Below are positions 1-64,000 of a DNA stretch of 64,000 nt, piece by piece. Origin of the DNA: Marinicauda salina (GTDB taxonomy: Bacteria; Pseudomonadota; Alphaproteobacteria; Caulobacterales; Maricaulaceae); NCBI RefSeq assembly GCF_003122085.1, contig NZ_QEXV01000001.1:744001-808000 (forward strand), given 5' to 3'. The notes beneath the pieces are model-generated. The model made no database searches and was not told the origin of the DNA. It saw only the letters and a list, made by a program, of their open reading frames with translations. The position numbers were made by a program, and so were the translations under genes. How positions within the stretch are numbered: the stretch's first letter is position 1; each line of letters opens with the position of its first letter.

Positions 1-624
1 GCGCCCGCCAAGGCCTTCGTGATGGGCGCCGGCGTCGCCGGGCTTCAGGCCATCGCCACGGCGCGGCGTCTCGGCGCGGTCGTCTCGGCGACCGACGTGC
101 GCCCGGCCGCCAAGGAGCAGGTGGCGTCGCTGGGGGCGAAGTTCGTCGCCGTCGAGGATGAGGAATTCAAGGAAGCCGAGACCGCCGGCGGCTACGCCAA
201 GGAGATGAGCGACGAGTACAAGGCCAAGCAGGCCGAGCTGGTCGCGGCGCACCTGGCCAAGCAGGACGTGGTGGTGACCACCGCGCTCATTCCCGGCCGG
301 CCGGCTCCAAGGCTGATCGACACCGCGATGGTGGAGTCCATGCGCCCGGGCTCGGTCATTGTCGACATCGCCGCCGTCCAGGGCGGCAATTGCGAACTCA
401 CCCGGCCCGACGAGGTCGTCGAGCATGGCGGGGTGAAAATCGCGGGCTTCACGAACCTGCCGGGCCGGCTCGCCGCCGACGCCTCGCAGCTGTTCGCGAA
501 GAATCTCGTCAGCCTGGCGCCGCTTCTCCTCGACGAGGAGGGGAATTGCGCGCCGCACTGGGACGACGAGATCATCAAGGCCATGGCGCTGACCCGGGAC
601 GGGTCGGTCGTCCACGGCGAATAG
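1..624 (+). CDS. pntA: NAD(P) transhydrogenase subunit alpha part 1, 5'-truncated
   Basis: Open from the first base of the window; 207 residues remain, so the N-terminal half lies outside. This is the NAD(H)-binding domain I of the proton-translocating transhydrogenase, which passes hydride between NADH and NADP+ while protons cross the inner membrane. The dinucleotide-binding glycine motif GAGVAG lies at residues 9-14, followed by the ATDVRP strand end typical of the family. The C-terminal NLPGRLAADASQLFAKN segment is also family-typical. The remaining subunits follow on the same strand (pntAB 772, pntB 1555), the split three-gene layout known from alphaproteobacteria such as Rhodospirillum. 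The identification is firm; only the start is missing. Confidence 0.95.
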   Translation, partial: APAKAFVMGAGVAGLQAIATARRLGAVVSATDVRPAAKEQVASLGAKFVAVEDEEFKEAETAGGYAKEMSDEYKAKQAELVAAHLAKQDVVVTTALIPGRPAPRLIDTAMVESMRPGSVIVDIAAVQGGNCELTRPDEVVEHGGVKIAGFTNLPGRLAADASQLFAKNLVSLAPLLLDEEGNCAPHWDDEIIKAMALTRDGSVVHGE

Positions 625-638
625 AGGAGGAAAGGCCC

Positions 639-767
639 ATGAAACGCAGGATCGCACAGATCGTCATCGCCAGCGCGGCGATCGTGACGCTCAGCGCCGG
701 CGGCAGCGCGCTGTGGACGGCGATGGGGCCGGCCCAGCCGGCGGCCGTCGAAACCACGGATCGGTAG
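639..767 (+). CDS. Small single-span membrane or exported protein, 42 aa
   Basis: A 42-residue frame begins at an ATG preceded 10 bases upstream by a strong GAGGAGG ribosome-binding site. It lies between the stop of pntA (624) and the start of pntAB (772). Residues 2-5 are basic (KRRI), and residues 6-30 form one hydrophobic helix ([15 protein letters not shown]), so the product is either a signal-anchored peptide or a tiny inner-membrane protein; the tail is short and polar. I do not recognise a family. The position inside the transhydrogenase operon suggests co-expression with it, but no role can be read from the sequence. Confidence 0.6.
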
Positions 768-771
768 CGGC

Positions 772-1083
772 ATGGAAGCCGTCGACCCGATCGTCTTCCG
801 GCTGGCCGTCTTCGTGCTCGCGATCTTCGTGGGCTACTACGTGGTCTGGTCGGTGACGCCTGCGCTGCACACCCCGCTGATGAGCGTCACCAACGCCATC
901 TCCTCGGTGATCATCGTGGGCGCGCTTCTGGCCGCGGGCGCCGCCGCGACCGGCGCGGGCGGGCAGTTCGCCAAGGGCGCGGGCGCGCTCGCGGTTCTGC
1001 TCGCCAGCGTCAACATCTTCGGCGGATTCCTGGTCACCCAGCGCATGCTGGCGATGTACCGGAAGAAGGAGAAGTCGAAATGA
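772..1083 (+). CDS. pntAB: NAD(P) transhydrogenase subunit alpha part 2
   Basis: A 103-residue inner-membrane protein that supplies the first group of membrane helices of the transhydrogenase (part of domain II). Three to four hydrophobic segments are visible: residues 8-28, about 40-62 and about 70-92. The family-typical [19 protein letters not shown] segment sits between the first two. In E. coli this part is fused to the NAD domain; here it is a separate gene, as in many alphaproteobacteria. It starts 4 bases after the stop of the 42-aa frame and overlaps the next gene by ATGA, so the operon is probably translationally coupled. Confidence 0.93.
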
Positions 1084-1514
1084 AGCCTGTCGTCTTCGCG
1101 GCCTTCGCCGCGATCCTTCTCGCCGCCGGCCTCGGGGCCGCCGCCGAAGCCCAGCAGCGCGTCCAGACCCAGCCTCAGCGCGCGACGCCGGCCGCTCCCG
1201 CCCAGCAGGGCCAGTACGCCGCGCAGGAGCCGATCGCGGTCGAGCAATGCCCGATCTTCCGCGTCTGGATGGCTGAATCCGGCCTGCTGTTTCACTGCAA
1301 CGGCTGGGCGATGACGTTCGACGGCGGCTCGCGCCCGGGCGGCATCGCCGCAGCCCACGCCGTGCTGGCCCGGCATCGCGCCGAGGAGGCCCAGGCGTTC
1401 GTGCGCTACCAGCCGGTCGCCGACAACGCGATCTGCCAGGAAGTCGACTACACCCGCTACGGCGGCATGTTCGAGGAAGGCCGCTGCGCCCGGGTGATCT
1501 CGCTCGGAGGTTAG
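1080..1514 (+). CDS. Secreted hypothetical protein inside the pnt operon
   Basis: A 144-residue protein whose ATG overlaps the pntAB stop (ATGA), a strong sign of translational coupling. Residues 1-24 look like a cleavable signal peptide ending in AEA. A Gln/Pro/Ala-rich linker follows (about 25-55). The rest is a small globular domain with four cysteines (EQCPIF, FHCNGW, ICQEV, GRCARV) that could form two disulfides in the periplasm. I do not recognise the family. It sits between the two membrane subunits of the transhydrogenase, so it is expressed with them; whether it touches the complex is unknown. Confidence 0.75.
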
Positions 1515-1554
1515 GTCCGAACCCCCGCCCAACGCCGGAAACATCGGAGCGATC

Positions 1555-2961
1555 ATGTCCGCCAATCTCGCCGCGCTGCTCTATCTCGGCTCGGGCATCC
1601 TGTTCATTCTCGCCCTGAGGGGGCTGTCGAGCCCGGAGACGGCCCGGCGCGGCAACTATTTCGGCATGGCCGGCATGGCGCTGGCGATCGTCACCACCCT
1701 GCTGGTCATCGAGCTCGACGGGGCGGGGCTGCTGATGATCGCCGCAGCCGTCGCGATCGGCGGCGGGATCGGCGCGGTGGTCGCCCGGCGCATCGCCATG
1801 ACGGCGATGCCCCAGCTCGTCGCCGCCTTCCACTCGCTCGTAGGGCTGAGCGCGGTGCTGGTGGCGGCGGCGGCGCTCTACGCGCCGGCGGCCTTCCACA
1901 TCGCCACGGCGATGGGCGACGTGAGGGCGCTCTCCCTGGTCGAGCTGTCGCTTGGCGCGGGGATAGGCGCGATCACGTTCTCCGGCTCGGTGATCGCCTT
2001 CATGAAGCTGCAGGGGATCATGAGCGGCAAGCCGATCGTGTTCGCCGGCCAGCACTGGCTCAATCTCGGACTCGGGATCGCGGTCGCGGTGTTCATCGCC
2101 TTCCTGACCGCCTCGGGCGGCGAGGCGAAGGTCGCCTTCTGGATCGTCACCATCGTCGCGCTCGTGCTCGGCGTGCTGCTGATCGTGCCGATCGGCGGCG
2201 CGGACATGCCCGTCGTCGTCTCCATGCTCAACAGCTATTCGGGCTGGGCCGCCGCCGCGCTCGGATTCACGCTGGAGAACACCGCGCTGCTGGTGACCGG
2301 CGCGCTGGTCGGCTCCTCGGGCGCGATCCTGTCCTACATCATGTGCAAGGGGATGAACCGGTCCTTCATCTCGGTGATCCTCGGCGGCTTCGGCGGCGAG
2401 ACCGCCGCGGCGGCCGGCGGCGACGACGTCGACCGGACGATCAAGCAGGGCTCGGCCGACGACGCGGCCTTCATCATGCAGAACGCCGGCAAGGTCATCA
2501 TCGTGCCCGGCTACGGCATGGCGGTCGCCCAGGCCCAGCACGCGCTCAAGGAGATGGCCGACCTCTTGAAGGCCGAAGGCGTCGACGTCTCCTACGCCAT
2601 CCATCCCGTCGCCGGGCGCATGCCCGGCCACATGAACGTGCTGCTCGCCGAGGCCCAGGTGCCCTATGACGAGGTGTTCGAGCTCGAGGACATCAACTCG
2701 GAGTTCTCGACCGCCGACGTCGCCTTCGTGATCGGCGCCAACGACGTCACCAACCCGGCCGCCGAGGACGATCCCTCGAGCCCGATCTACGGCATGCCCG
2801 TGCTGCAGGTCTGGAAGGCCAAGACCGTCTTCTTCGTCAAGCGCTCGCTGGGCTCGGGCTATGCGGGTATCGAGAACCCGCTCTTCTTCCGCGACAACAC
2901 GATGATGCTGCTCGGCGACGCCAAGAAGATGACCGAGTCCATCGTCAAGGCGATCGACTGA
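1555..2961 (+). CDS. pntB: NAD(P) transhydrogenase subunit beta
   Basis: 468 residues, the usual length for PntB. The N-terminal half contains eight to nine hydrophobic helices (from about residue 5 to 265) that make up the proton channel with PntAB. After a linker at about 275-300 comes the NADP(H)-binding domain III. It carries the GYGMAVAQAQ nucleotide loop near residue 319, the HPVAGRMPGHMNVLLAEA segment, and the GANDVTNPAA motif that contacts NADP. The C-terminus (NPLFFRDNTMMLLGDAKK) is highly conserved in the family. The complete enzyme makes NADPH from NADH at the expense of the proton gradient. Confidence 0.97.
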   Translation: MSANLAALLYLGSGILFILALRGLSSPETARRGNYFGMAGMALAIVTTLLVIELDGAGLLMIAAAVAIGGGIGAVVARRIAMTAMPQLVAAFHSLVGLSAVLVAAAALYAPAAFHIATAMGDVRALSLVELSLGAGIGAITFSGSVIAFMKLQGIMSGKPIVFAGQHWLNLGLGIAVAVFIAFLTASGGEAKVAFWIVTIVALVLGVLLIVPIGGADMPVVVSMLNSYSGWAAAALGFTLENTALLVTGALVGSSGAILSYIMCKGMNRSFISVILGGFGGETAAAAGGDDVDRTIKQGSADDAAFIMQNAGKVIIVPGYGMAVAQAQHALKEMADLLKAEGVDVSYAIHPVAGRMPGHMNVLLAEAQVPYDEVFELEDINSEFSTADVAFVIGANDVTNPAAEDDPSSPIYGMPVLQVWKAKTVFFVKRSLGSGYAGIENPLFFRDNTMMLLGDAKKMTESIVKAID

Positions 2962-3093
2962 CCGACAGCTTCCGATGCAATCCCGCCGCACCTGAGCCCG
3001 GCTCGCGTTCTCGAGGCGCCCTCGGCCATGGACTCCGCCCCGCCGCGCGTCGCCTAATCCTCCGCGCATCGGTTCGCGAGGGAGGGCGCAGCC

Positions 3094-4068
3094 GTGGATT
3101 GGGGGGAGATCGCCGAGCTCGTCGGCTCGGCCTGGCTCTGGATCGGGCCGTGGGGCCGGGCCGGCGTCGTCGCGCTGGGCGCGGTCTACGTCTTCTGGGC
3201 GGCGCTGTTCATCTGGCAGAGCCGGATCATCTACTTCACCGATCCCACGCGCACCCACCCCGAGGAGGCGGGGCTCGACAACGCGCGCGAGGACGAGATC
3301 GAGACCCCCGACGGCGAGCGGCTGGTGCTGTGGCGGGCGGATCCGGCCTGGGAGGGCGCGCCGCACATCGTCTATCTTCACGGCAACCGCCGCGCTTTGT
3401 GGCGCCGGGCGCGCTTCTTCCGGATGTTCCTGGCCGCGGGCTGGGGGCTCACCGCGCTCGCCCATCGCGGTTTCAACGGCTCGACCGGCCGGCCCAGCGA
3501 GAAGAACAATGTCCGCGACGCCATCCTGGTCTGCGACCGGCTGGCCGAGGCCGGCGTCGACCTGTCGAAGCTGGTCGTCTACGGGGAGTCGCTGGGTTCG
3601 GGCACGGCCGTCCAGGTCGCCGTGGCGCGACCGGTGGGCGGGGTGATCCTCCACGCGCCCTATGACAGCTTCCGCGACATCGTGCGCTCGCGCACGGCCT
3701 TCCTGCTGCCGCGCCTGGTGTTCCGCGACCGCTACGATTCCATCCGCCAGATCGCCGGGGTGACCGCGCCCATCCTGTGGATCCACGGCGACGACGACCG
3801 GCTCATCCCGCTGGCGCGCGGGCGGCGGCTCTACGACGCCGCGCCGGGGCCGAAATACGCCGCCCTGGTCAAGGGCGCGAACCATTTCGGCATTTACACC
3901 CAGCAGGTGTTCAACCAGCATATCCGCTTCTTCGCCGAGAGCGTCGCGTGCGCCGCCGGCGCGTCCGATCGCGAGGGCGAGGCGAGCGTCATCGATCCCG
4001 TCCTGCCGGACGAGGACGCCCGGCCGGAGCGCGCCGCGCGCCGGGCTCGACGCCGCGGAAGGGGCTGA
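3094..4068 (+). CDS. Membrane-anchored alpha/beta hydrolase
   Basis: 324 residues from a GTG start, preceded by a GAGGGAGGG ribosome-binding site. An N-terminal hydrophobic segment (about 22-45) probably anchors the protein in the inner membrane. An alpha/beta-hydrolase fold follows with the nucleophile elbow GESLG (Ser166), an acidic residue in HGDDDR (Asp233) and a histidine in GANHFG (His264), which form a plausible catalytic triad. The oxyanion region YLHGNR lies about 90 residues before the nucleophile. The arrangement resembles BEM46/ABHD13-type hydrolases of unknown substrate. The Arg-rich last 25 residues are probably disordered. The methyltransferase gene starts 4 bases downstream, so the two are likely co-transcribed. 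Confidence 0.85.
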   Translation: MDWGEIAELVGSAWLWIGPWGRAGVVALGAVYVFWAALFIWQSRIIYFTDPTRTHPEEAGLDNAREDEIETPDGERLVLWRADPAWEGAPHIVYLHGNRRALWRRARFFRMFLAAGWGLTALAHRGFNGSTGRPSEKNNVRDAILVCDRLAEAGVDLSKLVVYGESLGSGTAVQVAVARPVGGVILHAPYDSFRDIVRSRTAFLLPRLVFRDRYDSIRQIAGVTAPILWIHGDDDRLIPLARGRRLYDAAPGPKYAALVKGANHFGIYTQQVFNQHIRFFAESVACAAGASDREGEASVIDPVLPDEDARPERAARRARRRGRG

Positions 4069-4072
4069 CCGC

Positions 4073-4693
4073 ATGTCCTTCTACGACGATCACGTCCTGC
4101 CGCATCTCATCGGCTTCGCCTGCTCCCAGCCCCAGATCATGAAGAAGCGCAGCCAGGTCGTGCCCGCCGCGGAGGGCCGCGTCCTGGAGGTCGGCTTCGG
4201 CTCGGGGACCAATCTCGGCTTCTACGATCCGGTCCGCGTCGAGCGCCTGTTCGCGCTGGAGCCGTCGAAGGGCATGCGCCGCAAGGCGGCCAAGGCGGTC
4301 GCGGCGAGCCCGCTCGAGATCGAGTGGCTCGACCTGCCCGGCGAGGCGATTCCGCTGGACGACGAGAGCGTCGATACGGTCGTGCTGACCTACACCGCCT
4401 GCACCATCCCCGACGTCGCCGCCGCGCTCGAGGGCATGCGCCGCGTGCTCAAGCCCGGCGGCCGGCTGCTCTTCTCCGAGCACGGCGCGGCGCCGGACCC
4501 CGGCGTGGCGAAGTGGCAGCGGCGCATCGAGCCGATCTGGAAGCCGATCGCGGGCGGCTGCCATCTCACGCGCAAGCCCGACCAGCTCATCGAGGACGCC
4601 GGCTTCGCGATCGACCGGATGGAGGCCGACTATCTGCCGAAATCGCCGAAGATCGCAGCGTACAACTACGCCGGATCGGCCAGCCGGCGGTGA
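4073..4693 (+). CDS. Class I SAM-dependent methyltransferase
   Basis: 206 residues. A SAM-binding motif I (VLEVGFGSGTN) occurs near residue 36, followed by the acidic end of strand 2 (ALEPSKGM). A UbiE/phosphatidylethanolamine N-methyltransferase-like motif occurs around VLTYTACTIPD and RRVLKPGGRLLFSEHG. This layout is that of the Methyltransf_11 superfamily, which acts on small molecules or lipids; the substrate cannot be named. The gene starts 4 bases after the hydrolase gene, suggesting one transcript. The facing DksA-like gene ends 7 bases downstream, so the 3' ends are nearly abutted. Confidence 0.85.
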   Translation: MSFYDDHVLPHLIGFACSQPQIMKKRSQVVPAAEGRVLEVGFGSGTNLGFYDPVRVERLFALEPSKGMRRKAAKAVAASPLEIEWLDLPGEAIPLDDESVDTVVLTYTACTIPDVAAALEGMRRVLKPGGRLLFSEHGAAPDPGVAKWQRRIEPIWKPIAGGCHLTRKPDQLIEDAGFAIDRMEADYLPKSPKIAAYNYAGSASRR

Positions 4694-4700
4694 CGCGATC

Positions 4701-5036
4701 TCACCCGCCGGCGCAATCGGCGCAGCGCGGCGCGGCGGGATCGATCTCGAGACGCTTCTCGGAAATTTGTTCGCCGCATTCCACGCAATAGCCGTACTCG
4801 CCCTCGTCCAGGCGCGAGAGCGCCGCCTCGATGCGGCGCAGCTCCTGGGCGCGTCGATCGTCGGCGGCCTTGGCCATAGCCTGGACCTGCAGGCTGTCCT
4901 GGCGCGACAGGCGCCCCACGGACTGCTGGTCGAGCGCGACCGGCTTGCGGTCCTCGGCGGCGGATTCGGACAGTTTCTCGAGTTCGGCGCGCAGCGCTTC
5001 CAGCCGCGCCCGGACCGTTGGTTCGTCAAACGCCAT
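4701..5036 (-). CDS. DksA/TraR-family C4 zinc-finger protein
   Basis: 111 residues. The N-terminal 75 residues form a charged helical, probably coiled-coil region (VRARLEALRAELEKLSE and RRAQELRRIEAALSRLDEGEYG). The C-terminus is a four-cysteine zinc finger with two pairs, CVEC and CADC, 17 residues apart. The product is shorter than true DksA (about 150 aa) and resembles the TraR/YbiI-type or alphaproteobacterial 'conjugal transfer TraR-like' proteins. DksA relatives bind the RNA polymerase secondary channel and modulate initiation together with ppGpp. Whether this one keeps the acidic tip residues needed for that was not resolved. Confidence 0.85.
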   Translation of the reverse strand: MAFDEPTVRARLEALRAELEKLSESAAEDRKPVALDQQSVGRLSRQDSLQVQAMAKAADDRRAQELRRIEAALSRLDEGEYGYCVECGEQISEKRLEIDPAAPRCADCAGG

Positions 5037-5079
5037 GGGTTAAGAGACCTAACACGGCCGGAAGAGCGAAGGGACACCC

Positions 5080-5577
5080 GTGCACGATCATTTCATGCGG
5101 TTCGCGCAGTATAACGCCTGGGCGAACGCGCGGCTCTACGACGCCTCGACGGCGCTGAGCGACTTCGAGCGCAAGCGCGACGTGAAGGCCTATTTCCGCA
5201 GCCTTCACGGCACGCTCAATCATCTGCTCGTCGCCGACCGGATCTGGCTGCGCCGGATCACGGGGGACGGGCCTGCGCCGAAACGCCTGGACGAGACGGT
5301 GTTCGAGCAGTTCCCCGAGCTGCGCGAGGCGCGGGAGGCCGAAGACCGCCGCATCATCGATTTCGTCTCGGGGCTCGACGAGCCGGATTTCGAGCGCGTC
5401 ATCGAGTACGGCAATACGCGGGGCGAGACCCACGCCCTGCCGCTGCAGGTCATCCTGGCCCACCTGTTCAACCACCAGACCCATCATCGCGGCCAGGCGA
5501 CGCACATCCTCCGCCAGCTGGGCGTCGCCGAGCCGCCGGCGCTGGACCTGCTCTATTTCGCGCTGCCGACGGGCTGA
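5080..5577 (+). CDS. DinB-family protein
   Basis: 165 residues from a GTG start with a GAAGGG ribosome-binding site; an ATG at 5095 is an alternative. The MRFAQYNAWANARLYD opening is the first helix of DinB/YfiT-like four-helix bundles. The three metal-binding histidines are visible: one in LHGTLNHLL (about residue 48) and two in FNHQTHHRGQ (about residue 130). These proteins are metal-dependent, often thiol-related transferases or stress proteins with unknown substrates. The gene overlaps tail-to-tail with the DUF1499 gene by 25 bp. Confidence 0.88.
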   Translation: MHDHFMRFAQYNAWANARLYDASTALSDFERKRDVKAYFRSLHGTLNHLLVADRIWLRRITGDGPAPKRLDETVFEQFPELREAREAEDRRIIDFVSGLDEPDFERVIEYGNTRGETHALPLQVILAHLFNHQTHHRGQATHILRQLGVAEPPALDLLYFALPTG

Positions 5578-5984
5578 GACCCGTCGAGGCGCCGCGCCGT
5601 CTCCGCGAGCCAGGCCTTCACCCGCTTCTCGTTGACCCGGAAATCATAGCGACCGACGACGGCGCGCGAGTACACGGCGAGCGCCGAGCGGCCCGAATCC
5701 GCGGCGAAGGCCTCGACCGTGACATGGTCGGGAAAGCGGAAGACGAGGCTGCGCTGGACGAGTTCGGCCTGGCCGCCCTCTTGTCGCAGAAGCTTCACCC
5801 GCGGCTGCGCGAGCCCCGCGGCGATGAACGTCTCCAGCGCGGCGGCCGGGGCGGCGTCGAAGACGGGGCTGACCTGATCGGGCGCGGCGGCCGCGTCGAA
5901 GCCCTCGGGCAGGACCAGCCAGCGCCGCGGCCGCCGGTCGGGCTCGAGCGTCGAGAAATCAATTGGAAACGGCTGTCGCGGCAT
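5553..5984 (-). CDS. DUF1499-family protein
   Basis: 143 residues starting at an ATG preceded by GGAGGGACCC; a longer in-frame start at 6017 lacks a ribosome-binding site. The protein opens MPRQPFPIDFSTL. The domain carries the aromatic-basic ending VYSRAVVGRYDFRVNEKRVKAWL, in which 'YSRSRVGRSDFGVNRKRVE'-like wording is the DUF1499 hallmark. No signal peptide or membrane span is visible. The function of DUF1499 proteins is unknown. The last 25 bp overlap the end of the opposing DinB gene. A divergent promoter region of about 115 bp separates the start from the ABC exporter operon at 6102. Confidence 0.8.
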   Translation of the reverse strand: MPRQPFPIDFSTLEPDRRPRRWLVLPEGFDAAAAPDQVSPVFDAAPAAALETFIAAGLAQPRVKLLRQEGGQAELVQRSLVFRFPDHVTVEAFAADSGRSALAVYSRAVVGRYDFRVNEKRVKAWLAETARRLDGSQPVGSAK

Positions 5985-6101
5985 GACGGGTCCCTCCGTC
6001 GAATCAAAATAAATCACTCAAGGGTGGTTTGTAGCTGGAACGCCATGCGACGACCGCCTAGAGAGAACGCAACCCTTCGGCAGCCGTGATCGGGGCCCCG
6101 G

Positions 6102-7046
6102 ATGAGCGAATTCGCGCTCGAGGTCGAGCGGATCTCCAAGACGTTCGGCCGCAAGCAGGCCGTCAGGGACGTCACCTTCCAGGCGCGCCGCGGCGAGATC
6201 ACGGGATTCCTGGGCCCCAACGGCGCGGGCAAGACGACCACGCTGCGCATGGCGCTGGGGATCATCGGGCCCGACTCGGGAACGGCGCGCCTGTTCGGCC
6301 GTCCGCCCGACCGGCGCAGCCTCGACCGCGTCGGCTTCCTGCCCGAGGAACGCGGCGTCTATCGCAAGATGACCGCCGAGGCGGTGATCGCCTTCTTCGC
6401 CCGGCTCAAGGGTCTGTCGGCGGGCGAGGCGCGCCGCCGCGCGCGCGCCTACCTGGAACGCTTCGGGCTCGCCGAGGCCGCGCAGCTGAAGATGAAATCG
6501 CTGTCCAAGGGTATGGCGCAGAAGGTCCAGATCATCGCGTCGATCGCCCACGAGCCCGAATTCATCATTCTCGACGAGCCGTTCTCCGGCCTCGACCCGG
6601 TCAACCAGGCCGTCCTCGAGGCGATGATCCGCGAGCAGGCCGCCGCCGGCCGGACCGTCCTGTTCTCGACCCACGTCATGGAGCACGCCGAGCGGCTGTG
6701 CGACCGCATCGTGCTGATGGCGCGCGGCGAGAAGGTGTTCGACGGCCGGGTCGACGAGGCGCTCGCCGCCGTGCCCCGCCAGGTCACGCTCGGCGTGACG
6801 TCCGATCACGACATTCCCGAGCTGCTCGGCGGGTTCGGCGAGGTCGAGGACATGGGACCGGACGCCGAGGGCGCCGAGACCTGGCGCATCGAGCTCGACG
6901 CCGGCGCGGACGCCCAGCAGGTGCTCAAGGCCTGCGTCGACGCCGGGGTGCGGCTGGCGCGCTTCGAGCCGCGCCGGCCGCATCTTCACGACGCCTTCGT
7001 CCAGCTCGTCGCCGATCCCGCGGCCGTCGAACCCGAGGAGGCCTGA
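6102..7046 (+). CDS. ABC exporter ATP-binding protein (NatA type)
   Basis: 314 residues. It has Walker A GPNGAGKTT at about residues 38-46, the signature LSKGMAQKVQ near 134, and Walker B FIILDEPFSGLDP near 155. A switch histidine follows in FSTHVMEHAE. The C-terminal 80 residues are the DUF4162 domain typical of NatA/YhaQ-like ATPases that power ABC-2 permeases. The partner permease starts 3 bases downstream, so the two form a complete exporter. Homologous NatAB systems extrude sodium or antibiotics, but the substrate here is unknown. Confidence 0.9.
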   Translation: MSEFALEVERISKTFGRKQAVRDVTFQARRGEITGFLGPNGAGKTTTLRMALGIIGPDSGTARLFGRPPDRRSLDRVGFLPEERGVYRKMTAEAVIAFFARLKGLSAGEARRRARAYLERFGLAEAAQLKMKSLSKGMAQKVQIIASIAHEPEFIILDEPFSGLDPVNQAVLEAMIREQAAAGRTVLFSTHVMEHAERLCDRIVLMARGEKVFDGRVDEALAAVPRQVTLGVTSDHDIPELLGGFGEVEDMGPDAEGAETWRIELDAGADAQQVLKACVDAGVRLARFEPRRPHLHDAFVQLVADPAAVEPEEA

Positions 7047-7049
7047 GCG

Positions 7050-8516
7050 ATGCGTGCGATTTACCTCATCGCCCGCCGGGAATACCTGTCCTACGTGGCG
7101 ACGTGGGGGTTCTGGCTGTCGCTGCTGTCGGTGCCGATCTTCATGACGCTCGGCGCCTTCATTCCCTACCTGATCGAATCCGCCCAGCCGACGCGCTACT
7201 ACACGGTCATCGACGAGACCGGCGGCGGGCTCGACGACATCATCCAGGCCAATGTCGAGGCCGAGCGCCGTCAGGCCGCCCGCGCCGCGGTCGAGGCCGC
7301 CGCCCGCCTGCGCGGCGATCCCGACACGGCGCGCGAGGCGCTGGCCGCCTTCGACGCCGATCCGGACGGGCTCGGGGGGCTCGACGACGCGCTCGCCGCG
7401 ATCGGGATCGAGGAAAGCGCCTCGGAATTCGCCGCCGGGCTGGGCCGGCGGGTCCGGGTCGAAGCGCCGGCGTCGGACGCCGAGAGCCTGCGGCCCTGGC
7501 TCACCGGAGAGCGCCTGATCGACACGCCCGAGGGGCCCAGACCGCTGTTCGCGGCGGCCTTCATCCGCGAGAACGGCGAGTCCGCCCCGATGGAGCTCGT
7601 CTACTATTCGACCAATGTCACCGACTCGAGCCTGCGCAGCGATCTGCGCGACGCGCTCGGCGCGCACCTGCGCCGCGAGGCGCTGCGCGCGCGCGGGCTC
7701 AGCGACGCCGACATCGCCTCGGTGAGCGGGATCGAGCCGTCCCTGCGCGTACTCGACCCGAGCGCGGCGGCCGGCGTCGACTCCGAGGTGACGCTGGCCG
7801 ACCGCGCACCCTTCATCCTGTCGCTGGTGCTCGCCTTCCTGCTGTGGAGCACGATCTTCTCGGTGGCGAACATGCTGCTGACCAGCCTGATCGAGGAGAA
7901 GGGCGGCAAGGTGATCGAGCTGCTGCTCTCCTCGGCGCGCTTCCACGAGATCCTGATCGGCAAGCTCGCCGGCGTGGCGGCCGTCTCCTTCACCCTGTTC
8001 GCGGTGTGGGGCGCGGTCGGCGGGGTCGTCTCCGTGATCGGCGGGGCGGCGCTGGCCGCGGTCGATCCCGAGATCGTCAAACTTATCACCGGCCTGTTCG
8101 ACCCCGGCCTGATCCTCGCGGCGGCGTTCTTCTTTGTCGTCGGGTATCTGATGTTCGGCTCGATCTTCCTCGCGCTCGGCTCGCTGTGCGAGTCGATGCA
8201 GGACGCCCAGACGCTGATGACCCCGATCATCCTGGTGCTGATGGCGCCGCTGCTGATCCTGGTCTTCGCCATCGAGGCGATGGATTCGGCCATCGTCCAG
8301 GCCGCGTCCTGGTTCCCGCTATGGACCCCCTTCATCATGATGGCGCGGCTGCCCTCGGAGCCGCCGCTCTGGGAAGTAGCCGGCGCGATCGGGCTGATGG
8401 TCGCGACCATGGCCGCGACGCTGTGGGGCTCGTCGGCGATCTTCCGCCGCGGCGCGCTGAACATGGCCGACGCGGAATCGGTCAAGCGCTTCTTTTCCTT
8501 CAAGAAGCAGGGCTGA
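7050..8516 (+). CDS. ABC-2 type permease (NatB-like)
   Basis: 488 residues. One membrane helix lies near the N-terminus (about 18-42), then a large hydrophilic loop (about 45-255), then five or six helices grouped in the C-terminal half. This is the ABC2_membrane_3 layout used by NatB/YhaP. The segment SLIEEKGGKVIELLLSSA, just after the first C-terminal helix, is the coupling motif that contacts the ATPase. The gene starts 3 bases after the ATPase stop. A strong hairpin follows the stop codon, separating this operon from the convergent rpsU. Confidence 0.9.
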   Translation: MRAIYLIARREYLSYVATWGFWLSLLSVPIFMTLGAFIPYLIESAQPTRYYTVIDETGGGLDDIIQANVEAERRQAARAAVEAAARLRGDPDTAREALAAFDADPDGLGGLDDALAAIGIEESASEFAAGLGRRVRVEAPASDAESLRPWLTGERLIDTPEGPRPLFAAAFIRENGESAPMELVYYSTNVTDSSLRSDLRDALGAHLRREALRARGLSDADIASVSGIEPSLRVLDPSAAAGVDSEVTLADRAPFILSLVLAFLLWSTIFSVANMLLTSLIEEKGGKVIELLLSSARFHEILIGKLAGVAAVSFTLFAVWGAVGGVVSVIGGAALAAVDPEIVKLITGLFDPGLILAAAFFFVVGYLMFGSIFLALGSLCESMQDAQTLMTPIILVLMAPLLILVFAIEAMDSAIVQAASWFPLWTPFIMMARLPSEPPLWEVAGAIGLMVATMAATLWGSSAIFRRGALNMADAESVKRFFSFKKQG

Positions 8517-8531
8517 GTTCCCACAAGCGAA

Positions 8532-8559
8532 AACGCCGCGCCCGGTCGGGCGCGGCGTT
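8532..8559. terminator. Bidirectional hairpin between ABC permease and rpsU
   Basis: A perfect 13-bp stem, AACGCCGCGCCCG paired with CGGGCGCGGCGTT around a 2-base loop, lies between two convergent genes (stops at 8516 and 8597). The stem edges are A- and T-rich on both sides, so it can act as a terminator for either strand. Confidence 0.75.
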
Positions 8560-8596
8560 CGAATTCCGTGAAGCGACGCCTTTCGGCGCGGACGGT

Positions 8597-8833
8597 CTAG
8601 CGGCGGCCGCCGCGTCCCTTCTTCGGGATCAGACCTTCGCGCTGGGCGCGCTTGCGGGCCAGCTTACGGGCCCGGCGGATCGCCTCGGCCTTCTGTCGCG
8701 CACGCTTTTCGGAGGGCTTCTCGTAGTGGTTCCGGCGCTTCATCTCGCGGAAGGTGCCCTCCCGCTGCATCTTCTTTTTCAACGCCTTGAGCGCTTGCTC
8801 GACGTTGTTATCGCGCACGACGATCTGGACGAT
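8597..8833 (-). CDS. rpsU: 30S ribosomal protein S21, apparent AUC start
   Basis: 78 residues including the S21 signature [20 protein letters not shown] and the basic tail KKGRGGRR. S21 sits on the 30S platform near the anti-Shine-Dalgarno region. No ATG, GTG or TTG occurs where the conserved N-terminus should begin. The codon that gives the expected (M)VQIVVRDNN is ATC at 8833-8831, placed 4-7 bases after an AAGGGAGAGAG ribosome-binding site. The only nearby ordinary start in frame is a GTG five codons further in (8818), badly spaced from that site and removing conserved residues. An upstream ATG at 9046 would add 71 unrelated residues. The gene is divergent from coq9. Confidence 0.85.
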
Positions 8834-9044
8834 GGCTCTCTCTCCCTTGTCTTCGGTGCGGTTCGGGACCGCGCTCGTCAGAATAACACACGACGGGCGC
8901 GAAGAGCTGCATTCGTCCTTCGCGTCCGCGCCGGATCGCTTCAATGAGGCGCGGGCTTTAGCAGAGCCCCCGCGCGCTGTCCATAGCAGGCGCGGAAGGC
9001 GCGCCCGCGTGACGCGCCGGCTTTCGAGGACTATGTAGGAAGCC

Positions 9045-9713
9045 ATGAGCGAATTTCACGACCACCCCCGCGCCGACGCCGCTCGCGACGCCCTGCTCGC
9101 CGCGGCGCTGCCCGAAGCCGCCTTCGACGGCTGGAGCGAGGCGACGCTCGCCCGCGCCGCCGAGGCCGCCGGGCTGAGCGAAGGCGAGGTCGAGCTCTAC
9201 TGCCCGGGCGGCGTGCTGGACATCCTGGAGACCTGGTCGCGGCGCGCCGACGCCGGCGCGGAGGCCGCGATCGCCGCCGCCCCGCCGCCCAACCGCATCC
9301 GCGACAAGGTCGCGAACGCGGTGATGATCCGGCTCGACCAGATGGCCGGCGAGGAGGAGGCCGCCGCGCGCGCCCGCGCCCGGCTCATGCTGCCCGACGC
9401 CGCCGATCGGGGCGCGCGCCTGCTCTGGGCGACCGCCGATATGATCTGGCGGGCGATCGGGGATACGTCGACGGACGGGAATTTCTACTCCAAGCGCGCC
9501 ATTCTTTCGGGCGTCTACGCCTCGACGCTGGCGATCTGGCTCGAGGAGTCCGATCCCGAGAAGCCGAAGACGCGCACCTTCCTCGACCGGCGCATCGACA
9601 ACGTCATGCAGTTCGAGAAGGCCAAGGCGGGCTGGCGCAAGGCGACGTCAGGCCTGCCCGATCTCGCCGGCCTCGCCGCGCGGCTGAGATACGGGCCGGG
9701 GCGACGGGTTTAG
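9045..9713 (+). CDS. COQ9-family ubiquinone biosynthesis protein
   Basis: 222 residues. The N-terminal 70 residues resemble a TetR-like helix-turn-helix ([24 protein letters not shown]), as in COQ9. The C-terminal half carries the COQ9 signature [26 protein letters not shown] and [18 protein letters not shown]9 is a lipid-binding helper that presents quinone precursors to the ring-modifying enzyme COQ7; bacterial COQ9 genes are found almost only in alphaproteobacteria, which supports the taxonomic placement. The ATG is preceded by GTAGGAAGCC. It is divergent from rpsU and convergent with purK. Confidence 0.9.
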
Positions 9714-9732
9714 GGGTTCCGGCGCATCACCG

Positions 9733-9821
9733 TCTCGGCCCTTGGACTTGATCCAAGGGCCCAGTCGTCAGCAATCGAAGGCCTTGGCCATGGGCCCTTG
9801 GATCAAGTCCAAGGGCCGAGA
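9733..9821. repeat. 31-bp perfect inverted repeat between coq9 and purK
   Basis: Two arms, 9733-9763 and 9791-9821, are exact reverse complements over 31 bp around a 27-base loop. Each arm contains its own smaller palindrome, GGCCCTTGGA and TCCAAGGGCC around CTTGA, so a cruciform or several RNA hairpins can form. The core GGACTTGATCC is reminiscent of intergenic palindromic repeats known in alphaproteobacteria. It lies between convergent genes (stops 9713 and 9834) and may also terminate both transcripts. Confidence 0.85.
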
Positions 9822-9833
9822 AGGGCGGGGCGG

Positions 9834-10910
9834 CTACGGCAATCGGCTCAGAATATTCACATGGCCCATCTTGCGGCCGGGGCGGACGCCGCGCTTGCCG
9901 TAGAGGTGCAGCACGGCGTCGTCGTGGGCGAGCCAGCGCTTCCACGCGTTCGCCTCGTCGCCGATGAGGTTGATCATGCGCGCGGCCGAATGCGGCGCGG
10001 GATCGCCCAGCCCCCAGCCGGCGACGGCGCGGATATGCTGCTCGAACTGGCTGCACGCGCAGGCGTCCATGGTCCAGTGGCCGGTGTTGTGCACCCGCGG
10101 CGCGATCTCGTTGACCAGCAGCTTTCCGTCGTCGAGCTCGAACAGCTCGACGGCGATGACGCCCACATAGTCCAGCGCTTCCAGCAGCGTCGCCGCGATG
10201 CGCTCGGCCTCGGCGACGACGGCGGCGTCGGCGCGCGCCGGGGCGGCGCACTCGCGCAGGATCCCTTCGCCGTGCAGGTTCTCGCTGACCGGGTAGGCGG
10301 CGACATGACCCTCGACGTCGCGCGCGGCGACGATCGAGATCTCGCGGCGGAAATCGGCGAAGGCTTCCAGGATGGCGGGATGGCCGCCGATCTCGTCGAA
10401 GGCCGCCCCGGCCTCCTCGGCGGAGCGGACCACCGCCTGACCCTTGCCGTCATAGCCGAAGCGGCGGGTCTTGAGGATCGCCGGCCCGCCCAGCGTCTCG
10501 AAGGCGGCGCGCGCCTCGGCGGCGGATTCGGCGTTCTCGAACGCGACCGTCGGCGCAGCGTGATCGTTGAGGAAGGTCTTCTCCACGAGCCGGTCCTGGG
10601 CGACCTCGAGCGCCTTCGGGCCGGGGCGCACGGGCGCCTCGGCGGCGGCGGCCTCGGCGGTCGCGACCGGCACGTTCTCGAACTCGTAGGTCACCGCCGA
10701 GACGCTGCCGGCGAAGCGCGCAACGGCGTCGAGATCGTCATACTCGGCGACGATTGTCTCCGCGGCGACGCGGGAGGCGGGGCTGTCGTGCTCGGGGGCG
10801 AAGATCACCGCGTCGAGACCGAGCCGCGCGGCGGCCATGGCCAGCATGCGGCCGAGCTGCCCGCCGCCCAGGATCCCGACGCGCGCTCCGGGCTCGAGAT
10901 AGTCGCTCAC
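9834..10910 (-). CDS. purK: N5-carboxyaminoimidazole ribonucleotide synthase
   Basis: 358 residues, the usual PurK length. It opens with the ATP-grasp preamble GARVGILGGGQLGRMLAMAAARLG. The ATP-grasp core follows with ILKTRRFGYDGKGQ (the glycine-rich ATP loop), then AVELFELDDGKLLVNEIAPRVHNTGHWT, which holds the metal-binding Glu and Asn. The enzyme carboxylates aminoimidazole ribonucleotide with ATP and bicarbonate in purine synthesis. It starts 4 bases after the purE stop, giving a standard purEK operon. Confidence 0.97.
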   Translation of the reverse strand: MSDYLEPGARVGILGGGQLGRMLAMAAARLGLDAVIFAPEHDSPASRVAAETIVAEYDDLDAVARFAGSVSAVTYEFENVPVATAEAAAAEAPVRPGPKALEVAQDRLVEKTFLNDHAAPTVAFENAESAAEARAAFETLGGPAILKTRRFGYDGKGQAVVRSAEEAGAAFDEIGGHPAILEAFADFRREISIVAARDVEGHVAAYPVSENLHGEGILRECAAPARADAAVVAEAERIAATLLEALDYVGVIAVELFELDDGKLLVNEIAPRVHNTGHWTMDACACSQFEQHIRAVAGWGLGDPAPHSAARMINLIGDEANAWKRWLAHDDAVLHLYGKRGVRPGRKMGHVNILSRLP

Positions 10911-10914
10911 GGGT

Positions 10915-11415
10915 TCAGTCCTCGACGGTGTCCGGCACGGCGGCGGTCTGTTCGGCGCGCCAGGCCTCGACGCGCGCCATCACGGCGTCGTCGGCGAGCC
11001 CCACGATCGAGGCCGCCAGCAGGCCGGCGTTCTTCGCGCCGGCCTGGCCGATGGCGAGCGAGCCGACGGGCACGCCGCCGGGCATCTGCACGATGGAGAG
11101 CAGGCTGTCGAGGCCCTTGAGCGCCTTCGACTCGACCGGCACGCCGAGCACGGGCAGGGGCGTCATCGCCGCGATCATGCCCGGCAGGTGGGCCGCGCCG
11201 CCGGCGCCGGCGATGATCACCTTCACCCCGCGCGCCCTGGCGGTCTTCGCGAACTCGCTCATCCGGTCGGGCGTGCGGTGGGCGGAGACGACGCGCGCGT
11301 CGTAATCCACGCCGAGCGCGTCGAGCGCCTCGGCGGCGGCCTTCATGGTCGGCCAGTCCGACCGCGATCCCATCACGATGGCGACCGGGGCGGCTTGGGC
11401 GTCAGTCTCGCTCAT
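10915..11415 (-). CDS. purE: N5-CAIR mutase
   Basis: 166 residues. The class I PurE signature [23 protein letters not shown] lies at the N-terminus. The catalytic segment [11 protein letters not shown], with the active-site histidine, follows near residue 45. [26 protein letters not shown] completes the active site. PurE converts N5-CAIR from PurK into CAIR. It is first gene of the purEK pair and faces away from the diguanylate cyclase gene across about 150 bp. Confidence 0.97.
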
Positions 11416-11564
11416 GGCGTTCGCGCTCTCAGCGAAAGGAAGCGCGGCAGGGTAGTCGTGCGCCGGACCGCGTCAAGACGGGCGGAAACGCCTTGTTAGG
11501 CTTGACCCTTTCTTAACCGCGCCGGGCGAGTCTGCGGGCCTCTGGGGAGACAAGAGGGCGCGCC

Positions 11565-12299
11565 ATGCGCATTCGCTCCAGCGATCCCGTCTCCGGCGCC
11601 GCGCCGGCGGGACGCGCCGATCGCAAGACCGAAGACTCCGCCGGCGCCGCCGGCGCCGCCGAGTCCGCGTCCGCCGGGGCTGCGCGCGACACGGCGTCCA
11701 TCATGGGCGTGCCGGAAAGCGAGCTCACCGTGAACGTCCAGCGCGCCCTGCTCAGCCTGATGGGCGAGGTCGACGCGCTGCGGAAGGAGACCGACGCGCT
11801 GCGCGCCAAGGTGCGCGATCTCGAGGCGCTGGCCGATCGCGACGCCATGCTGCCCGTGCTCAATCGCCGCGCCTTCCTGCGCGAGGTCTCCAAGGCGCTG
11901 GCGCTGGCCGAGCGCCACGAGGCGCCCTCGGCGCTGGTCTATCTCGATCTCAACGGCTTCAAGCAGATCAACGACGCCCACGGCCACGCCGCCGGCGACG
12001 CCGTGCTCAAGGGCGTTGCCGACCTGCTGGTGGCCCATGTCCGCGAGACCGACGCCGTCGGCCGGCTGGGCGGCGACGAGTTCGGCGTGGTGCTCACCCT
12101 GACGCCGACCGAGGCGGCCGAGCGCAAGGCGGCCGAACTCGCCCGCGCGATCGAGTCGACGCCGATCATGCAGGGCGACCGGGAACTGCGCGTGGGCGCG
12201 GCGTGGGGCGTCCAGCCGCTCGAGAGCGGGCTTGGCGTGGAGACCGCCATGGCCAAGGCCGACGCGGCGATGTACGCGCGCAAGTCCTCGGCGGCCTGA
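11565..12299 (+). CDS. GGDEF-domain diguanylate cyclase
   Basis: 244 residues. The N-terminal 50 residues are Ala/Gly-rich and probably disordered. A short coiled coil follows (about 65-90, LMGEVDALRKETDALRAKVRDLEALADRD). The GGDEF domain occupies about 90-244 and has an intact active site GGDEF near 169-173. The product-inhibition I-site RxxD (RETD) lies exactly five residues upstream. It should therefore be an active, feedback-inhibited cyclase making cyclic di-GMP, which in this group controls motility versus attachment. No sensor domain is visible. It converges with the 12303 gene, 3 bp between stops. Confidence 0.9.
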   Translation: MRIRSSDPVSGAAPAGRADRKTEDSAGAAGAAESASAGAARDTASIMGVPESELTVNVQRALLSLMGEVDALRKETDALRAKVRDLEALADRDAMLPVLNRRAFLREVSKALALAERHEAPSALVYLDLNGFKQINDAHGHAAGDAVLKGVADLLVAHVRETDAVGRLGGDEFGVVLTLTPTEAAERKAAELARAIESTPIMQGDRELRVGAAWGVQPLESGLGVETAMAKADAAMYARKSSAA

Positions 12300-12302
12300 G
12301 CC

Positions 12303-12800
12303 TCAGCCCTCGTCCTTGCCGCCCCTGATCACGCGGAAGACGGGGCGCTCTCCGACAGGTTTCTCATCGGGTTCGGGCGTCGGCTCGGCGGCTTCCGGCG
12401 CGTCGGCGTCCTCGACATCCTCGTTGATGTCCCGGGCGCGGGATTTCGGCGGCGTCTTGCGTTTGAAGCCGGAGCCGCGGGACTTGAAGCTCGAGCGCTT
12501 CGGCTGGGCTCCCTTGCCCTTCGCCTTCTTCTCGATCTCCTTGAGCTTCATGAGCTGGAGCCGCGAGAGCGGCTCGTCGAGATCGCCCTTCTCGGGATCG
12601 GCGAAGGCCGAGCCGTACTCCTCGAGCCGGTCCTCGACCGAATCGAGAAACTCCGCCTCCCAGTCGGACAGGAGCCGGCGCGCCTCCTCGGCGGCTTCGG
12701 GGTCGTCGCTTTCGGCGATCGCCTTCTCGGCGGCGCCCTTGGCCCGGCGCAGGCGGTTGAGCGCGCGGCGTTTCTTGCGGTCGTCGACCTCGCGCGCCAT
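12303..12800 (-). CDS. Conserved basic/acidic hypothetical protein
   Basis: 165 residues, highly charged. The N-terminal 30 residues are Arg/Lys-rich (DRKKRRALNRLRRAKGAAEK). A helical acidic middle follows (about 30-85), then a Lys/Arg-rich stretch (KKAKGKGAQPKRSSFKSR) and a Pro/Glu-rich disordered tail. No enzyme motif, signal peptide or membrane span is visible, and I cannot assign a family. It lies 11 bp downstream of gapR and probably shares its transcript; nucleic-acid contact is possible from the charge pattern, but this is inference only. Confidence 0.75.
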   Translation of the reverse strand: MAREVDDRKKRRALNRLRRAKGAAEKAIAESDDPEAAEEARRLLSDWEAEFLDSVEDRLEEYGSAFADPEKGDLDEPLSRLQLMKLKEIEKKAKGKGAQPKRSSFKSRGSGFKRKTPPKSRARDINEDVEDADAPEAAEPTPEPDEKPVGERPVFRVIRGGKDEG

Positions 12801-12811
12801 CGCCCCCGCCG

Positions 12812-13099
12812 TCAGTCTTCTCCCAGGGCGCCGAGATACAGCTCAAGCAGGGCTTCCTGCTCCTGGCGCTCCTGGCGGTCCTGCTTTCTCAGCGAGATCA
12901 CCTTGCGCAGGACCTTGGTGTCGAAGCCCATCGCCTTGGCCTCGGCGTAGACTTCCTTGATGTCGGCGGCGATGCCCGCCTTCTCCTCCTCCAGCCGCTC
13001 GATGCGCGCCACGAAGCTCTTGATCTGGTCGCGGGCGACCCCGCCCACGGCGTCGGACTGGTCGGTCTGGGGAGCGGCGGCGGGGCTGGTGTCGGCCAT
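12812..13099 (-). CDS. gapR: GapR/DUF2312 nucleoid-associated protein
   Basis: 95 residues from the ATG at 13099, preceded by GAGGATCC; an in-frame extension upstream has no family similarity. The core [30 protein letters not shown] is the long dimerising helix of GapR. The following [20 protein letters not shown] is the conserved DNA-contacting and tetramer part. GapR encircles overtwisted, AT-rich DNA and supports replication and gyrase/topoisomerase IV function in Caulobacter and other alphaproteobacteria. The 12303 gene follows by 11 bp. Confidence 0.92.
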
Positions 13100-13206
13100 G
13101 GCGGATCCTCTGGCGTCGTGGAAGGGGGACGGGCCGGCCAGTCTAGACCGGGTCGGGACCGTGGGCATAGGCGAGCAGCGCGGGCCTGCGCAAGCCCCGG
13201 CGCCGC

Positions 13207-14160
13207 CTATTCGCTCCGCGCGATCACCGCAGCCAGCGCCTCGGCGACGCGGCCGGGATGGTGATGGTGCAGGTTGTGGCCCGCGCCCTCGACCAGGACG
13301 AGCTCGCCCCGGGGCAGCGTCTCGGCGACCGGGACGGCGTGGCGGCGCGTCGAGACGACGGTGTCCTTCGGTCCCGCGATGAGGATCACCGGCTGGTCGA
13401 TCTCGGCGTAGCGCGTCTCCTGGACGGCGAGGTGTTCGTTGACGTTGGCCATGTCGGCGGCGTTGGCGCGCCAGGCCGACGCGCGCAGGATGAGCGGCAG
13501 GCGGGTGCGCTCGACATAGTTCTCGGGCACCGGCTCGGGGCTGAAGGCCTCGGCCGCGCCGTCGGCCAGCCGGGACGCCCCGATCGTGGGCGCGATCGCC
13601 CGCGTCATCACCGTTCCCGCGACCGGCCACAGCGTCACGCGGTTGTACCAGGCCGCCTCGCCGACCCAGGCGCGGACGGCCGGCGCGATCAACACGGCGC
13701 CCTTCGTCCGGTCGGGGTGATCCATCATCAGGCGCAGCGTGATCGCCGCGCCCCAGGAATGGCCGATCACCGCGGCGCGCTCGATCCCGACGGCGTCGAG
13801 AAAGGCCGCGATCAGCGCGGCCTCGCGCTCGGGGCTCCAGTCCCCGTCCGGCCGCTCGCTCCAGCCCAGGCCGGGCCGGTCCAGCCAGATCACGCGGTAT
13901 TCCAAGAGCGCGTCCTCCAACGCGACGCGCGGCTCGTTGAGATTGCTCGACGCGCCGTGCAGGACGAGGACGGGCTCGGCGTCGGCCGGGCCGGTCTCGC
14001 GGTAGTGAAGCCGCGTTCCCTCGACCGCGATGAAGCGGCCCTCCGGCGGGAAGCGCTCGGCCAGCGTCCGTCCCGCGCCGGCGCCGGTCGCGCAGGCGGC
14101 GAGCAGGAAGAGCCCCGCGCCGGCGGTCAGCGTGGCGATGAGGAGGGTCATGCGGATCAC
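13207..14160 (-). CDS. Lipoprotein alpha/beta hydrolase
   Basis: 317 residues. A hydrophobic signal ends in a lipobox LLAAC (Cys about 23), so the protein is probably lipid-anchored on the periplasmic side. The hydrolase fold shows the oxyanion motif LVLHGASSN, a nucleophile elbow GHSWGAA, an acidic residue in [11 protein letters not shown], and a histidine in [15 protein letters not shown]. The four histidines near the end make the exact catalytic one ambiguous. The cap region (about 160-230) suggests a small, hydrophobic ester or epoxide-like substrate, which cannot be specified. The TPR protein gene begins 46 bp on the far side of its start, in the same direction. Confidence 0.85.
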
Positions 14161-14173
14161 GCCGGCCGGCGTC

Positions 14174-14776
14174 CTAGAGCGCGCGCCCGGCGAGGCGGCG
14201 TTCGAGACGGGCCTGGGCGCTGCGGGCGCGCTCGTGGCGGGGATAAAGCCGGAGCGCCTCCTCGTAGGCGGCGAGCGCGGCTTCCGGCTCGTCGGCCTGC
14301 TCGAGCGCCTGTCCGAGCATGGCGTAGGCGTCGAAGCGGCGCGGCTCCAGCTCGATGGCCGTGTTGAGCGCCTCCAGCGCGAACGGCCAGTCGCCGGCCG
14401 CCGCGGCGGCCTCTGCGGAGACGACCCAGGCCTCGGCGAAATCCGGTTCGAGCCGCCGCAGATGCGTGTATTGCCGCTCGGCTGTGGCCATGTCGCCCTG
14501 GGCGGCCGCCTCGGCGCCCCGCTGCAAAAGGAGATCGGCCGTCGGGCCGGCCTTCTGGCGCCAGAGCGAGCGCACCTCGTCGGCGATCGCGGCGGCTTCC
14601 TCGTCGGTCTCGGCGGCGCGCAGATCGGCGAGCCGGACGTCGAGACGCTCGTCGAGCGTCATCCGCGGCGCGTCTTCGCGTCCGGTGAGGTCGATTCCCG
14701 CCTCGCCCGGGGCGGCGTCGGCCTCCTGGGCGGCGAGAGCGAGACAGGCGGCGAGCCAGATCATCATCGTGACCAT
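14174..14776 (-). CDS. Secreted tetratricopeptide-repeat protein
   Basis: 200 residues from an ATG preceded by CAGGATT; a longer frame to 14863 would overlap the HAD gene and lacks a good site. Residues 1-22 (MVTMMIWLAACLALAAQEADA) form a signal peptide, or a lipoprotein signal if the LAAC is used. Two or three TPR units are visible in the C-terminal half: AEAWVVSAEAAAAAGDWPFALEALNTAIELEPR and FDAYAMLGQALEQADEPEAALAAYEEALRLYPR. It lies 37 bp after the HAD gene in the same direction. TPR proteins scaffold protein-protein contacts; the partner is unknown. Confidence 0.8.
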   Translation of the reverse strand: MVTMMIWLAACLALAAQEADAAPGEAGIDLTGREDAPRMTLDERLDVRLADLRAAETDEEAAAIADEVRSLWRQKAGPTADLLLQRGAEAAAQGDMATAERQYTHLRRLEPDFAEAWVVSAEAAAAAGDWPFALEALNTAIELEPRRFDAYAMLGQALEQADEPEAALAAYEEALRLYPRHERARSAQARLERRLAGRAL

Positions 14777-14813
14777 AATCCTGTCGCGTAATGCGGCAAG
14801 AGCGCGGCCGGCC

Positions 14814-15425
14814 TCAGACCGGCAGGCCGGCCTCGCGCAGGGCGGCGCGTGTCTTCGCCGCATCGGTGAAGACGAGGCCGGGAAAGCCCGCCTCGGCGGC
14901 GGCGGCGACGTTCTCCGCCTTGTCGTCGACGAACAGCGTCTCGTCGGGGCGGTGGCCGATGCGCTCCGCGGTGATGGCGTAGATGCGCGGATCGGGCTTG
15001 GCGACGCCTTCGGCTCCGCTCACCACCGTCTCGCGCAGGCGCTCGAGTTCCGGGTACAGGTCCAGCAGCGGACGCCATTTCTCGGCGGGCAGGTTGGACA
15101 GGCCGTACTGGGCCACGCCGGCGGCGTCGAGTTCGGTGAAGAGCGCGTCCATGCCCGCGACCCAGCCGTCGAACATCTCGTCCCAGCGCGCGTCCCAGGC
15201 GCGGATGAGATCGGCCTTGTCGGGATGAGCCGCGATCAGGCCGCGACGGTTCTCGGCCATGGTCGCGCCGCGATCGTGCGCGCCGTGCCAGTCCATAGTG
15301 CAGACGCGGCCGAGGAAATCGTCCACGGCCGCTTCGTCGGGCAGGAGTTTCGCGTAGAGCCGGCGCGGATCCCAGTCGACCAGGGTGTTGCCCAGGTCCC
15401 AGAGGACCGCGCGTGCGGGCGTCAC
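14814..15425 (-). CDS. HAD-family phosphatase (YihX-like)
   Basis: 203 residues. Motif I is WDLGNTLVDWDPR near residue 10: the first Asp (nucleophile) is present, with the DxGN form typical of YihX-like phosphatases rather than DxDxT. Motif II is LSNLPA near 98, motif III VAKPDPRIY near 137, and motif IV LFVDDKAENV near 165. It probably removes phosphate from a small sugar phosphate. The GTG start shares one base with the rpmJ stop (TAGTG), so translation is likely coupled to rpmJ. Confidence 0.88.
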   Translation of the reverse strand: MTPARAVLWDLGNTLVDWDPRRLYAKLLPDEAAVDDFLGRVCTMDWHGAHDRGATMAENRRGLIAAHPDKADLIRAWDARWDEMFDGWVAGMDALFTELDAAGVAQYGLSNLPAEKWRPLLDLYPELERLRETVVSGAEGVAKPDPRIYAITAERIGHRPDETLFVDDKAENVAAAAEAGFPGLVFTDAAKTRAALREAGLPV

Positions 15426-15550
15426 TAGCCCTGGCGGGCCTTGAAGCGCGGGTCGCGCTTGTTGATCACGTAGACGCGGCCGCGGCGGCGAACGACCTGG
15501 CAGCCGCGGTGGCGGTTCTTCAGCGAGCGGAGCGAGCTGCGCACTTTCAT
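15425..15550 (-). CDS. rpmJ: 50S ribosomal protein L36
   Basis: 41 residues ([20 protein letters not shown], then [21 protein letters not shown]). This is the zinc-ribbon-less form of L36 common in alphaproteobacteria, with a single Cys rather than the C-C-C-H set. It is too short for many gene finders. The stop codon overlaps the GTG of the HAD gene by one base. L36 packs against 23S rRNA in the large subunit. Confidence 0.95.
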
Positions 15551-15738
15551 CGTTTCGCCTCTGTGGTCTCGGCCGGGGCCGTTGTCGACATGCCGGAAAT
15601 ACGAAGCGCGCTAGCTACACAAGGCCCCCGGCGAAGTCAACACGCAGACCGGGCGCATTCCAGCTCTCGCGCGCCGTCCGCGGCGCCTGTAGGATTCGCA
15701 TCTGGTGTTTCTTGATCCGTCCCGGAGGAGTTCCGTCC

Positions 15739-16959
15739 ATGCCGCTTCCCCGCCTGTTCGCCGGTCTCGTCGCAGCGCTCGGTCTCGCCGCCTGCGCGCA
15801 CGCCCAGCCCGCCGGCGAGAGCTTTGCGGACTGGAAGACCGGCTTCGCCGCCGAGCTGCGCGAGGAAGGCGTCGATCCCGCGATCGTGTCGTCGATGTTC
15901 GACGGGCTCGAGCCCGACATGGGCATCATCGAGCGCGACCGCTCCCAGCCCGAGTTCGTCCGGCCGGTCTGGGAGTATCTCCAGGGCGCGGCCTCCGAGG
16001 AGCGCGCCGCGAACGGGCGGGCCGCGCAGGCGCGCGTGGCGACGGATCTCGCCGCGATCGAGGCGCGCTACGGCGTCGACGCCGACATCCTGACCGCCGT
16101 GTGGGGGCTGGAGAGCGCCTATGGCGCGATCACCGGCGGAAACGACGTGGTGCGCTCGCTGGCGACGCTGGCCTGGGAGGGCCGCCGCCGGAATTGGGCC
16201 GAGCGCCAGCTGCGCGCCGTCTCCGACATGCTCGCGGCCGGCTACGCCGAGCGCGACCAGCTCACCGGCTCCTGGGCCGGCGCGATGGGCCAGACCCAGT
16301 TCATCCCGGCCACCTATCTTTCCCGCGCGGTCGATTTCGACGGCGACGGCAAGCGGAATATCTGGACCGACGAAGCCGACGCGCTGGCGTCGGCGGCCAA
16401 CCTGCTCGCCGAGGCCGGCTGGCGCGAGGGCGGACTGGTGGCCCAGGAAGTCGCCCTGCCGGAGGATTTCGATTTCGCGAGCTGGAGCGAGCGCGAAACC
16501 CGTCGGGTCTCCGACTGGTCGATGACGGGCGTCGAGCGCGTCGGCGGCGACTGGGAGACCGACGATCTCTACGCCCGGGCCCGCCTGGTTCTGCCCGCCG
16601 GGGCGGGCGGACCGGCCTTCCTGGTGTTCGACAATTTCGACGCGCTGATGGCCTACAACAACTCGACGGCCTACGCGCTCGGCGTGAGCTATCTCGCCCG
16701 CCGCATCGAGACCGGCGCCACGCTTCCCGGCGGCTGGCCGGAAGCGAACCCGCCGATCAATTACACGCAGTCGCAGGCGCTGCAGCGCGCGCTGACCGCG
16801 CTGGGCTATTCGACGAACGGGGTCGACGGGATCATCGGGCCGAACACGCGCCGCGCGCTGCAGGCCTTCCAGGCCGATCGCGGCCTGCCCGCCGACGGCT
16901 ATGCCGGCCGCCAGGCCTTCGACGCGGTGATGGCGGCCTCGGCCGCCGGCGACAGCTGA
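15739..16959 (+). CDS. Lytic murein transglycosylase (MltB type) with PG-binding domain
   Basis: 406 residues from the ATG that follows a GGAGGA ribosome-binding site by 9 bases. A signal ends in the lipobox LAAC, so it is probably an outer-membrane lipoprotein. The SLT_2/MltB catalytic domain (about 30-320) has the active-site Glu in AVWGLESAYGA. The family motifs AMGQTQFIPATYL and WTDEADALASAANLLAEAGW also occur. A C-terminal PG_binding_1 domain (about 335-400) contains ALTALGYSTNGVDGIIGPNT. It cleaves peptidoglycan glycan strands with formation of 1,6-anhydro ends. It converges with the MFS gene, 6 bp between stops. Confidence 0.92.
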   Translation: MPLPRLFAGLVAALGLAACAHAQPAGESFADWKTGFAAELREEGVDPAIVSSMFDGLEPDMGIIERDRSQPEFVRPVWEYLQGAASEERAANGRAAQARVATDLAAIEARYGVDADILTAVWGLESAYGAITGGNDVVRSLATLAWEGRRRNWAERQLRAVSDMLAAGYAERDQLTGSWAGAMGQTQFIPATYLSRAVDFDGDGKRNIWTDEADALASAANLLAEAGWREGGLVAQEVALPEDFDFASWSERETRRVSDWSMTGVERVGGDWETDDLYARARLVLPAGAGGPAFLVFDNFDALMAYNNSTAYALGVSYLARRIETGATLPGGWPEANPPINYTQSQALQRALTALGYSTNGVDGIIGPNTRRALQAFQADRGLPADGYAGRQAFDAVMAASAAGDS

Positions 16960-16965
16960 GGCGCC

Positions 16966-18258
16966 CTACACCGGCGCGTCGCGGTCATCGCCGCGATCCT
17001 CCTCGACGATCACCGCGATGCGGCGCACGCGCGGGTGGAGAAGCGCGATCATGAAGGCGGCGAACGCCAGCGCGGCGTTGAGCTGGAACGGCGCCGAGGG
17101 CGCGACGGTCTGGTAGAGCCAGAGCCCGGTCACCGGCGCGATCATGAAGCCCACGCCCGCCGTCGCAGTGGTCAGCCCCGCCGCGCGGCCCTGCTCCTCG
17201 GGCTCGACCGACAGGCTGGCGCCGGCGGTGAAGCCCGAGCGCGACAGGCCGAAGGCGAAGCTTGCCAGCATGAAGCCGAACACGATCGAGGCGTAGGAGT
17301 CGGAGAAGACCAGCTCGATATTGCCGACGACGCCGAGCGCCGCGCCGGCCGCCATGAGCACGCGCGGGCTGGTCTTGAGCGCGGGGATCACGACGAGCTG
17401 GGCGAAGATCAGCGCGCCCGCCCCGGCGGTCAGCGCCACGCCGGCCAGCTGCAGGCCCTGCTCGGGCGTCTGGTCGAGCCGGTCCATGATGTAGAAGGAC
17501 ACCGCCTGCAGGCTGGCGGCCTGGCTCAGCCACACCGCGCAGCCGAACGCGACGAAGGCGGTCAGCCGCGGATCGCCGGCGAAGCGGAACTGGACGAAGG
17601 GATTGATCGGCCGGCCCTTGCGCTGCGGCGGGGTGCGCTCGGGCAGCAGCATCCGCACCGCGACCGCGCCCGAGCCGACGACGGCGGCCACGGCGATCAT
17701 GAAGCCGGCGATGCCGATGCGGTCGGCGAAGGCCGCCGCCAGCGCCGGGCCGATCACCCCGCCGAGCCCGAAGGCCGCCGTCAGGCTGGCCAGCGCCTCG
17801 GTGCGCTCCGACGGGCTGGTGCGGTCGGCGACATAGGCCTGGGCCGAGGGATTGGTCGCCGAGCCCAGCCCGCCGAACAGCGTGCGCGCCAGCGCCATCG
17901 CCACGATCGCCGCCATCGGCGGCAACAGGCCGGACTGTCCCGCCCAGGCGCCGGCGGCGAAGATCAGCGTCGAGACGGCGAAGGCCGACAGCCCGAACAC
18001 GATGAGCGGCCGCCGGCCGTAGCGATCCGACAGCGCGCCCCAGACCGGGCTCATGGTCAGGAACATCAGCGCCGAGAGCGTGTAGATCGCGCCGACCCAG
18101 ACCTCGCGCACGCCGAGCTCGCGCGCCAGCGGCGGCAGGATCGCGAACAGCATCGAGTTGCCCACCCCGGTCGCGACCAGGCAGGCGAACAGCAGCCGGA
18201 ACGAGTTGCGGCGCTGGGCGGGACTGGACGGGCGGTCGGGATCGTAGGGCGGGCTCAT
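16966..18258 (-). CDS. MFS transporter
   Basis: 430 residues with about 12 hydrophobic segments. The MFS motif between helices 2 and 3 is clear: PVWGALSDRYGRRPLIVFGL near residue 70. A second half repeats the fold after the hydrophilic central loop PERTPPQRKGRPINP (about 205). Sequence around LARTLFGGLGSATNPSAQAYVADRT resembles TetA-like drug:proton antiporters, but the substrate cannot be read. The C-terminal tail is acidic (EEDRGDDRDAPV). It faces away from motA across a 200-bp divergent region. Confidence 0.88.
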   Translation of the reverse strand: MSPPYDPDRPSSPAQRRNSFRLLFACLVATGVGNSMLFAILPPLARELGVREVWVGAIYTLSALMFLTMSPVWGALSDRYGRRPLIVFGLSAFAVSTLIFAAGAWAGQSGLLPPMAAIVAMALARTLFGGLGSATNPSAQAYVADRTSPSERTEALASLTAAFGLGGVIGPALAAAFADRIGIAGFMIAVAAVVGSGAVAVRMLLPERTPPQRKGRPINPFVQFRFAGDPRLTAFVAFGCAVWLSQAASLQAVSFYIMDRLDQTPEQGLQLAGVALTAGAGALIFAQLVVIPALKTSPRVLMAAGAALGVVGNIELVFSDSYASIVFGFMLASFAFGLSRSGFTAGASLSVEPEEQGRAAGLTTATAGVGFMIAPVTGLWLYQTVAPSAPFQLNAALAFAAFMIALLHPRVRRIAVIVEEDRGDDRDAPV

Positions 18259-18463
18259 CCGGCGAGGACATACGCCGCGAGCGCCGAAGCGTCCATGCGG
18301 GGGGCGGCTCTCAACGCGGTAAACGCCCGCCTAACCCCCGGCAAACCGGGCCTTAAGCATCCGTGCGTACAGTGCGTTTCGATAACGGACGCGCGGGGCG
18401 ATGAGAGCGGAGAAACCGCCGGGCCCGCGGCAAGCGCCCGCAAGAAAGACGGGATGGTGGGTC

Positions 18464-19330
18464 ATGTTCCAGCTGATCGGCGTCGCCGTGGTGTTCGTCA
18501 TGGTCTTCGGCGGCTTCTGGCTCGCCGACGGTCATTTCGACGTCATTCTCAAGGCGCTGCCCTTCGAAATGATGATGATCGGCGGGGCGGCGACGGGCGC
18601 CTTCCTGATCGGCAATTCGTCGAAGACCGTCATGAAGACGGTCGGCGACTTCGCGAAGATCGTCAGCGGTCCGAAGTGGAACACGCAGGACTATCGCGAT
18701 CTGCTCACCCTGCTCTTCCAGCTCACCAAGACGATGAAGACCAAGGGCGTGATCGCGCTCGAGAGCCATATCGAGAAGCCGCAGGAAAGCACGCTCTTCT
18801 CCAAGTATCCCCGCATCGTGAAGGATCACTTCGCCGTCGACTTCATCTGCGACACGCTGCGCATGATGACGATGAACCTGGAGGACCCCCACCAGGTCGA
18901 GGATGCGATGGAGAAGCAGCTCGAGAAGCATCATCACGAGGCCGCCGCGCCGGCGCATGCGCTGCAGTCGACGGCCGACGCGCTGCCCGCTCTCGGGATC
19001 GTCGCCGCCGTGCTCGGCGTCATCAAGACGATGGGCGCGATCGACCAGCCGCCGGTCGTGCTGGGCGCGAAGATCGGCTCGGCGCTGGTGGGCACCTTCC
19101 TGGGCGTGTTCCTCGCCTACGGATTCGTCGGGCCGTTCGCCTCGCGGCTCAACGAGATCTACGAGGAGGAGGCGATCTTCTACAAGATCATCCAGAACGT
19201 GCTGGTGGCCCATCTCCACGGCAACGCCGCGCAGATCTCCGTCGAGATCGGGCGCACCGGCGTGCCCTCGAAGATGCAGCCGAGCTTCATCGAGCTCGAG
19301 GAATCGCTCGCCGATATACCGGCCGAATAG
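18464..19330 (+). CDS. motA: Flagellar motor stator protein MotA
   Basis: 288 residues from MFQLIGVAVVFVMVFGGF; an in-frame upstream ATG at 18401 would add a basic 21-residue leader. There are four membrane helices: two near the N-terminus and two in the C-terminal half. The cytoplasmic domain contains DYRDLLTLLFQL and the charged TLRMMTMNLEDP region. The conserved ADALPALGIVAAVLGVIKTM, with the proline needed for stator function, and the VGTFLGVFLAYGFVGPFA helix are present. MotA pairs with MotB, which is not in this window; no other flagellar gene is nearby. Confidence 0.93.
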   Translation: MFQLIGVAVVFVMVFGGFWLADGHFDVILKALPFEMMMIGGAATGAFLIGNSSKTVMKTVGDFAKIVSGPKWNTQDYRDLLTLLFQLTKTMKTKGVIALESHIEKPQESTLFSKYPRIVKDHFAVDFICDTLRMMTMNLEDPHQVEDAMEKQLEKHHHEAAAPAHALQSTADALPALGIVAAVLGVIKTMGAIDQPPVVLGAKIGSALVGTFLGVFLAYGFVGPFASRLNEIYEEEAIFYKIIQNVLVAHLHGNAAQISVEIGRTGVPSKMQPSFIELEESLADIPAE

Positions 19331-19405
19331 ACGGCGGCGGGCGATTTGCCCTAATGTGGGTTAAGTCTGGTTGTGCGAATCGGACGAGAAAGGGGACATC
19401 AACTC

Positions 19406-19792
19406 ATGAAATATTTCGCTTCCATTCCGTTCGCGGTGGCCGGCCTGGCGCTGGCGGCTTGCCAGCCCGAGGGCGGCGAGGAGCCGATGGACGAGGCCGC
19501 TGAAGAGACCATGGACGCGGCCGAGGAGACCATGGACGGCGCCGAAGAGGCCATGGACGAGGCTGAGGAGTCCATGGACGAGGCCGCTTCCGAGGAAGAG
19601 CCGACCGCCGAAGGCGAGTCCATGATGGACGAAGCCGGCGAGGCCATGGAAGGCGCCATGGAAGAGGCCGGCGAGACCATGGAGGAGGCCGCCGACGAGG
19701 CGGAGGAGACCATGGAGGAGGCCGGCGACGCGATGACCGGCGAAGACGAAGAGCCGTCCTCCGACGAGGAAGGCGAAGACTCGCCGAACTGA
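19406..19792 (+). CDS. Acidic lipoprotein with heptad repeats
   Basis: 128 residues from the ATG preceded by AAAGGGGA. A lipoprotein signal ends in LAAC (Cys 17), giving a lipid-anchored protein. The mature part is almost entirely Glu, Asp, Ala and Met. It begins with four tandem seven-residue units of the pattern EExMDxA (about residues 31-58), and irregular versions (GEAMEGAMEEAGETMEEA) continue to residue 112. The heptad period and helix-forming composition predict a long, strongly negative helix or coiled coil. The tail is Glu/Ser-rich. It has no recognised family. It lies 75 bp after motA and is closed by a hairpin. Confidence 0.8.
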   Translation: MKYFASIPFAVAGLALAACQPEGGEEPMDEAAEETMDAAEETMDGAEEAMDEAEESMDEAASEEEPTAEGESMMDEAGEAMEGAMEEAGETMEEAADEAEETMEEAGDAMTGEDEEPSSDEEGEDSPN

Positions 19793-19803
19793 TCGGTTCG
19801 CCG

Positions 19804-19830
19804 GACGGGCCGGCTGCGCGCCGGCCCGTC
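19804..19830 (+). terminator. Hairpin after the acidic lipoprotein gene
   Basis: An 11-bp perfect stem, GACGGGCCGGC paired with GCCGGCCCGTC around a TGCGC loop, begins 11 bases after the stop codon at 19792. There is no clear T-run, so termination strength is uncertain. Confidence 0.6.
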
Positions 19831-19951
19831 CCGCGCTCCCGCGCGCCTTGACGCCCGGCTCGGCCCGGACGCATACGGCGCGGCATGGCGCATCCCGTTT
19901 CTCTGAGGCGTCCGGCCCAGCGCGCCGCGCGCGGCGCGTGCTGAGGCGCGC

Positions 19952-21871
19952 GTGACGTCCGGCGCCGCGAAAACCGGCCTCGCCCGGCCGACGGCCTGCC
20001 TCGACTGGTCGGCCGGCGACGGGCCGCGCTCGACCGAGTCCGGCGACGTCTATTTCTCGACCGCTGACGGGCTGGAGGAGACCCGCGCCGTCTTCCTGCG
20101 CGGCGCCGGCCTGCCCGAGGGCTTCGCCGGCCGCTCCCTGTTCACCGTCGGCGAGCTCGGCTTCGGGACCGGGCTGAACTTCCTCGCGCTCTGGGACCTG
20201 TGGCGACGGACGGCCCCGGCCGGAGCCCGGCTGCATGTCGTCAGCGTCGAGGGTTTCCCGCTCGCCGCCGCCGACGCGCGACGCGCGCTGTCGGCCTGGC
20301 CCGAACTCGCCCCGTTCGCCGAGGCGCTTCTGGCGGCCTGGCCGAGCCCGCTCAAGGGCGCGCACCGGCGCGTCTTCGACGACGGACGCGTCACGCTGAC
20401 CGTCTTCCACGACGAGGCGCTGGCCGCGCTCGACTCGATGGAGTGCGCCGCCGACGCCTGGTTCCTCGACGGCTTCGCGCCGGCGAAGAACCCGGAGATG
20501 TGGCGCGAGGCCGTGTTCGAACGGATCGCCGCGCGCAGCCGGCCCGGGGCGCGCCTGGCCACCTTCACCGTCGCCGGCGCGGTCCGCCGCGGGCTCGCTG
20601 CGGCGGGCTTCAAGGTCGAGAAGAAGTCCGGCTTCGGCGCCAAGCGCGAACGCCTCGAAGCCATCTATGAGGGGCCGTCGCCCGTCGCGCCGTCGGTCTC
20701 GCCCTGTGCGCGCGCGACGCCGCGTGAAGGCCCGGTCGCGGTGATCGGCGGCGGCGTCGCCGCGGCGAGCCTGGTCCATGCGCTGCGCCGGCGCGGCCGC
20801 GCCGTCCGCGTGTTCGCCGAGGGCGGCTGGGCGGCCGGCGCCTCGGGCGGAATCGAGGGGCTGCTCACCCCGCGGCTCGAGGCCGCCGACCGGCCCCATG
20901 TTCGCGCCCTGCTCAACGCCTTCGATCACGCCCGCGACCTGTACGGTCCGCTCGACGGATTTCACGCCGAGGGCGCGCTGCGCCTCGCCGGGGATGACGC
21001 CGGGCGGGAGCGGCTGGCCCGCCTGGCGGGCATGCTCGACGCCGGTTTCACGATGATCGACGCCGCCGAGGCGGCCCGGCGCACCGGCCTCGACTCCGCG
21101 CCCGGCGGGTTGTGGATGGATCGCGCGGGCCGCTTCGCGCCGGGCGCGCTCGTCGCCGAGCTGGCCGGCGATCAGCCGGCGGAGGATCGCCGCATCGCCG
21201 CGCTCGAGCGCGGGGCGGGCGGCTGGCGGCTGCGCGACGCCGCCGGCGACGTCGCCATCGAGGCCGAGACCGTCGTGCTGGCCGGCGGCGCGGCGTCCAT
21301 TCCGCTCGCCCGCAGCGTCGGGCTCGAACTCGAACCCGTCGCCGGGCGCGTCGGCCGCTTCGCGCTGGACGGCCCGGCGCCGACGGCGCCGATCGCCTGG
21401 GGCGGGTATCTCGCCGCCGCTCGCGCGGGGGGCGTCCTGATCGGAGCGACGCACGAACGCGGCGACGATCCCGTCGATGCGAGCGCCGCCGAGGCGGCGC
21501 TTCGCGATGACGCCGTCGCGCGCTTTCCCGAGCTCGCCGAGCGGCTGGGTCTGGCGCTGGAAGGCTGGGGCGGGGTGCGCGCCGCGCTCGCCGACCGTCT
21601 GCCCGCCGCCGGCCCCATGCCCGGCCCGGACTTCGCCGAGGCGTGGCGGGATTTCGCCCGCGGCGGCGCGGCGCCGGGCGACGCGCCGGCGGATGCGGGC
21701 CTATGCGTTCTTTCCGGCTTCGGCGCGCGGGGTTTCGCTCACGCGCCGCTTCTCGCCGAGCAGCTCGCCGGCGAGCTGTGCGGGGAGCCCGGCGGCCTCG
21801 AGCGCGGCGGCCGGGAGGCGCTGCACCCGGCGCGCTTCCTCATGCGCGCCCTGCGGCGCGGCCAGGCCTAG
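19952..21871 (+). CDS. mnmC: Bifunctional tRNA mnm5U34 modification enzyme MnmC
   Basis: 639 residues from a GTG start. The N-terminal domain (about 1-235) is the MnmD methyltransferase: SAM motif GELGFGTGLNFLALW near residue 67, and AWFLDGFAPAKNPEMW near 170. The C-terminal domain (about 260-630) is the MnmC1 FAD-dependent oxidoreductase: nucleotide-binding VIGGGVAAASLVHALRRRG near 264 and a C-terminal FAD segment CVLSGFGARGFAHAPLLAE. Together they remove the carboxymethyl group and methylate to make 5-methylaminomethyl-2-thiouridine at the tRNA wobble position. The length and domain order match E. coli MnmC. Confidence 0.93.
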   Translation: MTSGAAKTGLARPTACLDWSAGDGPRSTESGDVYFSTADGLEETRAVFLRGAGLPEGFAGRSLFTVGELGFGTGLNFLALWDLWRRTAPAGARLHVVSVEGFPLAAADARRALSAWPELAPFAEALLAAWPSPLKGAHRRVFDDGRVTLTVFHDEALAALDSMECAADAWFLDGFAPAKNPEMWREAVFERIAARSRPGARLATFTVAGAVRRGLAAAGFKVEKKSGFGAKRERLEAIYEGPSPVAPSVSPCARATPREGPVAVIGGGVAAASLVHALRRRGRAVRVFAEGGWAAGASGGIEGLLTPRLEAADRPHVRALLNAFDHARDLYGPLDGFHAEGALRLAGDDAGRERLARLAGMLDAGFTMIDAAEAARRTGLDSAPGGLWMDRAGRFAPGALVAELAGDQPAEDRRIAALERGAGGWRLRDAAGDVAIEAETVVLAGGAASIPLARSVGLELEPVAGRVGRFALDGPAPTAPIAWGGYLAAARAGGVLIGATHERGDDPVDASAAEAALRDDAVARFPELAERLGLALEGWGGVRAALADRLPAAGPMPGPDFAEAWRDFARGGAAPGDAPADAGLCVLSGFGARGFAHAPLLAEQLAGELCGEPGGLERGGREALHPARFLMRALRRGQA

Positions 21872-22090
21872 CCGCGAGCGCAGCGCGAAGACGGGACAGG
21901 CCGGGGCGCAGCCCGCGTCGACATCCAGCCCGACCGGGTCGCCGGGCGCGGCCACGGTCACCACGACCGGGCCGGTTTGAAGCTCGATCCAGGCGTCGCT
22001 GCGCGGCGGCCCGCTCGTGAGCAGGCCGGCCAGCGCGGCGGCCGTGACGGCGGTCGAGACGACGAGGGCGGTGACGGCGGGTGCGGACAT
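21701..22090 (-). CDS. Possible small exported protein overlapping mnmC
   Basis: A 129-residue frame with ATG preceded by AGAAGGCGCG. Residues 5-27 are hydrophobic (VTALVVSTAVTAAALAGLLTS), and a short beta-rich domain with two cysteines (GCAPACPVF) follows. This first part, which lies in the gap after mnmC, looks protein-like. The last 57 residues run antisense through the end of mnmC and look like a high-GC shadow. It may be real, or chance. The rest of the gap up to the tRNA (22091-22277) shows nothing else. Confidence 0.3.
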   Translation of the reverse strand: MSAPAVTALVVSTAVTAAALAGLLTSGPPRSDAWIELQTGPVVVTVAAPGDPVGLDVDAGCAPACPVFALRSRLGLAAPQGAHEEARRVQRLPAAALEAAGLPAQLAGELLGEKRRVSETPRAEAGKNA

Positions 22091-22277
22091 GGGAGCGCGC
22101 CTTCTGCTCTGGCGAAGCGCCAGTCTTTCGATCCCATGATGCGCGGCGCCCCGCGATCGGATGCAGATTGCGCGGGGAGCGCCGCCGCCGGTCCGCCGCG
22201 ACCGCCTGCGTCAGGCCGACCGAAGTCGCGCGCCATCGCGGGCGGCTAAAGCCAATGCTTTGATTTCAGTAGGGTAA

Positions 22278-22354
<77 letters not shown>

Positions 22355-22723
22355 GCTCGTGTGAGCAGGCGGGCTCTATAACCCCGCGGCGTGAGCGGCG
22401 CAAGACGCCCGGACCGGGCGTTTCATCGACCCGCCGCCGGGCGGGTCCGGGCCGCCGCTGCGGACGCGGTCCGGCGCAATGCAGCGCAAGTCGAATTCAT
22501 TTTTTATGCAAATTCTTCAGGCGAGCGCCGGGCCCGCCGAACGCAGATTATGGCATTTCTGCAACAACTCGGCGCCGGCGGAATACTCAGGCGACACAAG
22601 GGCAGTGAACACGCTTTACGAGAATGTGAACAAGGTTTCATGATGTCGCCAGGTTCGGGAATCCGACCCGGGGTCGCTCCGGTCACAAGGGGCGGGAACT
22701 GACAAGATCAAAGGGGAACGATC
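22355..22723. other. Gene-free stretch upstream of the TonB-dependent receptor
   Basis: About 370 bases between the tRNA-Val and the receptor start. It contains a short AT-rich patch around 22497-22520 and an AAGGGGAACG ribosome-binding site just before the GTG at 22724. It probably carries promoters for the divergent tRNA and receptor. I see no convincing ORF, riboswitch or operator here. Confidence 0.5.
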
Positions 22724-25633
22724 GTGAGCAATTGGGATAAGGAGCGCCTGCTGCGCTCGAGCGTCCTTGCGGGCTTCGCCGCGTTCAGCCTCTCGGCTGG
22801 CGCGGCGTTCGCGCAGGAAGAGGAACCGGTCGAGACGACCGAGGAGCAGGAAGAACAGCAGGCCGAGACCGGCGAGCGCATCGTCGTCACCGGCTCGCTG
22901 CTGCGCCGCGACGAGTTCACCTCGTCGGCGCCGATCCAGGTGGTCACCGCCGAAGCGGCGACGCTCGAAGGTCTCATCGACACCGCCGAGATCCTGCAGT
23001 CGACCAGCGTCGCCTCGGGCTCGGTCCAGTTCAACAACCAGTTCGGCGGCTTCATCGTCCAGGGCGGCACCGGCGTGAACTCGATCTCGCTGCGCGGCCT
23101 CGGCGCCCAGCGCAGCCTGGTCCTGCTCAACGGCCGGCGTCCCGGTCCGGCCGGCGTGCGCGGCCAGGTCGGCGCGTTCGACCTGAACGTGATCCCGTCC
23201 TCGATCGTGCAGCGCGCGGAGATCCTCAAGGACGGCGCGTCCTCGATCTACGGCTCGGACGCGGTGGCCGGCGTGGTCAACCTGATCACGCGCGACTCCG
23301 TCGAGCGTCCCGAGCTGAACTTCACCATCAACCAGCCGTTCGAGAGCGGCGGCGAGAGCTGGGAAGCCAGCGGCGCCTTCGGTCTCAATTTCGACCGCGG
23401 CAATATCGTCTTCGCCGGCCAGTACCAGCTGCGCGAGGACCTGTCGGTCGGCGACCGCGACTACCTGTCCTGCCAGCAGGACCTGATCCGCGGCGCGGAC
23501 GGCTCGTTCATCGATCGCGAGGACCGCTCCGTTCTTGGCGGCACCAATCTCGGCGGCTGCTCGAACATCTACTTCAACACGGTCATCGACGCGTTCACCG
23601 GTCTCCGGTACATCCCGGCGCCGGACGGCGTGACCATCGGCCCGATCCCGGGCTACCGCCCGCGGGCCAACGAGAGCTACGCCGTCGGCGATCCGAACGA
23701 GGCGTTCTACGAGGACGTGCTGAACGATCCGCGCTACGCCAGCTCGGACGCGATCAACCGCCAGGAGCGGTTCAGCCTGTTCGCCAGCTCGAACTTCAAC
23801 CTGGACATCCTCGGCGGCGTCGACTGGGAGAACGAGTTCCTGTTCACCCGCCGCAAGACGGAATCCGAGCAGTGGCGCCAGTTCTTCCCGCTGATCGGCA
23901 GCGCGCCGCTCGCCGGTTTCGGACTCGCCTATGCGAACGACCCGACCTACACGCCGGCCTTCCTGCTGTCGCAGCCGGTCACGATCTGGCCGTCCAACAA
24001 CGAGATCACGGTCGACTACTACTCGTTCTCGTCGCAGCTGAACGGCGATCTCGGCGCCAACTGGTCGTGGTCGCTGACGGGCACCTACTCCTACTCGGAC
24101 GGCACCTACGAGGGTAACGACATCCTCAACTCCGAGAGCGGCGACGTTCAGTTCGATCCGGACGCGCCGACCTATGATCCGTTCTCGCCCGAATTCCTGT
24201 CGGGCAACTACTCGGACGAGTTCTACAACCGGCTGACGCACTGGTCCGAAGGCAACACGATCTACGAACAGGTCGTGATCAACGGCGTGATCACCGGCGA
24301 GCTGATGCAGCTGCCGGCGGGTCCGCTGGGCCTCGCGGTCGGCGCCGAGTACCGGAACTTCTCGATCGAGGACACGCCGGATCCGCTTTCGCAGGCCGGC
24401 GAGCTCTGGGGCACGACCAGCGCCCTGATCACGGAAGGCGAGGACACGGTGGCCGAGGCCTTCGCCGAGGTCGAGATTCCGGTGATCGCGGGCCGGCCCT
24501 TCATCGAGGAGTTCACGCTGAACGCCTCTGGGCGCGTGTTCGAGTACGACTCCTACGGCAACGACTCGGTCTGGAAGGGCGGCTTCAACTGGCAGATCAC
24601 GCCGCTGGTGCGCCTGCGCGGCACCAAGGGCATCTCCTACCGCGCCCCGGCGCTGTTCGAGCTGTTCCTCGGCAACCAGACCGGCTTCCTCGGCCAGACG
24701 GCGATCGATCCGTGCGTCGACTGGGGCAACAGCACCAACGAGAATATCCGCGACAACTGCGCGGCCGACGGCGTCCCGTCGACGTATACGGGCGTCGGCT
24801 CGTCGGCGACGATCGTCAGCGGCGGCGGCGCCGGCGTGCTCGAGGCGGAGACCTCGGAAGCCGAGACGCTCGGCCTGATCTTCACGCCCACCCAGCTCAA
24901 TCTGAGCCTGGCGCTGGATTACTTCGACATCGAAGTGAACGACCAGGTGACCCAGCTGGGCGCGGGCGCGATCCTCGCCGGTTGCTACGGGGCGGATAAT
25001 TTCCCGAACGAGTTCTGCAACCTGTTCGATCGCAATCCGGGCTCCGACCCCGTCGCGCCCTACAATATCACCGAGGTCCGCGACTCGTTCGTGAACATCA
25101 ACCAGCAGGTGACCTCGGGTCTCGACCTGACGGTTCGCTACGAGCACGAGTTCGACTTCGGCGAGCTGCTGATCGAGGGCCAGGGCACCTGGACGTTCGA
25201 GGACGTGACCTTCCTCTTCGATCCGAGCCTGGCGTCGGGCTTCGACACGAACGACTTCAACGGGTCGATCGGCGATCCGGACTTCGTGGCGAACACCCGC
25301 GTCCAGTTCCAGCGCGGCGACTGGACCTTCAGCTGGTTCAGCGACATCATCAGCCGGACGTCGAACATCGACTTCGCCAATGTCGACTTCAACTATTTCG
25401 GCCAGGTCGGCACGCGCAAGCTGCACGCCGAGACGACGATCTATCACGACGCCTCGGTGCGCTGGCAGGGCGAGACGATTTCGATCCTGGCGGGCGTGTC
25501 CAACGTCTTCGACGAGGAGCCGCCGATCGTCTCGACCGGCGCGGCCACCCGTCGCGGGAATATCCCGCTCGTGGGCAGCCAGTACGACCTTCGCGGACGC
25601 ACCGGCTTCCTGCGCATCAACAAGACCTTCTAG
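22724..25633 (+). CDS. TonB-dependent outer-membrane receptor
   Basis: 969 residues from a GTG start. A signal peptide ends near residue 28 (SAGAAFAQ), followed by an acidic linker (EEEPVETTEEQEEQQ). The plug domain (about 50-190) contains ERIVVTGSLLRRDEF, then LRGLGAQRSLVLLNGRRP and DGASSIYGSDAVAGVVNLITR, all classical plug motifs. A 22-strand barrel with many aromatic strands fills the rest and ends in the outer-membrane signature GFLRINKTF, with terminal Phe. Such receptors import nutrients using TonB energy. The S9 peptidase gene that follows suggests peptide uptake, but this is inference from context. Confidence 0.95.
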   Translation: MSNWDKERLLRSSVLAGFAAFSLSAGAAFAQEEEPVETTEEQEEQQAETGERIVVTGSLLRRDEFTSSAPIQVVTAEAATLEGLIDTAEILQSTSVASGSVQFNNQFGGFIVQGGTGVNSISLRGLGAQRSLVLLNGRRPGPAGVRGQVGAFDLNVIPSSIVQRAEILKDGASSIYGSDAVAGVVNLITRDSVERPELNFTINQPFESGGESWEASGAFGLNFDRGNIVFAGQYQLREDLSVGDRDYLSCQQDLIRGADGSFIDREDRSVLGGTNLGGCSNIYFNTVIDAFTGLRYIPAPDGVTIGPIPGYRPRANESYAVGDPNEAFYEDVLNDPRYASSDAINRQERFSLFASSNFNLDILGGVDWENEFLFTRRKTESEQWRQFFPLIGSAPLAGFGLAYANDPTYTPAFLLSQPVTIWPSNNEITVDYYSFSSQLNGDLGANWSWSLTGTYSYSDGTYEGNDILNSESGDVQFDPDAPTYDPFSPEFLSGNYSDEFYNRLTHWSEGNTIYEQVVINGVITGELMQLPAGPLGLAVGAEYRNFSIEDTPDPLSQAGELWGTTSALITEGEDTVAEAFAEVEIPVIAGRPFIEEFTLNASGRVFEYDSYGNDSVWKGGFNWQITPLVRLRGTKGISYRAPALFELFLGNQTGFLGQTAIDPCVDWGNSTNENIRDNCAADGVPSTYTGVGSSATIVSGGGAGVLEAETSEAETLGLIFTPTQLNLSLALDYFDIEVNDQVTQLGAGAILAGCYGADNFPNEFCNLFDRNPGSDPVAPYNITEVRDSFVNINQQVTSGLDLTVRYEHEFDFGELLIEGQGTWTFEDVTFLFDPSLASGFDTNDFNGSIGDPDFVANTRVQFQRGDWTFSWFSDIISRTSNIDFANVDFNYFGQVGTRKLHAETTIYHDASVRWQGETISILAGVSNVFDEEPPIVSTGAATRRGNIPLVGSQYDLRGRTGFLRINKTF

Positions 25634-25656
25634 CCGCAGGCTGGAGGCGACTGATC

Positions 25657-25685
25657 GGGGGCGGCGATTGCGCCGCCCCCTTTTT
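25657..25685 (+). terminator. Rho-independent terminator after the receptor gene
   Basis: GGGGGCGGCG and CGCCGCCCCC form a 10-bp stem around an ATTG loop, directly followed by TTTTTCTTTC. It lies 24 bases after the receptor stop, so receptor and S9 peptidase are probably separate transcripts or only partly read through. Confidence 0.9.
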
Positions 25686-25838
25686 CTTTCAGCGCCCTTC
25701 GGGCGCGCCGTTGATCGCAAGGACTGAATATGAAATGCGGCAATGCAGCGGCGCGCGCGTCGCTCGCGTTGACCGCGGCTCGACTTCCGACCTACGATCG
25801 ACGACAAATGAAGATGCAGACATGAGGGGAGCGGGCCC

Positions 25839-27863
25839 ATGCTTCGCATGACGCTTGCCGGCGTCGTCCTGGCCGGCGGTCTGACCGCCGCGGCGACGGC
25901 GGAGATCACGGCGGAACCGGCGCCGATCGACCATTTCGCGCAGGTGCCCAACATCCAGTCGGTGTCGATGAGCGACGAGGGCGACATGATCGCCGCCATC
26001 ATCGCGATGCCGGGCTCGGAGAACGAGGAAACCGCGCTGGCGACCTGGAATCTCGAGGATGCCGGCGCCGCGCCGGTGGTCACGCCGAGCGGCGACGAGA
26101 TGAAGTTCATCGCCGCCTCCGCGCTCAAGGCCGACCGGCTGCTCGTGCTCGGCCGCCAGGAGTGGACCGGCCGCCTTGGCGGGTGCGGCGAGGGCCGGGT
26201 GACCGGCGCCACGGCGACCTTCGTCACGCGGGCCTATCTCACCGATTCCGAGCATTCGGATTTCGAAGAGGCGTTCGCCGCCAATACGCGCCAGCTCGGC
26301 GTCAGCGAGGCGACCCAGCGCTGCTTCGAGCTGGCCGGCACGGCCAATCTCGTCTCGAGCCTGCCGCTGGACCCGGAGCGCGTGCTCATCCAGCAGCTCA
26401 ATATCGCGAGCCTCTCGGCGAACTATTATCGCTACAACCTGCGCACCGGCGCCACCGAGCTGGTCTATCGCGAGGGCGGGCGCGCCTCGGCGGCTTTCTT
26501 CGATCCGCGCGACGGCGAGCTGCTCGTTCAGCAGGAGTTCGTTCCGACCGGCGGCGACTACCGGATCGATTACCTCATCAAGGATCCCGAGACCGGCTCG
26601 TTCGATGCGCACGAGCCCCTGAGTTCAATGGCGTCGAACCGGTTCAACATCAGCATCCAGGGAATCGACGAGGCCACGGGCAACTACTACGTCGTCACCG
26701 ACAAGTTCTCCGACAAGGCGGCGGTCTATTTCTACGACCCGGAAGCGCGCGAATTCAGCGAAGAGCCGCTCCTGGCCCATCCCGAGTACAGCGCGACGGG
26801 CGTCGTCCTCGGGACCAGCCCGGACAATTACAACCAGCTGCTCGGCTTCAGCTACGCCGGGCCGAGCACGCGGACCTATTGGCTCGATCCGACGCTGGAT
26901 TCCATCCAGACCGGGCTTGAGCAGGCCTACCCGGACACGGGCGTGTCGCTGATCGACTGGAGCGACGACTTCTCGCGCGTGCTCTTCGCCACCGGCGACG
27001 GCGCCAATCCGACCAGCTATCACATCCTGCGCGACCGCTCGCAGGTCCAGACGCTCGGCGAATCGCGGCCTTGGTTCGACGACGTGGAGATGCGCGAGCC
27101 CGAACTCGTCTACTACGAGGCGCGCGACGGCATGCGCATTCCGGGCATCCTCACCCTGCCGGCGGGCTGGACCCGCGAGGACGGGCCCCTGCCGGCCGTG
27201 GTGCTGCCGCACGGCGGCCCGTGGGCGCGGGACTCGACGAGCTGGGACGCCTCGGGCTGGCCGCAATTCCTGGCGACGCGGGGCTACGCCGTCCTGCAGC
27301 CGCAGTATCGCGGCTCGACCGGCTGGGGCCGCGAGCTGTGGCTCGCCGGCGACGCCCAGTGGGGCCTGTCGATGCAGGACGACAAGGACGACGGCGCGGC
27401 CTGGCTGGTCGAGGAGGGCATCGCCGATCCCGACCGCATCGCGATCTTCGGCTATTCCTACGGCGGCTTCGCCGCGATCGCCGCGACGGTGCGCGAGGAC
27501 GGGCCGTTCCAGTGCGCCATCGCCGGGGCCGGCGTCAGCGATCTCACCCGCCTCGGCAACAACTGGAGCGACAACCGGCTCCAGCGGATCATCCAGGGCC
27601 AGACCGTCACGGGCATGGACCCGATGCGCAACACCGAGCGCGCCAACATCCCGATCCTGCTCTATCACGGCGACCGGGACGTGCGCGTGCCGCTGTTCCA
27701 TTCGCGGAACTTCTACAACGCGATCGAGGACCGCGTGGACGCCGAGCTGCTCGTCGTCGAGGACATGCCCCACAGCCTGCCCTGGTACCCGCGGCATCAC
27801 CGCGAGACGCTCGCCGCGATCGAGCGCTTCCTCGCGGAGGATTGCGGACCGGGCGGCCTCTGA
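25839..27863 (+). CDS. S9-family (prolyl oligopeptidase) peptidase
   Basis: 674 residues with a signal peptide ending near residue 22 (LTAAATA), so it acts in the periplasm or outside. The N-terminal part (about 30-400) is a beta-propeller-like region that restricts the substrate to peptides. The catalytic domain has the nucleophile GYSYGGF (Ser540), an acidic residue in YHGDRDVRVP (Asp612 or Asp614), and a histidine in DMPHSLPW (His645). The LPHGGPWARD motif near 465 is S9-typical. It lies after the TonB-dependent receptor, a pairing often seen in peptide-degrading marine alphaproteobacteria. A strong terminator follows. Confidence 0.93.
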   Translation: MLRMTLAGVVLAGGLTAAATAEITAEPAPIDHFAQVPNIQSVSMSDEGDMIAAIIAMPGSENEETALATWNLEDAGAAPVVTPSGDEMKFIAASALKADRLLVLGRQEWTGRLGGCGEGRVTGATATFVTRAYLTDSEHSDFEEAFAANTRQLGVSEATQRCFELAGTANLVSSLPLDPERVLIQQLNIASLSANYYRYNLRTGATELVYREGGRASAAFFDPRDGELLVQQEFVPTGGDYRIDYLIKDPETGSFDAHEPLSSMASNRFNISIQGIDEATGNYYVVTDKFSDKAAVYFYDPEAREFSEEPLLAHPEYSATGVVLGTSPDNYNQLLGFSYAGPSTRTYWLDPTLDSIQTGLEQAYPDTGVSLIDWSDDFSRVLFATGDGANPTSYHILRDRSQVQTLGESRPWFDDVEMREPELVYYEARDGMRIPGILTLPAGWTREDGPLPAVVLPHGGPWARDSTSWDASGWPQFLATRGYAVLQPQYRGSTGWGRELWLAGDAQWGLSMQDDKDDGAAWLVEEGIADPDRIAIFGYSYGGFAAIAATVREDGPFQCAIAGAGVSDLTRLGNNWSDNRLQRIIQGQTVTGMDPMRNTERANIPILLYHGDRDVRVPLFHSRNFYNAIEDRVDAELLVVEDMPHSLPWYPRHHRETLAAIERFLAEDCGPGGL

Positions 27864-27880
27864 GGCCCGGCCGGATCATG

Positions 27881-27914
27881 AAAAGGCCCGCCTCCGAACG
27901 GAGGCGGGCCTTTT
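27881..27914. terminator. Bidirectional terminator between S9 peptidase and cpdR
   Basis: A 16-bp stem, AAAAGGCCCGCCTCCG paired with CGGAGGCGGGCCTTTT around an AA loop. The T-run on one side and the A-run on the other allow termination of both convergent genes (stops at 27863 and 27937). Confidence 0.92.
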
Positions 27915-27936
27915 TCATTGCGGGATCGGCTGCGGC

Positions 27937-28305
27937 TCAGGCGGCGTCCATCACCCGGGCGACCTCGTCGACGAGATCGCGCAGATGGAAGGGCTTGGAC
28001 AGGATCTTGGCGTCCTTCGGGCCCTCCTCGCCGGCGCGCAGGGCGACGGCGGCGAAGCCGGTGATGAACATGATCTTCAGCGACTTGTCGATCTGGGCGG
28101 CGCGGCGGGCCAGCTCGATGCCGTCGATGCCGGGCATCACGATGTCGGTGAGCAGAAGCTCGTAGGCCCCCGGCGCTTCGCCCAGCGCGTCGAGGCCTTC
28201 CTCGCCGTCGGCGACGGCGTCGACCTCGTGGCCGGCGCGGCGCAACGCCTTCGCGAGGAAGTCGCGCATCGAATCATCATCTTCGGCGAGAAGAATCCGG
28301 GCCAT
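27937..28305 (-). CDS. cpdR: Response regulator CpdR
   Basis: 122 residues, a stand-alone receiver domain. Acidic pocket AEDDDS near residue 8, phospho-acceptor Asp54 in LLLTDIVMPGIDGIELARRA, and Lys in SKPFHLRDLVDEV near 105. The ITGFAAVALRAGEEGPKDAKILSKPFH segment matches the CpdR subgroup of Caulobacter. Unphosphorylated CpdR directs ClpXP to the pole and primes degradation of cell-cycle proteins; CckA-ChpT phosphorylation turns it off. The presence of CpdR supports a CtrA-type cell-cycle circuit in this organism. Confidence 0.92.
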   Translation of the reverse strand: MARILLAEDDDSMRDFLAKALRRAGHEVDAVADGEEGLDALGEAPGAYELLLTDIVMPGIDGIELARRAAQIDKSLKIMFITGFAAVALRAGEEGPKDAKILSKPFHLRDLVDEVARVMDAA

Positions 28306-28437
28306 CCACGCCCCCCTTGTCGGTGTTCGAACCGGAATCAGACTATTCGATCCGTGGTAAAAGTCTGCTGAACGCGCTGCGGTTCAACCGTTTCGCGCAG
28401 TTGTTGACGTGCGCTGGCCGGACGGGATGATGGCGTC

Positions 28438-29301
28438 ATGAGCGAGGGGTCGCCCGATTTCGAGGCCGAACTGCCGGTCCGCGTCCATGCGCCGGAGCGC
28501 CGGACGAGCCGGCTCGTCTTCGCGTCGCCGCATTCGGGCCGCAACTATCCCGACGCCTTCCTCGCGCTCGTGCGCCTGCCGCTCGCCCTGCTGCGCCGGT
28601 CCGAAGACGCCTATGTCGACGAGCTCATCGCCGCCGCGCCGGCGTGCGGCGCGTCGCTGGTCGAGGCCGACTTCCCCCGCACCTGGGTGGACGCCAACAG
28701 GGCCCGCTGGGAGTTCGATCCCGCCATGTTCGACGGGCCCCTTCCGCCCGAGGCCGGCCCGGCCACGGCGCGGGCGGCCGCCGGGCTGGGCGTGGTGCCG
28801 CGCCTGGCCGCCGACGGCCGCGCGATCTATGGCGGCCCGATCGCCTTCGAGGAGGCCCGGCGCCGCGTGGAGCGGGGCTATGTCCCCTACCACCAGGCCG
28901 TGAAGCGGGAGATCGAGCGCGCCTGCGAGACCTGGGGCGAGGCGGTGCTGATCGACTGCCATTCCATGCCCTCGGCCAGTGCGCGCGGGGCCGACATCGT
29001 GCTCGGCGACCGCTTCGGCGCCTCGTGCAGCGAGGCCGTGGTGACGCGCGCAGAGCGGGGCTTTCGCGATCTCGGCTTCTCGGTGGTCCGCAACCGGCCC
29101 TATGCGGGCGGCTACACGACCGAGCATTACGGACGGCCGTCCGCCGGGGTTCACGTGCTCCAGGTCGAGATCAATCGGGGCCTCTATCTCGAGGAGGCGG
29201 CGGTCGAACGCAGCGCCCGATTCGAGGCCGCGCAGGCGGCTTTCTCCCGCTGGATCCAGTGGATGACGCTTGAGGATGAAGTCCAGGCCGCAGCAGAATA
29301 A
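28438..29301 (+). CDS. N-formylglutamate amidohydrolase
   Basis: 287 residues. The FGase signature is visible: VFASPHSGRNYP near residue 25, EADFPRTWVDANR near 75, VLIDCHSMPSAS near 170, and GGYTTEHYGRPSAGVHVLQVEINR near 220. The histidines and acidic residues in these blocks bind the metal. The enzyme releases glutamate and formate from N-formyl-glutamate in histidine degradation; broader FGase relatives act on other N-formyl compounds. No hut genes are nearby, so its pathway is not proven by context. Confidence 0.9.
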   Translation: MSEGSPDFEAELPVRVHAPERRTSRLVFASPHSGRNYPDAFLALVRLPLALLRRSEDAYVDELIAAAPACGASLVEADFPRTWVDANRARWEFDPAMFDGPLPPEAGPATARAAAGLGVVPRLAADGRAIYGGPIAFEEARRRVERGYVPYHQAVKREIERACETWGEAVLIDCHSMPSASARGADIVLGDRFGASCSEAVVTRAERGFRDLGFSVVRNRPYAGGYTTEHYGRPSAGVHVLQVEINRGLYLEEAAVERSARFEAAQAAFSRWIQWMTLEDEVQAAAE

Positions 29302-29355
29302 TATATTTATCAGCGACTTCAGCTATCCGTGATTGCAGGCGCCATTGCCCGGGGG

Positions 29356-29371
29356 CATAAATATTCTTATG
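29356..29371. promoter_or_regulatory. Palindrome upstream of the XRE regulator
   Basis: CATAA and TTATG are inverted around six AT-rich bases within the AT-rich gap before the XRE gene, 76 bases upstream of its start. It is a plausible operator, perhaps for autoregulation, but no matching second copy was found. Confidence 0.3.
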
Positions 29372-29446
29372 AACCGTGGCGCTGTCCGGGATCAGCGGGC
29401 ATGATCGGCGAGGACGCGTCGGGCAGGGAAACGAGGATGGACCGAC

Positions 29447-29854
29447 ATGACCAATGAAATCGACCATCACGTCGGCAAGCGGCTGCGCCGCCGCCGCCGT
29501 CTGCTCGGCCTGACCCAGCAGCAACTCGCCGAATCCGTCGGCATCCGCTTCCAGCAGATCCAGAAATACGAGTGCGGCGCCAACCGCGTCAGCGCGAGCC
29601 GGCTGTTCGAACTCGCCGAGGCGCTCGACGTGCCGGTGCAGTATTTCTACGAGGGCCTGCAGAGCAGCGGCGAGCCCGCCGCCACCTCCGAGGAGGCGCT
29701 GGCGCCCGACGTGCTCTCGCAGAAAGAAACGGTCGACCTGATCCGGGCCTATTACAAGCTCAACGAACGGCCGCGCCGCCGGCTGCTCGAGCTGGCCCGC
29801 TCGCTCGACCCGAAGGACCGTTTCGCGGGCTCCAGCGGGTCCGACGCCGCCTGA
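29447..29854 (+). CDS. XRE-family transcriptional regulator
   Basis: 135 residues. The N-terminal helix-turn-helix (about 8-65) reads GKRLRRRRRLLGLTQQQLAE, SVGIRFQQIQKYECGANRVS and ASRLFELAEALDVPVQYFYE, a classical Xre/HTH_3 domain. The tail (about 90-135) contains a helix LIRAYYKLNERPRRRLLELARSLD, shared by a large alphaproteobacterial subgroup. It is followed after 2 bases by the monophosphatase gene. Its targets are unknown. Confidence 0.9.
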   Translation: MTNEIDHHVGKRLRRRRRLLGLTQQQLAESVGIRFQQIQKYECGANRVSASRLFELAEALDVPVQYFYEGLQSSGEPAATSEEALAPDVLSQKETVDLIRAYYKLNERPRRRLLELARSLDPKDRFAGSSGSDAA

Positions 29855-29856
29855 TC

Positions 29857-30672
29857 GTGCCGAGCCGGACGCCTGCGCCCGACGCCGACCTCGCCTTCGC
29901 TCATACGCTCGCCGACGCTGCGCGGGAGATCGCCGCGCCGCTGTTCCGCGCCGGACTCGCCGGCGAGAGCAAGCGCGACGACAGCTTCGATCCCGTCACC
30001 GAGGCCGACCGCCGCATCGAGGCCGCGATGCGCGATCTCATCGCCCGTGACCGCCCCGAGGACGGGGTTCTGGGCGAGGAGGGCGAGGATGCGCCGAGCG
30101 CGTCCGGGCGGCGCTGGGTGCTCGATCCGATAGACGGGACCCGCGCCTTCCTCGCCGGACTGCCCACCTGGTGCGTGCTGATCGGCCTCGTAGACGAATC
30201 CGGGCCGACGCTTTCGGTGATCGATCAGCCCCATACCGGCGAGCGCTTTTCCGGCCTCGTCGCCGGCGAGCGCCGCGAAGCCTGGCTCGACCGCGCCGGC
30301 GATCGGCGCCCGCTCGCCGCCCGCGCGGGCGCGAGCCTCGACTCCGCCATCGTCTCGACCACGGATCCCTACATGTTCGCCGGCGCGGAAGCCGCCGCCT
30401 TCGAGGGGCTGCGCCGGCGCGCGGCGATCGCGCGTTACGGGCTCGACGCCTACGCCTATGCCGCTCTGGCGCTCGGCGGCGTGGATCTGGTGGTCGAAAG
30501 CGGGCTCAAGACCTGGGACGTCGCCGCGCTCGTGCCGGTCGTGCAGGGCGCGGGCGGGGTCATCACCGATTGGTCGGGGCGGCCCTGCCACGAGGGCGGC
30601 CAGGTGCTCGCCGCCGCCGATCCGGCGCTGCACGCCGAAGCCCTGGCGCTGCTTTCCGGAGCGGCGGACTAG
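29857..30672 (+). CDS. Inositol monophosphatase-family phosphatase, histidinol-phosphatase-like
   Basis: 271 residues from GTG at 29857, 3 bases after the XRE stop. The IMPase metal sites are present: EADRRIEAAMRDLI, GEEGED (Glu-Glu), and WVLDPIDGTRAFLAGLPTW, the DPIDGT motif. GLKTWDVAALVPVVQGAGGVITD, with the WD motif, follows near residue 215. The sequence around AFLAGLPTWCVLIGL resembles the HisN-type histidinol-phosphatases of alphaproteobacteria, which complete histidine synthesis; inositol or PAP phosphatase activity cannot be excluded. Its stop codon overlaps the convergent lipoprotein gene's stop (CTAG). Confidence 0.85.
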   Translation: MPSRTPAPDADLAFAHTLADAAREIAAPLFRAGLAGESKRDDSFDPVTEADRRIEAAMRDLIARDRPEDGVLGEEGEDAPSASGRRWVLDPIDGTRAFLAGLPTWCVLIGLVDESGPTLSVIDQPHTGERFSGLVAGERREAWLDRAGDRRPLAARAGASLDSAIVSTTDPYMFAGAEAAAFEGLRRRAAIARYGLDAYAYAALALGGVDLVVESGLKTWDVAALVPVVQGAGGVITDWSGRPCHEGGQVLAAADPALHAEALALLSGAAD

Positions 30673-31679
30673 CTGTCCGAGTCGTCGTCGCCGTCAGCGC
30701 CTGACGCTTCTTCGCCGTCGCCTTCGGCCGCCGCCTCGTCTTCGGCCGCCGCCTCGTCTTCGGCCTCCCCGCCCGGCTTCCGGAAGCGCAGGGTCATGCG
30801 ATCAGACTCGCCAATCGCCTCATAGGGCGCGCTGTCGAACTCAGGATCCGGCTCCTCGCCGAAATTCGAGCTCCGGCGCACCGGCGGCAGCGTCCACACG
30901 CCGAAGGGATGATCGGCGTCGTCGGCGGGATTGGCGTTGATCTCGCTGGCCGCCTCCAGCTCGAAGCCGGCCTCCTCGGCGAGCGCGACGAGATAGTCCT
31001 GCTGGACATAGCCCGAGGCCGCGCGCGGATCCTGCTCGCGATTGGCCGGCAGGCGGTGCTCGACGACCCCGAGCACGCCGCCCGGACGAAGCGCCTCGTA
31101 GAACTGCGCGAAGGCTTCCTCGGCGAGCCCGCGCGCCATGAAGTTGTGGACGTTGCGGAAGGTCAGCACGAAGTCGGCCGTACCGGGCTCGACGATGTCC
31201 CCGCCGCCCGGTTCGAAGCTGACCATGCGGACCGCGCCGTAGCGCGGCTCGGAGAAGCGCTCGCGATAGTCATCGAGAAACGCCTCCATCCGTTCGGAGC
31301 CGTCCGAGGGCAGGTTCGCGGCGACGTATTCTCCCTCGTTCGCGGCGATCCAGGGCGCGAGGATCTGGGTGTACCAGCCCGCCGCCGGCCAGATCTCGAC
31401 CACCGTCGCCGACGGGTCGACGCCGAAGAAGCCGAGCGTTTCGGCGGGGTGGCGCCATTCGTCCCGCGCTGCCTGGCCGCCGCGCCAGTCGCCGGCGACC
31501 GCCCAGCTCAGCGTGCCCGTCTGGGGTCCCTCGGTCGCGCTGTCAGTTTCGCCGGACCGATCCGTCTCCGCCGCCGGGGCGTCCGCGCCCGGCGTTTCGG
31601 GTTCGGCGGGTTCGGGACCCTCGCCGCAGGCGGCGACGAACGCGGAGGCGAGAAGGCAGAGGGCGAGGCGGCGTCGCAT
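30669..31679 (-). CDS. Methyltransferase-like lipoprotein with acidic tail
   Basis: 336 residues. A lipoprotein signal ends in the lipobox VAAC (Cys18), followed by an acidic Pro/Glu/Thr linker (about 20-55). The core resembles class I SAM methyltransferases: VVEIWPAAGWYTQILAPWI at motif I and FYEALRPGGVLGVVEH at motif V. Motif I has lost the usual GxGxG glycines (IWPAAG), and cytosolic SAM should be absent in the periplasm. The last 40 residues are Glu/Asp/Ala-rich (EDEAAAEDEAAAEGDGEE). The gene converges with the monophosphatase gene. Either an inactive fold or an unusual exported enzyme. Confidence 0.8.
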   Translation of the reverse strand: MRRRLALCLLASAFVAACGEGPEPAEPETPGADAPAAETDRSGETDSATEGPQTGTLSWAVAGDWRGGQAARDEWRHPAETLGFFGVDPSATVVEIWPAAGWYTQILAPWIAANEGEYVAANLPSDGSERMEAFLDDYRERFSEPRYGAVRMVSFEPGGGDIVEPGTADFVLTFRNVHNFMARGLAEEAFAQFYEALRPGGVLGVVEHRLPANREQDPRAASGYVQQDYLVALAEEAGFELEAASEINANPADDADHPFGVWTLPPVRRSSNFGEEPDPEFDSAPYEAIGESDRMTLRFRKPGGEAEDEAAAEDEAAAEGDGEEASGADGDDDSDS

Positions 31680-31787
31680 GATGATCTCCGGAAGCTGGGG
31701 GACGCGCGGCGAAGCGCGGCCCGACCGGGCGCTAATTCACCGGGCGTCGCGCCGTTTGACAAGGCCCCGGCGCCGTCCCGCCGGATC

Positions 31788-31816
31788 CTTGCGGCCGCGC
31801 GACCAGGCGCCCATAT
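31788..31816 (+). promoter_or_regulatory. RpoH-like heat-shock promoter
   Basis: CTTG at 31788-31791 and CCCATAT at 31810-31816 are separated by 18 bases, close to the alphaproteobacterial sigma-32 pattern. A start site near 31823 would give a leader of about 114 nt before hsp20. Confidence 0.45.
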
Positions 31817-31886
31817 CGTCCCTCGAGGCCGCCGAACGGGGTCTCGAACATCGCTCCGGCGCTGGGCTTCAGGCCGGACCAGAAAC

Positions 31887-31932
31887 CAGGCGCGCCGCGG
31901 CGCGGCGCCTGATCGCTTCGAATGGAGGATCG
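31887..31932 (+). promoter_or_regulatory. ROSE-like RNA thermometer upstream of hsp20
   Basis: The final hairpin pairs ATCGCTTC (31912-31919) with the ribosome-binding segment GGAGGAT (31924-31930) around a GAAT loop, leaving one bulged G at 31915. This reproduces the ROSE arrangement: a UYGCU element with a bulged G opposite the Shine-Dalgarno. One to two outer pairs (31911/31931, 31910/31932) extend it. Upstream, a GC-rich hairpin pairs CAGGCGC (31887-31893) with GCGCCTG (31905-31911). ROSE elements melt on heating and open the ribosome-binding site of small heat-shock genes in rhizobia and relatives. Confidence 0.6.
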
Positions 31933-31936
31933 CAAC

Positions 31937-32413
31937 ATGCGTACGATGGACTTGTCGCCGCTCTACCGCACGATCGTCGGCTTCGACCGGCTCGCCGACA
32001 TGATCGACACGGCTTCGCGCCAGGAGAGCGGCTCTGGATATCCCCCCTACAATATCGAGCAGCTGGGCGAGAACGACTATCGCATCGAGCTGGCCGTGGC
32101 CGGATTCGGCGAAGACGAGCTCGATGTCGAGGTCCAGGAGAACGTCCTGACGGTGTCGGGCAAGCGCGCCGCCGAAGAGAGCGGCGAAGACCGCAACTTC
32201 CTGCATCGCGGGATCGCCGAGCGCTCCTTCGAGCGCCGCTTCCACCTCGCCGATCACATCCGCGTCCGCGGCGCCGAGCTCAGGAACGGGCTGCTCTCGA
32301 TCGAGCTTGAGCGCGAGATCCCCGAAGAGAAGAAGCCCCGCCGCATCGCCATCAACAGCGACGCCGGCGACGGCGCGAAGGTGATCGAGGGCAGGGAGGC
32401 CGACGCGGCCTGA
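31937..32413 (+). CDS. Hsp20/IbpA-family small heat-shock protein
   Basis: 158 residues. The opening MRTMDLSPLYRTIVGFDRL is the IbpA/Hsp20 signature of proteobacteria. The alpha-crystallin domain (about 35-130) includes YNIEQLGENDYRIELAVAGFGEDEL, NVLTVSGKR and HRGIAERSFERRFHLADHI. The C-terminal tail after the domain contains RRIAIN, an IxI-type anchoring motif. Small heat-shock proteins hold unfolded proteins until the Hsp70 and Hsp100 systems act. The upstream leader has a probable RpoH promoter and ROSE element. Confidence 0.93.
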   Translation: MRTMDLSPLYRTIVGFDRLADMIDTASRQESGSGYPPYNIEQLGENDYRIELAVAGFGEDELDVEVQENVLTVSGKRAAEESGEDRNFLHRGIAERSFERRFHLADHIRVRGAELRNGLLSIELEREIPEEKKPRRIAINSDAGDGAKVIEGREADAA

Positions 32414-32425
32414 CCCGAAGTCCTC

Positions 32426-32454
32426 GCGGGGCGCCGCCGGAAGGCGGCGCCCGC
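32426..32454 (+). terminator. First hairpin after hsp20
   Basis: A GC-rich stem, GGGCGCCGCC paired with GGCGGCGCCC around a GGAA loop (core 32429-32452), lies about 15 bases after the hsp20 stop. No T-run follows, so it may stabilise the mRNA end rather than terminate. Confidence 0.5.
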
Positions 32455-32471
32455 ATCGCTGATCAACCGTG

Positions 32472-32500
32472 AAGGGCGGCGCAGTCTCTGCGCCGCCCTT
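32472..32500. terminator. Terminator hairpin between hsp20 and nadE
   Basis: A 13-bp perfect stem, AAGGGCGGCGCAG paired with CTGCGCCGCCCTT around TCT, lies between the convergent stops at 32413 and 32505. The A and T ends make it usable on both strands. Confidence 0.8.
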
Positions 32501-32504
32501 TGCG

Positions 32505-34562
32505 TTACAGGCCGAGCTCGGCGCGCAGGGCGGCGAGCGCGTCGGTCCATACCGTCGCGGCGCTGTCCGACGGGGCGCGCCAGTCGCCGCGCGGGCTGAG
32601 CGCGCCCGCCGAGGTCACCTTCGGACCGTTGGGCATGGCGGTGCGCTTGAACTGGCTGGTCTGGAAGAAGCGGCGCGCGAACACCTGCAGCCACTGGACG
32701 ATCTCGGCGCGCGAATAGGCGCGCCGGTCGGCCTCGGCGACATGGGCCGGCCAGGCGCCGGCCTCGGCGTCGCCCCAGGCGGCCTCGGCGAGGAAGACGA
32801 TCTTCGCCGGGCCGAGCCCGTAGCGGGCGGCGTAGTGCAGGTTGAAATCCTGCAGCGCGTACGGGCCGATCGCGGCTTCCGTGCTTTGCGGCCCGTCGGC
32901 GGCGTCGGCGGGCACGAGCTCGGGCGAGATCTCCGTATCCAGGATCCGCTCGAGCGTCGCCGAGGCGTCGGGGCCGAACTGGCCGCGCCGGGCCGACCAG
33001 GCGATCAGGTGCTGGATCAGCGTCTTCGCCACGCCGGCGTTGACGTTGTAGTGGGCCATCTGGTCGCCGACGCCGTAGGTGCACCAACCCAGCGCCAGCT
33101 CCGAGAGGTCGCCCGTGCCGATGACCAGCCCGCCCTCGTGATTGGCGATCCGGAACAGGTAGTCGGTGCGCAGCCCGGCCTGCACGTTCTCGAAGGTGAC
33201 GTCGTACTGCTTGGCGCCCTCCGCATAGGGATGGCCGATATCGGCGAGCATGCGTTCCGCCGCCGGGCGGATGTCGATCTCGCGGCGCGTCACGCCGAGG
33301 CTCTCGATAAGCGCGTCGGCGTTGGCGCGGGTCTCCGCCCCGGTTCCGAAACCCGGCATGACGACGGCGAGGATGTCCTTGCGGTCGCGGCCGAGCCGGT
33401 CGAAGGCGCGCGCGGTGACGATCAGCGCCTGGGTGGAGTCGAGCCCGCCGGACACGCCGATGACGGCCTTGGCGATGCCGGCCGCGCGCAGGCGCTGGGC
33501 CAGCCCCTGGACCTGGATGTTGTAGGCCTCGTAGCAGTCCTCATCGAGGCGATGGGGATCGTCGGGCACGAAGGGGAAGCGGGCGATCGCGCGCTTCAGC
33601 GGCAGGGTCTCGTCGAGCGGCGCATCGAGGGAAAAGCCCACGCGCCGCCAGTCCTTCAGGCGCTCCGCGATCCGTCCCGCCGCGTCGCGGAAGGTCGACT
33701 GCCTCAGCCGGTCCTGGACGATGCGCTCGATATCGACATCGACCACGAGCCGGCCGTGATCGTTGTGGAAGCGCTCGCTCGCCGCGAGGGGCTCGCCCAG
33801 CTCGTGGACCGTGAGCTGGCCGTCCCAGGCCAGATCGTTGGTCGACTCGCCAGGGCCGGCCGCGGCGAAGACATAGGCGTTCTGGCAGCGCTGGGACTGC
33901 ACCTCGCACAGCGCGGCGCGCTCGCGCGCCTTGCCGATCGTGACGTTCGACGCCGACAGGTTCAGCGTCACCGTCGCCCCGGCGAGCGCGCCGTCGATGC
34001 TGGGCGGATGCGGCGCCCACAAGTCCTCGCATATCTCGACGTGAAGCCCGAACCCGGGATGGTCCTCGGCCTCGAAGATCATCGCCGCGCCGAAGGGCGC
34101 GGTCTGGCCGGCGAACTCGATCGCCTCGACCTGGGCGCCGGGCGCGGCGGCGAACCAGCGCTTCTCGTAATACTCGCGATAGTTCGGCAGGTAGGTCTTC
34201 GGGACGATCCCGAGCACCCGGCCGCGATGGATGACCAGCGCGCAGTTGAACAGCTGGGAATGGGCGCGCACCGGGCAGCCGACCACGATCACCGGCATGA
34301 GCGCGCGCGAGGCCTCGATGATCGCCCGCGCGGCGGTCTCCGCGGCGTCGAGCAGCGGCGCCTGGTGGTGCAGGTCGTCGAGCGAGTAGCCGGTCAGGGA
34401 CAGTTCCGGGAACAGCGCCGCGGCGGCGCGCTCGGCGTCGGCCTCGCCGGCCAGCGCGACGATCGCCTCGGCGTTCGCCTTCGGATCGGCGAGCGCGACG
34501 CGCGGGGCGAAGGCGGCGATGCGCGCCATGCCGTGACGGTAGATGTTCTGGAAGACGGCCAT
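32505..34562 (-). CDS. nadE: Glutamine-dependent NAD+ synthetase
   Basis: 685 residues. The N-terminal nitrilase/CN-hydrolase domain (about 10-300) frees ammonia from glutamine, with Glu53 in [10 protein letters not shown], Lys in [13 protein letters not shown] and Cys in [12 protein letters not shown]. The C-terminal synthetase domain (about 330-685) holds the P-loop [12 protein letters not shown] and the adenylation signatures [16 protein letters not shown] and [13 protein letters not shown]. The enzyme converts NaAD to NAD+ with ATP. The two-domain, tunnelled form and length match the M. tuberculosis type. Confidence 0.95.
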
Positions 34563-34665
34563 GAAGCCTCGCGAAGGGCGGGGCGAGAGCGAGCGGGCCG
34601 CCCGCCCGGACCCTTATGCTCAAACCGAGTATTTATACGGCGCGAACCGCGCCGGCAACACCGCA

Positions 34666-35958
34666 TCAGGCGGCGTCGAGATCGATCGCGCCGGACAGGT
34701 CCTCGGCCATCTCGGAAAACGCGTCGGGCAGCGCCGCGGCGGTGAAGCACGCGGCTTGGAAGCGCGCCGCGCGGACGTCCGCGCCGCGCAGCTCGGCGAA
34801 GGCGAGATCGGCGCCGGAGAAATCGGCCTGGCGCAGATCGGCGCCGCCGAGATCGACGTAGCGCAATCCCGCGCCGGTCACGTTCGCGGGCAGGCGACGC
34901 TCGCCGCCCAGCACCAGCGGCGAGAGCTGCGCGCCGCGCATCCGCGCCTTGTCGAGGCGCGCGCCCTCGAGGTCGGCGCCGCGCAGATCGGCCTTGCGCA
35001 GCGAGGCGTCGCGCAGATCGGCGCCGGCGAGCCTGGCGCCCTGCAGCTGGGCGTCGTCGAGATCGAGGCCGTAGAAGATCGCGCCGCGCGCCTGGAGGGC
35101 GGTGAGGTCGCGGCCGGCGAGGCTTGCGAGCCCGCGCAGGTCCTCGCCGTCCAGGACGGCGGGCGCGCCCTCGGCGCCGCCGGTCGCGCACCAGCGGGCA
35201 TGCGCGTCGAGGAGTTTCGTCAGCCGGGCGATGTTCTCCGGCGAGGCCGCGTCGCCGGGATCGGCCAGCGTCCCCTCGGTGCAGGCGTGGTCCATGCGCG
35301 CGCCCTGGAGGTCGGCGCCGGCCAGGATCGCATCGGAGAGATCGGCCTCGGTGAGGTCGGCCGCGGCGAGCTCGGCGCCCTCGAGATTGACGCGGGCCAG
35401 CCGCACGCCCCTGAGATTGGCGCGCACGAAACACGCCCCGGCGGCGACGGCGTCGGCGAGATCGGCGGGCTGGGCGCGGCCGGCGGCCGGCCTGGCGGCA
35501 GCGAGATCGCCCCCGCGCCGGGCGTCGGCGTATTCGCCCGGGCTCTGCTCGTGGGCCAGCATGGCGAAGCCCTGCTTGCGGTCGGCGCGCGCGATTCCGC
35601 CCTCGCGCAGATCGGCCTGGGTGAGATCGGCGGCGGTGAGATCGGCGCCGCGCAGGATCGCCCCGCGCAGGTCGGCGCGATTGAGCCGCGCGCCGGCGAG
35701 ATCGGCGCGCCTGAGATCGACGGCGTACAGCGTCGCGTTGGTGAGCGTCGCGCCCGACAGATTGCAGCCGGCGAGCACCGCGCCGGAGAAATCCGCGTCG
35801 GCGAGATTGCGGTGCGACAGGTCGAGCCCGGCGAGATTCGTGTAGGCGAAGTTCGCCCGGGCGCCGCCCATCCGGCCGCTCATGAGATCCTCGTGGCGGT
35901 CGCAGATCGCGTCGGCCTCGTCCTGGGTCAGGCGCTGATAGTCGGCGGTGCCGGTCAT
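34666..35958 (-). CDS. Pentapeptide-repeat protein
   Basis: 430 residues, nearly all made of A(D/N)Lxx repeats. A first block (about 35-115) contains TNLAGLDLSHRNLADADFSG onward. A second occurs at about 155-215 (ADLAD and ANLRG units), and a third at about 265-410 (GRDLTALQARG onward). Between them are short non-repeat linkers, one with EQSPGEYADARR. Such proteins fold as right-handed four-sided beta-helices; some mimic DNA and protect gyrase, most have unknown roles. No signal peptide or kinase-like domain was seen. Confidence 0.9.
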   Translation of the reverse strand: MTGTADYQRLTQDEADAICDRHEDLMSGRMGGARANFAYTNLAGLDLSHRNLADADFSGAVLAGCNLSGATLTNATLYAVDLRRADLAGARLNRADLRGAILRGADLTAADLTQADLREGGIARADRKQGFAMLAHEQSPGEYADARRGGDLAAARPAAGRAQPADLADAVAAGACFVRANLRGVRLARVNLEGAELAAADLTEADLSDAILAGADLQGARMDHACTEGTLADPGDAASPENIARLTKLLDAHARWCATGGAEGAPAVLDGEDLRGLASLAGRDLTALQARGAIFYGLDLDDAQLQGARLAGADLRDASLRKADLRGADLEGARLDKARMRGAQLSPLVLGGERRLPANVTGAGLRYVDLGGADLRQADFSGADLAFAELRGADVRAARFQAACFTAAALPDAFSEMAEDLSGAIDLDAA

Positions 35959-36040
35959 GGGCGTCGGGTCCGGGCTCGGTCGGGAGGGGCTCCCGCGGGT
36001 CGATTAACCCTACGACGCAGGCTCTTAACGCCCGGTTGCG

Positions 36041-36631
36041 CTAGTTCGCCGGCGCCTTGAGCCTGACCCGGGTGAGGCCTTCGCGGCCCATGCGCTCGAG
36101 CGCCTGCTCGACGCTTTCGTCCGGCCGGGGTTCGAGATCGGCGTCGAACAGCGCGGCCCGCGGATCCTGGCCGACCAGGGGCAGGCCGGTCGCGACATGC
36201 GTGAAAAAGCCGGCGTTGAGCGCTTCGGCCCGGTCGCGCCGCCCATCCTCGACGACCGCGATCCCGGCCGCCTCGAGCCGCGCGACGCCTTCGCCCGCGA
36301 CGCGCGGGAAGGGGTCGCGGCAGCCGATGACCACGCGCGCCACCCCGGCTTCGGCGAGCGCGTCGGCGCAGGGCGGCGTGGCGCCGTGATGGGCGCAGGG
36401 CTCGAGGCTGACATAGGCCGTCGCGCCTTCGGCTGCGGCGCCGGCCCTGTCGAGACAGATCCGTTCAGCGTGCGGCCGGCCGCCGGGCGCGGTGGCGGCG
36501 GCGGAGATCATCCGGCCGTCCCTGACCAGCACGCAGCCGACGGCGGGATTGGGCGCGGTCGATCCGAGCGCGGAGAACGCCTGCGCCAGCGCGGCGTCCA
36601 TGAAGCGCAGATCGGCCGGGCTCAGGGACAA
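36041..36631 (-). CDS. RibD-type pyrimidine deaminase lacking the reductase domain
   Basis: 196 residues from a TTG start that overlaps gpmA by 10 bp; an ATG at 36601 is an alternative. The deaminase domain is complete: zinc motifs PHAERIC and PCAHHGATPPCADAL, and ALGSTAPNPAVGCVLV at the front. The linker NAGFFTHVATGLPLV, which normally leads into the reductase, is present. The reductase domain (about 200 residues) is missing, and the protein ends after a short remnant-like stretch VEQALERMGREGLTRVRLKAP. The second riboflavin step therefore needs another protein, or this is a different deaminase. Confidence 0.8.
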   Translation of the reverse strand: MSLSPADLRFMDAALAQAFSALGSTAPNPAVGCVLVRDGRMISAAATAPGGRPHAERICLDRAGAAAEGATAYVSLEPCAHHGATPPCADALAEAGVARVVIGCRDPFPRVAGEGVARLEAAGIAVVEDGRRDRAEALNAGFFTHVATGLPLVGQDPRAALFDADLEPRPDESVEQALERMGREGLTRVRLKAPAN

Positions 36632-37341
36632 GGCGGCAGGTCCTGCGCGCGGTCTTCGTCGAGATAGGCCGCCTCGACCGGGCGCAGCCCGTCGAGTTCG
36701 ATCATCAGCGGATTGCCGGTGGGCATCTCGACATGAACGATCTCCTCGTCGCCGACCTTGAACAGCATCTTCACCAGGGCGCGCAGCGAATTGCCGTGAG
36801 CGGAGATGATCAGGTCGCGGCCCTGCTCGAGCTCGGGCGCGATGGTCGAGCGGAAATAGGGCTCCACCCGCTCCAGGGTCAGCGCCAGGCTCTCCGTCGA
36901 AGGCAGCTCGCTGGCGCCGAGATCGGCGTAGCGGGGATCGAAGCGGGGATGGCGCTCGTCGTCGAGCGGCATGGGCGGCGGCGGGGTGTCGTAGGAGCGC
37001 CGCCAGACCTTGACCTGCTCGGCGCCGTGCTCGTCGATCATCTCCTGCTTGTTGCGGCCGGTGAGCGCGCCGTAATGGCGCTCGTTCAGCCGCCAGCTCT
37101 TCTGGTCGGGGATCCAGACCCGGTCGAGCTCCTCGAGCGTGAGCCAGAGCGTGCGCACCGCGCGCTTGAGCACGCTGGTGAAGGCGAGCTCGGGGGCGAA
37201 GCCGGCCTCGCGCAGCAGCGCGCCGCCGCGGCGGGCCTGGGCCTCGCCCTTGTCCGTCAGGTCGACGTCCACCCAGCCGGTGAACCGGTTCTCGAGGTTC
37301 CAGATGCTCTGGCCGTGGCGAGTGAGGACGAGGCGGGTCAT
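36622..37341 (-). CDS. gpmA: 2,3-bisphosphoglycerate-dependent phosphoglycerate mutase
   Basis: 239 residues from the ATG at 37341, preceded by GGAGCCGCC; an upstream frame to 37452 has no similarity. The catalytic LTRHGQSIWNLENRFTGW, with the phospho-acceptor His, opens the protein. The KRAVRTLWLTLEELD, SWRLNERHYGALTGRNK and IISAHGNSLRALVK motifs follow in the usual order. The enzyme interconverts 3- and 2-phosphoglycerate in glycolysis and gluconeogenesis. The RibD-like gene starts inside its last codons, so they are probably co-transcribed. Confidence 0.95.
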   Translation of the reverse strand: MTRLVLTRHGQSIWNLENRFTGWVDVDLTDKGEAQARRGGALLREAGFAPELAFTSVLKRAVRTLWLTLEELDRVWIPDQKSWRLNERHYGALTGRNKQEMIDEHGAEQVKVWRRSYDTPPPPMPLDDERHPRFDPRYADLGASELPSTESLALTLERVEPYFRSTIAPELEQGRDLIISAHGNSLRALVKMLFKVGDEEIVHVEMPTGNPLMIELDGLRPVEAAYLDEDRAQDLPPCP

Positions 37342-37502
37342 GGCGGCTCCGGCGGCTTCCAACGGATGATCGACGCGCAACGACATACGCATCCCGGCGG
37401 TGCTTGGCCAGTGACGGCGTCCCTTGCGCGCGCGGCGAGAATCTCCCAGCATTCCCGTCTGCGCCGCCCGCGATCGGGCGGACCGCGATCGGGGGGCCGC
37501 AG

Positions 37503-37730
37503 ATGAAGCGCGTCGTGCTGACCGTGAGCGACCAGAACGCGGCCGATTCCCTGGATCGGCTGGTCGCGCGATTCACCGAGGAAGTCGCGGCGGGCTCCGA
37601 CGAATGCGTCTTCTACATGAGCGAGCCGGGAGCGGGCCGTCCCGCCCGCGTCGTCGAGACCGAGAGCCAGGCCACGCTCGACCGCTTCGTCGCGCTGGTC
37701 GATCCAGCGATCGCGCGCATCGACGGCTGA
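37503..37730 (+). CDS. Small hypothetical protein, 75 aa
   Basis: 75 residues from ATG after a G-rich GGGGGGCC site. The sequence MKRVVLTVSDQNAADSLDRL then FTEEVAAGSDECVFYMSE reads as an alpha/beta mini-domain with an amphipathic helix. The rest, PGAGRPARVVETESQATLDR, continues the pattern. There is no signal peptide or membrane span, and I know no family for it. It sits between the divergent gpmA and kdsD genes; codon use resembles the neighbours, so it is probably real. Confidence 0.6.
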   Translation: MKRVVLTVSDQNAADSLDRLVARFTEEVAAGSDECVFYMSEPGAGRPARVVETESQATLDRFVALVDPAIARIDG

Positions 37731-37805
37731 GGCCGCGGCGAGGGCTGGCGGCGCCGCCGTCGCCCTGCTAGACGAATGCCTCCGTTTTCACAGCCCGCTG
37801 GCCCG

Positions 37806-38795
37806 ATGAATTCTTCCCTGCGCACCGTCGATCGCGAGGCCGTCCTCGCGGCCATGCGCCGCACGCTGAAGCTCGAGGCCGACGCGCTCGCCCGCCTCGA
37901 GGCCGAGCTGGACGCCGCGGCCGCCGACGCCGTCGCGCTTTTGGGCGGGCTCAAGGGACGGCTGATCTGCGCGGGCGTGGGCAAGTCCGGTCATGTCGCG
38001 CGCAAGATCGCCGCGACGCTCGCCTCGACGGGCACGCCCGCCCAGTACGTCCACCCCTCGGAAGCCAGCCACGGCGATCTCGGCATGATCACGCCCGACG
38101 ACGCCGTGCTCGCCCTGTCGAAATCCGGCGAGACCCGCGAGCTCGGCGACCTGATCGCCTATTGCCGCCGCTTCGGCGTGCCGCTGCTCGCGCTGACCGC
38201 CGGCGCCGAGAGCTCGCTCGCCCGCGACGCCGATCTCGTGCTGCGCGTGCCCGACGCGCCGGAAGCCTGCGGCGAAACCCGCGCGCCGACGACCTCGACG
38301 ACGCTGATGATGGCCTATGGCGACGCGCTCGCCGTCGCCCTGATCGAGGCGCGCGGCTTCACCGCGACGGATTTCGCGATGTTCCATCCGGGCGGCGCGC
38401 TCGGCGCGGCGCTGGCGACCGTCTCCGACCTGATGCATCCGGGCGACGCCATGCCGCTGGTCCGCGGGTCGACGCCGATGGGCGAGGCGATCATCGAGAT
38501 GAGCGAGAAGGGCTTCGGCTGCGTCGGCGTGCTCGACGACGACGGGCGCTTCGCGGGAATCATCACCGACGGGGATCTCCGGCGGAAGATGGCCCCGGAC
38601 CTGCTGCAGCGCAGCGCCGGCGAGGTGATGACGCCCGACCCCCGCATCGGCCGGCCCGACATGCTCGCCGCCGACGCGTTGCGCGAAATGACGGCGGGCG
38701 AACGCAAGATCACCCAGCTCTTCATCTGCGAGACCGGCGGCGCGCCGCTCGGCCTGCTGCACATTCACGACCTGCTGCGCGCCGGGGTGAGCTGA
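37806..38795 (+). CDS. kdsD: Arabinose-5-phosphate isomerase (KdsD/KpsF)
   Basis: 329 residues from ATG at 37806; an ATG at 37776 would add ten residues and neither has a clear ribosome-binding site. The SIS domain (about 35-170) shows LICAGVGKSGHVARKIAATLASTG and HPSEASHGDLGMI, with the catalytic His and Glu. Two CBS domains (about 200-325) follow, including GFGCVGVLDDDGRFAGIITDGDLRR. KdsD makes arabinose-5-phosphate from ribulose-5-phosphate for KDO in lipopolysaccharide and capsule. The phosphomannomutase gene follows. Confidence 0.92.
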   Translation: MNSSLRTVDREAVLAAMRRTLKLEADALARLEAELDAAAADAVALLGGLKGRLICAGVGKSGHVARKIAATLASTGTPAQYVHPSEASHGDLGMITPDDAVLALSKSGETRELGDLIAYCRRFGVPLLALTAGAESSLARDADLVLRVPDAPEACGETRAPTTSTTLMMAYGDALAVALIEARGFTATDFAMFHPGGALGAALATVSDLMHPGDAMPLVRGSTPMGEAIIEMSEKGFGCVGVLDDDGRFAGIITDGDLRRKMAPDLLQRSAGEVMTPDPRIGRPDMLAADALREMTAGERKITQLFICETGGAPLGLLHIHDLLRAGVS

Positions 38796-38866
38796 GCGGG
38801 CCGGTCTTGACCGGCGCGCATCCGTCCCGCTAACCGCTGCGAGCATTCTTTCGACCGGAGACCGCC

Positions 38867-40375
38867 ATGAAGAGCGCGCTGACGCCCAACACCTGGGAGT
38901 TCGAGACCGAGGCGCTGGTCAAGCCGACCGGCTTCCGCGAGTACGACGCGCGCTGGTGGTACGGCCATCCGGAATCCGATCGCGCCCCCGAGATCAATCT
39001 CTACGGCGTCCAGGCGCTCGGTCTCGGGCTGGGGACGCTCATTCACGAGCTCGGCGTCGAACCGAAGATCGTGACCGGTCATGATTTCCGCGGCTATTCG
39101 CTGTCGGTGAAGCAGGCGCTGACCGTCGGGCTGATGCAGGCGGGAATCGAGGTCCACGATATCGGCCTGGCGCTGTCGCCGACGGCCTATTTCGCCCAGT
39201 TCCATCTCGACATTCCCGCCGTGGCGATGGTCACGGCCAGCCATAACGAGAACGGCTGGACCGGCGTGAAGATGGGCGTCGAGCGTCCGCTCACCTTCGG
39301 GCCGAAGGAGATGGGCCGGCTCAAGGAGATCGTGCTCGAGGAGCAGTTCGATCCGCGCGGCGGCGGATCGTACGTGCGCGAGACCGGCGTCGCCGAAGCC
39401 TATCTCGACGACGTCGCGAAGGGCGCGGCGCTGAAGCGCAAGCTGAAGGTGGTCGCAGCTTGCGGCAACGGCACGGCCGGCGCGTTCGCGCCGAAGGCGC
39501 TGCGCGCGATGGGCGCCGAGGTGATCCCGCTCGACTGCGAGCTCGATCACCGTTTCCCGCGCTACAATCCGAACCCCGAGGACATGCGCATGCTGCGCGC
39601 GCTGAGCGAGGCGGTGACCGAGCACGGCGCCGATGTCGGGCTGGCCTTCGACGGCGACGGCGATCGCTGCGGCGTCGTCGACGATGCGGGCGAGGAGATC
39701 TTCGCCGACAAGGCCGGGCTGATGCTCGCCCGCGATCTCTCCGCCGAGCACCCGGGCGCGAAATTCGTCGTCGACGTCAAATCGACCGGGCTCTACGCGA
39801 TCGATCCGGTGCTCAAGGAGAACGGCGCGACGACCGAGTACTGGAAGACCGGCCATTCCTATATCAAGCGCCGCGCCAACGAGATCGGCGCGCTGGCCGG
39901 TTTCGAGAAGTCGGGCCACTACTTCCTGCAGCCGCCGGTCGGGCGCGGCTATGACGACGGCCTGGTGGCGGCGCGCTGCATTCTCGAGATGCTCGACCGC
40001 AATCCGGGAAAGTCGATGGCCGAGCTTCGCGCGGCGCTGCCGGTGAGCTACGGCTCGCCGACCATGTCGCCGGCGTGCGACGACGAGCAGAAATACGCCG
40101 TCGTCGATCGCGTGATCGAGAGTTTCGAGAAGCGCAAGGCCGACGGCGAGAAGATCGCCGGACGCGCCATCGCCGACGTCAACACCGTCAACGGGGTTCG
40201 CTTCACGCTGGAGGACGGGGCCTGGGGGCTGGTGCGCGCCTCGTCGAACACGCCCAACCTGGTCGTCGTGGTGGAGAGCCCCAACTCGCGCGACGACGTG
40301 AAGGCGGTCTTCGAGGCGATCAAGGCCGAACTCGCCCGCCATGAGGAGGTGGGCGAGTTCGACCAGGAGCTGTGA
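38867..40375 (+). CDS. Phosphomannomutase/phosphoglucomutase
   Basis: 502 residues. The phosphoserine loop is ASHNENGWTGVKMG near residue 125. The metal loop is FDGDGDRCGVVD near 262, and the sugar-binding loop FEKSGHYF near 347. The start MKSALTPNTWEFETEAL with FREYDARWWYG is the alphaproteobacterial form (sometimes called ManB/AlgC). It interconverts mannose-6-P/mannose-1-P, and often the glucose pair, supplying GDP-mannose to the pyrophosphorylase encoded at 54.2 kb. It follows kdsD by 71 bp and stops 4 bp before the convergent subtilase. Confidence 0.93.
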   Translation: MKSALTPNTWEFETEALVKPTGFREYDARWWYGHPESDRAPEINLYGVQALGLGLGTLIHELGVEPKIVTGHDFRGYSLSVKQALTVGLMQAGIEVHDIGLALSPTAYFAQFHLDIPAVAMVTASHNENGWTGVKMGVERPLTFGPKEMGRLKEIVLEEQFDPRGGGSYVRETGVAEAYLDDVAKGAALKRKLKVVAACGNGTAGAFAPKALRAMGAEVIPLDCELDHRFPRYNPNPEDMRMLRALSEAVTEHGADVGLAFDGDGDRCGVVDDAGEEIFADKAGLMLARDLSAEHPGAKFVVDVKSTGLYAIDPVLKENGATTEYWKTGHSYIKRRANEIGALAGFEKSGHYFLQPPVGRGYDDGLVAARCILEMLDRNPGKSMAELRAALPVSYGSPTMSPACDDEQKYAVVDRVIESFEKRKADGEKIAGRAIADVNTVNGVRFTLEDGAWGLVRASSNTPNLVVVVESPNSRDDVKAVFEAIKAELARHEEVGEFDQEL

Positions 40376-40379
40376 TCGC

Positions 40380-41552
40380 TCAGTTCACGCAGATCGGATC
40401 GGGATCGCCGTCCGGGTCGCCGGAGACGGTTCCGTCGCTGCCCGGGTTGCCGAACAGCAGGATGCCGGCCACGTGCGGCGCGGCCATCGAGGTTCCCGAC
40501 AGCGTCTCGTACGCGCCGTCCTTGTAGGTCGACAGCACGCCGACGCCGGGAGCGGCGCACTCGATGGGCGGGTTGCCGTAGTTGGAGAACGACGCCCAGC
40601 CGTCACCGGAGTCGCTGGCCGAGACCGTCCAGATGTTCGCGTGGTTGGCGCTCGCCGGCGAGTAGTTGTTCGCGTCGTCGCCCGAGTTGCCGGCCGCGAG
40701 CGAGAAACGGATCCCGTTGCCGGCTGCGGCGATGACCGCGTCATTGACGGCCTGGCTGAAGCCGCCGCCCAGGCTCATGTTGGCGACGTCGCCCGGCGCG
40801 CCTTCCGCCGCGACATAGTCGATGCCGGCGATGACGTCCGAATACGACCCCGAGCCGCTATTGCTCAGCACCCGGACCGCCACGACCGGCGCGCCCGGCG
40901 CGACGCCGATCACGCCGATATTGTTGTCGATCGCGGCGATGGTGCCGGCGACATGCGTGCCGTGGCCGTTGCCGTCGTCGGCGGTCTTCGGGCCGCGGCT
41001 GACGAAGTTGGCGCTGCGCGTCGTGTCGACATTGAGGTCGGGATGATCGAGATCGATGCCCGAATCGATCACCCAGGCCGCGCCCGACCAGCCGGTCGCG
41101 CCGCCGTTCACGCGCTCGATCCCCCACGGCGTCTGCTGGGCGGGGTCGGACCCGCCGCCGTCGCCGCCGCCGTCATCGCAGCCGGGATCGCCGGCGTTCG
41201 GCCCCTTGCATGGCGGCGGCGGGAAAGCGAACGCGACCTGGTCGCGCTCGTAATAGGCGATATTGGGATTTTGCTGCACCAGGCGCTCCGCGGCCTGGGC
41301 GGGCATGCGCGCGGAGAAACCCCGGATCGCCGTCGTGTAGACGTGGCCGACCTGGCCCCCGGCGCGATTGACCAAGCCCTGCGCCCGCGATTCGACGGCG
41401 GACGGCGCGACGCTGTTGTCGAAGACGAAGATATAGCTGTCGCGGACCTGCTCGAGCATCTGGGCCGAAAGGCCCGGCTGCTGGGCCCCGGCCGGCGTCG
41501 CCGCGAAAGCGGCTGCCGCGGCGCCCGCGGCGAGAATGGCTGCGAATTTCAT
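40380..41552 (-). CDS. Secreted subtilisin-like serine peptidase (S8)
   Basis: 390 residues. The signal peptide ends at about residue 23 (ATPAGA). An inhibitor-I9-like pro-domain follows (about 35-110, [15 protein letters not shown]). A Gly/Asp-rich hinge with a Cys pair lies at 113-135. The catalytic domain holds Asp163 (VIDSG), His197 (HGTHVAG) and Ser355 (GTSMAAPH), plus an oxyanion Asn in AAGNSG. It is probably exported and self-activated. It converges with the phosphomannomutase gene and is divergent from galE. Confidence 0.95.
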
Positions 41553-41704
41553 GGCGGTCCCCTTGATTGCTGCCGCGTCAAGCCTAGCACCCCGTGAGTC
41601 GACGTCCAGCGAATGGAATATTCGATGTTCCCGGCGGCGTTGTTGTCTGTTCGCGGCGCCTGGATTAGGAGGCTGGGGTCAGCGATCGAGCGGAGGCGGG
41701 CGGC

Positions 41705-42703
41705 GTGGCCGAGACCATTCTTGTCGCGGGCGGTGCGGGCTATATCGGCTCGCATGCCTGCAAGGCGCTTCACGCGGCCGGATACCGGCCGGTCGTGTAT
41801 GACGACCTGTCCTCGGGTCATGAACACGCCGTGCGCTGGGGGCCGCTCGTGCGCGGCGACATCCGCGACGTCGCCGCGCTCGACGCCGCCTTCGCCGAGC
41901 ACCGGCCCGCCGCGGTGATGCACTTCGCCGCCAGCATCGAGGTCGGCGAGGGCGAGCGCGAGCCGCTCAAATACTGGGACAACAACGTCGCCGGCAGCGC
42001 CTCGCTTCTCGCCGCGATGGGCCGGGCCGGCTGCGAGTCGATCGTGTTCTCCTCGACCTGCGCGGTCTACGGGGAGCCGGAGGCGCTGCCGATCTCGGAA
42101 GCCGAGCCGCTCAAGCCGGCGAGCGTCTACGGCCGCACCAAGCGCGCCGTCGAGCAGATGCTCGCCGATGCGGCCCGCGCCCACAGCCTGCGCTACGCCG
42201 CGCTGAGATATTTCAACGCCGCCGGCGCCAGCCCTGACGGCGAGATCGGCGAGGAGCACGATCCCGAGACGCATCTCATCCCGAACGCGCTCAAGGCCGC
42301 CGCAGGACTGGGCGAGGCGATGCGGCTGTTCGGCGAGGATTACGACACGCCCGACGGGACCTGCGTCCGCGACTACATCCACGTCGCCGATCTCGCCGAC
42401 GCCCACGTCGCCGCGCTGAAGCGCCTGATCGGCGGAACGCCCGAGATCGTGTGCAATCTGGGCACCGGCGCCGGCTTCAGCGTGCGCGAGATCCTGAACG
42501 CCGTCGAGCGCGCGACCGGCCGGCCCGTGCCCCACGAGATCAATCCGCGCCGGCCGGGCGACGTCGCCCGGCTGTACGCCGATGTCGGCCGGGCTCGGGA
42601 CTTGCTCGATTTCCGCCCGGCGCGCTCGACGCCCGAGACCATCATCGCCGACGCCTGGGCGTTCCACGCGCCGCGGTGGGGCGTGGAGAAGGCCGACGGC
42701 TGA
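41705..42703 (+). CDS. galE: UDP-glucose 4-epimerase
   Basis: 332 residues from GTG, the first codon after GGCGGGCGGC. The NAD motif GGAGYIGSH lies near residue 8. The catalytic YGRTK (YxxxK) lies near 140 after SSTCAVYG. The PDGTCVRDYIHV and FNAAGA segments are GalE-typical, as is the C-terminal sugar site. It interconverts UDP-glucose and UDP-galactose and supplies galactose for surface polysaccharide. It is divergent from the subtilase. Confidence 0.95.
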   Translation: MAETILVAGGAGYIGSHACKALHAAGYRPVVYDDLSSGHEHAVRWGPLVRGDIRDVAALDAAFAEHRPAAVMHFAASIEVGEGEREPLKYWDNNVAGSASLLAAMGRAGCESIVFSSTCAVYGEPEALPISEAEPLKPASVYGRTKRAVEQMLADAARAHSLRYAALRYFNAAGASPDGEIGEEHDPETHLIPNALKAAAGLGEAMRLFGEDYDTPDGTCVRDYIHVADLADAHVAALKRLIGGTPEIVCNLGTGAGFSVREILNAVERATGRPVPHEINPRRPGDVARLYADVGRARDLLDFRPARSTPETIIADAWAFHAPRWGVEKADG

Positions 42704-42770
42704 CGCCGTCGAAGACGCGCGGCGCGTTCAGCCGTCCGCCGATTCGACCGGTCGACGTTAACGCGGCGCC

Positions 42771-43103
42771 TCAGCGATCGGGGGCGCCGCGGCGCCGATC
42801 CGGCCCGGCCTCCGACGAAGGCAACGCGCCGGCGCCGCAGCGTTCGGCCTCCCGGCGGTTCGCGCGTTCGGCGGCGGCCGAGCGCGGTCCCTTCTCCTCC
42901 AGGGCCTGAGCCCGCCGCTCGGCCGCGCGCCGGGCGTCGGCGTCGCGGACCTCCCGCGAATTCTCGGCCGCGGCCGGAAACGCCCCGGGTCCGCGCTCGC
43001 ACGGATCCGGCGGGCCGGCGGCGCCGGTCTGCGCCGACGCGGCCGGCGCGGCGACCAGCATCGCGAGGACCGCCGCCGGGATCGTCATCGGTTTGCGAAT
43101 CAT
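42771..43103 (-). CDS. Small secreted hypothetical protein
   Basis: 110 residues. The signal peptide ends at about residue 24 (APAASAQ). The mature part is Arg/Glu/Ala-rich with two Cys (DPCERG and ERCGAG) and looks largely helical and disordered. I do not recognise it. It begins 12 bases after the beta-helix gene on the same strand, so the two likely form an operon and may act together at the cell surface. Confidence 0.6.
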   Translation of the reverse strand: MIRKPMTIPAAVLAMLVAAPAASAQTGAAGPPDPCERGPGAFPAAAENSREVRDADARRAAERRAQALEEKGPRSAAAERANRREAERCGAGALPSSEAGPDRRRGAPDR

Positions 43104-43115
43104 CCTCGCCTCCGT

Positions 43116-44126
43116 TCAGTCGCACACATTGGCCGGGCACCAGTCGGACGCCGAAGGCGCTTCGCCCTCGGCCACGACCCGGGTGCCGGAAATGTCGCCG
43201 TCGTCGGGAGAGCTCGCCGCCGGGATCTCGTAGCCGCGCACCTTGTTGTTGGTCATCACGTTGCCGCTTCCCACGTCGAGCAGGCCCCACTCGACGCCGT
43301 AGTTGACGGGATAGTAGCCGTCGTCCGGGGAGCGTTCGAAGATGCGGTTGTTGTCGACGGTCGCGGCGTCGTCGCCATAGACGTAGACGGCGACGTCGGA
43401 ATTGCCGCCGATATTGTTGTTGGCGATCAGCACGTCGTCGCTTTCGAACGCCAGCACGGCGGTCGCGGCGTACGCGCTGTCGCCGAGCCACTGATTGCCG
43501 CCGATATGGTTGAAGCGCAGGGACCCGCCCGCGCCCAGGCTGAACTGGACGCTGTTCGCGCCGAGCCGGTCCTGGTCGGCGGACTCGGTGATCACGTTGT
43601 GCTCGATCGTGCACGATCCGCTGCCGATGCAGGCGATGCCGCCCTTGCCGTAATTCTCGATCACGCTGTGGCTGATCGATACCGATTCCTCGACCGTCGT
43701 GCCCTCATTGCGCGCGACGATTCCGACGCCGGTCTGGCATCCGCTGTCCTGCGTGATGTCGGCCACCGTCGAGTGGCTGACGCTTCCCGACGCGCCCAGG
43801 AAGCGGACGCCCTCGAGGTCGGCGCGGCAGCCCTGCGGCAGGTCGGCGGCGACGACCAGGCGCGTCACGTGCATCTCGACGGCGCCGGCCTCGTTCTCGA
43901 CGACCGCCCCCTCGAAGGGGTCGAGGGCCGTGATGGAATGGCCCTGTCCGTCGAGCGTCACGCCGTCGGGCACGTAGATGGTCTCGGTGGTCGTGCAATC
44001 GCCGTTGAGCAGCATGGTCGAGCCGCTCATGGTGAAGTTGCACGTATTGCTGGCTTCGCCGGCGCCGGTGAAGAGCGCGGCGGCGCCGAACGCGACGGCG
44101 GCCGCCGCGACGATCTGGCCTTTCAT
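43116..44126 (-). CDS. Secreted right-handed beta-helix protein
   Basis: 336 residues from ATG preceded by GGGGAGGCTC. The signal peptide ends near residue 26 (AGEASN). A short N-terminal cap (CNFTMSGSTMLLNGDCTT) with a Cys pair follows, then repeated beta-helix rungs: HSVIENYGKGGIACIGSGSC, EHNVITES, NNNIGGNSDVAVYV and NNRIFERSP. Asn/Val/Ile stacking of this kind is seen in pectate-lyase-like and NosD-type repeats. No catalytic residues are apparent, so surface binding or a structural role is as likely as polysaccharide lysis. Confidence 0.82.
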   Translation of the reverse strand: MKGQIVAAAAVAFGAAALFTGAGEASNTCNFTMSGSTMLLNGDCTTTETIYVPDGVTLDGQGHSITALDPFEGAVVENEAGAVEMHVTRLVVAADLPQGCRADLEGVRFLGASGSVSHSTVADITQDSGCQTGVGIVARNEGTTVEESVSISHSVIENYGKGGIACIGSGSCTIEHNVITESADQDRLGANSVQFSLGAGGSLRFNHIGGNQWLGDSAYAATAVLAFESDDVLIANNNIGGNSDVAVYVYGDDAATVDNNRIFERSPDDGYYPVNYGVEWGLLDVGSGNVMTNNKVRGYEIPAASSPDDGDISGTRVVAEGEAPSASDWCPANVCD

Positions 44127-44446
44127 GAAGAGCCTCCCCTGGGTCCTGTCCACCCGATCGGCTTCGGCCCGCGGCCGCCGGTCCGTCCCTTGAGCCCGAC
44201 CGGTCCGCGCACGCCGAACCCGGCCTCCTGCATTGCGATCAGAAGGCGCGGGAAGTTAACACAATTGCTGGTTCGCCGAAATGATCGGCTTATCCAGGCT
44301 CGTGTCGATCGCGCCGCCCGCGCACGCGTCTTCACGCGCGATCCCGCTTCGGTGATCGACCGTCACACGCGCGTCAGCGTCCATGGAAATCGCAACCGTG
44401 CGTGCAGACATCGGGCGCGTACGGCTGAAACAGAGGAGACGCACCC
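44127..44446. other. Divergent promoter region between the beta-helix and DoxX genes
   Basis: 320 bases that probably carry promoters for both genes. An AT-richer patch lies at 44255-44290. Apart from the GAGGAGACGC ribosome-binding site of doxX, I find no convincing operator, RNA element or ORF. Confidence 0.4.
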
Positions 44447-44869
44447 ATGGCCGATGCTTCGAATCCCACCTCGACGCCTTCGCCATTCGCCGGGCGGGCG
44501 CACTGGCTGCTCCGGGTCGCGCTGGCGAGCGTGTTCGTCTTTCACGGCGCACAGAAATTCGCCGACCTTGAAGGCGGCGCCGCGATGATGGGCCTGCCGA
44601 TGCTCGTCTGGGCGCTGGTCGGGCTGGCTGAGCTGGCCGGCGGTCTCGGCGTTCTCGCCGGCGGGTTGGTCGCCGGGCGGCTCGGCGATCTCGCCACCCG
44701 TCTCGGCGGACTGGCGATCATCCCCGTCATGCTCGGCGCCATCGCCATGGTCCACTGGGGCCGCTGGAGCTTCACGCCGTCCGACAGCCACCCGATGGGC
44801 GGCATGGAGTTCCAGGTCGTGCTCTTGTTGATCGGGCTGTTTTTCGCCGTGCGCGGCAATCGGGCGTGA
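44447..44869 (+). CDS. DoxX-family membrane protein
   Basis: 140 residues with four hydrophobic helices (about 20-38, 50-75, 82-102, 118-136). The DoxX opening LLRVALASVFVFHGAQKFAD, with the conserved His-Gly-x-x-K, and the short loops fit the family. DoxX proteins are small inner-membrane proteins linked to redox and stress responses; a precise function is not known. The ATG follows a good GAGGAG site. Confidence 0.85.
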   Translation: MADASNPTSTPSPFAGRAHWLLRVALASVFVFHGAQKFADLEGGAAMMGLPMLVWALVGLAELAGGLGVLAGGLVAGRLGDLATRLGGLAIIPVMLGAIAMVHWGRWSFTPSDSHPMGGMEFQVVLLLIGLFFAVRGNRA

Positions 44870-44895
44870 GCCCGGTTCGCCGGGTCGACGCCAGA

Positions 44896-44926
44896 GACGC
44901 CCCCGTCCGCGCCGGACGGGGGCGTC
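44896..44926 (+). terminator. Hairpin after doxX
   Basis: A 14-bp stem, GACGCCCCCGTCCG paired with CGGACGGGGGCGTC around CGC, lies about 27 bases after the doxX stop and upstream of galU. Confidence 0.75.
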
Positions 44927-45063
44927 ATGCCGTCCGGGCGGCGCTTCCGACCGCGCGTCCGCGGCGGGGCGTCGCGGGTCAGCGCTTGATTGTTCGCTCG
45001 CGCTGATTGAAAAAGCGGCGCATTCGGCGTCACGCCGCCGCTGTCCGCTCCCGGGGAATCCTC

Positions 45064-45939
45064 ATGAAACCCGTCCGTAAAGCCGTCCTGCCCGTCGCCG
45101 GTCTCGGCACGCGGGTGCTCCCCGCGACCAAGGTCATCCCCAAGGAATTGCTGCCGGTCTATGACCGCCCGGCGCTGCAATACGTCGTCGACGAGGCGCG
45201 CGCGGCCGGGATCGAGCACTTCATCTTCGTCACCGGCCGCAACAAGGCCGCGATCGAGGACTACTTCGACTCGGCCTACGAGCTCGAGGCGACGCTGGCG
45301 GCCAAGGGCAAGACCGACCTGCTCGACCGGCTGCGCGCCGACCTGCCCGCCGCCGGCCAGTGCAGCTTCGTGCGCCAGCAGGCGCCGCTCGGCCTGGGCC
45401 ACGCGGTCTGGTGCGCGCGCGACATCGTCGGCGACGAGCCCTTCGCCGTGCTCCTGCCCGACATGATCATGCGTTCCGATCCGCCCTGCCTGAAGCAGAT
45501 GGTCGACGCCCGCGCCGGGGTCGGCGGCAACATCATCTCGGTCGAGGAGGTGCCGCGCGAGGACGTCTCCAAGTACGGCGTGATCGAGCCCGGCGAGCGC
45601 CGCGGCGCGCTGGTCGAGATGCGCGGCATGGTCGAGAAGCCCGCGGTCGCCGACGCGCCGTCCAACCTGATGATCTCCGGGCGCTATATCCTCGAGCCGG
45701 ATATCATGGACCTGCTCGCCGAGCAGGAGGCCGGCGCCGGCGGCGAGATCCAGCTCACCGACTCCATGCTCAAGCTGATGGCGACGCGGCCCTTCCACGC
45801 CCTGCCTTTCACCGGCGAGACGTTCGATACCGGCTCGAAGACGGGATATCTGGAGGCGTTCGCCGCGTTCGCGCTCGCCGACGCCGCCGACGGCGAAGAC
45901 TGTGCGGCGATCCTCGACCGACTCCTGAAAGGACGCTAA
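45064..45939 (+). CDS. galU: UTP-glucose-1-phosphate uridylyltransferase
   Basis: 291 residues. The nucleotide motif LPVAGLGTRVLPATKVIPKELLPV lies at the N-terminus. The conserved QAPLGLGHAVWCA near 103 and FAVLLPDMIM near 127 follow. GEIQLTDSM near 228 and GETFDTGSKTGYLEA near 255 complete the family set. It makes UDP-glucose for Ugd and GalE. The ATG at 45064 gives the family start MKPVRKAVLP; an upstream in-frame ATG at 45007 would add an unrelated leader. The ugd gene follows by 73 bp. Confidence 0.96.
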   Translation: MKPVRKAVLPVAGLGTRVLPATKVIPKELLPVYDRPALQYVVDEARAAGIEHFIFVTGRNKAAIEDYFDSAYELEATLAAKGKTDLLDRLRADLPAAGQCSFVRQQAPLGLGHAVWCARDIVGDEPFAVLLPDMIMRSDPPCLKQMVDARAGVGGNIISVEEVPREDVSKYGVIEPGERRGALVEMRGMVEKPAVADAPSNLMISGRYILEPDIMDLLAEQEAGAGGEIQLTDSMLKLMATRPFHALPFTGETFDTGSKTGYLEAFAAFALADAADGEDCAAILDRLLKGR

Positions 45940-46012
45940 AGCAGCACGCGAAGATGCGTCCGCGGTCGAGCGTGCGGGCGTTCGCGAAGGCAGGCGACAC
46001 GAGGGTAAGCTG

Positions 46013-47356
46013 ATGCACGTAGCCATGATCGGGACCGGATATGTGGGCCTCGTCTCGGGGGCGTGCTTCGCCGATTTCGGTCACACCGTGACCTGCGTCG
46101 ACAAGAACGCCGAGAAGATCGCCGCGCTCGAGAAGGGCGTTATCCCGATCTACGAACCGGGCCTCGATCTGCTCGTCGAGCGCAATGTCCGCGAAGGGCG
46201 GCTGGATTTCTCGACCGATCTCACCGACGCGGTGCGCGAGGCCGATGTCGTGTTCATCGCGGTGGGCACGCCCTCGCGGCGCGGGGACGGCTACGCCGAT
46301 CTCAGCTATGTCTACGCCGCCGCGCGCGAGATCGCCGCGGCGATGGAGGGCTTCACCGTCGTGGTGAACAAGTCGACGGTGCCCGTGGGCACCGGCGACG
46401 AGGTCGAGCGAATCATCAACGAGACGCGGTCGAACGCCGATTTTTCGGTGGTGTCGAACCCGGAATTCCTGCGCGAGGGCGCGGCGATCGACGACTTCAA
46501 ACGCCCCGACCGCGTCGTCGTCGGCGCCGAGGACGAGCGATCGCGCGAGGTCATGCGCGAGCTGTATCGCCCGCTCTTCCTCAACGAGACGCCGATCCTG
46601 TTCACGAGCCGGCGCACCTCCGAGCTGATCAAGTACGCCTCCAACGCCTTCCTGGCGATGAAGATCACCTTCATCAACGAGATCGCCGACCTGTGCGAAT
46701 CCGTCGGCGCCAACGTTCAGGAAGTCGCGCGCGGCATCGGGCTCGACAACCGGATCGGGTCGAAATTCCTGCACGCCGGCCCCGGCTATGGCGGCTCGTG
46801 CTTCCCCAAGGACACGCTGGCGCTGGTCCGCACCGCCCAGGACGCCGGCTCGCCGCTGAGCCTGGTCGAGACCGTGGTGGAGTCGAACGCCCGCCGGAAG
46901 CAGACGATGGCCGGCAAGGTGATCGAAGCCTGCGGCGGCTCCGTCGATGGCAAGACGATCGCCGTGCTCGGCCTGGCCTTCAAGCCGAACACCGACGACA
47001 TGCGCGAGGCGCCGAGCCTCGACATCATCCCGGCCCTGCAGAAAGCGGGCGCCCGCATCCAGGCCTTCGACCCGGCCGCGACCGCCGAGGCCGAGGCGCT
47101 CCTCGACGACGTCGAGTTCATGACCGGTCCGTATCTCTGCGCGGAAGGGGCCGACGCGCTGGTGATCGTGACGGAATGGAACGAGTTCCGCGCGCTCGAT
47201 CTCGAGCGCATCCGGACCGCGCTGCGCGAGCCGGTGCTGGTCGATCTGCGCAATATCTACGATCCGGAAGAAGTGTCCTCTGCGGACTTTCAATACGTGA
47301 GTATCGGCCGCTGCAGCCAGCCCCAAAAATACAAATCGTCAACGACCAAAACCTAG
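46013..47356 (+). CDS. ugd: UDP-glucose 6-dehydrogenase
   Basis: 447 residues. The NAD motif GTGYVGLVSG lies at residue 8. The catalytic Cys is in GPGYGGSCFPKD near 260. The second domain contains VLGLAFKPNTDDMREAPS near 322. It oxidises UDP-glucose to UDP-glucuronate. The last 26 residues (SSADFQYVSIG then RCSQPQKYKSSTTKT) are coded by AT-richer DNA with different codon use, and the tail after YVSIGR is unusual for Ugd; a recombination junction may lie near 47280, where base composition changes into glmS. Confidence 0.95.
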   Translation: MHVAMIGTGYVGLVSGACFADFGHTVTCVDKNAEKIAALEKGVIPIYEPGLDLLVERNVREGRLDFSTDLTDAVREADVVFIAVGTPSRRGDGYADLSYVYAAAREIAAAMEGFTVVVNKSTVPVGTGDEVERIINETRSNADFSVVSNPEFLREGAAIDDFKRPDRVVVGAEDERSREVMRELYRPLFLNETPILFTSRRTSELIKYASNAFLAMKITFINEIADLCESVGANVQEVARGIGLDNRIGSKFLHAGPGYGGSCFPKDTLALVRTAQDAGSPLSLVETVVESNARRKQTMAGKVIEACGGSVDGKTIAVLGLAFKPNTDDMREAPSLDIIPALQKAGARIQAFDPAATAEAEALLDDVEFMTGPYLCAEGADALVIVTEWNEFRALDLERIRTALREPVLVDLRNIYDPEEVSSADFQYVSIGRCSQPQKYKSSTTKT

Positions 47357-47420
47357 TCTTGTAGTCATTGAACCTTGAAGCGCCCAAACACGGGCCGGGC
47401 GTTCTAGACCGGATGGATTA

Positions 47421-49244
47421 ATGTGCGGGATCATCGGCATCGTCGGGACTGCGCCCGTCACTGAACGTCTCTTGAGCGGCCTGAAACGGCTCGAATATCG
47501 CGGCTATGATTCAGCCGGAATTGCCGTTCTAGACCGTAATGGTGAACTCCAGAGACGCCGGGCGGAAGGTAAGCTCTCGAATCTTGAGGCGGTGGTCCGC
47601 GACGATCCGTTGGAAGGGTTTGATGGGATCGCCCACACGCGGTGGGCGACGCACGGCGCGCCAACGGAGCGCAATGCTCACCCCCACGCTGCAGGTCCGG
47701 TCGCAATTGTTCATAACGGCATAATTGAGAATTACAGAGAGCTGGAAGGTGAGCTGAAAGAAGCTGGCTACAATTTCGAGAGTGACACGGATAGCGAGGT
47801 GATTGCGCACCTGATCAGGTCGCGCTTGGAGGGCGGCCTCGATATGACGTCGGCATTCGACGAGACTGTCCGGCGGTTGCGCGGCGCCTATGCGATCGCA
47901 GCAATGTGCGCTGACGAGCCCGGGCGGATTTGGGCGGCGCGAGAGGGTAGCCCGCTTGTGATCGGTCTCGGCGAGCAGGAAGCCTTTGTCGGCTCTGATG
48001 CGTTCGCCCTCGCCGGGCTGTCGCGTCGCCTAATCTACCTCGAGGACGGAGATTGTGCCGAAATCTCGCGCGCGGCCATAACTGTCCGTGACAGTAGCGG
48101 TCGCGAAGTTAGCCGGGATGTCAAGCTCTCGGAGGCCGTGGCGGGTTACGCGGATAAGGGCGAGTACCGCCATTTCATGGAAAAGGAGATCCACGAGCAG
48201 CCTGACGCCATTGCGAGGACGCTCTCACGCTACGTTGATGCAGGCTATGGGCGCTTCACAGTCGAAACTGGTGTTGACTGGAGGACCACCGAACGACTCT
48301 TTCTGACGGCTTGCGGTACTGCACTTTATGCTGGAGCGATAGCGAAATACTGGTTCGAATCGCTTGCACAACTTCCAGTTGAAGCAGATGTCGCGTCCGA
48401 ATTCCGCTATCGCGAACCAGTTGTACGCGAGCATGACGCCGCTGTCTTCATTTCCCAGTCTGGCGAAACTGCAGATACGTTGGCTGCGTTGCGCTACGTT
48501 AAAGCTTCGGGGGCCGACACTGTGGCTGTCGTAAACGTGCCGGAGTCGACTATCGCGCGCGAGGCGAAAGACGTGATCCTAACCGAGGCCGGTCCGGAGA
48601 TCGGGGTGGCTTCCACAAAGGCGTTCACGGCTCAGCTCACCGCGCTCGCATGCCTCGCCGGCAGCGCAGCAGAAGCACGCGGTCAGCTCGACGCCGAAGG
48701 AGGTGCAGCGCTCGTTGACGCGCTTGTCCAGGCGCCGCGCCAAATCAACGAGGCGTTCCGGCTTGAACCCAAGATCCAGCAGATCGCGCATACGCTCGCC
48801 CGAGCGTCTAATGTACTTTATCTCGGCCGCGGAGTGTTCTTCCCGCTGGCGTTGGAGGGGGCGCTAAAGTTAAAAGAAATCAGCTACATCCACGCTGGAG
48901 GCTACGCGGCCGGCGAGTTGAAGCACGGCCCAATTGCTCTGATCGAGGATGGGACGCCTGTAGTTGTAGTGGCCCCGTCTGATCCATTATTCGAGAAGAC
49001 TTGCTCGAACATGCAGGAAGTGCGCGCGCGCGGTGCGCATGTGATTCTTATTACGGATCCAAAAGGCGCGCAGCGCGCCGGGGAACTTGCCGATGAGGTC
49101 TTGGTTCTGCCCGACTGTCCTCGCCTGATCCAACCGATCGTGGCGGCGGCGCCGCTACAGATGATCGCTTATCATACTGCTGCGCTAAAAGGCACCGATA
49201 TCGACCAACCACGCAATCTGGCCAAGTCCGTTACGGTAGAGTAG
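47421..49244 (+). CDS. glmS: Glucosamine-fructose-6-phosphate aminotransferase
   Basis: 607 residues. The Ntn glutaminase domain opens with Cys2 (MCGIIGIVG) and shows GIAHTRWATHGAPTERNAHPH near residue 72. Two SIS domains follow (about 290-420 and 460-600), with FISQSGETADTLAALR and EIGVASTKAFTAQL. The C-terminus ends KSVTVE as in the family. It makes glucosamine-6-phosphate for peptidoglycan and surface sugars. The gene has lower GC and more A/T third positions than its flanks. An expected glmS ribozyme-like leader was not seen. Confidence 0.96.
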   Translation: MCGIIGIVGTAPVTERLLSGLKRLEYRGYDSAGIAVLDRNGELQRRRAEGKLSNLEAVVRDDPLEGFDGIAHTRWATHGAPTERNAHPHAAGPVAIVHNGIIENYRELEGELKEAGYNFESDTDSEVIAHLIRSRLEGGLDMTSAFDETVRRLRGAYAIAAMCADEPGRIWAAREGSPLVIGLGEQEAFVGSDAFALAGLSRRLIYLEDGDCAEISRAAITVRDSSGREVSRDVKLSEAVAGYADKGEYRHFMEKEIHEQPDAIARTLSRYVDAGYGRFTVETGVDWRTTERLFLTACGTALYAGAIAKYWFESLAQLPVEADVASEFRYREPVVREHDAAVFISQSGETADTLAALRYVKASGADTVAVVNVPESTIAREAKDVILTEAGPEIGVASTKAFTAQLTALACLAGSAAEARGQLDAEGGAALVDALVQAPRQINEAFRLEPKIQQIAHTLARASNVLYLGRGVFFPLALEGALKLKEISYIHAGGYAAGELKHGPIALIEDGTPVVVVAPSDPLFEKTCSNMQEVRARGAHVILITDPKGAQRAGELADEVLVLPDCPRLIQPIVAAAPLQMIAYHTAALKGTDIDQPRNLAKSVTVE

Positions 49245-49290
49245 CGCGGTCGACCTCCACTGCGTGGCCGCGTGCGATGACGCGAGAAGG

Positions 49291-50674
49291 TCCCGGCCGC
49301 GAGGGATGGATTTTTCCCCTCGCGGCCGTTTTCGCGTTTCGCGTGTGGTTGGTTTACCAGCCCATGCGGATTCCGGCGCGGGCGCCGATTTCGCCGGTTT
49401 CGGCGCCCCAGCCGAGACCGGCGTTGACGGTGATGCGCTCGGAGAAGCGCGCCGCGCCGTTGAAGGCGACGCCGTTGGCGTCGTTGTAGAGGCCCCAGTT
49501 GGCCGACAGCGCGAAGTTCTCGTCCTTCTGCAGGCCTGTCATGCCGGCCATGGCCATGGCCACGGCGACGCCGTCGCTGTTGATCTCGGCGGTCTCTGAG
49601 TTGGCGTTGACCACGTTTTCGAGCGCGTCGAACTCGGTGCGGAACGAGGCGAACTCGTTTTCGAGACTGGCGATGGCGGTGGCGTTTTCGGCGACCGTCT
49701 GGGTGGTGATGTTGGCCGTGCCTGCGCTCTGCAGCGTGTAGCGTCCCGACGAGGCCGTCGACGTCGCCGCCACGCGGGTCGTCGAGGTCGGGGCGACCTC
49801 CTCGGTCGCGCGCGGTTCGGCGCCGGTCCCGCGGTGATCATCCGCCGCGGCGGTCGCCGTCGTTCCGGCGCCTGCGCCGACCTGGGCCTGGGCGAGCTGG
49901 GCCTGCATCTGCTCGAGCTGGGCCTGCATGGCCTCCATCTGCGACTGCAGCGCCTCGATGCGCGCGGACTCGCCGCTCGACGAGCCGCCCGCACTCTCCA
50001 CGGCGGCGGTCTGCGTGCTCGCCGAGCTCGTGCCGGCGCTGGTGGAGAACTCGCCGATATCGATGCTGCTGAGATTGCCCGAGGTGTCGGAGACGACGAC
50101 GAAGTCGGCGCCGGCGTCGCCCACCGAGATGAGGTTGGCCGGATCGCCGAGGCCGGGCAGGGTGTAGAACGAGCTCGCCGCGCCGAGCAGGATCTGGCCG
50201 GCGAAGGTCGTGGTCGCTCCAGGGCCGATGGCTACGCTGTCGTCGAAAGCGGCGCTGGCGTTCGGCCCGAATGCGAAAGAGCGTTCTCCGGATGCTGATG
50301 CTCCTCGGCCAATGGCCGCGGCTTGCAGTGCGGTCGCTTCGGCCTGAAGCCCGAGCGCGATCGCATCGCGTCCGCTGGCTTTGGAAAAGGCGCCCAGCGC
50401 AAGCGTGTTACGGATGCTGGCGTTGGCGTTCGCCCCGATCGCGACCGCGTTCTGGCCAGCCGAATCAGCGTTGACGCCGATCGCGGCCGCATTCGTCCCG
50501 GTCGCATCAGCCGAAGTCCCGATAGAGGTCGCGCGATCCGCGCTGGCGGTCGCATCTCCGCCAAGTGCGAAAGCGTCGATGGCCGTGGCTTCCGCGCCGA
50601 TGCCGACAGCAAGTGAGTCCTCGGCGTTGGCCAGCGTGTCCGCCCCCAGCGCGACCGAACCCGCGCCAGTGGCC
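49291..50674. repeat. Copy 1 of a 1,384-bp direct repeat (adhesin C-terminal half)
   Basis: This segment matches 51533-52916 at a constant offset of 2,242 bp in every part I compared. Left boundary: GGTCCCGGCC here against AATCCCGGCC in copy 2. Right boundary: CAGTGGCC followed by GCGCCG here and TGCGCA in copy 2. It covers the 3' flank with its hairpin and the C-terminal 440 residues of adhesin 1. Confidence 0.9.
49294..49332. terminator. Hairpin after adhesin 1 and glmS
   Basis: A 12-bp stem, CGGCCGCGAGGG (49294-49305) paired with CCCTCGCGGCCG (49317-49328) around an AT-rich loop, followed by TTTT on the plus strand. It lies between the convergent glmS and adhesin 1 stops; the same hairpin is repeated at 51536-51574. 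Confidence 0.7.
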
Positions 50675-51384
50675 GCGCCGCCCGCGCCGAGGGCGATGGC
50701 GTCGATCTGGTCGGCGGTCGCGCCGGCACCCAGTGCAAGGGACTCCCTTCCAGTGGCGACGGTTTCGGCACCGAGGGCGACTGCGCCAAGTCCAGTGACA
50801 TAGGAGTCGCCGCCGATAGCGATCGTATTTGTATGGTTTAGCGATTGAGCACCAAATCCATTATCATCAAGATCGCCGCCGATGGCGATGCTTCCGTCTC
50901 CGATTGCCTGTGAATCGGAACCGATGGAGATGCTCTGAGAATTTGCGGCGAAGGCGCGATATCCGAGTGCAATGGCACCAACTTCAAGAGCCTTTGCTGA
51001 TGACCCAAGCGACGTCCCCTCTGCATAGGCGTTGGCGAATCTCCCGACTGCCGTACCTTCTTGCCCCAAGGCTTGTGCAAGGGAACCAACGGCAGTGGTC
51101 CCAATGAACGAAGCCTCCGTATCCCAACCTATCGCAGTAGAGTTGTCGCCGGATGCTAGCGCAAGTTGACCCACCGCCGTCGAGCTCTTACCGCTCGCTT
51201 CTGCGTCGTCGCCAACCGCAGTCGCGCCGCCTGTGCCCGAAGCGTCGGCGTTGTCGCCGCATTGAAGCGAGCCGCTGTTCGCGCCGTCCTCACAGGCGTC
51301 CTGCCCGGCGGCGGCGTTGAACGGGATCGATTGAACGGCCGCGGCGAGCGTAGCGGCGGCGGCGGTTGTCAATAGCTTCTTCAT
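49354..51384 (-). CDS. Trimeric autotransporter adhesin 1 (YadA type)
   Basis: 676 residues from the ATG of MKKLLTTAAAATLAAA; upstream in-frame ATG 51432 lacks a signal start. The signal peptide ends near residue 27 (NAAAG). The head (about 35-440) is built of about 14-residue YadA-head repeats of the type AxGxxAxAxGxxSxAxG. A link with TSGNLSSIDIGEFS lies near 450. A coiled coil follows (about 505-535, ARIEALQSQMEAMQAQLEQM). The C-terminal anchor (about 590-676) has an AIASLENEFASFRTEFDALE helix and a four-strand barrel ending GARAGIRMGW with a terminal Trp. The last 440 residues are identical to adhesin 2; the unique head is AT-richer. Confidence 0.92.
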   Translation of the reverse strand: MKKLLTTAAAATLAAAVQSIPFNAAAGQDACEDGANSGSLQCGDNADASGTGGATAVGDDAEASGKSSTAVGQLALASGDNSTAIGWDTEASFIGTTAVGSLAQALGQEGTAVGRFANAYAEGTSLGSSAKALEVGAIALGYRAFAANSQSISIGSDSQAIGDGSIAIGGDLDDNGFGAQSLNHTNTIAIGGDSYVTGLGAVALGAETVATGRESLALGAGATADQIDAIALGAGGAATGAGSVALGADTLANAEDSLAVGIGAEATAIDAFALGGDATASADRATSIGTSADATGTNAAAIGVNADSAGQNAVAIGANANASIRNTLALGAFSKASGRDAIALGLQAEATALQAAAIGRGASASGERSFAFGPNASAAFDDSVAIGPGATTTFAGQILLGAASSFYTLPGLGDPANLISVGDAGADFVVVSDTSGNLSSIDIGEFSTSAGTSSASTQTAAVESAGGSSSGESARIEALQSQMEAMQAQLEQMQAQLAQAQVGAGAGTTATAAADDHRGTGAEPRATEEVAPTSTTRVAATSTASSGRYTLQSAGTANITTQTVAENATAIASLENEFASFRTEFDALENVVNANSETAEINSDGVAVAMAMAGMTGLQKDENFALSANWGLYNDANGVAFNGAARFSERITVNAGLGWGAETGEIGARAGIRMGW

Positions 51385-51500
51385 GGGATGCCCCCTCGTT
51401 TCGCGTAAGAAGGGAGCAACCATAGCCAGCACGTTTTGGGCGAATCAAAGCCTTATTCGCGTGAAGGGTGATATCGGTCAATGTCAATGAGAAGAATGAC

Positions 51501-51522
51501 GCCGCCCGAGAACCCGGGCGGC
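51501..51522 (-). terminator. Hairpin downstream of adhesin 2
   Basis: GCCGCCCG and CGGGCGGC form an 8-bp stem around AGAACC in the gap between the two adhesin genes. Together with the hairpin at 51536-51574 it may end the adhesin 2 transcript before adhesin 1. Confidence 0.6.
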
Positions 51523-51532
51523 ATGGAAAGAA

Positions 51533-52916
51533 TCCCGGCCGCGAGGGATGGATTTTTCCCCTCGCGGCCGTTTTCGCGTTTCGCGTGTGGTTGGTTTACC
51601 AGCCCATGCGGATTCCGGCGCGGGCGCCGATTTCGCCGGTTTCGGCGCCCCAGCCGAGACCGGCGTTGACGGTGATGCGCTCGGAGAAGCGCGCCGCGCC
51701 GTTGAAGGCGACGCCGTTGGCGTCGTTGTAGAGGCCCCAGTTGGCCGACAGCGCGAAGTTCTCGTCCTTCTGCAGGCCTGTCATGCCGGCCATGGCCATG
51801 GCCACGGCGACGCCGTCGCTGTTGATCTCGGCGGTCTCTGAGTTGGCGTTGACCACGTTTTCGAGCGCGTCGAACTCGGTGCGGAACGAGGCGAACTCGT
51901 TTTCGAGACTGGCGATGGCGGTGGCGTTTTCGGCGACCGTCTGGGTGGTGATGTTGGCCGTGCCTGCGCTCTGCAGCGTGTAGCGTCCCGACGAGGCCGT
52001 CGACGTCGCCGCCACGCGGGTCGTCGAGGTCGGGGCGACCTCCTCGGTCGCGCGCGGTTCGGCGCCGGTCCCGCGGTGATCATCCGCCGCGGCGGTCGCC
52101 GTCGTTCCGGCGCCTGCGCCGACCTGGGCCTGGGCGAGCTGGGCCTGCATCTGCTCGAGCTGGGCCTGCATGGCCTCCATCTGCGACTGCAGCGCCTCGA
52201 TGCGCGCGGACTCGCCGCTCGACGAGCCGCCCGCACTCTCCACGGCGGCGGTCTGCGTGCTCGCCGAGCTCGTGCCGGCGCTGGTGGAGAACTCGCCGAT
52301 ATCGATGCTGCTGAGATTGCCCGAGGTGTCGGAGACGACGACGAAGTCGGCGCCGGCGTCGCCCACCGAGATGAGGTTGGCCGGATCGCCGAGGCCGGGC
52401 AGGGTGTAGAACGAGCTCGCCGCGCCGAGCAGGATCTGGCCGGCGAAGGTCGTGGTCGCTCCAGGGCCGATGGCTACGCTGTCGTCGAAAGCGGCGCTGG
52501 CGTTCGGCCCGAATGCGAAAGAGCGTTCTCCGGATGCTGATGCTCCTCGGCCAATGGCCGCGGCTTGCAGTGCGGTCGCTTCGGCCTGAAGCCCGAGCGC
52601 GATCGCATCGCGTCCGCTGGCTTTGGAAAAGGCGCCCAGCGCAAGCGTGTTACGGATGCTGGCGTTGGCGTTCGCCCCGATCGCGACCGCGTTCTGGCCA
52701 GCCGAATCAGCGTTGACGCCGATCGCGGCCGCATTCGTCCCGGTCGCATCAGCCGAAGTCCCGATAGAGGTCGCGCGATCCGCGCTGGCGGTCGCATCTC
52801 CGCCAAGTGCGAAAGCGTCGATGGCCGTGGCTTCCGCGCCGATGCCGACAGCAAGTGAGTCCTCGGCGTTGGCCAGCGTGTCCGCCCCCAGCGCGACCGA
52901 ACCCGCGCCAGTGGCC
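51533..52916. repeat. Copy 2 of the 1,384-bp direct repeat
   Basis: The second copy of the shared adhesin segment, offset by 2,242 bp from copy 1 and the same at every position I compared. It includes the downstream hairpin and the identical C-terminal 440 residues of adhesin 2. The sharp edges suggest a recent duplication or gene conversion. Confidence 0.9.
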
Positions 52917-53911
52917 TGCGCACCTTCGGTGTCGCCATCGGCGTCGTCGCCTCCGATGGCGACGGCGCCGTCCGCGCCGGCGTCGGCTTCCTGGCCGACA
53001 ACGACGCTGTTGAGGCCCGAAGAGTTGGCCTGCGCGCCGATTACGACTGCGCGATCGACATTGGTGCGCACGCTGTCGCCGATCAGGATCGTGTCCTCAC
53101 CGCCGGTCTGCGCAAAATAACCAAGGGTGATCGACCGGTGGCCGTTGCTGAACACGCTGGAAAGGCCGCCGATCGAGATGGAGTCGTCAGCAAGCGCATC
53201 GGCCTCAGCCCCGAGTGCCACGCCCTGGCTGCCGCTGGCGACTGCGTCTTCGCCGATCGCCGTGCTCTGGATGGCCGAGGCGGTCGCGCGCTGACCCACC
53301 GCGACCGCGAAGCTGCCGCTGGCGTCGGCGCGGAAGCCAAGGCCGACGGATTCGGTTCCTTCGACTGAGGCGTCAAGACCGATCGCGACGGAGTTCTCAT
53401 TCGCGGTCGCGCCGACGCCATTCGCGTCGCCGTCCGATCCGATCGCAATCGCGCCGGTCGAGCCCGACAGCACAGTCTCGGCTTCCTCGCCGATGATGAT
53501 CGAATCTGTAGCCGCCGCCGACGCTCGGTATCCAAGCGCGATCGCGGATTCGCCGGATGCCGCCGCGCGCATGCCAAGCCCAACCGATTCGATGCCGGAG
53601 GCGGACGCGTTATTGCCGAGCGCTGTCGTGAAATCAGCTGACGCGGTCGAGTCTTCGCCGACGGCGACGCCCGCGTTGCCAGAGGCGGTCGCATTCTCGC
53701 CGATGGCTGTCGACTGGGCGCCGCTGGCGGTCGAATTGTCGCCGACGGCGGTCGCGCCCAACGTGCCCGAGGCGTCCGCCGCGTCGCCGCATTCGAGTGA
53801 GTCAGTGTTTGGACCGTCCGCGCAAGCGTCTTGCGCGTGTGCAGTAAATAAAAACCCGCCGAGGGCGGCAATGAGTGCGACTGTGGATGCGCGCGTGAGT
53901 TTGCTGGGCAT
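51596..53911 (-). CDS. Trimeric autotransporter adhesin 2 (YadA type)
   Basis: 771 residues starting MPSKLTRASTVALIAALGGF with a signal peptide ending near residue 26 (TAHAQ). The ATG is preceded by a strong AGGAGGGGAAG site. The head (about 30-535) has more YadA repeats than adhesin 1, with an insertion rich in AVVIGAQANSSGLNSVVVGQ and GEDTILIGDSV. From about residue 332 on it is identical to adhesin 1: shared head part, coiled coil (ARIEALQSQMEAMQAQLEQM) and barrel anchor ending GIRMGW. Trimers of such proteins are displayed on the outer surface and bind host or biofilm partners. Confidence 0.92.
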   Translation of the reverse strand: MPSKLTRASTVALIAALGGFLFTAHAQDACADGPNTDSLECGDAADASGTLGATAVGDNSTASGAQSTAIGENATASGNAGVAVGEDSTASADFTTALGNNASASGIESVGLGMRAAASGESAIALGYRASAAATDSIIIGEEAETVLSGSTGAIAIGSDGDANGVGATANENSVAIGLDASVEGTESVGLGFRADASGSFAVAVGQRATASAIQSTAIGEDAVASGSQGVALGAEADALADDSISIGGLSSVFSNGHRSITLGYFAQTGGEDTILIGDSVRTNVDRAVVIGAQANSSGLNSVVVGQEADAGADGAVAIGGDDADGDTEGAQATGAGSVALGADTLANAEDSLAVGIGAEATAIDAFALGGDATASADRATSIGTSADATGTNAAAIGVNADSAGQNAVAIGANANASIRNTLALGAFSKASGRDAIALGLQAEATALQAAAIGRGASASGERSFAFGPNASAAFDDSVAIGPGATTTFAGQILLGAASSFYTLPGLGDPANLISVGDAGADFVVVSDTSGNLSSIDIGEFSTSAGTSSASTQTAAVESAGGSSSGESARIEALQSQMEAMQAQLEQMQAQLAQAQVGAGAGTTATAAADDHRGTGAEPRATEEVAPTSTTRVAATSTASSGRYTLQSAGTANITTQTVAENATAIASLENEFASFRTEFDALENVVNANSETAEINSDGVAVAMAMAGMTGLQKDENFALSANWGLYNDANGVAFNGAARFSERITVNAGLGWGAETGEIGARAGIRMGW

Positions 53912-54028
53912 CTTCCCCTCCTGTCCTTATGCATAAACGGCTTGGAAACCAGCATTTTCATTTAATGAATTCAACTAGGTAGAAAAAATTTATAAATTGT
54001 TTCAAAAATATTGAATAGTTATATATTC

Positions 54029-54048
54029 GGGAAGAATAAATTATTCCC
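54029..54048. promoter_or_regulatory. 20-bp AT-rich palindrome upstream of adhesin 2
   Basis: GGGAA and TTCCC arms flank an AT-rich centre that is itself nearly symmetrical. It is about 120 bases from the adhesin 2 start and is a candidate operator for a dimeric regulator. Confidence 0.35.
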
Positions 54049-54152
54049 TGGTTACAAATTTGACATTATACTTAGATTTTGTAAGTCCATAACATAGGCG
54101 TTTTTGGTGCAATCAAGATCATGTTTATACAGATTGTCATACGTTATAACAA

Positions 54153-54170
54153 ACACTAGGGGTTTAGTGT
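54153..54170 (-). terminator. Short hairpin downstream of the GDP-mannose enzyme gene
   Basis: ACACTA and TAGTGT form a 6-bp stem around a 6-base loop about 80 bases after the stop on the minus strand, followed by TTTG. It could be a weak terminator; an operator role is equally possible. Confidence 0.35.
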
Positions 54171-54249
54171 GTCTTGTCACCAATGCCGCGAGCATTCCAA
54201 TCGACCGGAGTTGATTGTCGCCAACGGCTAATCAGCATAGCCCATCGGA

Positions 54250-56448
54250 CTATCTAGCTTCAGACTCAAACAGCGGAGTGAAGGCGGTGAGCATGTGATA
54301 GAGCATGCTCGCCGGCACTGTGAAGGCGTCGGGGCGGCCCTTGTCGTCGTACGAGTCCATCCAGCCGCCGTCCGGGCCGTCAGCAAGGTAGCTAGACATG
54401 ACGCGCTCCAGGATGCGCCCGGCCTCTCCCGGTGGCGCGGTTTCAGGGTGAAACAGCTTGGCGCGGAACATCTCCAGCTGCGGCCAGAGCCTCCGTCCGC
54501 CGCGGATGACCCGGGCCTGCCGGTCGACGGCGTCGACAGCGAATCCCTGATCGTTCCGGCCGACCCGGTCGGCGAAACTGATCAGGCGGCGGCGCCAGCT
54601 CAGGAGATCACGTCCTGTCTCCTCTTCGAAGAATCCCAGTAGAACGGACCATTCGTAGCAATGGCCGGGTTCGACAAGGTCGCCTTCAGCGCCGGGCTCG
54701 CGCGCCCATTCCCGGGTGAAATTCTCTGCAAGCGCGTTACTGCGCGGGTCGAAGAAGCGAGTCTCGAACAGCTCCACAACCTCCAGCGCCAATTCGCGCG
54801 CGCGAGTTTCGCCGGTCGCTTCGTGTAGCGCGAGACACGCTTCGAGCAGATGCATATGCGGATTGGAGCGGCGACGGTCGGGCGAGGCGGCCGTATCAAA
54901 GAAGCCTCCATGCGTCCGGTCGCGGAGCTTCGCGTCAATGAAGTCAAGGGCCTCTTCAGCGAGCTCGCGGGCCTGCGATTCTCCCGTCGCCTTGAACGCA
55001 GCCGCGCCTGCGAGAACGATGAAGGCATGATCGTAGAGCGCGGGGGTGCTGGACAGGATCTCCCCTTCCGGCCCGAGCGAGCTCGCCCACCCTCCGCCCG
55101 GCGAACGCGCGCGCGTGTCAATATAGTCAAGGCCGTCCGCCACCAGCCGCCGCGCGCGGTCGTCGCTCCATCCAAGGTTAAGAGCTTGGGAGAAGCTGTA
55201 AATTTGACGCGGAAGAACGCGCCCGCGGCGGTCGAGCTTCGCTAGTGGGCGACCGTTCAGGTCCAGCGCTTCAACAAAGCCGCCGTGCTTGGGATCCCAT
55301 GCGTTATCCGCCCAATGCGGAAGGCAAGCAGAGAACAGCCATCGGCGGACCCGGTCTATCGTATCGTTGGATATGGATGCGGCGAACCCGCGTCGGGCCG
55401 CATCTTTGGTCAGGGATCTGGTCGTATCCGCTTCAGACAGTCGAGTAACGATGACGCCGCGCGGTGTCGCCGCGACAGCGACGCCGTTCAGGCCGTGGAC
55501 TGCAATCACTGGGCCGTCGCTGCGCAGGTAGCATCCCGATGATTCGCGTGCAAACACGGGGCCCTCGCAGACGTTCGCTTCGGGCGATGCGGCCTTGACG
55601 GCGTGCAGTTTGGCGAAATCCCCGATATCGCTCCAACCCATGTCTACCGGGACGACGGCGGCGGATTCGGCCTTCTCCATCAGGGCGTAGTCGACCGACT
55701 CCGACCGACATCGCGAGAAAGCGACCGGGTCGAGGCGCGCCTCCGCGCCGGCGCGCGGTGGAAGGGCGTTCTCGCCGGCCGCCCGCACTGACGCGACGAT
55801 GTCTGGAGCGTGGCGCTCGAAGGCTTCGAGCATGGCGTCGCCTCGGAATATGAGAATCCCGGAATTCCAGAGATGGTCGCCGCTCTCTAGATATTTCTGC
55901 GCGACGTCCTGGTTCGGCTTTTCGATGAACGCTTCAGCCGGCGCAGCGCGCTCGAGCGGCGTGTCCCGCGGGGTGCGGATGTACCCGTAGCCCGCCTGTG
56001 CATGGTCCGGCTTCAGGCCCAGGGTGACGATCTTCCCCTGCGCAGCGGCCTCCGCGCCGGCCTTGATCGCTCGGTGAAGCGCTGCGGTGTCGCGGATGTA
56101 ATGATCGGCGGGCAGTATCAGGATCAGCGTATCGTCGGGCCAGGAGAGCGCGGCTGCCGCCACAGCGGGGGCGGAATTGCGGGGTGCGGGCTCGAGGATA
56201 AGGGGCGCGTCAGGAAGTTCCCGCCGGACAAGTGCCCTATTACGCGCCGACCCGATGACGCATGCTGGAGCGAAATCCAACCCGCAGTGCGTCGGCCCGG
56301 CCACTCGATTCGCGGTTTCGCGCAGCATTGTGTGTGAAGAATTGAGGGCGAGGAACGGCTTGGGCCGCTGAACCGACGAGATCGGCCACAGCCGCGTTCC
56401 GCGTCCTCCGCACAATATCACTGGCTGGAGCATCCCGTCGCGCTTCAT
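54250..56448 (-). CDS. Mannose-1-phosphate guanylyltransferase fused to AGE-type isomerase
   Basis: 732 residues. The N-terminal domain (about 6-345) is a GDP-mannose pyrophosphorylase: GGRGTRLWPISS at residue 14, AVAAAALSWPDDTLILILPADH near 93, and FIEKPN near 174. The C-terminal domain (about 360-732) is an N-acylglucosamine-2-epimerase/AGE-like alpha/alpha barrel: NPHMHLLEACLALHEATGETRA and VEPGHCYEWSVLLGFFEEETG. Bifunctional ManC/AlgA enzymes normally carry a cupin-type mannose-6-P isomerase here, so the AGE domain is a different solution. It feeds GDP-mannose into the surface polysaccharide pathway together with the phosphomannomutase at 38.9 kb. Confidence 0.9.
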   Translation of the reverse strand: MKRDGMLQPVILCGGRGTRLWPISSVQRPKPFLALNSSHTMLRETANRVAGPTHCGLDFAPACVIGSARNRALVRRELPDAPLILEPAPRNSAPAVAAAALSWPDDTLILILPADHYIRDTAALHRAIKAGAEAAAQGKIVTLGLKPDHAQAGYGYIRTPRDTPLERAAPAEAFIEKPNQDVAQKYLESGDHLWNSGILIFRGDAMLEAFERHAPDIVASVRAAGENALPPRAGAEARLDPVAFSRCRSESVDYALMEKAESAAVVPVDMGWSDIGDFAKLHAVKAASPEANVCEGPVFARESSGCYLRSDGPVIAVHGLNGVAVAATPRGVIVTRLSEADTTRSLTKDAARRGFAASISNDTIDRVRRWLFSACLPHWADNAWDPKHGGFVEALDLNGRPLAKLDRRGRVLPRQIYSFSQALNLGWSDDRARRLVADGLDYIDTRARSPGGGWASSLGPEGEILSSTPALYDHAFIVLAGAAAFKATGESQARELAEEALDFIDAKLRDRTHGGFFDTAASPDRRRSNPHMHLLEACLALHEATGETRARELALEVVELFETRFFDPRSNALAENFTREWAREPGAEGDLVEPGHCYEWSVLLGFFEEETGRDLLSWRRRLISFADRVGRNDQGFAVDAVDRQARVIRGGRRLWPQLEMFRAKLFHPETAPPGEAGRILERVMSSYLADGPDGGWMDSYDDKGRPDAFTVPASMLYHMLTAFTPLFESEAR

Positions 56449-56889
56449 TAGTCATCCCCGAATTCAGCGCTGCGGCGACACATCGACCCGGATCCGAACT
56501 CGATCACGTAAGGCTTCCTCAGAATCTCCGCTGTCGGCGGGCCATCGGACCAAGCGTGGCTCTCGCACGACGGCGCCGATACGCCGCACCTGAACGCACC
56601 GAAGCATTCGCCGACGGTCGAAGCCCAAGACCCGCTTCCAGTTTACGATACAATTTTTGGATATTAATGAGAAAGATCGCCCGACAGCTTGGGGCGTTTC
56701 TTCGGGCGGCCCCGTGCGGCAGCGTTGACCCTGACGCTTCGATCTGCAAAGCGCGTTCTGTTCTGGAGCGCCCTGCAATCGCTGATTTCCGCAACATCAG
56801 GGAATCGTTACTTATTAGGCGAGGCCGAGTCCGCTGGCGAGAGAGCAGGGCTTTTGCGCCCCGCAGGGCGAAACACGAGCGAGCCGAGA
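56449..56889. other. Divergent stretch upstream of the GDP-mannose enzyme and ABC ATPase genes
   Basis: About 440 bases between divergent starts. It is AT-richer than the mean, with a promoter-like patch at 56645-56680 that includes TTTACGATACAA and GATATTAATG. The ATPase frame is open upstream to 56689, so an earlier start is possible, but the added residues have no ABC similarity. I see no other gene. Confidence 0.45.
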
Positions 56890-57603
56890 GTGAACAGGAA
56901 TAGCCCCCAACCCCATATTAGGGCCCGTGATCTATGCGTGCGCTACCCGACGGGCCTGCCTTTCGGACGGAAGTCCCGTGGCTATAAGGCACTCTCGGAT
57001 GTCAGCTTCGATCTGATGCCGGGGACCAAGCTTGGCCTGATCGGCAAGAACGGCTCGGGCAAGAGCACGCTCTTGCGCACTCTGGCGGGCGTGTATGTGC
57101 CTACGGAGGGCGCGATTTCCGTCGAGGGCGACACGGCCGCTATTTTCAACGCCACCTCGGGCTTCATGCCGAACGCGACCGGCTACGAGAACATCTTCCT
57201 GCGGGGCGTGCTCCTCGGCTTCTCGTTCGGGGAGATCGAGCGTCTCGTTCCGAGCATCATCGAGTTCGCCGGCATCGGCGACTGGATCCACCAGCCGATT
57301 TACCAGTACTCGAGCGGGATGACATTGCGCCTCGCATTTTCCATCACCACCGCAGTCGAGTCGGATATCCTGTTGATGGATGAATGGCTGGGCGCGGGAG
57401 ACGCTGATTTCATCGACAAGGCGCGCGGCCGCATGCAGGAGATGGTCGCGCGCTCGAGCATTCTCGTGCTGGCCACCCACAATCTTCGCCTGATGCGCAG
57501 CGTCTGCGACACCGTGATGATCATGGACAGAGGTCGAATCCTGTATCATGGAGACATCGGCGAGGGCCTGAGCATGTATCGGGAAATGCGCGATCAGCAT
57601 TGA
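56890..57603 (+). CDS. Polysaccharide ABC exporter ATPase (KpsT/Wzt type)
   Basis: 237 residues from GTG at 56890. Walker A is GKNGSGKST near residue 54, the signature YSSGMTLRLAF near 141, Walker B ILLMDEWLGAGD near 161, and the switch His in LATHNLRLM near 195. The front PTGLPFGRKSRGYKALSDVS and RVLLGFSFGE-like region (FLRGVLLGFSFGEIERLV) are typical of O-antigen and capsule exporters. There is no C-terminal carbohydrate-binding extension. The partner permease is probably the one at 61089 on the opposite strand. Confidence 0.9.
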   Translation: MNRNSPQPHIRARDLCVRYPTGLPFGRKSRGYKALSDVSFDLMPGTKLGLIGKNGSGKSTLLRTLAGVYVPTEGAISVEGDTAAIFNATSGFMPNATGYENIFLRGVLLGFSFGEIERLVPSIIEFAGIGDWIHQPIYQYSSGMTLRLAFSITTAVESDILLMDEWLGAGDADFIDKARGRMQEMVARSSILVLATHNLRLMRSVCDTVMIMDRGRILYHGDIGEGLSMYREMRDQH

Positions 57604-57786
57604 ACGGGCGGCGCTGGCTCACCCGTTGCACGAAGCGCGGCCGAAGGGGGCCAAAAACCCCGTCACCCGGTCGCGCTTGAAGCGATCGATGCGGGGCGGG
57701 CGTTCGACCGTCGCCGACGTCAGGATGCTTGGGCTTTGGCGTGCTGCTGCGGGTGACTGTGTTCGGCGTGAGCGCGCGGGCCGGGA

Positions 57787-58686
57787 TCAGGCGTGCGCCT
57801 CGCAGATGCCCAGCTCTTCGAGCGTGGCGTCGAGCGATGCTCGCCAAGCCGATGCAGCATAGCCGAAATCACGTGCGAAGCGCCCGCTGTCCAAGCGTGA
57901 ATTCCGTGGGCGTGGGGCCGGCGTCGGAAATTCCGAGGACGGGATTCGCTCCACCTCCGGGCGGCGTCCCCATCGGGTTCGCGCCCGCTCGAAGATGGCG
58001 TCGGCGAAGCCCGCCCAGCTCGTATCGCCTGTCCCAGCCAAGTGATAGAGCCCGCCTTCATGGTCGCCCGCGGCGAGACGCTCGCTCGCCGCAATCAGAC
58101 CGTCGGCGAGATCGCCGGCTGCGGTCGGACACCCGTACTGGTCGTCGACGATGCGCAGAGTATCGCGCTCCTCGCCGAGGCGCAGCATGGTCTTCACGAA
58201 ATTCTTCCCGAACGGGGAATAGACCCAGGAGGTGCGCACCACCAGGGCGCGCCCCCCGGCCGCGGCGACGGCGCGTTCCCCCTCCAGCTTGGTGCGCCCA
58301 TAAGCGCTTCGCGGGGCCGGGGTGTCGATCTCGGTGTAGTAGCCGTCTTTCTCGCCGTCGAAGACATAGTCGGTTGAGATATGAATGAAGGGGATTGCGC
58401 GGTCCGCGCACGCCGTGGCGAGCCGCGCCGGGGTTTCGGCGTTAATCCGCCTGGCCGTTGGCTCCTCGCTCTCGGCGAGGTCGACCGCGGTGAAAGCGGC
58501 GGCGTTGATCACGAGATCGGGACGTTCGGCCGCAGCGAAGGCCGCTTCGGCCGCCTCCGGGTTCTCGAAGTCGATCTGGTCACGCCCCATGTGATCGATC
58601 GTCCAGCCGGCCGCCGGGGCGCGGCGGGCCAGTTCGCTGGCCAGCTGACCGGTCCGGCCGAGGACCAGAAGCCGGCGTCCCCTCAT
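57787..58686 (-). CDS. rmlD: dTDP-4-dehydrorhamnose reductase
   Basis: 299 residues from the ATG that overlaps the rmlB stop (ATGA). The NAD(P) motif [15 protein letters not shown] opens the protein. [24 protein letters not shown] and the catalytic YGRTK are RmlD hallmarks, and the C-terminus has [17 protein letters not shown]. It makes dTDP-L-rhamnose from the RmlB/RmlC product. RmlA and RmlC are not in this window. The overlap indicates translational coupling to rmlB. Confidence 0.95.
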
Positions 58687-59747
58687 GCCGACTTGGCGGC
58701 TTTCAGGCCAAGCCGCTGCTGATCGAATCCGCGATCGAGAATGGCGCGCCACCAAGCCTCGTTTTCCAGATACCAGCGCACCGTCTGGCGCAGGCCCTCC
58801 TCCAGCGTGACCGAGGGCGACCAGTTGAGTTCGCGCTTGATCTTCGCGGCATCGATCGCATAGCGCTTGTCGTGGCCAGGGCGGTCGGTGACGAAGGTGA
58901 TGAGGCGCTCGTATCGTCCCGCCTCGTCTGGTCGGACCTCATCGAGAATGGCGCAGATCGTCTTGACCAGATCGATGTTGCGCGCCTCGTTGTCGCCGCC
59001 GACATTATAGATTTCGCCTAGCTCGCCCTTCTCGAGCACCGTGAGCAGCGCTTCGGCGTGATCCTCGACGAAGAGCCAGTCGCGCACATTCGTGCCCGCG
59101 CCATAGATCGGGATCGGCTGGCCGGAGATCGCCTTCAGGATCACCACCGGGATGAGCTTTTCAGGAAATTGGTAGGGGCCGTAATTATTGGAGCAGTTGG
59201 TGATGACGACCGGCAGGCCGTAGGTTTCGCCCCAAGCGCGGACCAGCAGATCCGAGGCCGCCTTGCTCGCCGCATAGGGGGAATTCGGTTGGTAACGTGT
59301 TTCCTCGGTAAAATAGCCGTCGTCGCCAAGCGTGCCGTAGACCTCGTCGGTGGAGATGTGGTGGAAGCGGAATCGCTCTCGTCTCGCCTCGTCGAGCTCG
59401 GACCAGTAGTCTCGAGCCGCCGTCAGCAGCACGCCGGTACCCATCACGTTCGTGTCGACAAAGTTCAGCGGGCCGTCGATGGAGCGGTCGACGTGGGACT
59501 CGGCGGCCAGATGCATAACCGCATCCGGCGCAAACGTTTCGAAGATCCGCGCAACCTCGCCGGCGTCGCGAATGTCGACTTTCTCGAAGGCGTAAAGCGG
59601 GCTGTTCTCGACGTCGGCGAGATTGTCCGGGTTGGCCGCATAAGTGAGTGAATCCACGTTGACCACGGAATAGCCTCGGTCTTCGATCGCGCGCCGGACC
59701 ACGGCCGAGCCGATGAAGCCGGCCCCCCCCGTCACCAAGATTCGCAT
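58683..59747 (-). CDS. rmlB: dTDP-glucose 4,6-dehydratase
   Basis: 354 residues from the ATG of [19 protein letters not shown]; upstream in-frame codons add an unrelated stretch. The NAD motif GGAGFIGS lies near residue 7. [22 protein letters not shown] and [11 protein letters not shown] precede the catalytic YAASKAASD near 160. [17 protein letters not shown] is RmlB-typical. It makes dTDP-4-keto-6-deoxyglucose, the precursor of rhamnose. It is first gene of the rmlB-rmlD pair. Confidence 0.96.
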
Positions 59748-59955
59748 CCGATGATCCCTAACTGATGCTGCGCCCCTCACGGAGCGTTGCCTGATTAAGC
59801 GTTCGCCATTAAACGATCAAGGCTTAGAAATCATCTCTCTGACGCCCTGCGCTGCAATTAAGCGCTGTTGTCGGTTTTGGATAAACCATCGCCAATGGCT
59901 CACGACATCGCCGCCATAGGCGCAAGCGCTTTTAAGACCTTATGGTGTTGGCTCC
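59748..59955. other. Divergent gap before the sulfotransferase-like gene
   Basis: About 210 bases between the divergent rmlB and 59956 genes, AT-richer than the mean. Probably promoters for both. No operator or ORF was recognised. Confidence 0.4.
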
Positions 59956-61041
59956 ATGGCAAAGCCGAAGCTCGTTCTTCATATCGGCCATTCAAAATGC
60001 GGTAGCACTGCGATTCAGCGATACTTGCTCAGCAATCAACACAAGCTAGCCGCGCAGGGCTGTTATCTTTTCGGGGCCGATCTGCGAGTTGGAAAGGAAG
60101 GCCCAGTAAAAGGAGTGCCGAACGCAATAATTGACGACAAAACAAACTGGGATGCAGCTGCCGAGCATGTGCGGGATGCTGCTGCGCTGGCGGGTCCTGG
60201 CGAACGTTTCGTCCTGACGGCGGAGGCACTCGGCCAGCCACGTCAGGCAGAATTCGTGAGTAAATTTATTCATGCTTATGATGTCAAATTAATACACTAT
60301 ATAAGACGTCAGGACGACTGGTGTTATTCAGCTTGGAAGCAGTGGCAGCTCAAGCGAGGTGTGCGCCTGCATGATTGGGTTGACCGATGCGTGGATAAGC
60401 TGCTCCCTTCCTATGCAAAAACATTTCAGTCTTACAGAGATATCGGCATTGGTGTAGAGGAATACAGGCTTAAGGTTCTAGACAGTGTCTTCTTGGGGGC
60501 CTGGGGTTTGCTAGGTGACTTTTGTTCTGACGCCGAGATAGATGCAACCGGTTTCAATCCAATCCCGGGCTATCTGAATCCGAATTTCGATCGCGCTTTG
60601 CTGGATGTTTTCCGCGCGTCCCCTTTTCTTTTTGAGGATCAGCACGACAATCGTCCCTTCAATTGGGTTCAGGAACGGGTCAGTGATGAGGCCTTAAGCC
60701 GACGTGGCGGTCTGACCCTGGGTCAAAGTCATCGCATCATGGACGCGCATTGCGAGGATAACGAACTTCTGTGCAGCACCTTTTTCGCCGATCGAAGCGA
60801 GGAATTCTGGAGGGCCTTCAGCGCGCCTGACGCCGACGGGCGCGCCAGCTTCGCAAACGCTGATCCGAAACAGCAACGGTTGGCCGAACTTGAGGATGAA
60901 GTCGAGGACCTGCGTCGTGCCCTTGGTTACCTGATCGGAGTGATGATCGATCAAGACGGAAATCTACCCGACGAGGCGCGCCGCCGGGAACTGGTACGTT
61001 TGTGGCGTGGCGCGCGCGGCGTCTCGGAGGATGATGTCTAG
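59956..61041 (+). CDS. Sulfotransferase-like protein of the polysaccharide locus
   Basis: 361 residues. The N-terminal KLVLHIGHSKCGSTAIQRYLL (about 5-25) matches the 5' PAPS-binding loop pattern HIGxxKxGSTxIQ of capsular sulfotransferases. IHYIRRQDDWCYSAWKQWQLK near 112-133 resembles the second PAPS (PSB) region, in which R-x-x-x-W/S residues bind the 3' phosphate. The last 60 residues hold a coiled-coil helix (LAELEDEVEDLRRALGYLI). It probably sulfates an exported glycan. The gene is AT-richer than its neighbours, suggesting acquisition. The permease faces it from downstream. Confidence 0.7.
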   Translation: MAKPKLVLHIGHSKCGSTAIQRYLLSNQHKLAAQGCYLFGADLRVGKEGPVKGVPNAIIDDKTNWDAAAEHVRDAAALAGPGERFVLTAEALGQPRQAEFVSKFIHAYDVKLIHYIRRQDDWCYSAWKQWQLKRGVRLHDWVDRCVDKLLPSYAKTFQSYRDIGIGVEEYRLKVLDSVFLGAWGLLGDFCSDAEIDATGFNPIPGYLNPNFDRALLDVFRASPFLFEDQHDNRPFNWVQERVSDEALSRRGGLTLGQSHRIMDAHCEDNELLCSTFFADRSEEFWRAFSAPDADGRASFANADPKQQRLAELEDEVEDLRRALGYLIGVMIDQDGNLPDEARRRELVRLWRGARGVSEDDV

Positions 61042-61088
61042 ATGGGTTCAGAAAAGCGTGGCGGTCGGAACCGCTAGAATTCATTCGG

Positions 61089-61925
61089 TCACAGCCAATA
61101 GACCAAGCGCCGTCCCAGCCATTCAACAAACAGGAAGCCGAGGGTGAGCATCGCGAGCCCGATCAGACCCGTGATGATCCATGCAAGCGCATCAGGCGTC
61201 TCCCCGAGCATTGGCGCGCGGAGAATTTCGAGGAAGTATGCGAAGGGATTGTACGTCACGACGGTCTTGAGGCTTTGGATATCGACGCGTTCTCCAAAAC
61301 GAGTGTCGATCGTCCAGATGATCGGCGTGAAGAAGAAGGACAATCGCATCACCGAGTTCACCACCTCACTGATGTCGCGGTAGACGGCGCACACCACGGC
61401 TAGGGTGCTGACGATGCCGATCGCGGTGGTGGTGAAAATCGCGAGCGCGGGCAGAATCAAAAACATTTCCAAGCTGGGCCGCCAGCCCAGCGCAGCGGCT
61501 ATGACGCCTGCGGCCATGAGATGCAGGGCCAGGAGGTAGAGCTTCTTCAGCACAAGCGAGAACACGAATATTGAGCGCGGCATCGGCGCCTGCAGCATGA
61601 GCCCACGGTTGCGCGTGAGCGCGTGGCAGCCTTCGGTTACGCTGCTGCTTATGAAGTTCCATGCCGCGAATCCAAAGACGACGTACGGAATATGGAGTGA
61701 GATCGGGCGGCCTTGAAGCTGCGCGATGAGCCAGGCGATACCGCCCGCGGTGATGGCGAAACCGATCAAAACCCAAGCCGTTCCAAGCAGATTCCGCCGA
61801 TGCTCCGTCTGAATCTGCTTTGCAGCGAGGTAGGCGGAAGCGCGCAGATCACGCAATCCCGATAGATAGTCCTGGGCTGCGAACATCGGGCCCTTCCTGA
61901 TGGTCTGAGATTGGCTCTGGATCAT
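61089..61925 (-). CDS. Polysaccharide ABC exporter permease (KpsM/Wzm type)
   Basis: 278 residues from the ATG that overlaps the epimerase stop (ATGA). Six membrane helices are visible after an amphipathic front (GLRDLRASAYLAAKQIQTEHRRNLLG). EIGHxxLT-like ALTRNRGLMLQAPMPRSIF and the ABC-2 motif SFFFTPIIWTIDTRFG occur in order. YNPFAYFLEILRAPMLG near 230 is the conserved C-terminal part of the family. It should form the exporter with the ATPase encoded at 56890, about 3.5 kb away on the opposite strand. Confidence 0.9.
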   Translation of the reverse strand: MIQSQSQTIRKGPMFAAQDYLSGLRDLRASAYLAAKQIQTEHRRNLLGTAWVLIGFAITAGGIAWLIAQLQGRPISLHIPYVVFGFAAWNFISSSVTEGCHALTRNRGLMLQAPMPRSIFVFSLVLKKLYLLALHLMAAGVIAAALGWRPSLEMFLILPALAIFTTTAIGIVSTLAVVCAVYRDISEVVNSVMRLSFFFTPIIWTIDTRFGERVDIQSLKTVVTYNPFAYFLEILRAPMLGETPDALAWIITGLIGLAMLTLGFLFVEWLGRRLVYWL

Positions 61926-62845
61926 GGCGTGCATGCATCCGCAACCTTCTGGATCGTAACCTCCAACGGAGTGGTCGCGCGCCAGCCCAGCGTTTCTCGC
62001 GCCCGGTCGACATTGAGGACACTGTAGGGCAGATCGAAGGATCGGGCAGGTTCCCGCCTCACATCGAGCGTCGTTCCGAGCGTGGCTTCGACGGCGTCCA
62101 CCACTTCCAGCTCGCTCAACCCGTGACCGGATCCGATGTTGAAGACGCCTGAGAACACCTGGTCGTCGCGTATCTGCTCGACGAGAAAGCTGGCCAAGTC
62201 ATCAGCGTCGAAATAGTCGCGCCTATTGCGCCCCTCGCCGAATATGGTGAGCGGCCGGCCTGTCTTCGCCGCAGCGACAGCGGCGGAAACAAGCCCGTGC
62301 GATGTGTTCAGCTGCCACCGCCCCACCGGGTTGCCTAGGCGCAAGACCTCGATCCGCGCACCGAACGTCGTATGAAAGTAAGACAATAAATCCTCGACCA
62401 GCTTCTTGCCGAGGCCGTACGGGGTGACGGGCATGGTAGGCGCGTCTTCCGAGATCGGAGCGGAATGATTACGCCCATAGATCTGGCCGCCGCTCGACAG
62501 ATAGATCAGGTTTGCGGCGGGATTAAGCGCGAAGAGGCGCTCGGCGAATGCGCACGCGTCGATGAGGTTGGTTTCGATCTCGCCTCTCGGGCCGTCGATC
62601 TGGCTGGCCGGGCGCGAGCGATGTGCGAAATATACCACCGAGTCAGCCGATCGCAGCACCTCGGAAATCTCGGGCGCGCCTGCGAGCACGCCTCTGACGG
62701 ACGGTGCGTTGGTGGACAGGAATTTCAGGTCGGGATTCGGAGATATGCTCTGGCCTTCGAGTCCGGCCCGCTGGATCGCTTCGCAAAAATGGCGGCCGAT
62801 GAAGCCAGTGCCGCCGACCATAACGACTCTCGGCTGCGCGACCAC
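61922..62845 (-). CDS. NAD-dependent sugar epimerase/dehydratase
   Basis: 307 residues. The NAD motif GGTGFIGRHFCEAIQ lies near residue 12. A SDR-type YLSSGGQIYG precedes the catalytic YGLGKKL near 143. VLRLGNPVGRWQLNTSHGLVSA and FDADDLASFLV follow. It belongs to the extended SDR family that modifies nucleotide sugars, close to GalE/WbpP-like enzymes, but the exact substrate cannot be assigned. Its stop overlaps the permease start, so glycan modification and export are coupled. Confidence 0.85.
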   Translation of the reverse strand: MVAQPRVVMVGGTGFIGRHFCEAIQRAGLEGQSISPNPDLKFLSTNAPSVRGVLAGAPEISEVLRSADSVVYFAHRSRPASQIDGPRGEIETNLIDACAFAERLFALNPAANLIYLSSGGQIYGRNHSAPISEDAPTMPVTPYGLGKKLVEDLLSYFHTTFGARIEVLRLGNPVGRWQLNTSHGLVSAAVAAAKTGRPLTIFGEGRNRRDYFDADDLASFLVEQIRDDQVFSGVFNIGSGHGLSELEVVDAVEATLGTTLDVRREPARSFDLPYSVLNVDRARETLGWRATTPLEVTIQKVADACTP

Positions 62846-62856
62846 GATGCTCTTTC

Positions 62857-63855
62857 CTATTGCGTCTGCGATCGAGCGCCGGAGGTGTGTCCCTCAAGCT
62901 TATCGATCCGATTTCCCAGCTCGCCGACCGTTCGTTCAAGATGCTCGATCACGCGGGCTTCATTGCCGCTTTCCCGCTCGGCCTGGCGCATCAGCTCGTT
63001 GAGTTCGCGCCGAATCGCGAACACTCGATCATGAAGCGGATCGACGTCTTTCAGAAGCGAGCTTTCGCAGCGATCTAGGCGTTCGTGGGTTGAGCGGAGC
63101 TTTGCCGCCAGGTCGTCATGGCGCTCTGCGATCTGGTTGAGGCCGCCCTGGAGCTGATCGCTTGTCCGCTGGTGGTCGTCCGAGACCCGCTGGATCTGCC
63201 GGCTGAGCGAGTCGATTTCGCCATGCAGCGTCTCTCCGTACCGCGCCGCATCTTCACGCGTTCGCCCGAGAATTTCGTTCTTGCTGGCTTCTATCCGCTC
63301 CTCCATTTCGGCGTCCAGGCGCAAAACCCTTGCATTCAGATCGCCTACTCTTTGCTCAAGGGTCTCCCGAAGCGCATCCAATTTCTGGCGGTGGCCTTGA
63401 CTCTTCGACTGGTAGCTCTGCGCCAAGCGGTCTTCCACTTGTCGGATCTGCTCCTCCATTTCCGCACCAAGCTTCGAGACGTCCAGCAAGACCCGCCCCA
63501 GCTCTTCGCGAACTCCGAGAATTTCGCGCGATCTATCGTTCATCATCGTGCGCATATAGCTCAGGAGAAGTGCGAGCGTAAGCAGGGCGCTGATCACGAT
63601 GAGGGCGACGGCCCCAGCGAGCACGTGCTCGGTGAAGATCGTTGTCGAGCCGGCCGCGACGGCAGCAATTAACGAGACCCAGAACAAGCGTGTGCGCGGC
63701 GACAGGCCATGGCGAAAAGTCCAGACGCTGAAATCAAGGATGGACCCGGCCGGAGAGCCTGAACGGCGAAGGCCTGCCAAACGTCGTCTCAAACCGCTCG
63801 CGGCTCTAGAGGGCATGCGGTGGGCTCCGAGCAGCCGATGTCTCAGTCCTGCCAT
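62857..63855 (-). CDS. Two-helix membrane protein with long coiled coil
   Basis: 332 residues from ATG 63855 after a GGAGCAAC site; an in-frame start at 63933 would overlap the next gene. A basic front (GLRHRLLGAHRM) precedes two membrane helices (about 57-75 and 80-102). After these comes a very long coiled coil (about 110-325) with heptad Leu/Ile pattern, for example LGRVLLDVSKLGAEMEEQIR and SRQIQRVSDDHQRTSDQLQG. The end is acidic-polar. It resembles no family I know; a scaffold for the export complex is possible. Confidence 0.65.
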   Translation of the reverse strand: MAGLRHRLLGAHRMPSRAASGLRRRLAGLRRSGSPAGSILDFSVWTFRHGLSPRTRLFWVSLIAAVAAGSTTIFTEHVLAGAVALIVISALLTLALLLSYMRTMMNDRSREILGVREELGRVLLDVSKLGAEMEEQIRQVEDRLAQSYQSKSQGHRQKLDALRETLEQRVGDLNARVLRLDAEMEERIEASKNEILGRTREDAARYGETLHGEIDSLSRQIQRVSDDHQRTSDQLQGGLNQIAERHDDLAAKLRSTHERLDRCESSLLKDVDPLHDRVFAIRRELNELMRQAERESGNEARVIEHLERTVGELGNRIDKLEGHTSGARSQTQ

Positions 63856-63895
63856 CAGTTTGTTGCTCCGCTCGCGGTTCGTCCGGCGTCCCGTG

Positions 63896-64000
63896 TCATT
63901 CTTCTTGTAAGGCGACGGCTTCCTCAAGCGCACGCTCGACTTCGTTGGCTAGAAGCGGTGCGAGGCTCCGTGAATAGGTGGCGCTTAGGTGATGAGGGTC
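63896..64000 (-). CDS. C-terminal end of a probable SGNH/O-acyltransferase, partial
   Basis: Only the last 34 residues lie in the window; the gene continues beyond it. The sequence begins DPHHLSATYSRSLAPLLANE, which matches the DxxHLS catalytic end (Asp and His) of SGNH hydrolases and the SGNH domain of acyltransferase-3 proteins. It then ends VERALEEAVALQEE. In a polysaccharide locus such a protein would acylate the exported glycan; this is an inference from a short piece. Confidence 0.5.
   Translation of the reverse strand, partial: DPHHLSATYSRSLAPLLANEVERALEEAVALQEE

Follow-up and report, generated by a model that had tools for sequence, protein, structure and literature searches.

The rpsU gene of Marinicauda salina, which encodes ribosomal protein bS21, begins with little room for doubt at an AUC codon, and comparison with related genomes indicates that a start other than ATG, GTG or TTG has been conserved in place over much of the order Caulobacterales: ATC, ATA, ATT or CTG stands at the rpsU start in 118 of the 163 order genomes read. 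We consider it likely that this weak start has been selected for low or controlled translation, and we lean, with less assurance, toward a measurable repression of rpsU by IF3; that bS21 itself closes a feedback loop on its own gene is a tentative proposal. The overall account that we favor, with some reservation, is that of a single rpsU with an AUC start, in which the weak start would be kept by selection, and it extends as far as IF3 proofreading.

The gene lies in a stretch of 64,000 nucleotides of M. salina (referred to here as the window), in which the following features bear on the argument:

8597..8833, minus strand: rpsU, encoding ribosomal protein bS21 (78 residues, counting the AUC codon as residue 1)
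8831..8833, minus strand: ATC start codon, read from the sequence and compared across the order genomes
8840..8848, minus strand: Shine-Dalgarno (SD) region, read from the sequence, its GGAG (8845-8842) lying eight bases ahead of the ATC
8816..8818, minus strand: in-frame GTG at codon 6, the next in-frame canonical codon and a rejected alternative start
8955..8983, minus strand: promoter-like block TGGACA, 17 bases, TAAAGC, conserved in the leader alignment with close relatives
8531..8560, minus strand: hairpin with a TTTT-type tail 3' of rpsU (13-pair stem, -27.7 kcal/mol, z -3.08)
9045..9713, plus strand: COQ9 family gene, divergent neighbor of rpsU (TIGR02396, E 6.5e-41)

The rpsU product scores above the cut-offs of both S21 profiles (TIGR00030: E 1.1e-19, 70.1 bits against a cut-off of 28.95, residues 2-57; PF01165: E 2.7e-20, 73.8 bits against a cut-off of 27), which places it in the bS21 family, and an S21 profile search of the M. 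salina genome returned it as the single match. The start context on the minus strand reads ...GACAAGGGAGAGAGAGCC ATC GTC CAG ATC GTC GTG CGC GAT..., such that the conserved V-Q-I N-terminus of S21 is directly preceded by the ATC at 8833-8831. The upstream GGAG sits within AAGGGAGAG, and GGAGAG is conserved where the leaders of close relatives are aligned. AUC is almost never used as a bacterial start codon; the original prediction had placed the S21 start here, and this claim is now strongly supported by the comparison with relatives given below. The coordinates and sequence on which it relied are correct: the ATC occupies 8833-8831, the GTG 8818-8816, and the gene ends at 8597.

The gene is probably transcribed alone, because a hairpin and a T run follow it; we regard the hairpin at 8531-8560 as the probable terminator of a single-gene transcript, and the terminator scan did not list it. 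The block at 8983-8955 would, by our own reading of the conserved leader, be the promoter; a consensus promoter scan reported none. Folding gave no sign of a structured rpsU leader (z 0.30), and its one Rfam match (E 0.61) was not above threshold. An out-of-frame ORF of 34 codons (window 8808-8912, minus strand, from an ATG at 8912) overlaps the rpsU start; it was discarded as a candidate, its ATG having no counterpart in the leader alignment of relatives. The NCBIfam model that matches the COQ9 gene at 9045-9713 is named diverge_rpsU, which suggests that the divergent arrangement of the two genes is a recurrent one.

Profile searches found an S21 match in 120 of 137 genomes of the family, 199 of 200 of the order, 186 of 192 of the class, 40 of 40 in the family of genome G138 and 118 of 120 in the phylum. 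Start regions were read in 163 order genomes, 75 class genomes outside the order and 25 genomes outside the class, chosen as the best-scoring loci plus picks across the listed genera, with the order and class genomes drawn from among the matches listed. The alignment of start regions covers 220 genomes (163 order genomes, spanning 57 genera, and 57 class genomes from outside the order), to which 18 more class genomes were added. Nine loci at contig ends were dropped (five order, four class; L028 among them reads as ATC), as were repeat reads of three genomes (G138, G146, G258) and a further S21-like match of G025, L234, which gave no alignment. One S21 copy was counted per genome, leaving out extra copies in, for example, G280, G217, G284, G528 and G540. 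Where class genomes have two start-like codons in a row (e.g., TTG GTG) the second was counted, and L414, with CTG followed by ATC, was entered under CTG. All codon counts and p values ignore kinship. Comparison with phage S21 yielded one viral-contig match, cut by a contig end.

Across the order, the rpsU start codon is ATC in 79 genomes, CTG in 32, ATG in 27, TTG in 14, ATA in five, GTG in four and ATT in two. Of the 163 genomes, 162 thus have one of these seven start-like codons at the position of the ATC; the remaining one, G280, has AAC there and was counted under GTG, which it carries one codon on. Within six genera, different weak codons occur side by side (ATC with ATA, ATT or CTG), without ATG among the members read. 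ATC is also present in the genome of an isolate, Glycocaulis albus (L061), and among 80 named loci 16 are of the weak-start type (ATC 6, CTG 6, TTG 4), among them Glycocaulis albus, Maricaulis and Robiginitomaculum with ATC, Aquidulcibacter and Candidatus Phycosocius with CTG, and Marinicaulis with TTG. A recurrent context precedes the start: among the 135 order genomes whose rpsU start is not ATG, 126 have C at -1 and 133 a pyrimidine at -2 (window 8834-8835), with C at -1 found elsewhere in 38 of 49 infC genes, 20 of 27 genomes with an ATG start, 25 of 45 class genomes that start at the Val codon and 10 of 27 ribosomal-protein genes of M. salina itself. G280 (L142) has two S21 matches; its genus mates start with TTG, and the copy read was perhaps acquired.

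Outside the order, the 75 class genomes show GTG (41), TTG (15), ATG (6), ATC (6), CTG (4) and ATA (2), with one ambiguous. The 12 that carry ATC, ATA or CTG bear 11 different family labels, so weak rpsU starts arose or were kept repeatedly. All 25 rpsU loci read from other Pseudomonadota outside the class, the best-scoring of the phylum search, start with ATG. Judging from these counts, a weak start at rpsU seems to be a habit of the Alphaproteobacteria, taken furthest in the Caulobacterales.

ATG at this place, which the original prediction had named as a finding that would speak against AUC, does not occur in the order outside one clade: all 27 cases fall in eight genera of the window's family (L018, L022, L024-L026, L029, L195-L201, L203-L206, L216-L224, L233). 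The S21 N-terminus has diverged in this clade to VEIYVRQNN or IEIYVRQNN, and the predicted SD is weaker, with a median pairing of -6.7 kcal/mol (n=27) versus -9.3 kcal/mol in the other genomes (n=136). In both clade members in which infC was read (G059 and G061) that gene keeps ATC, and the start change there is therefore specific to rpsU. As a side reading, the clade could be seen as a natural switch of start strategy; it may represent a single event.

The likeness to infC, the textbook gene under IF3 control, had been drawn in the original prediction and is strengthened by comparison. Starts of infC were placed by us before the conserved RRP, at SD distance, in 49 of 60 matches (L425 was lost at a contig end). 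M. salina infC (L141, about locus position 1451) starts with ATA, and the 49 order genomes have ATA (29), ATT (10), ATC (9) and TTG (1), that is, AUH in 48. Among the 27 ribosomal-protein genes named in the M. salina ribosomal operon region, ATG is the start in 26 and GTG in the remaining one, S13; these names are presumptive, assigned from N-termini and gene order, and S12 was not recognized among the ORFs of the region. The comparison of the genomes read establishes AUC as the start of rpsU, a weak or near-cognate rpsU start that the order conserves and that many other members of the class share, AUH at infC in the order, and the absence of such starts from the 27 other ribosomal-protein genes of M. 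salina. At the same time, CTG is common at rpsU (32/163) and occurs at infC in 0 of 49 genomes, and therefore no single codon rule covers both genes. The interpretation first given to the AUC is supported in part: the start itself and the link to infC stand, IF3-sensitive autoregulation would be a fair conclusion from them, and the CTG, TTG, GTG and ATG starts counted above, together with the ATC kept at infC in the ATG clade, speak against a narrow reading in terms of IF3 and AUH codons.

How might such a start work? The AUC of rpsU would presumably be read by initiator tRNA as formyl-methionine, with the normal GGAG ribosome-binding site positioning the ribosome on it. A weak start kept by selection would entail, at the least, inefficient initiation at rpsU. 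IF3 would moreover be expected to discriminate against this AUC, as in start-codon proofreading at infC, and AUC, AUA, AUU and CUG at rpsU should all face the same proofreading. The outcome would be a lowered, adjustable supply of bS21. In the simplest form of feedback, 30S subunits whose stringency is lowered by a shortage of bS21 or IF3 would initiate more often at rpsU. Feedback by IF3 or bS21 through the rpsU start codon is a plausible proposal. A near-cognate start can at any rate be dispensed with, because 27 of the 163 order genomes have ATG and 18 have TTG or GTG. Taken further, and quite speculatively, rpsU may be a second start-codon-gated translation gene in Alphaproteobacteria, in which start strength would sense how the 30S subunit is composed or how active IF3 is: subunits lacking enough bS21 or IF3 would relax stringency and refill the bS21 pool, giving a homeostatic signal common to infC and rpsU.

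The strongest competitor, a real if lesser possibility, is a constant throttle, by which the weak start simply lowers the yield of a well-transcribed single-gene mRNA to ribosome stoichiometry, without any regulation by IF3 or bS21. A gene that is seemingly transcribed alone could not have its output balanced together with that of the other genes in a long operon, and the interchange of ATC, CTG, TTG, ATA, ATT and GTG is what would be expected if low strength alone matters; the weaker predicted SD of the ATG clade likewise looks as if one weakness had replaced the other. Against this, the same end could be reached by weakening the SD or reducing transcription, yet the order genomes usually keep a fair SD, by predicted pairing, together with a weak codon, and a start of this type is also found at infC, where feedback by IF3 is known.

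The SD of rpsU in the window is ordinary: its predicted pairing is -8.9 kcal/mol, and 15 of the 27 ribosomal-protein genes of the same genome are stronger, assuming the canonical 16S tail (a 16S gene was not found in the M. salina data by a search that was positive in 9 of 14 genomes). These values bear on another reading, in which bS21-less ribosomes would translate rpsU better through pairing with the 16S tail and the start codon would be secondary. Such feedback is reported for Flavobacterium johnsoniae, whose ribosomes lacking bS21 favor rpsU mRNA (PMC9976891), and non-ATG order genomes do have the stronger predicted SD. The extended, exceptionally strong rpsU SD of the Flavobacterium type is absent from M. 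salina, however, although the -13 kcal/mol limit of that paper is on another scale than our -8.9 kcal/mol, and we judge this reading improbable. The two cases are alike in the gene and in a proposed control of bS21 at translation initiation, and differ in that F. johnsoniae combines an extended SD with sequestration of the anti-SD, by bS21, bS18 and bS6 (PMC9976891), whereas here an ordinary SD meets an unusual start codon.

Far less probable is a start at another codon, with the ATC internal or untranslated. The rpsU frame is open upstream of the ATC, with TTG at 8944-8942 and ATG at 9046 (a 149-aa ORF), so that together with the GTG at 8818 the window offers three canonical codons in frame, one of which would be picked by any gene finder limited to ATG, GTG and TTG. 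An internal codon should not, however, show the restriction seen here, where all but one of the 163 genomes have a start-like codon. Among the 135 order genomes whose start is not ATG, 57 carry GTG at codon 6; the GTG at 8818, which the original prediction had already dismissed, is thus without counterpart in 78. As for the upstream codons, ATG 9046 lies above and TTG 8944 just below the promoter-like block at 8983-8955, and we judge both implausible starts; in six of 30 family loci (L007-L010, L013, L020) an in-frame TAA or TAG stands two codons before the ATC or ATA. Of these 135 genomes, 55 are free of ATG, GTG and TTG throughout codons 2-21. In 49, a stop interrupts the frame upstream and nothing between it and the start codon is canonical, the stop lying two codons away in 15 of the 49. 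Both hold in 12 of the 118 genomes with ATC, ATA, ATT or CTG, so that these 12 relatives strictly lack any canonical in-frame replacement. A start at the Val codon itself (GTT, GTC or GTA) was also considered, prompted by the GTG found one codon further in 63 of the 80 named loci, mainly Hyphomicrobiales (one locus has ATG there), and was rejected because the codon ahead of it is start-like in all but one of the 163 order genomes; none of the 133 Val codons at codon 2 of the order genomes with non-ATG starts is GTG, excluding G280. A sequencing or assembly error for ATG, for which the original prediction had asked that 8831-8833 be checked, would need one base only, and is refuted by the relatives that share the ATC.

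Non-canonical starts as such are already known; what appears to be new is such a start in the gene for a ribosomal protein, together with its conservation across a large part of an order. Our search of the open literature, with subscription papers, preprints and supplements outside it, found no account of a non-canonical rpsU or S21 start among the papers listed. As described in PMC5472188, IF3 represses codons other than ATG, GTG and TTG and thereby controls infC and sigR, the autocontrol of infC by IF3 is proven in E. coli, and very few non-canonical starts have been characterized experimentally. Like infC, rpsU is a translation-initiation gene with a conserved non-canonical start (AUU, AUC or AUA at infC); they differ in that IF3 control of infC is experimental in E. 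coli whereas rpsU is known here from sequence, and in that rpsU also uses CTG, TTG and GTG. Streptomyces sigR resembles rpsU in joining a conserved non-canonical start (GTC) to a strong ribosome-binding site, and differs in being another gene of another phylum, with a double-mismatch codon and with IF3 repression demonstrated by experiment (PMC5472188). For Caulobacter crescentus, which probably belongs to the same order as the M. salina of the window, a profiling map gives 0.7% CTG and 0.25% other near-cognate starts; the main text of that paper does not mention S21 or rpsU, and the gene list in its Dataset S1 may hold the rpsU start (PMC4117421).

A weak start kept in so many relatives suggests that cells hold back, and perhaps regulate, the production of S21. 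The control of bS21 in E. coli is called unknown in a 2024 review (PMC10931766), and rpsU could serve as a test case for it, as well as a natural one for why cells retain inefficient starts. There is a practical side as well: the sigR start was misannotated to a canonical codon (PMC5472188), and S21 N-termini may be at similar risk in many alphaproteobacterial genomes. The relatives with ATC, CTG, TTG, GTG and ATG at this position form a ready allelic series.
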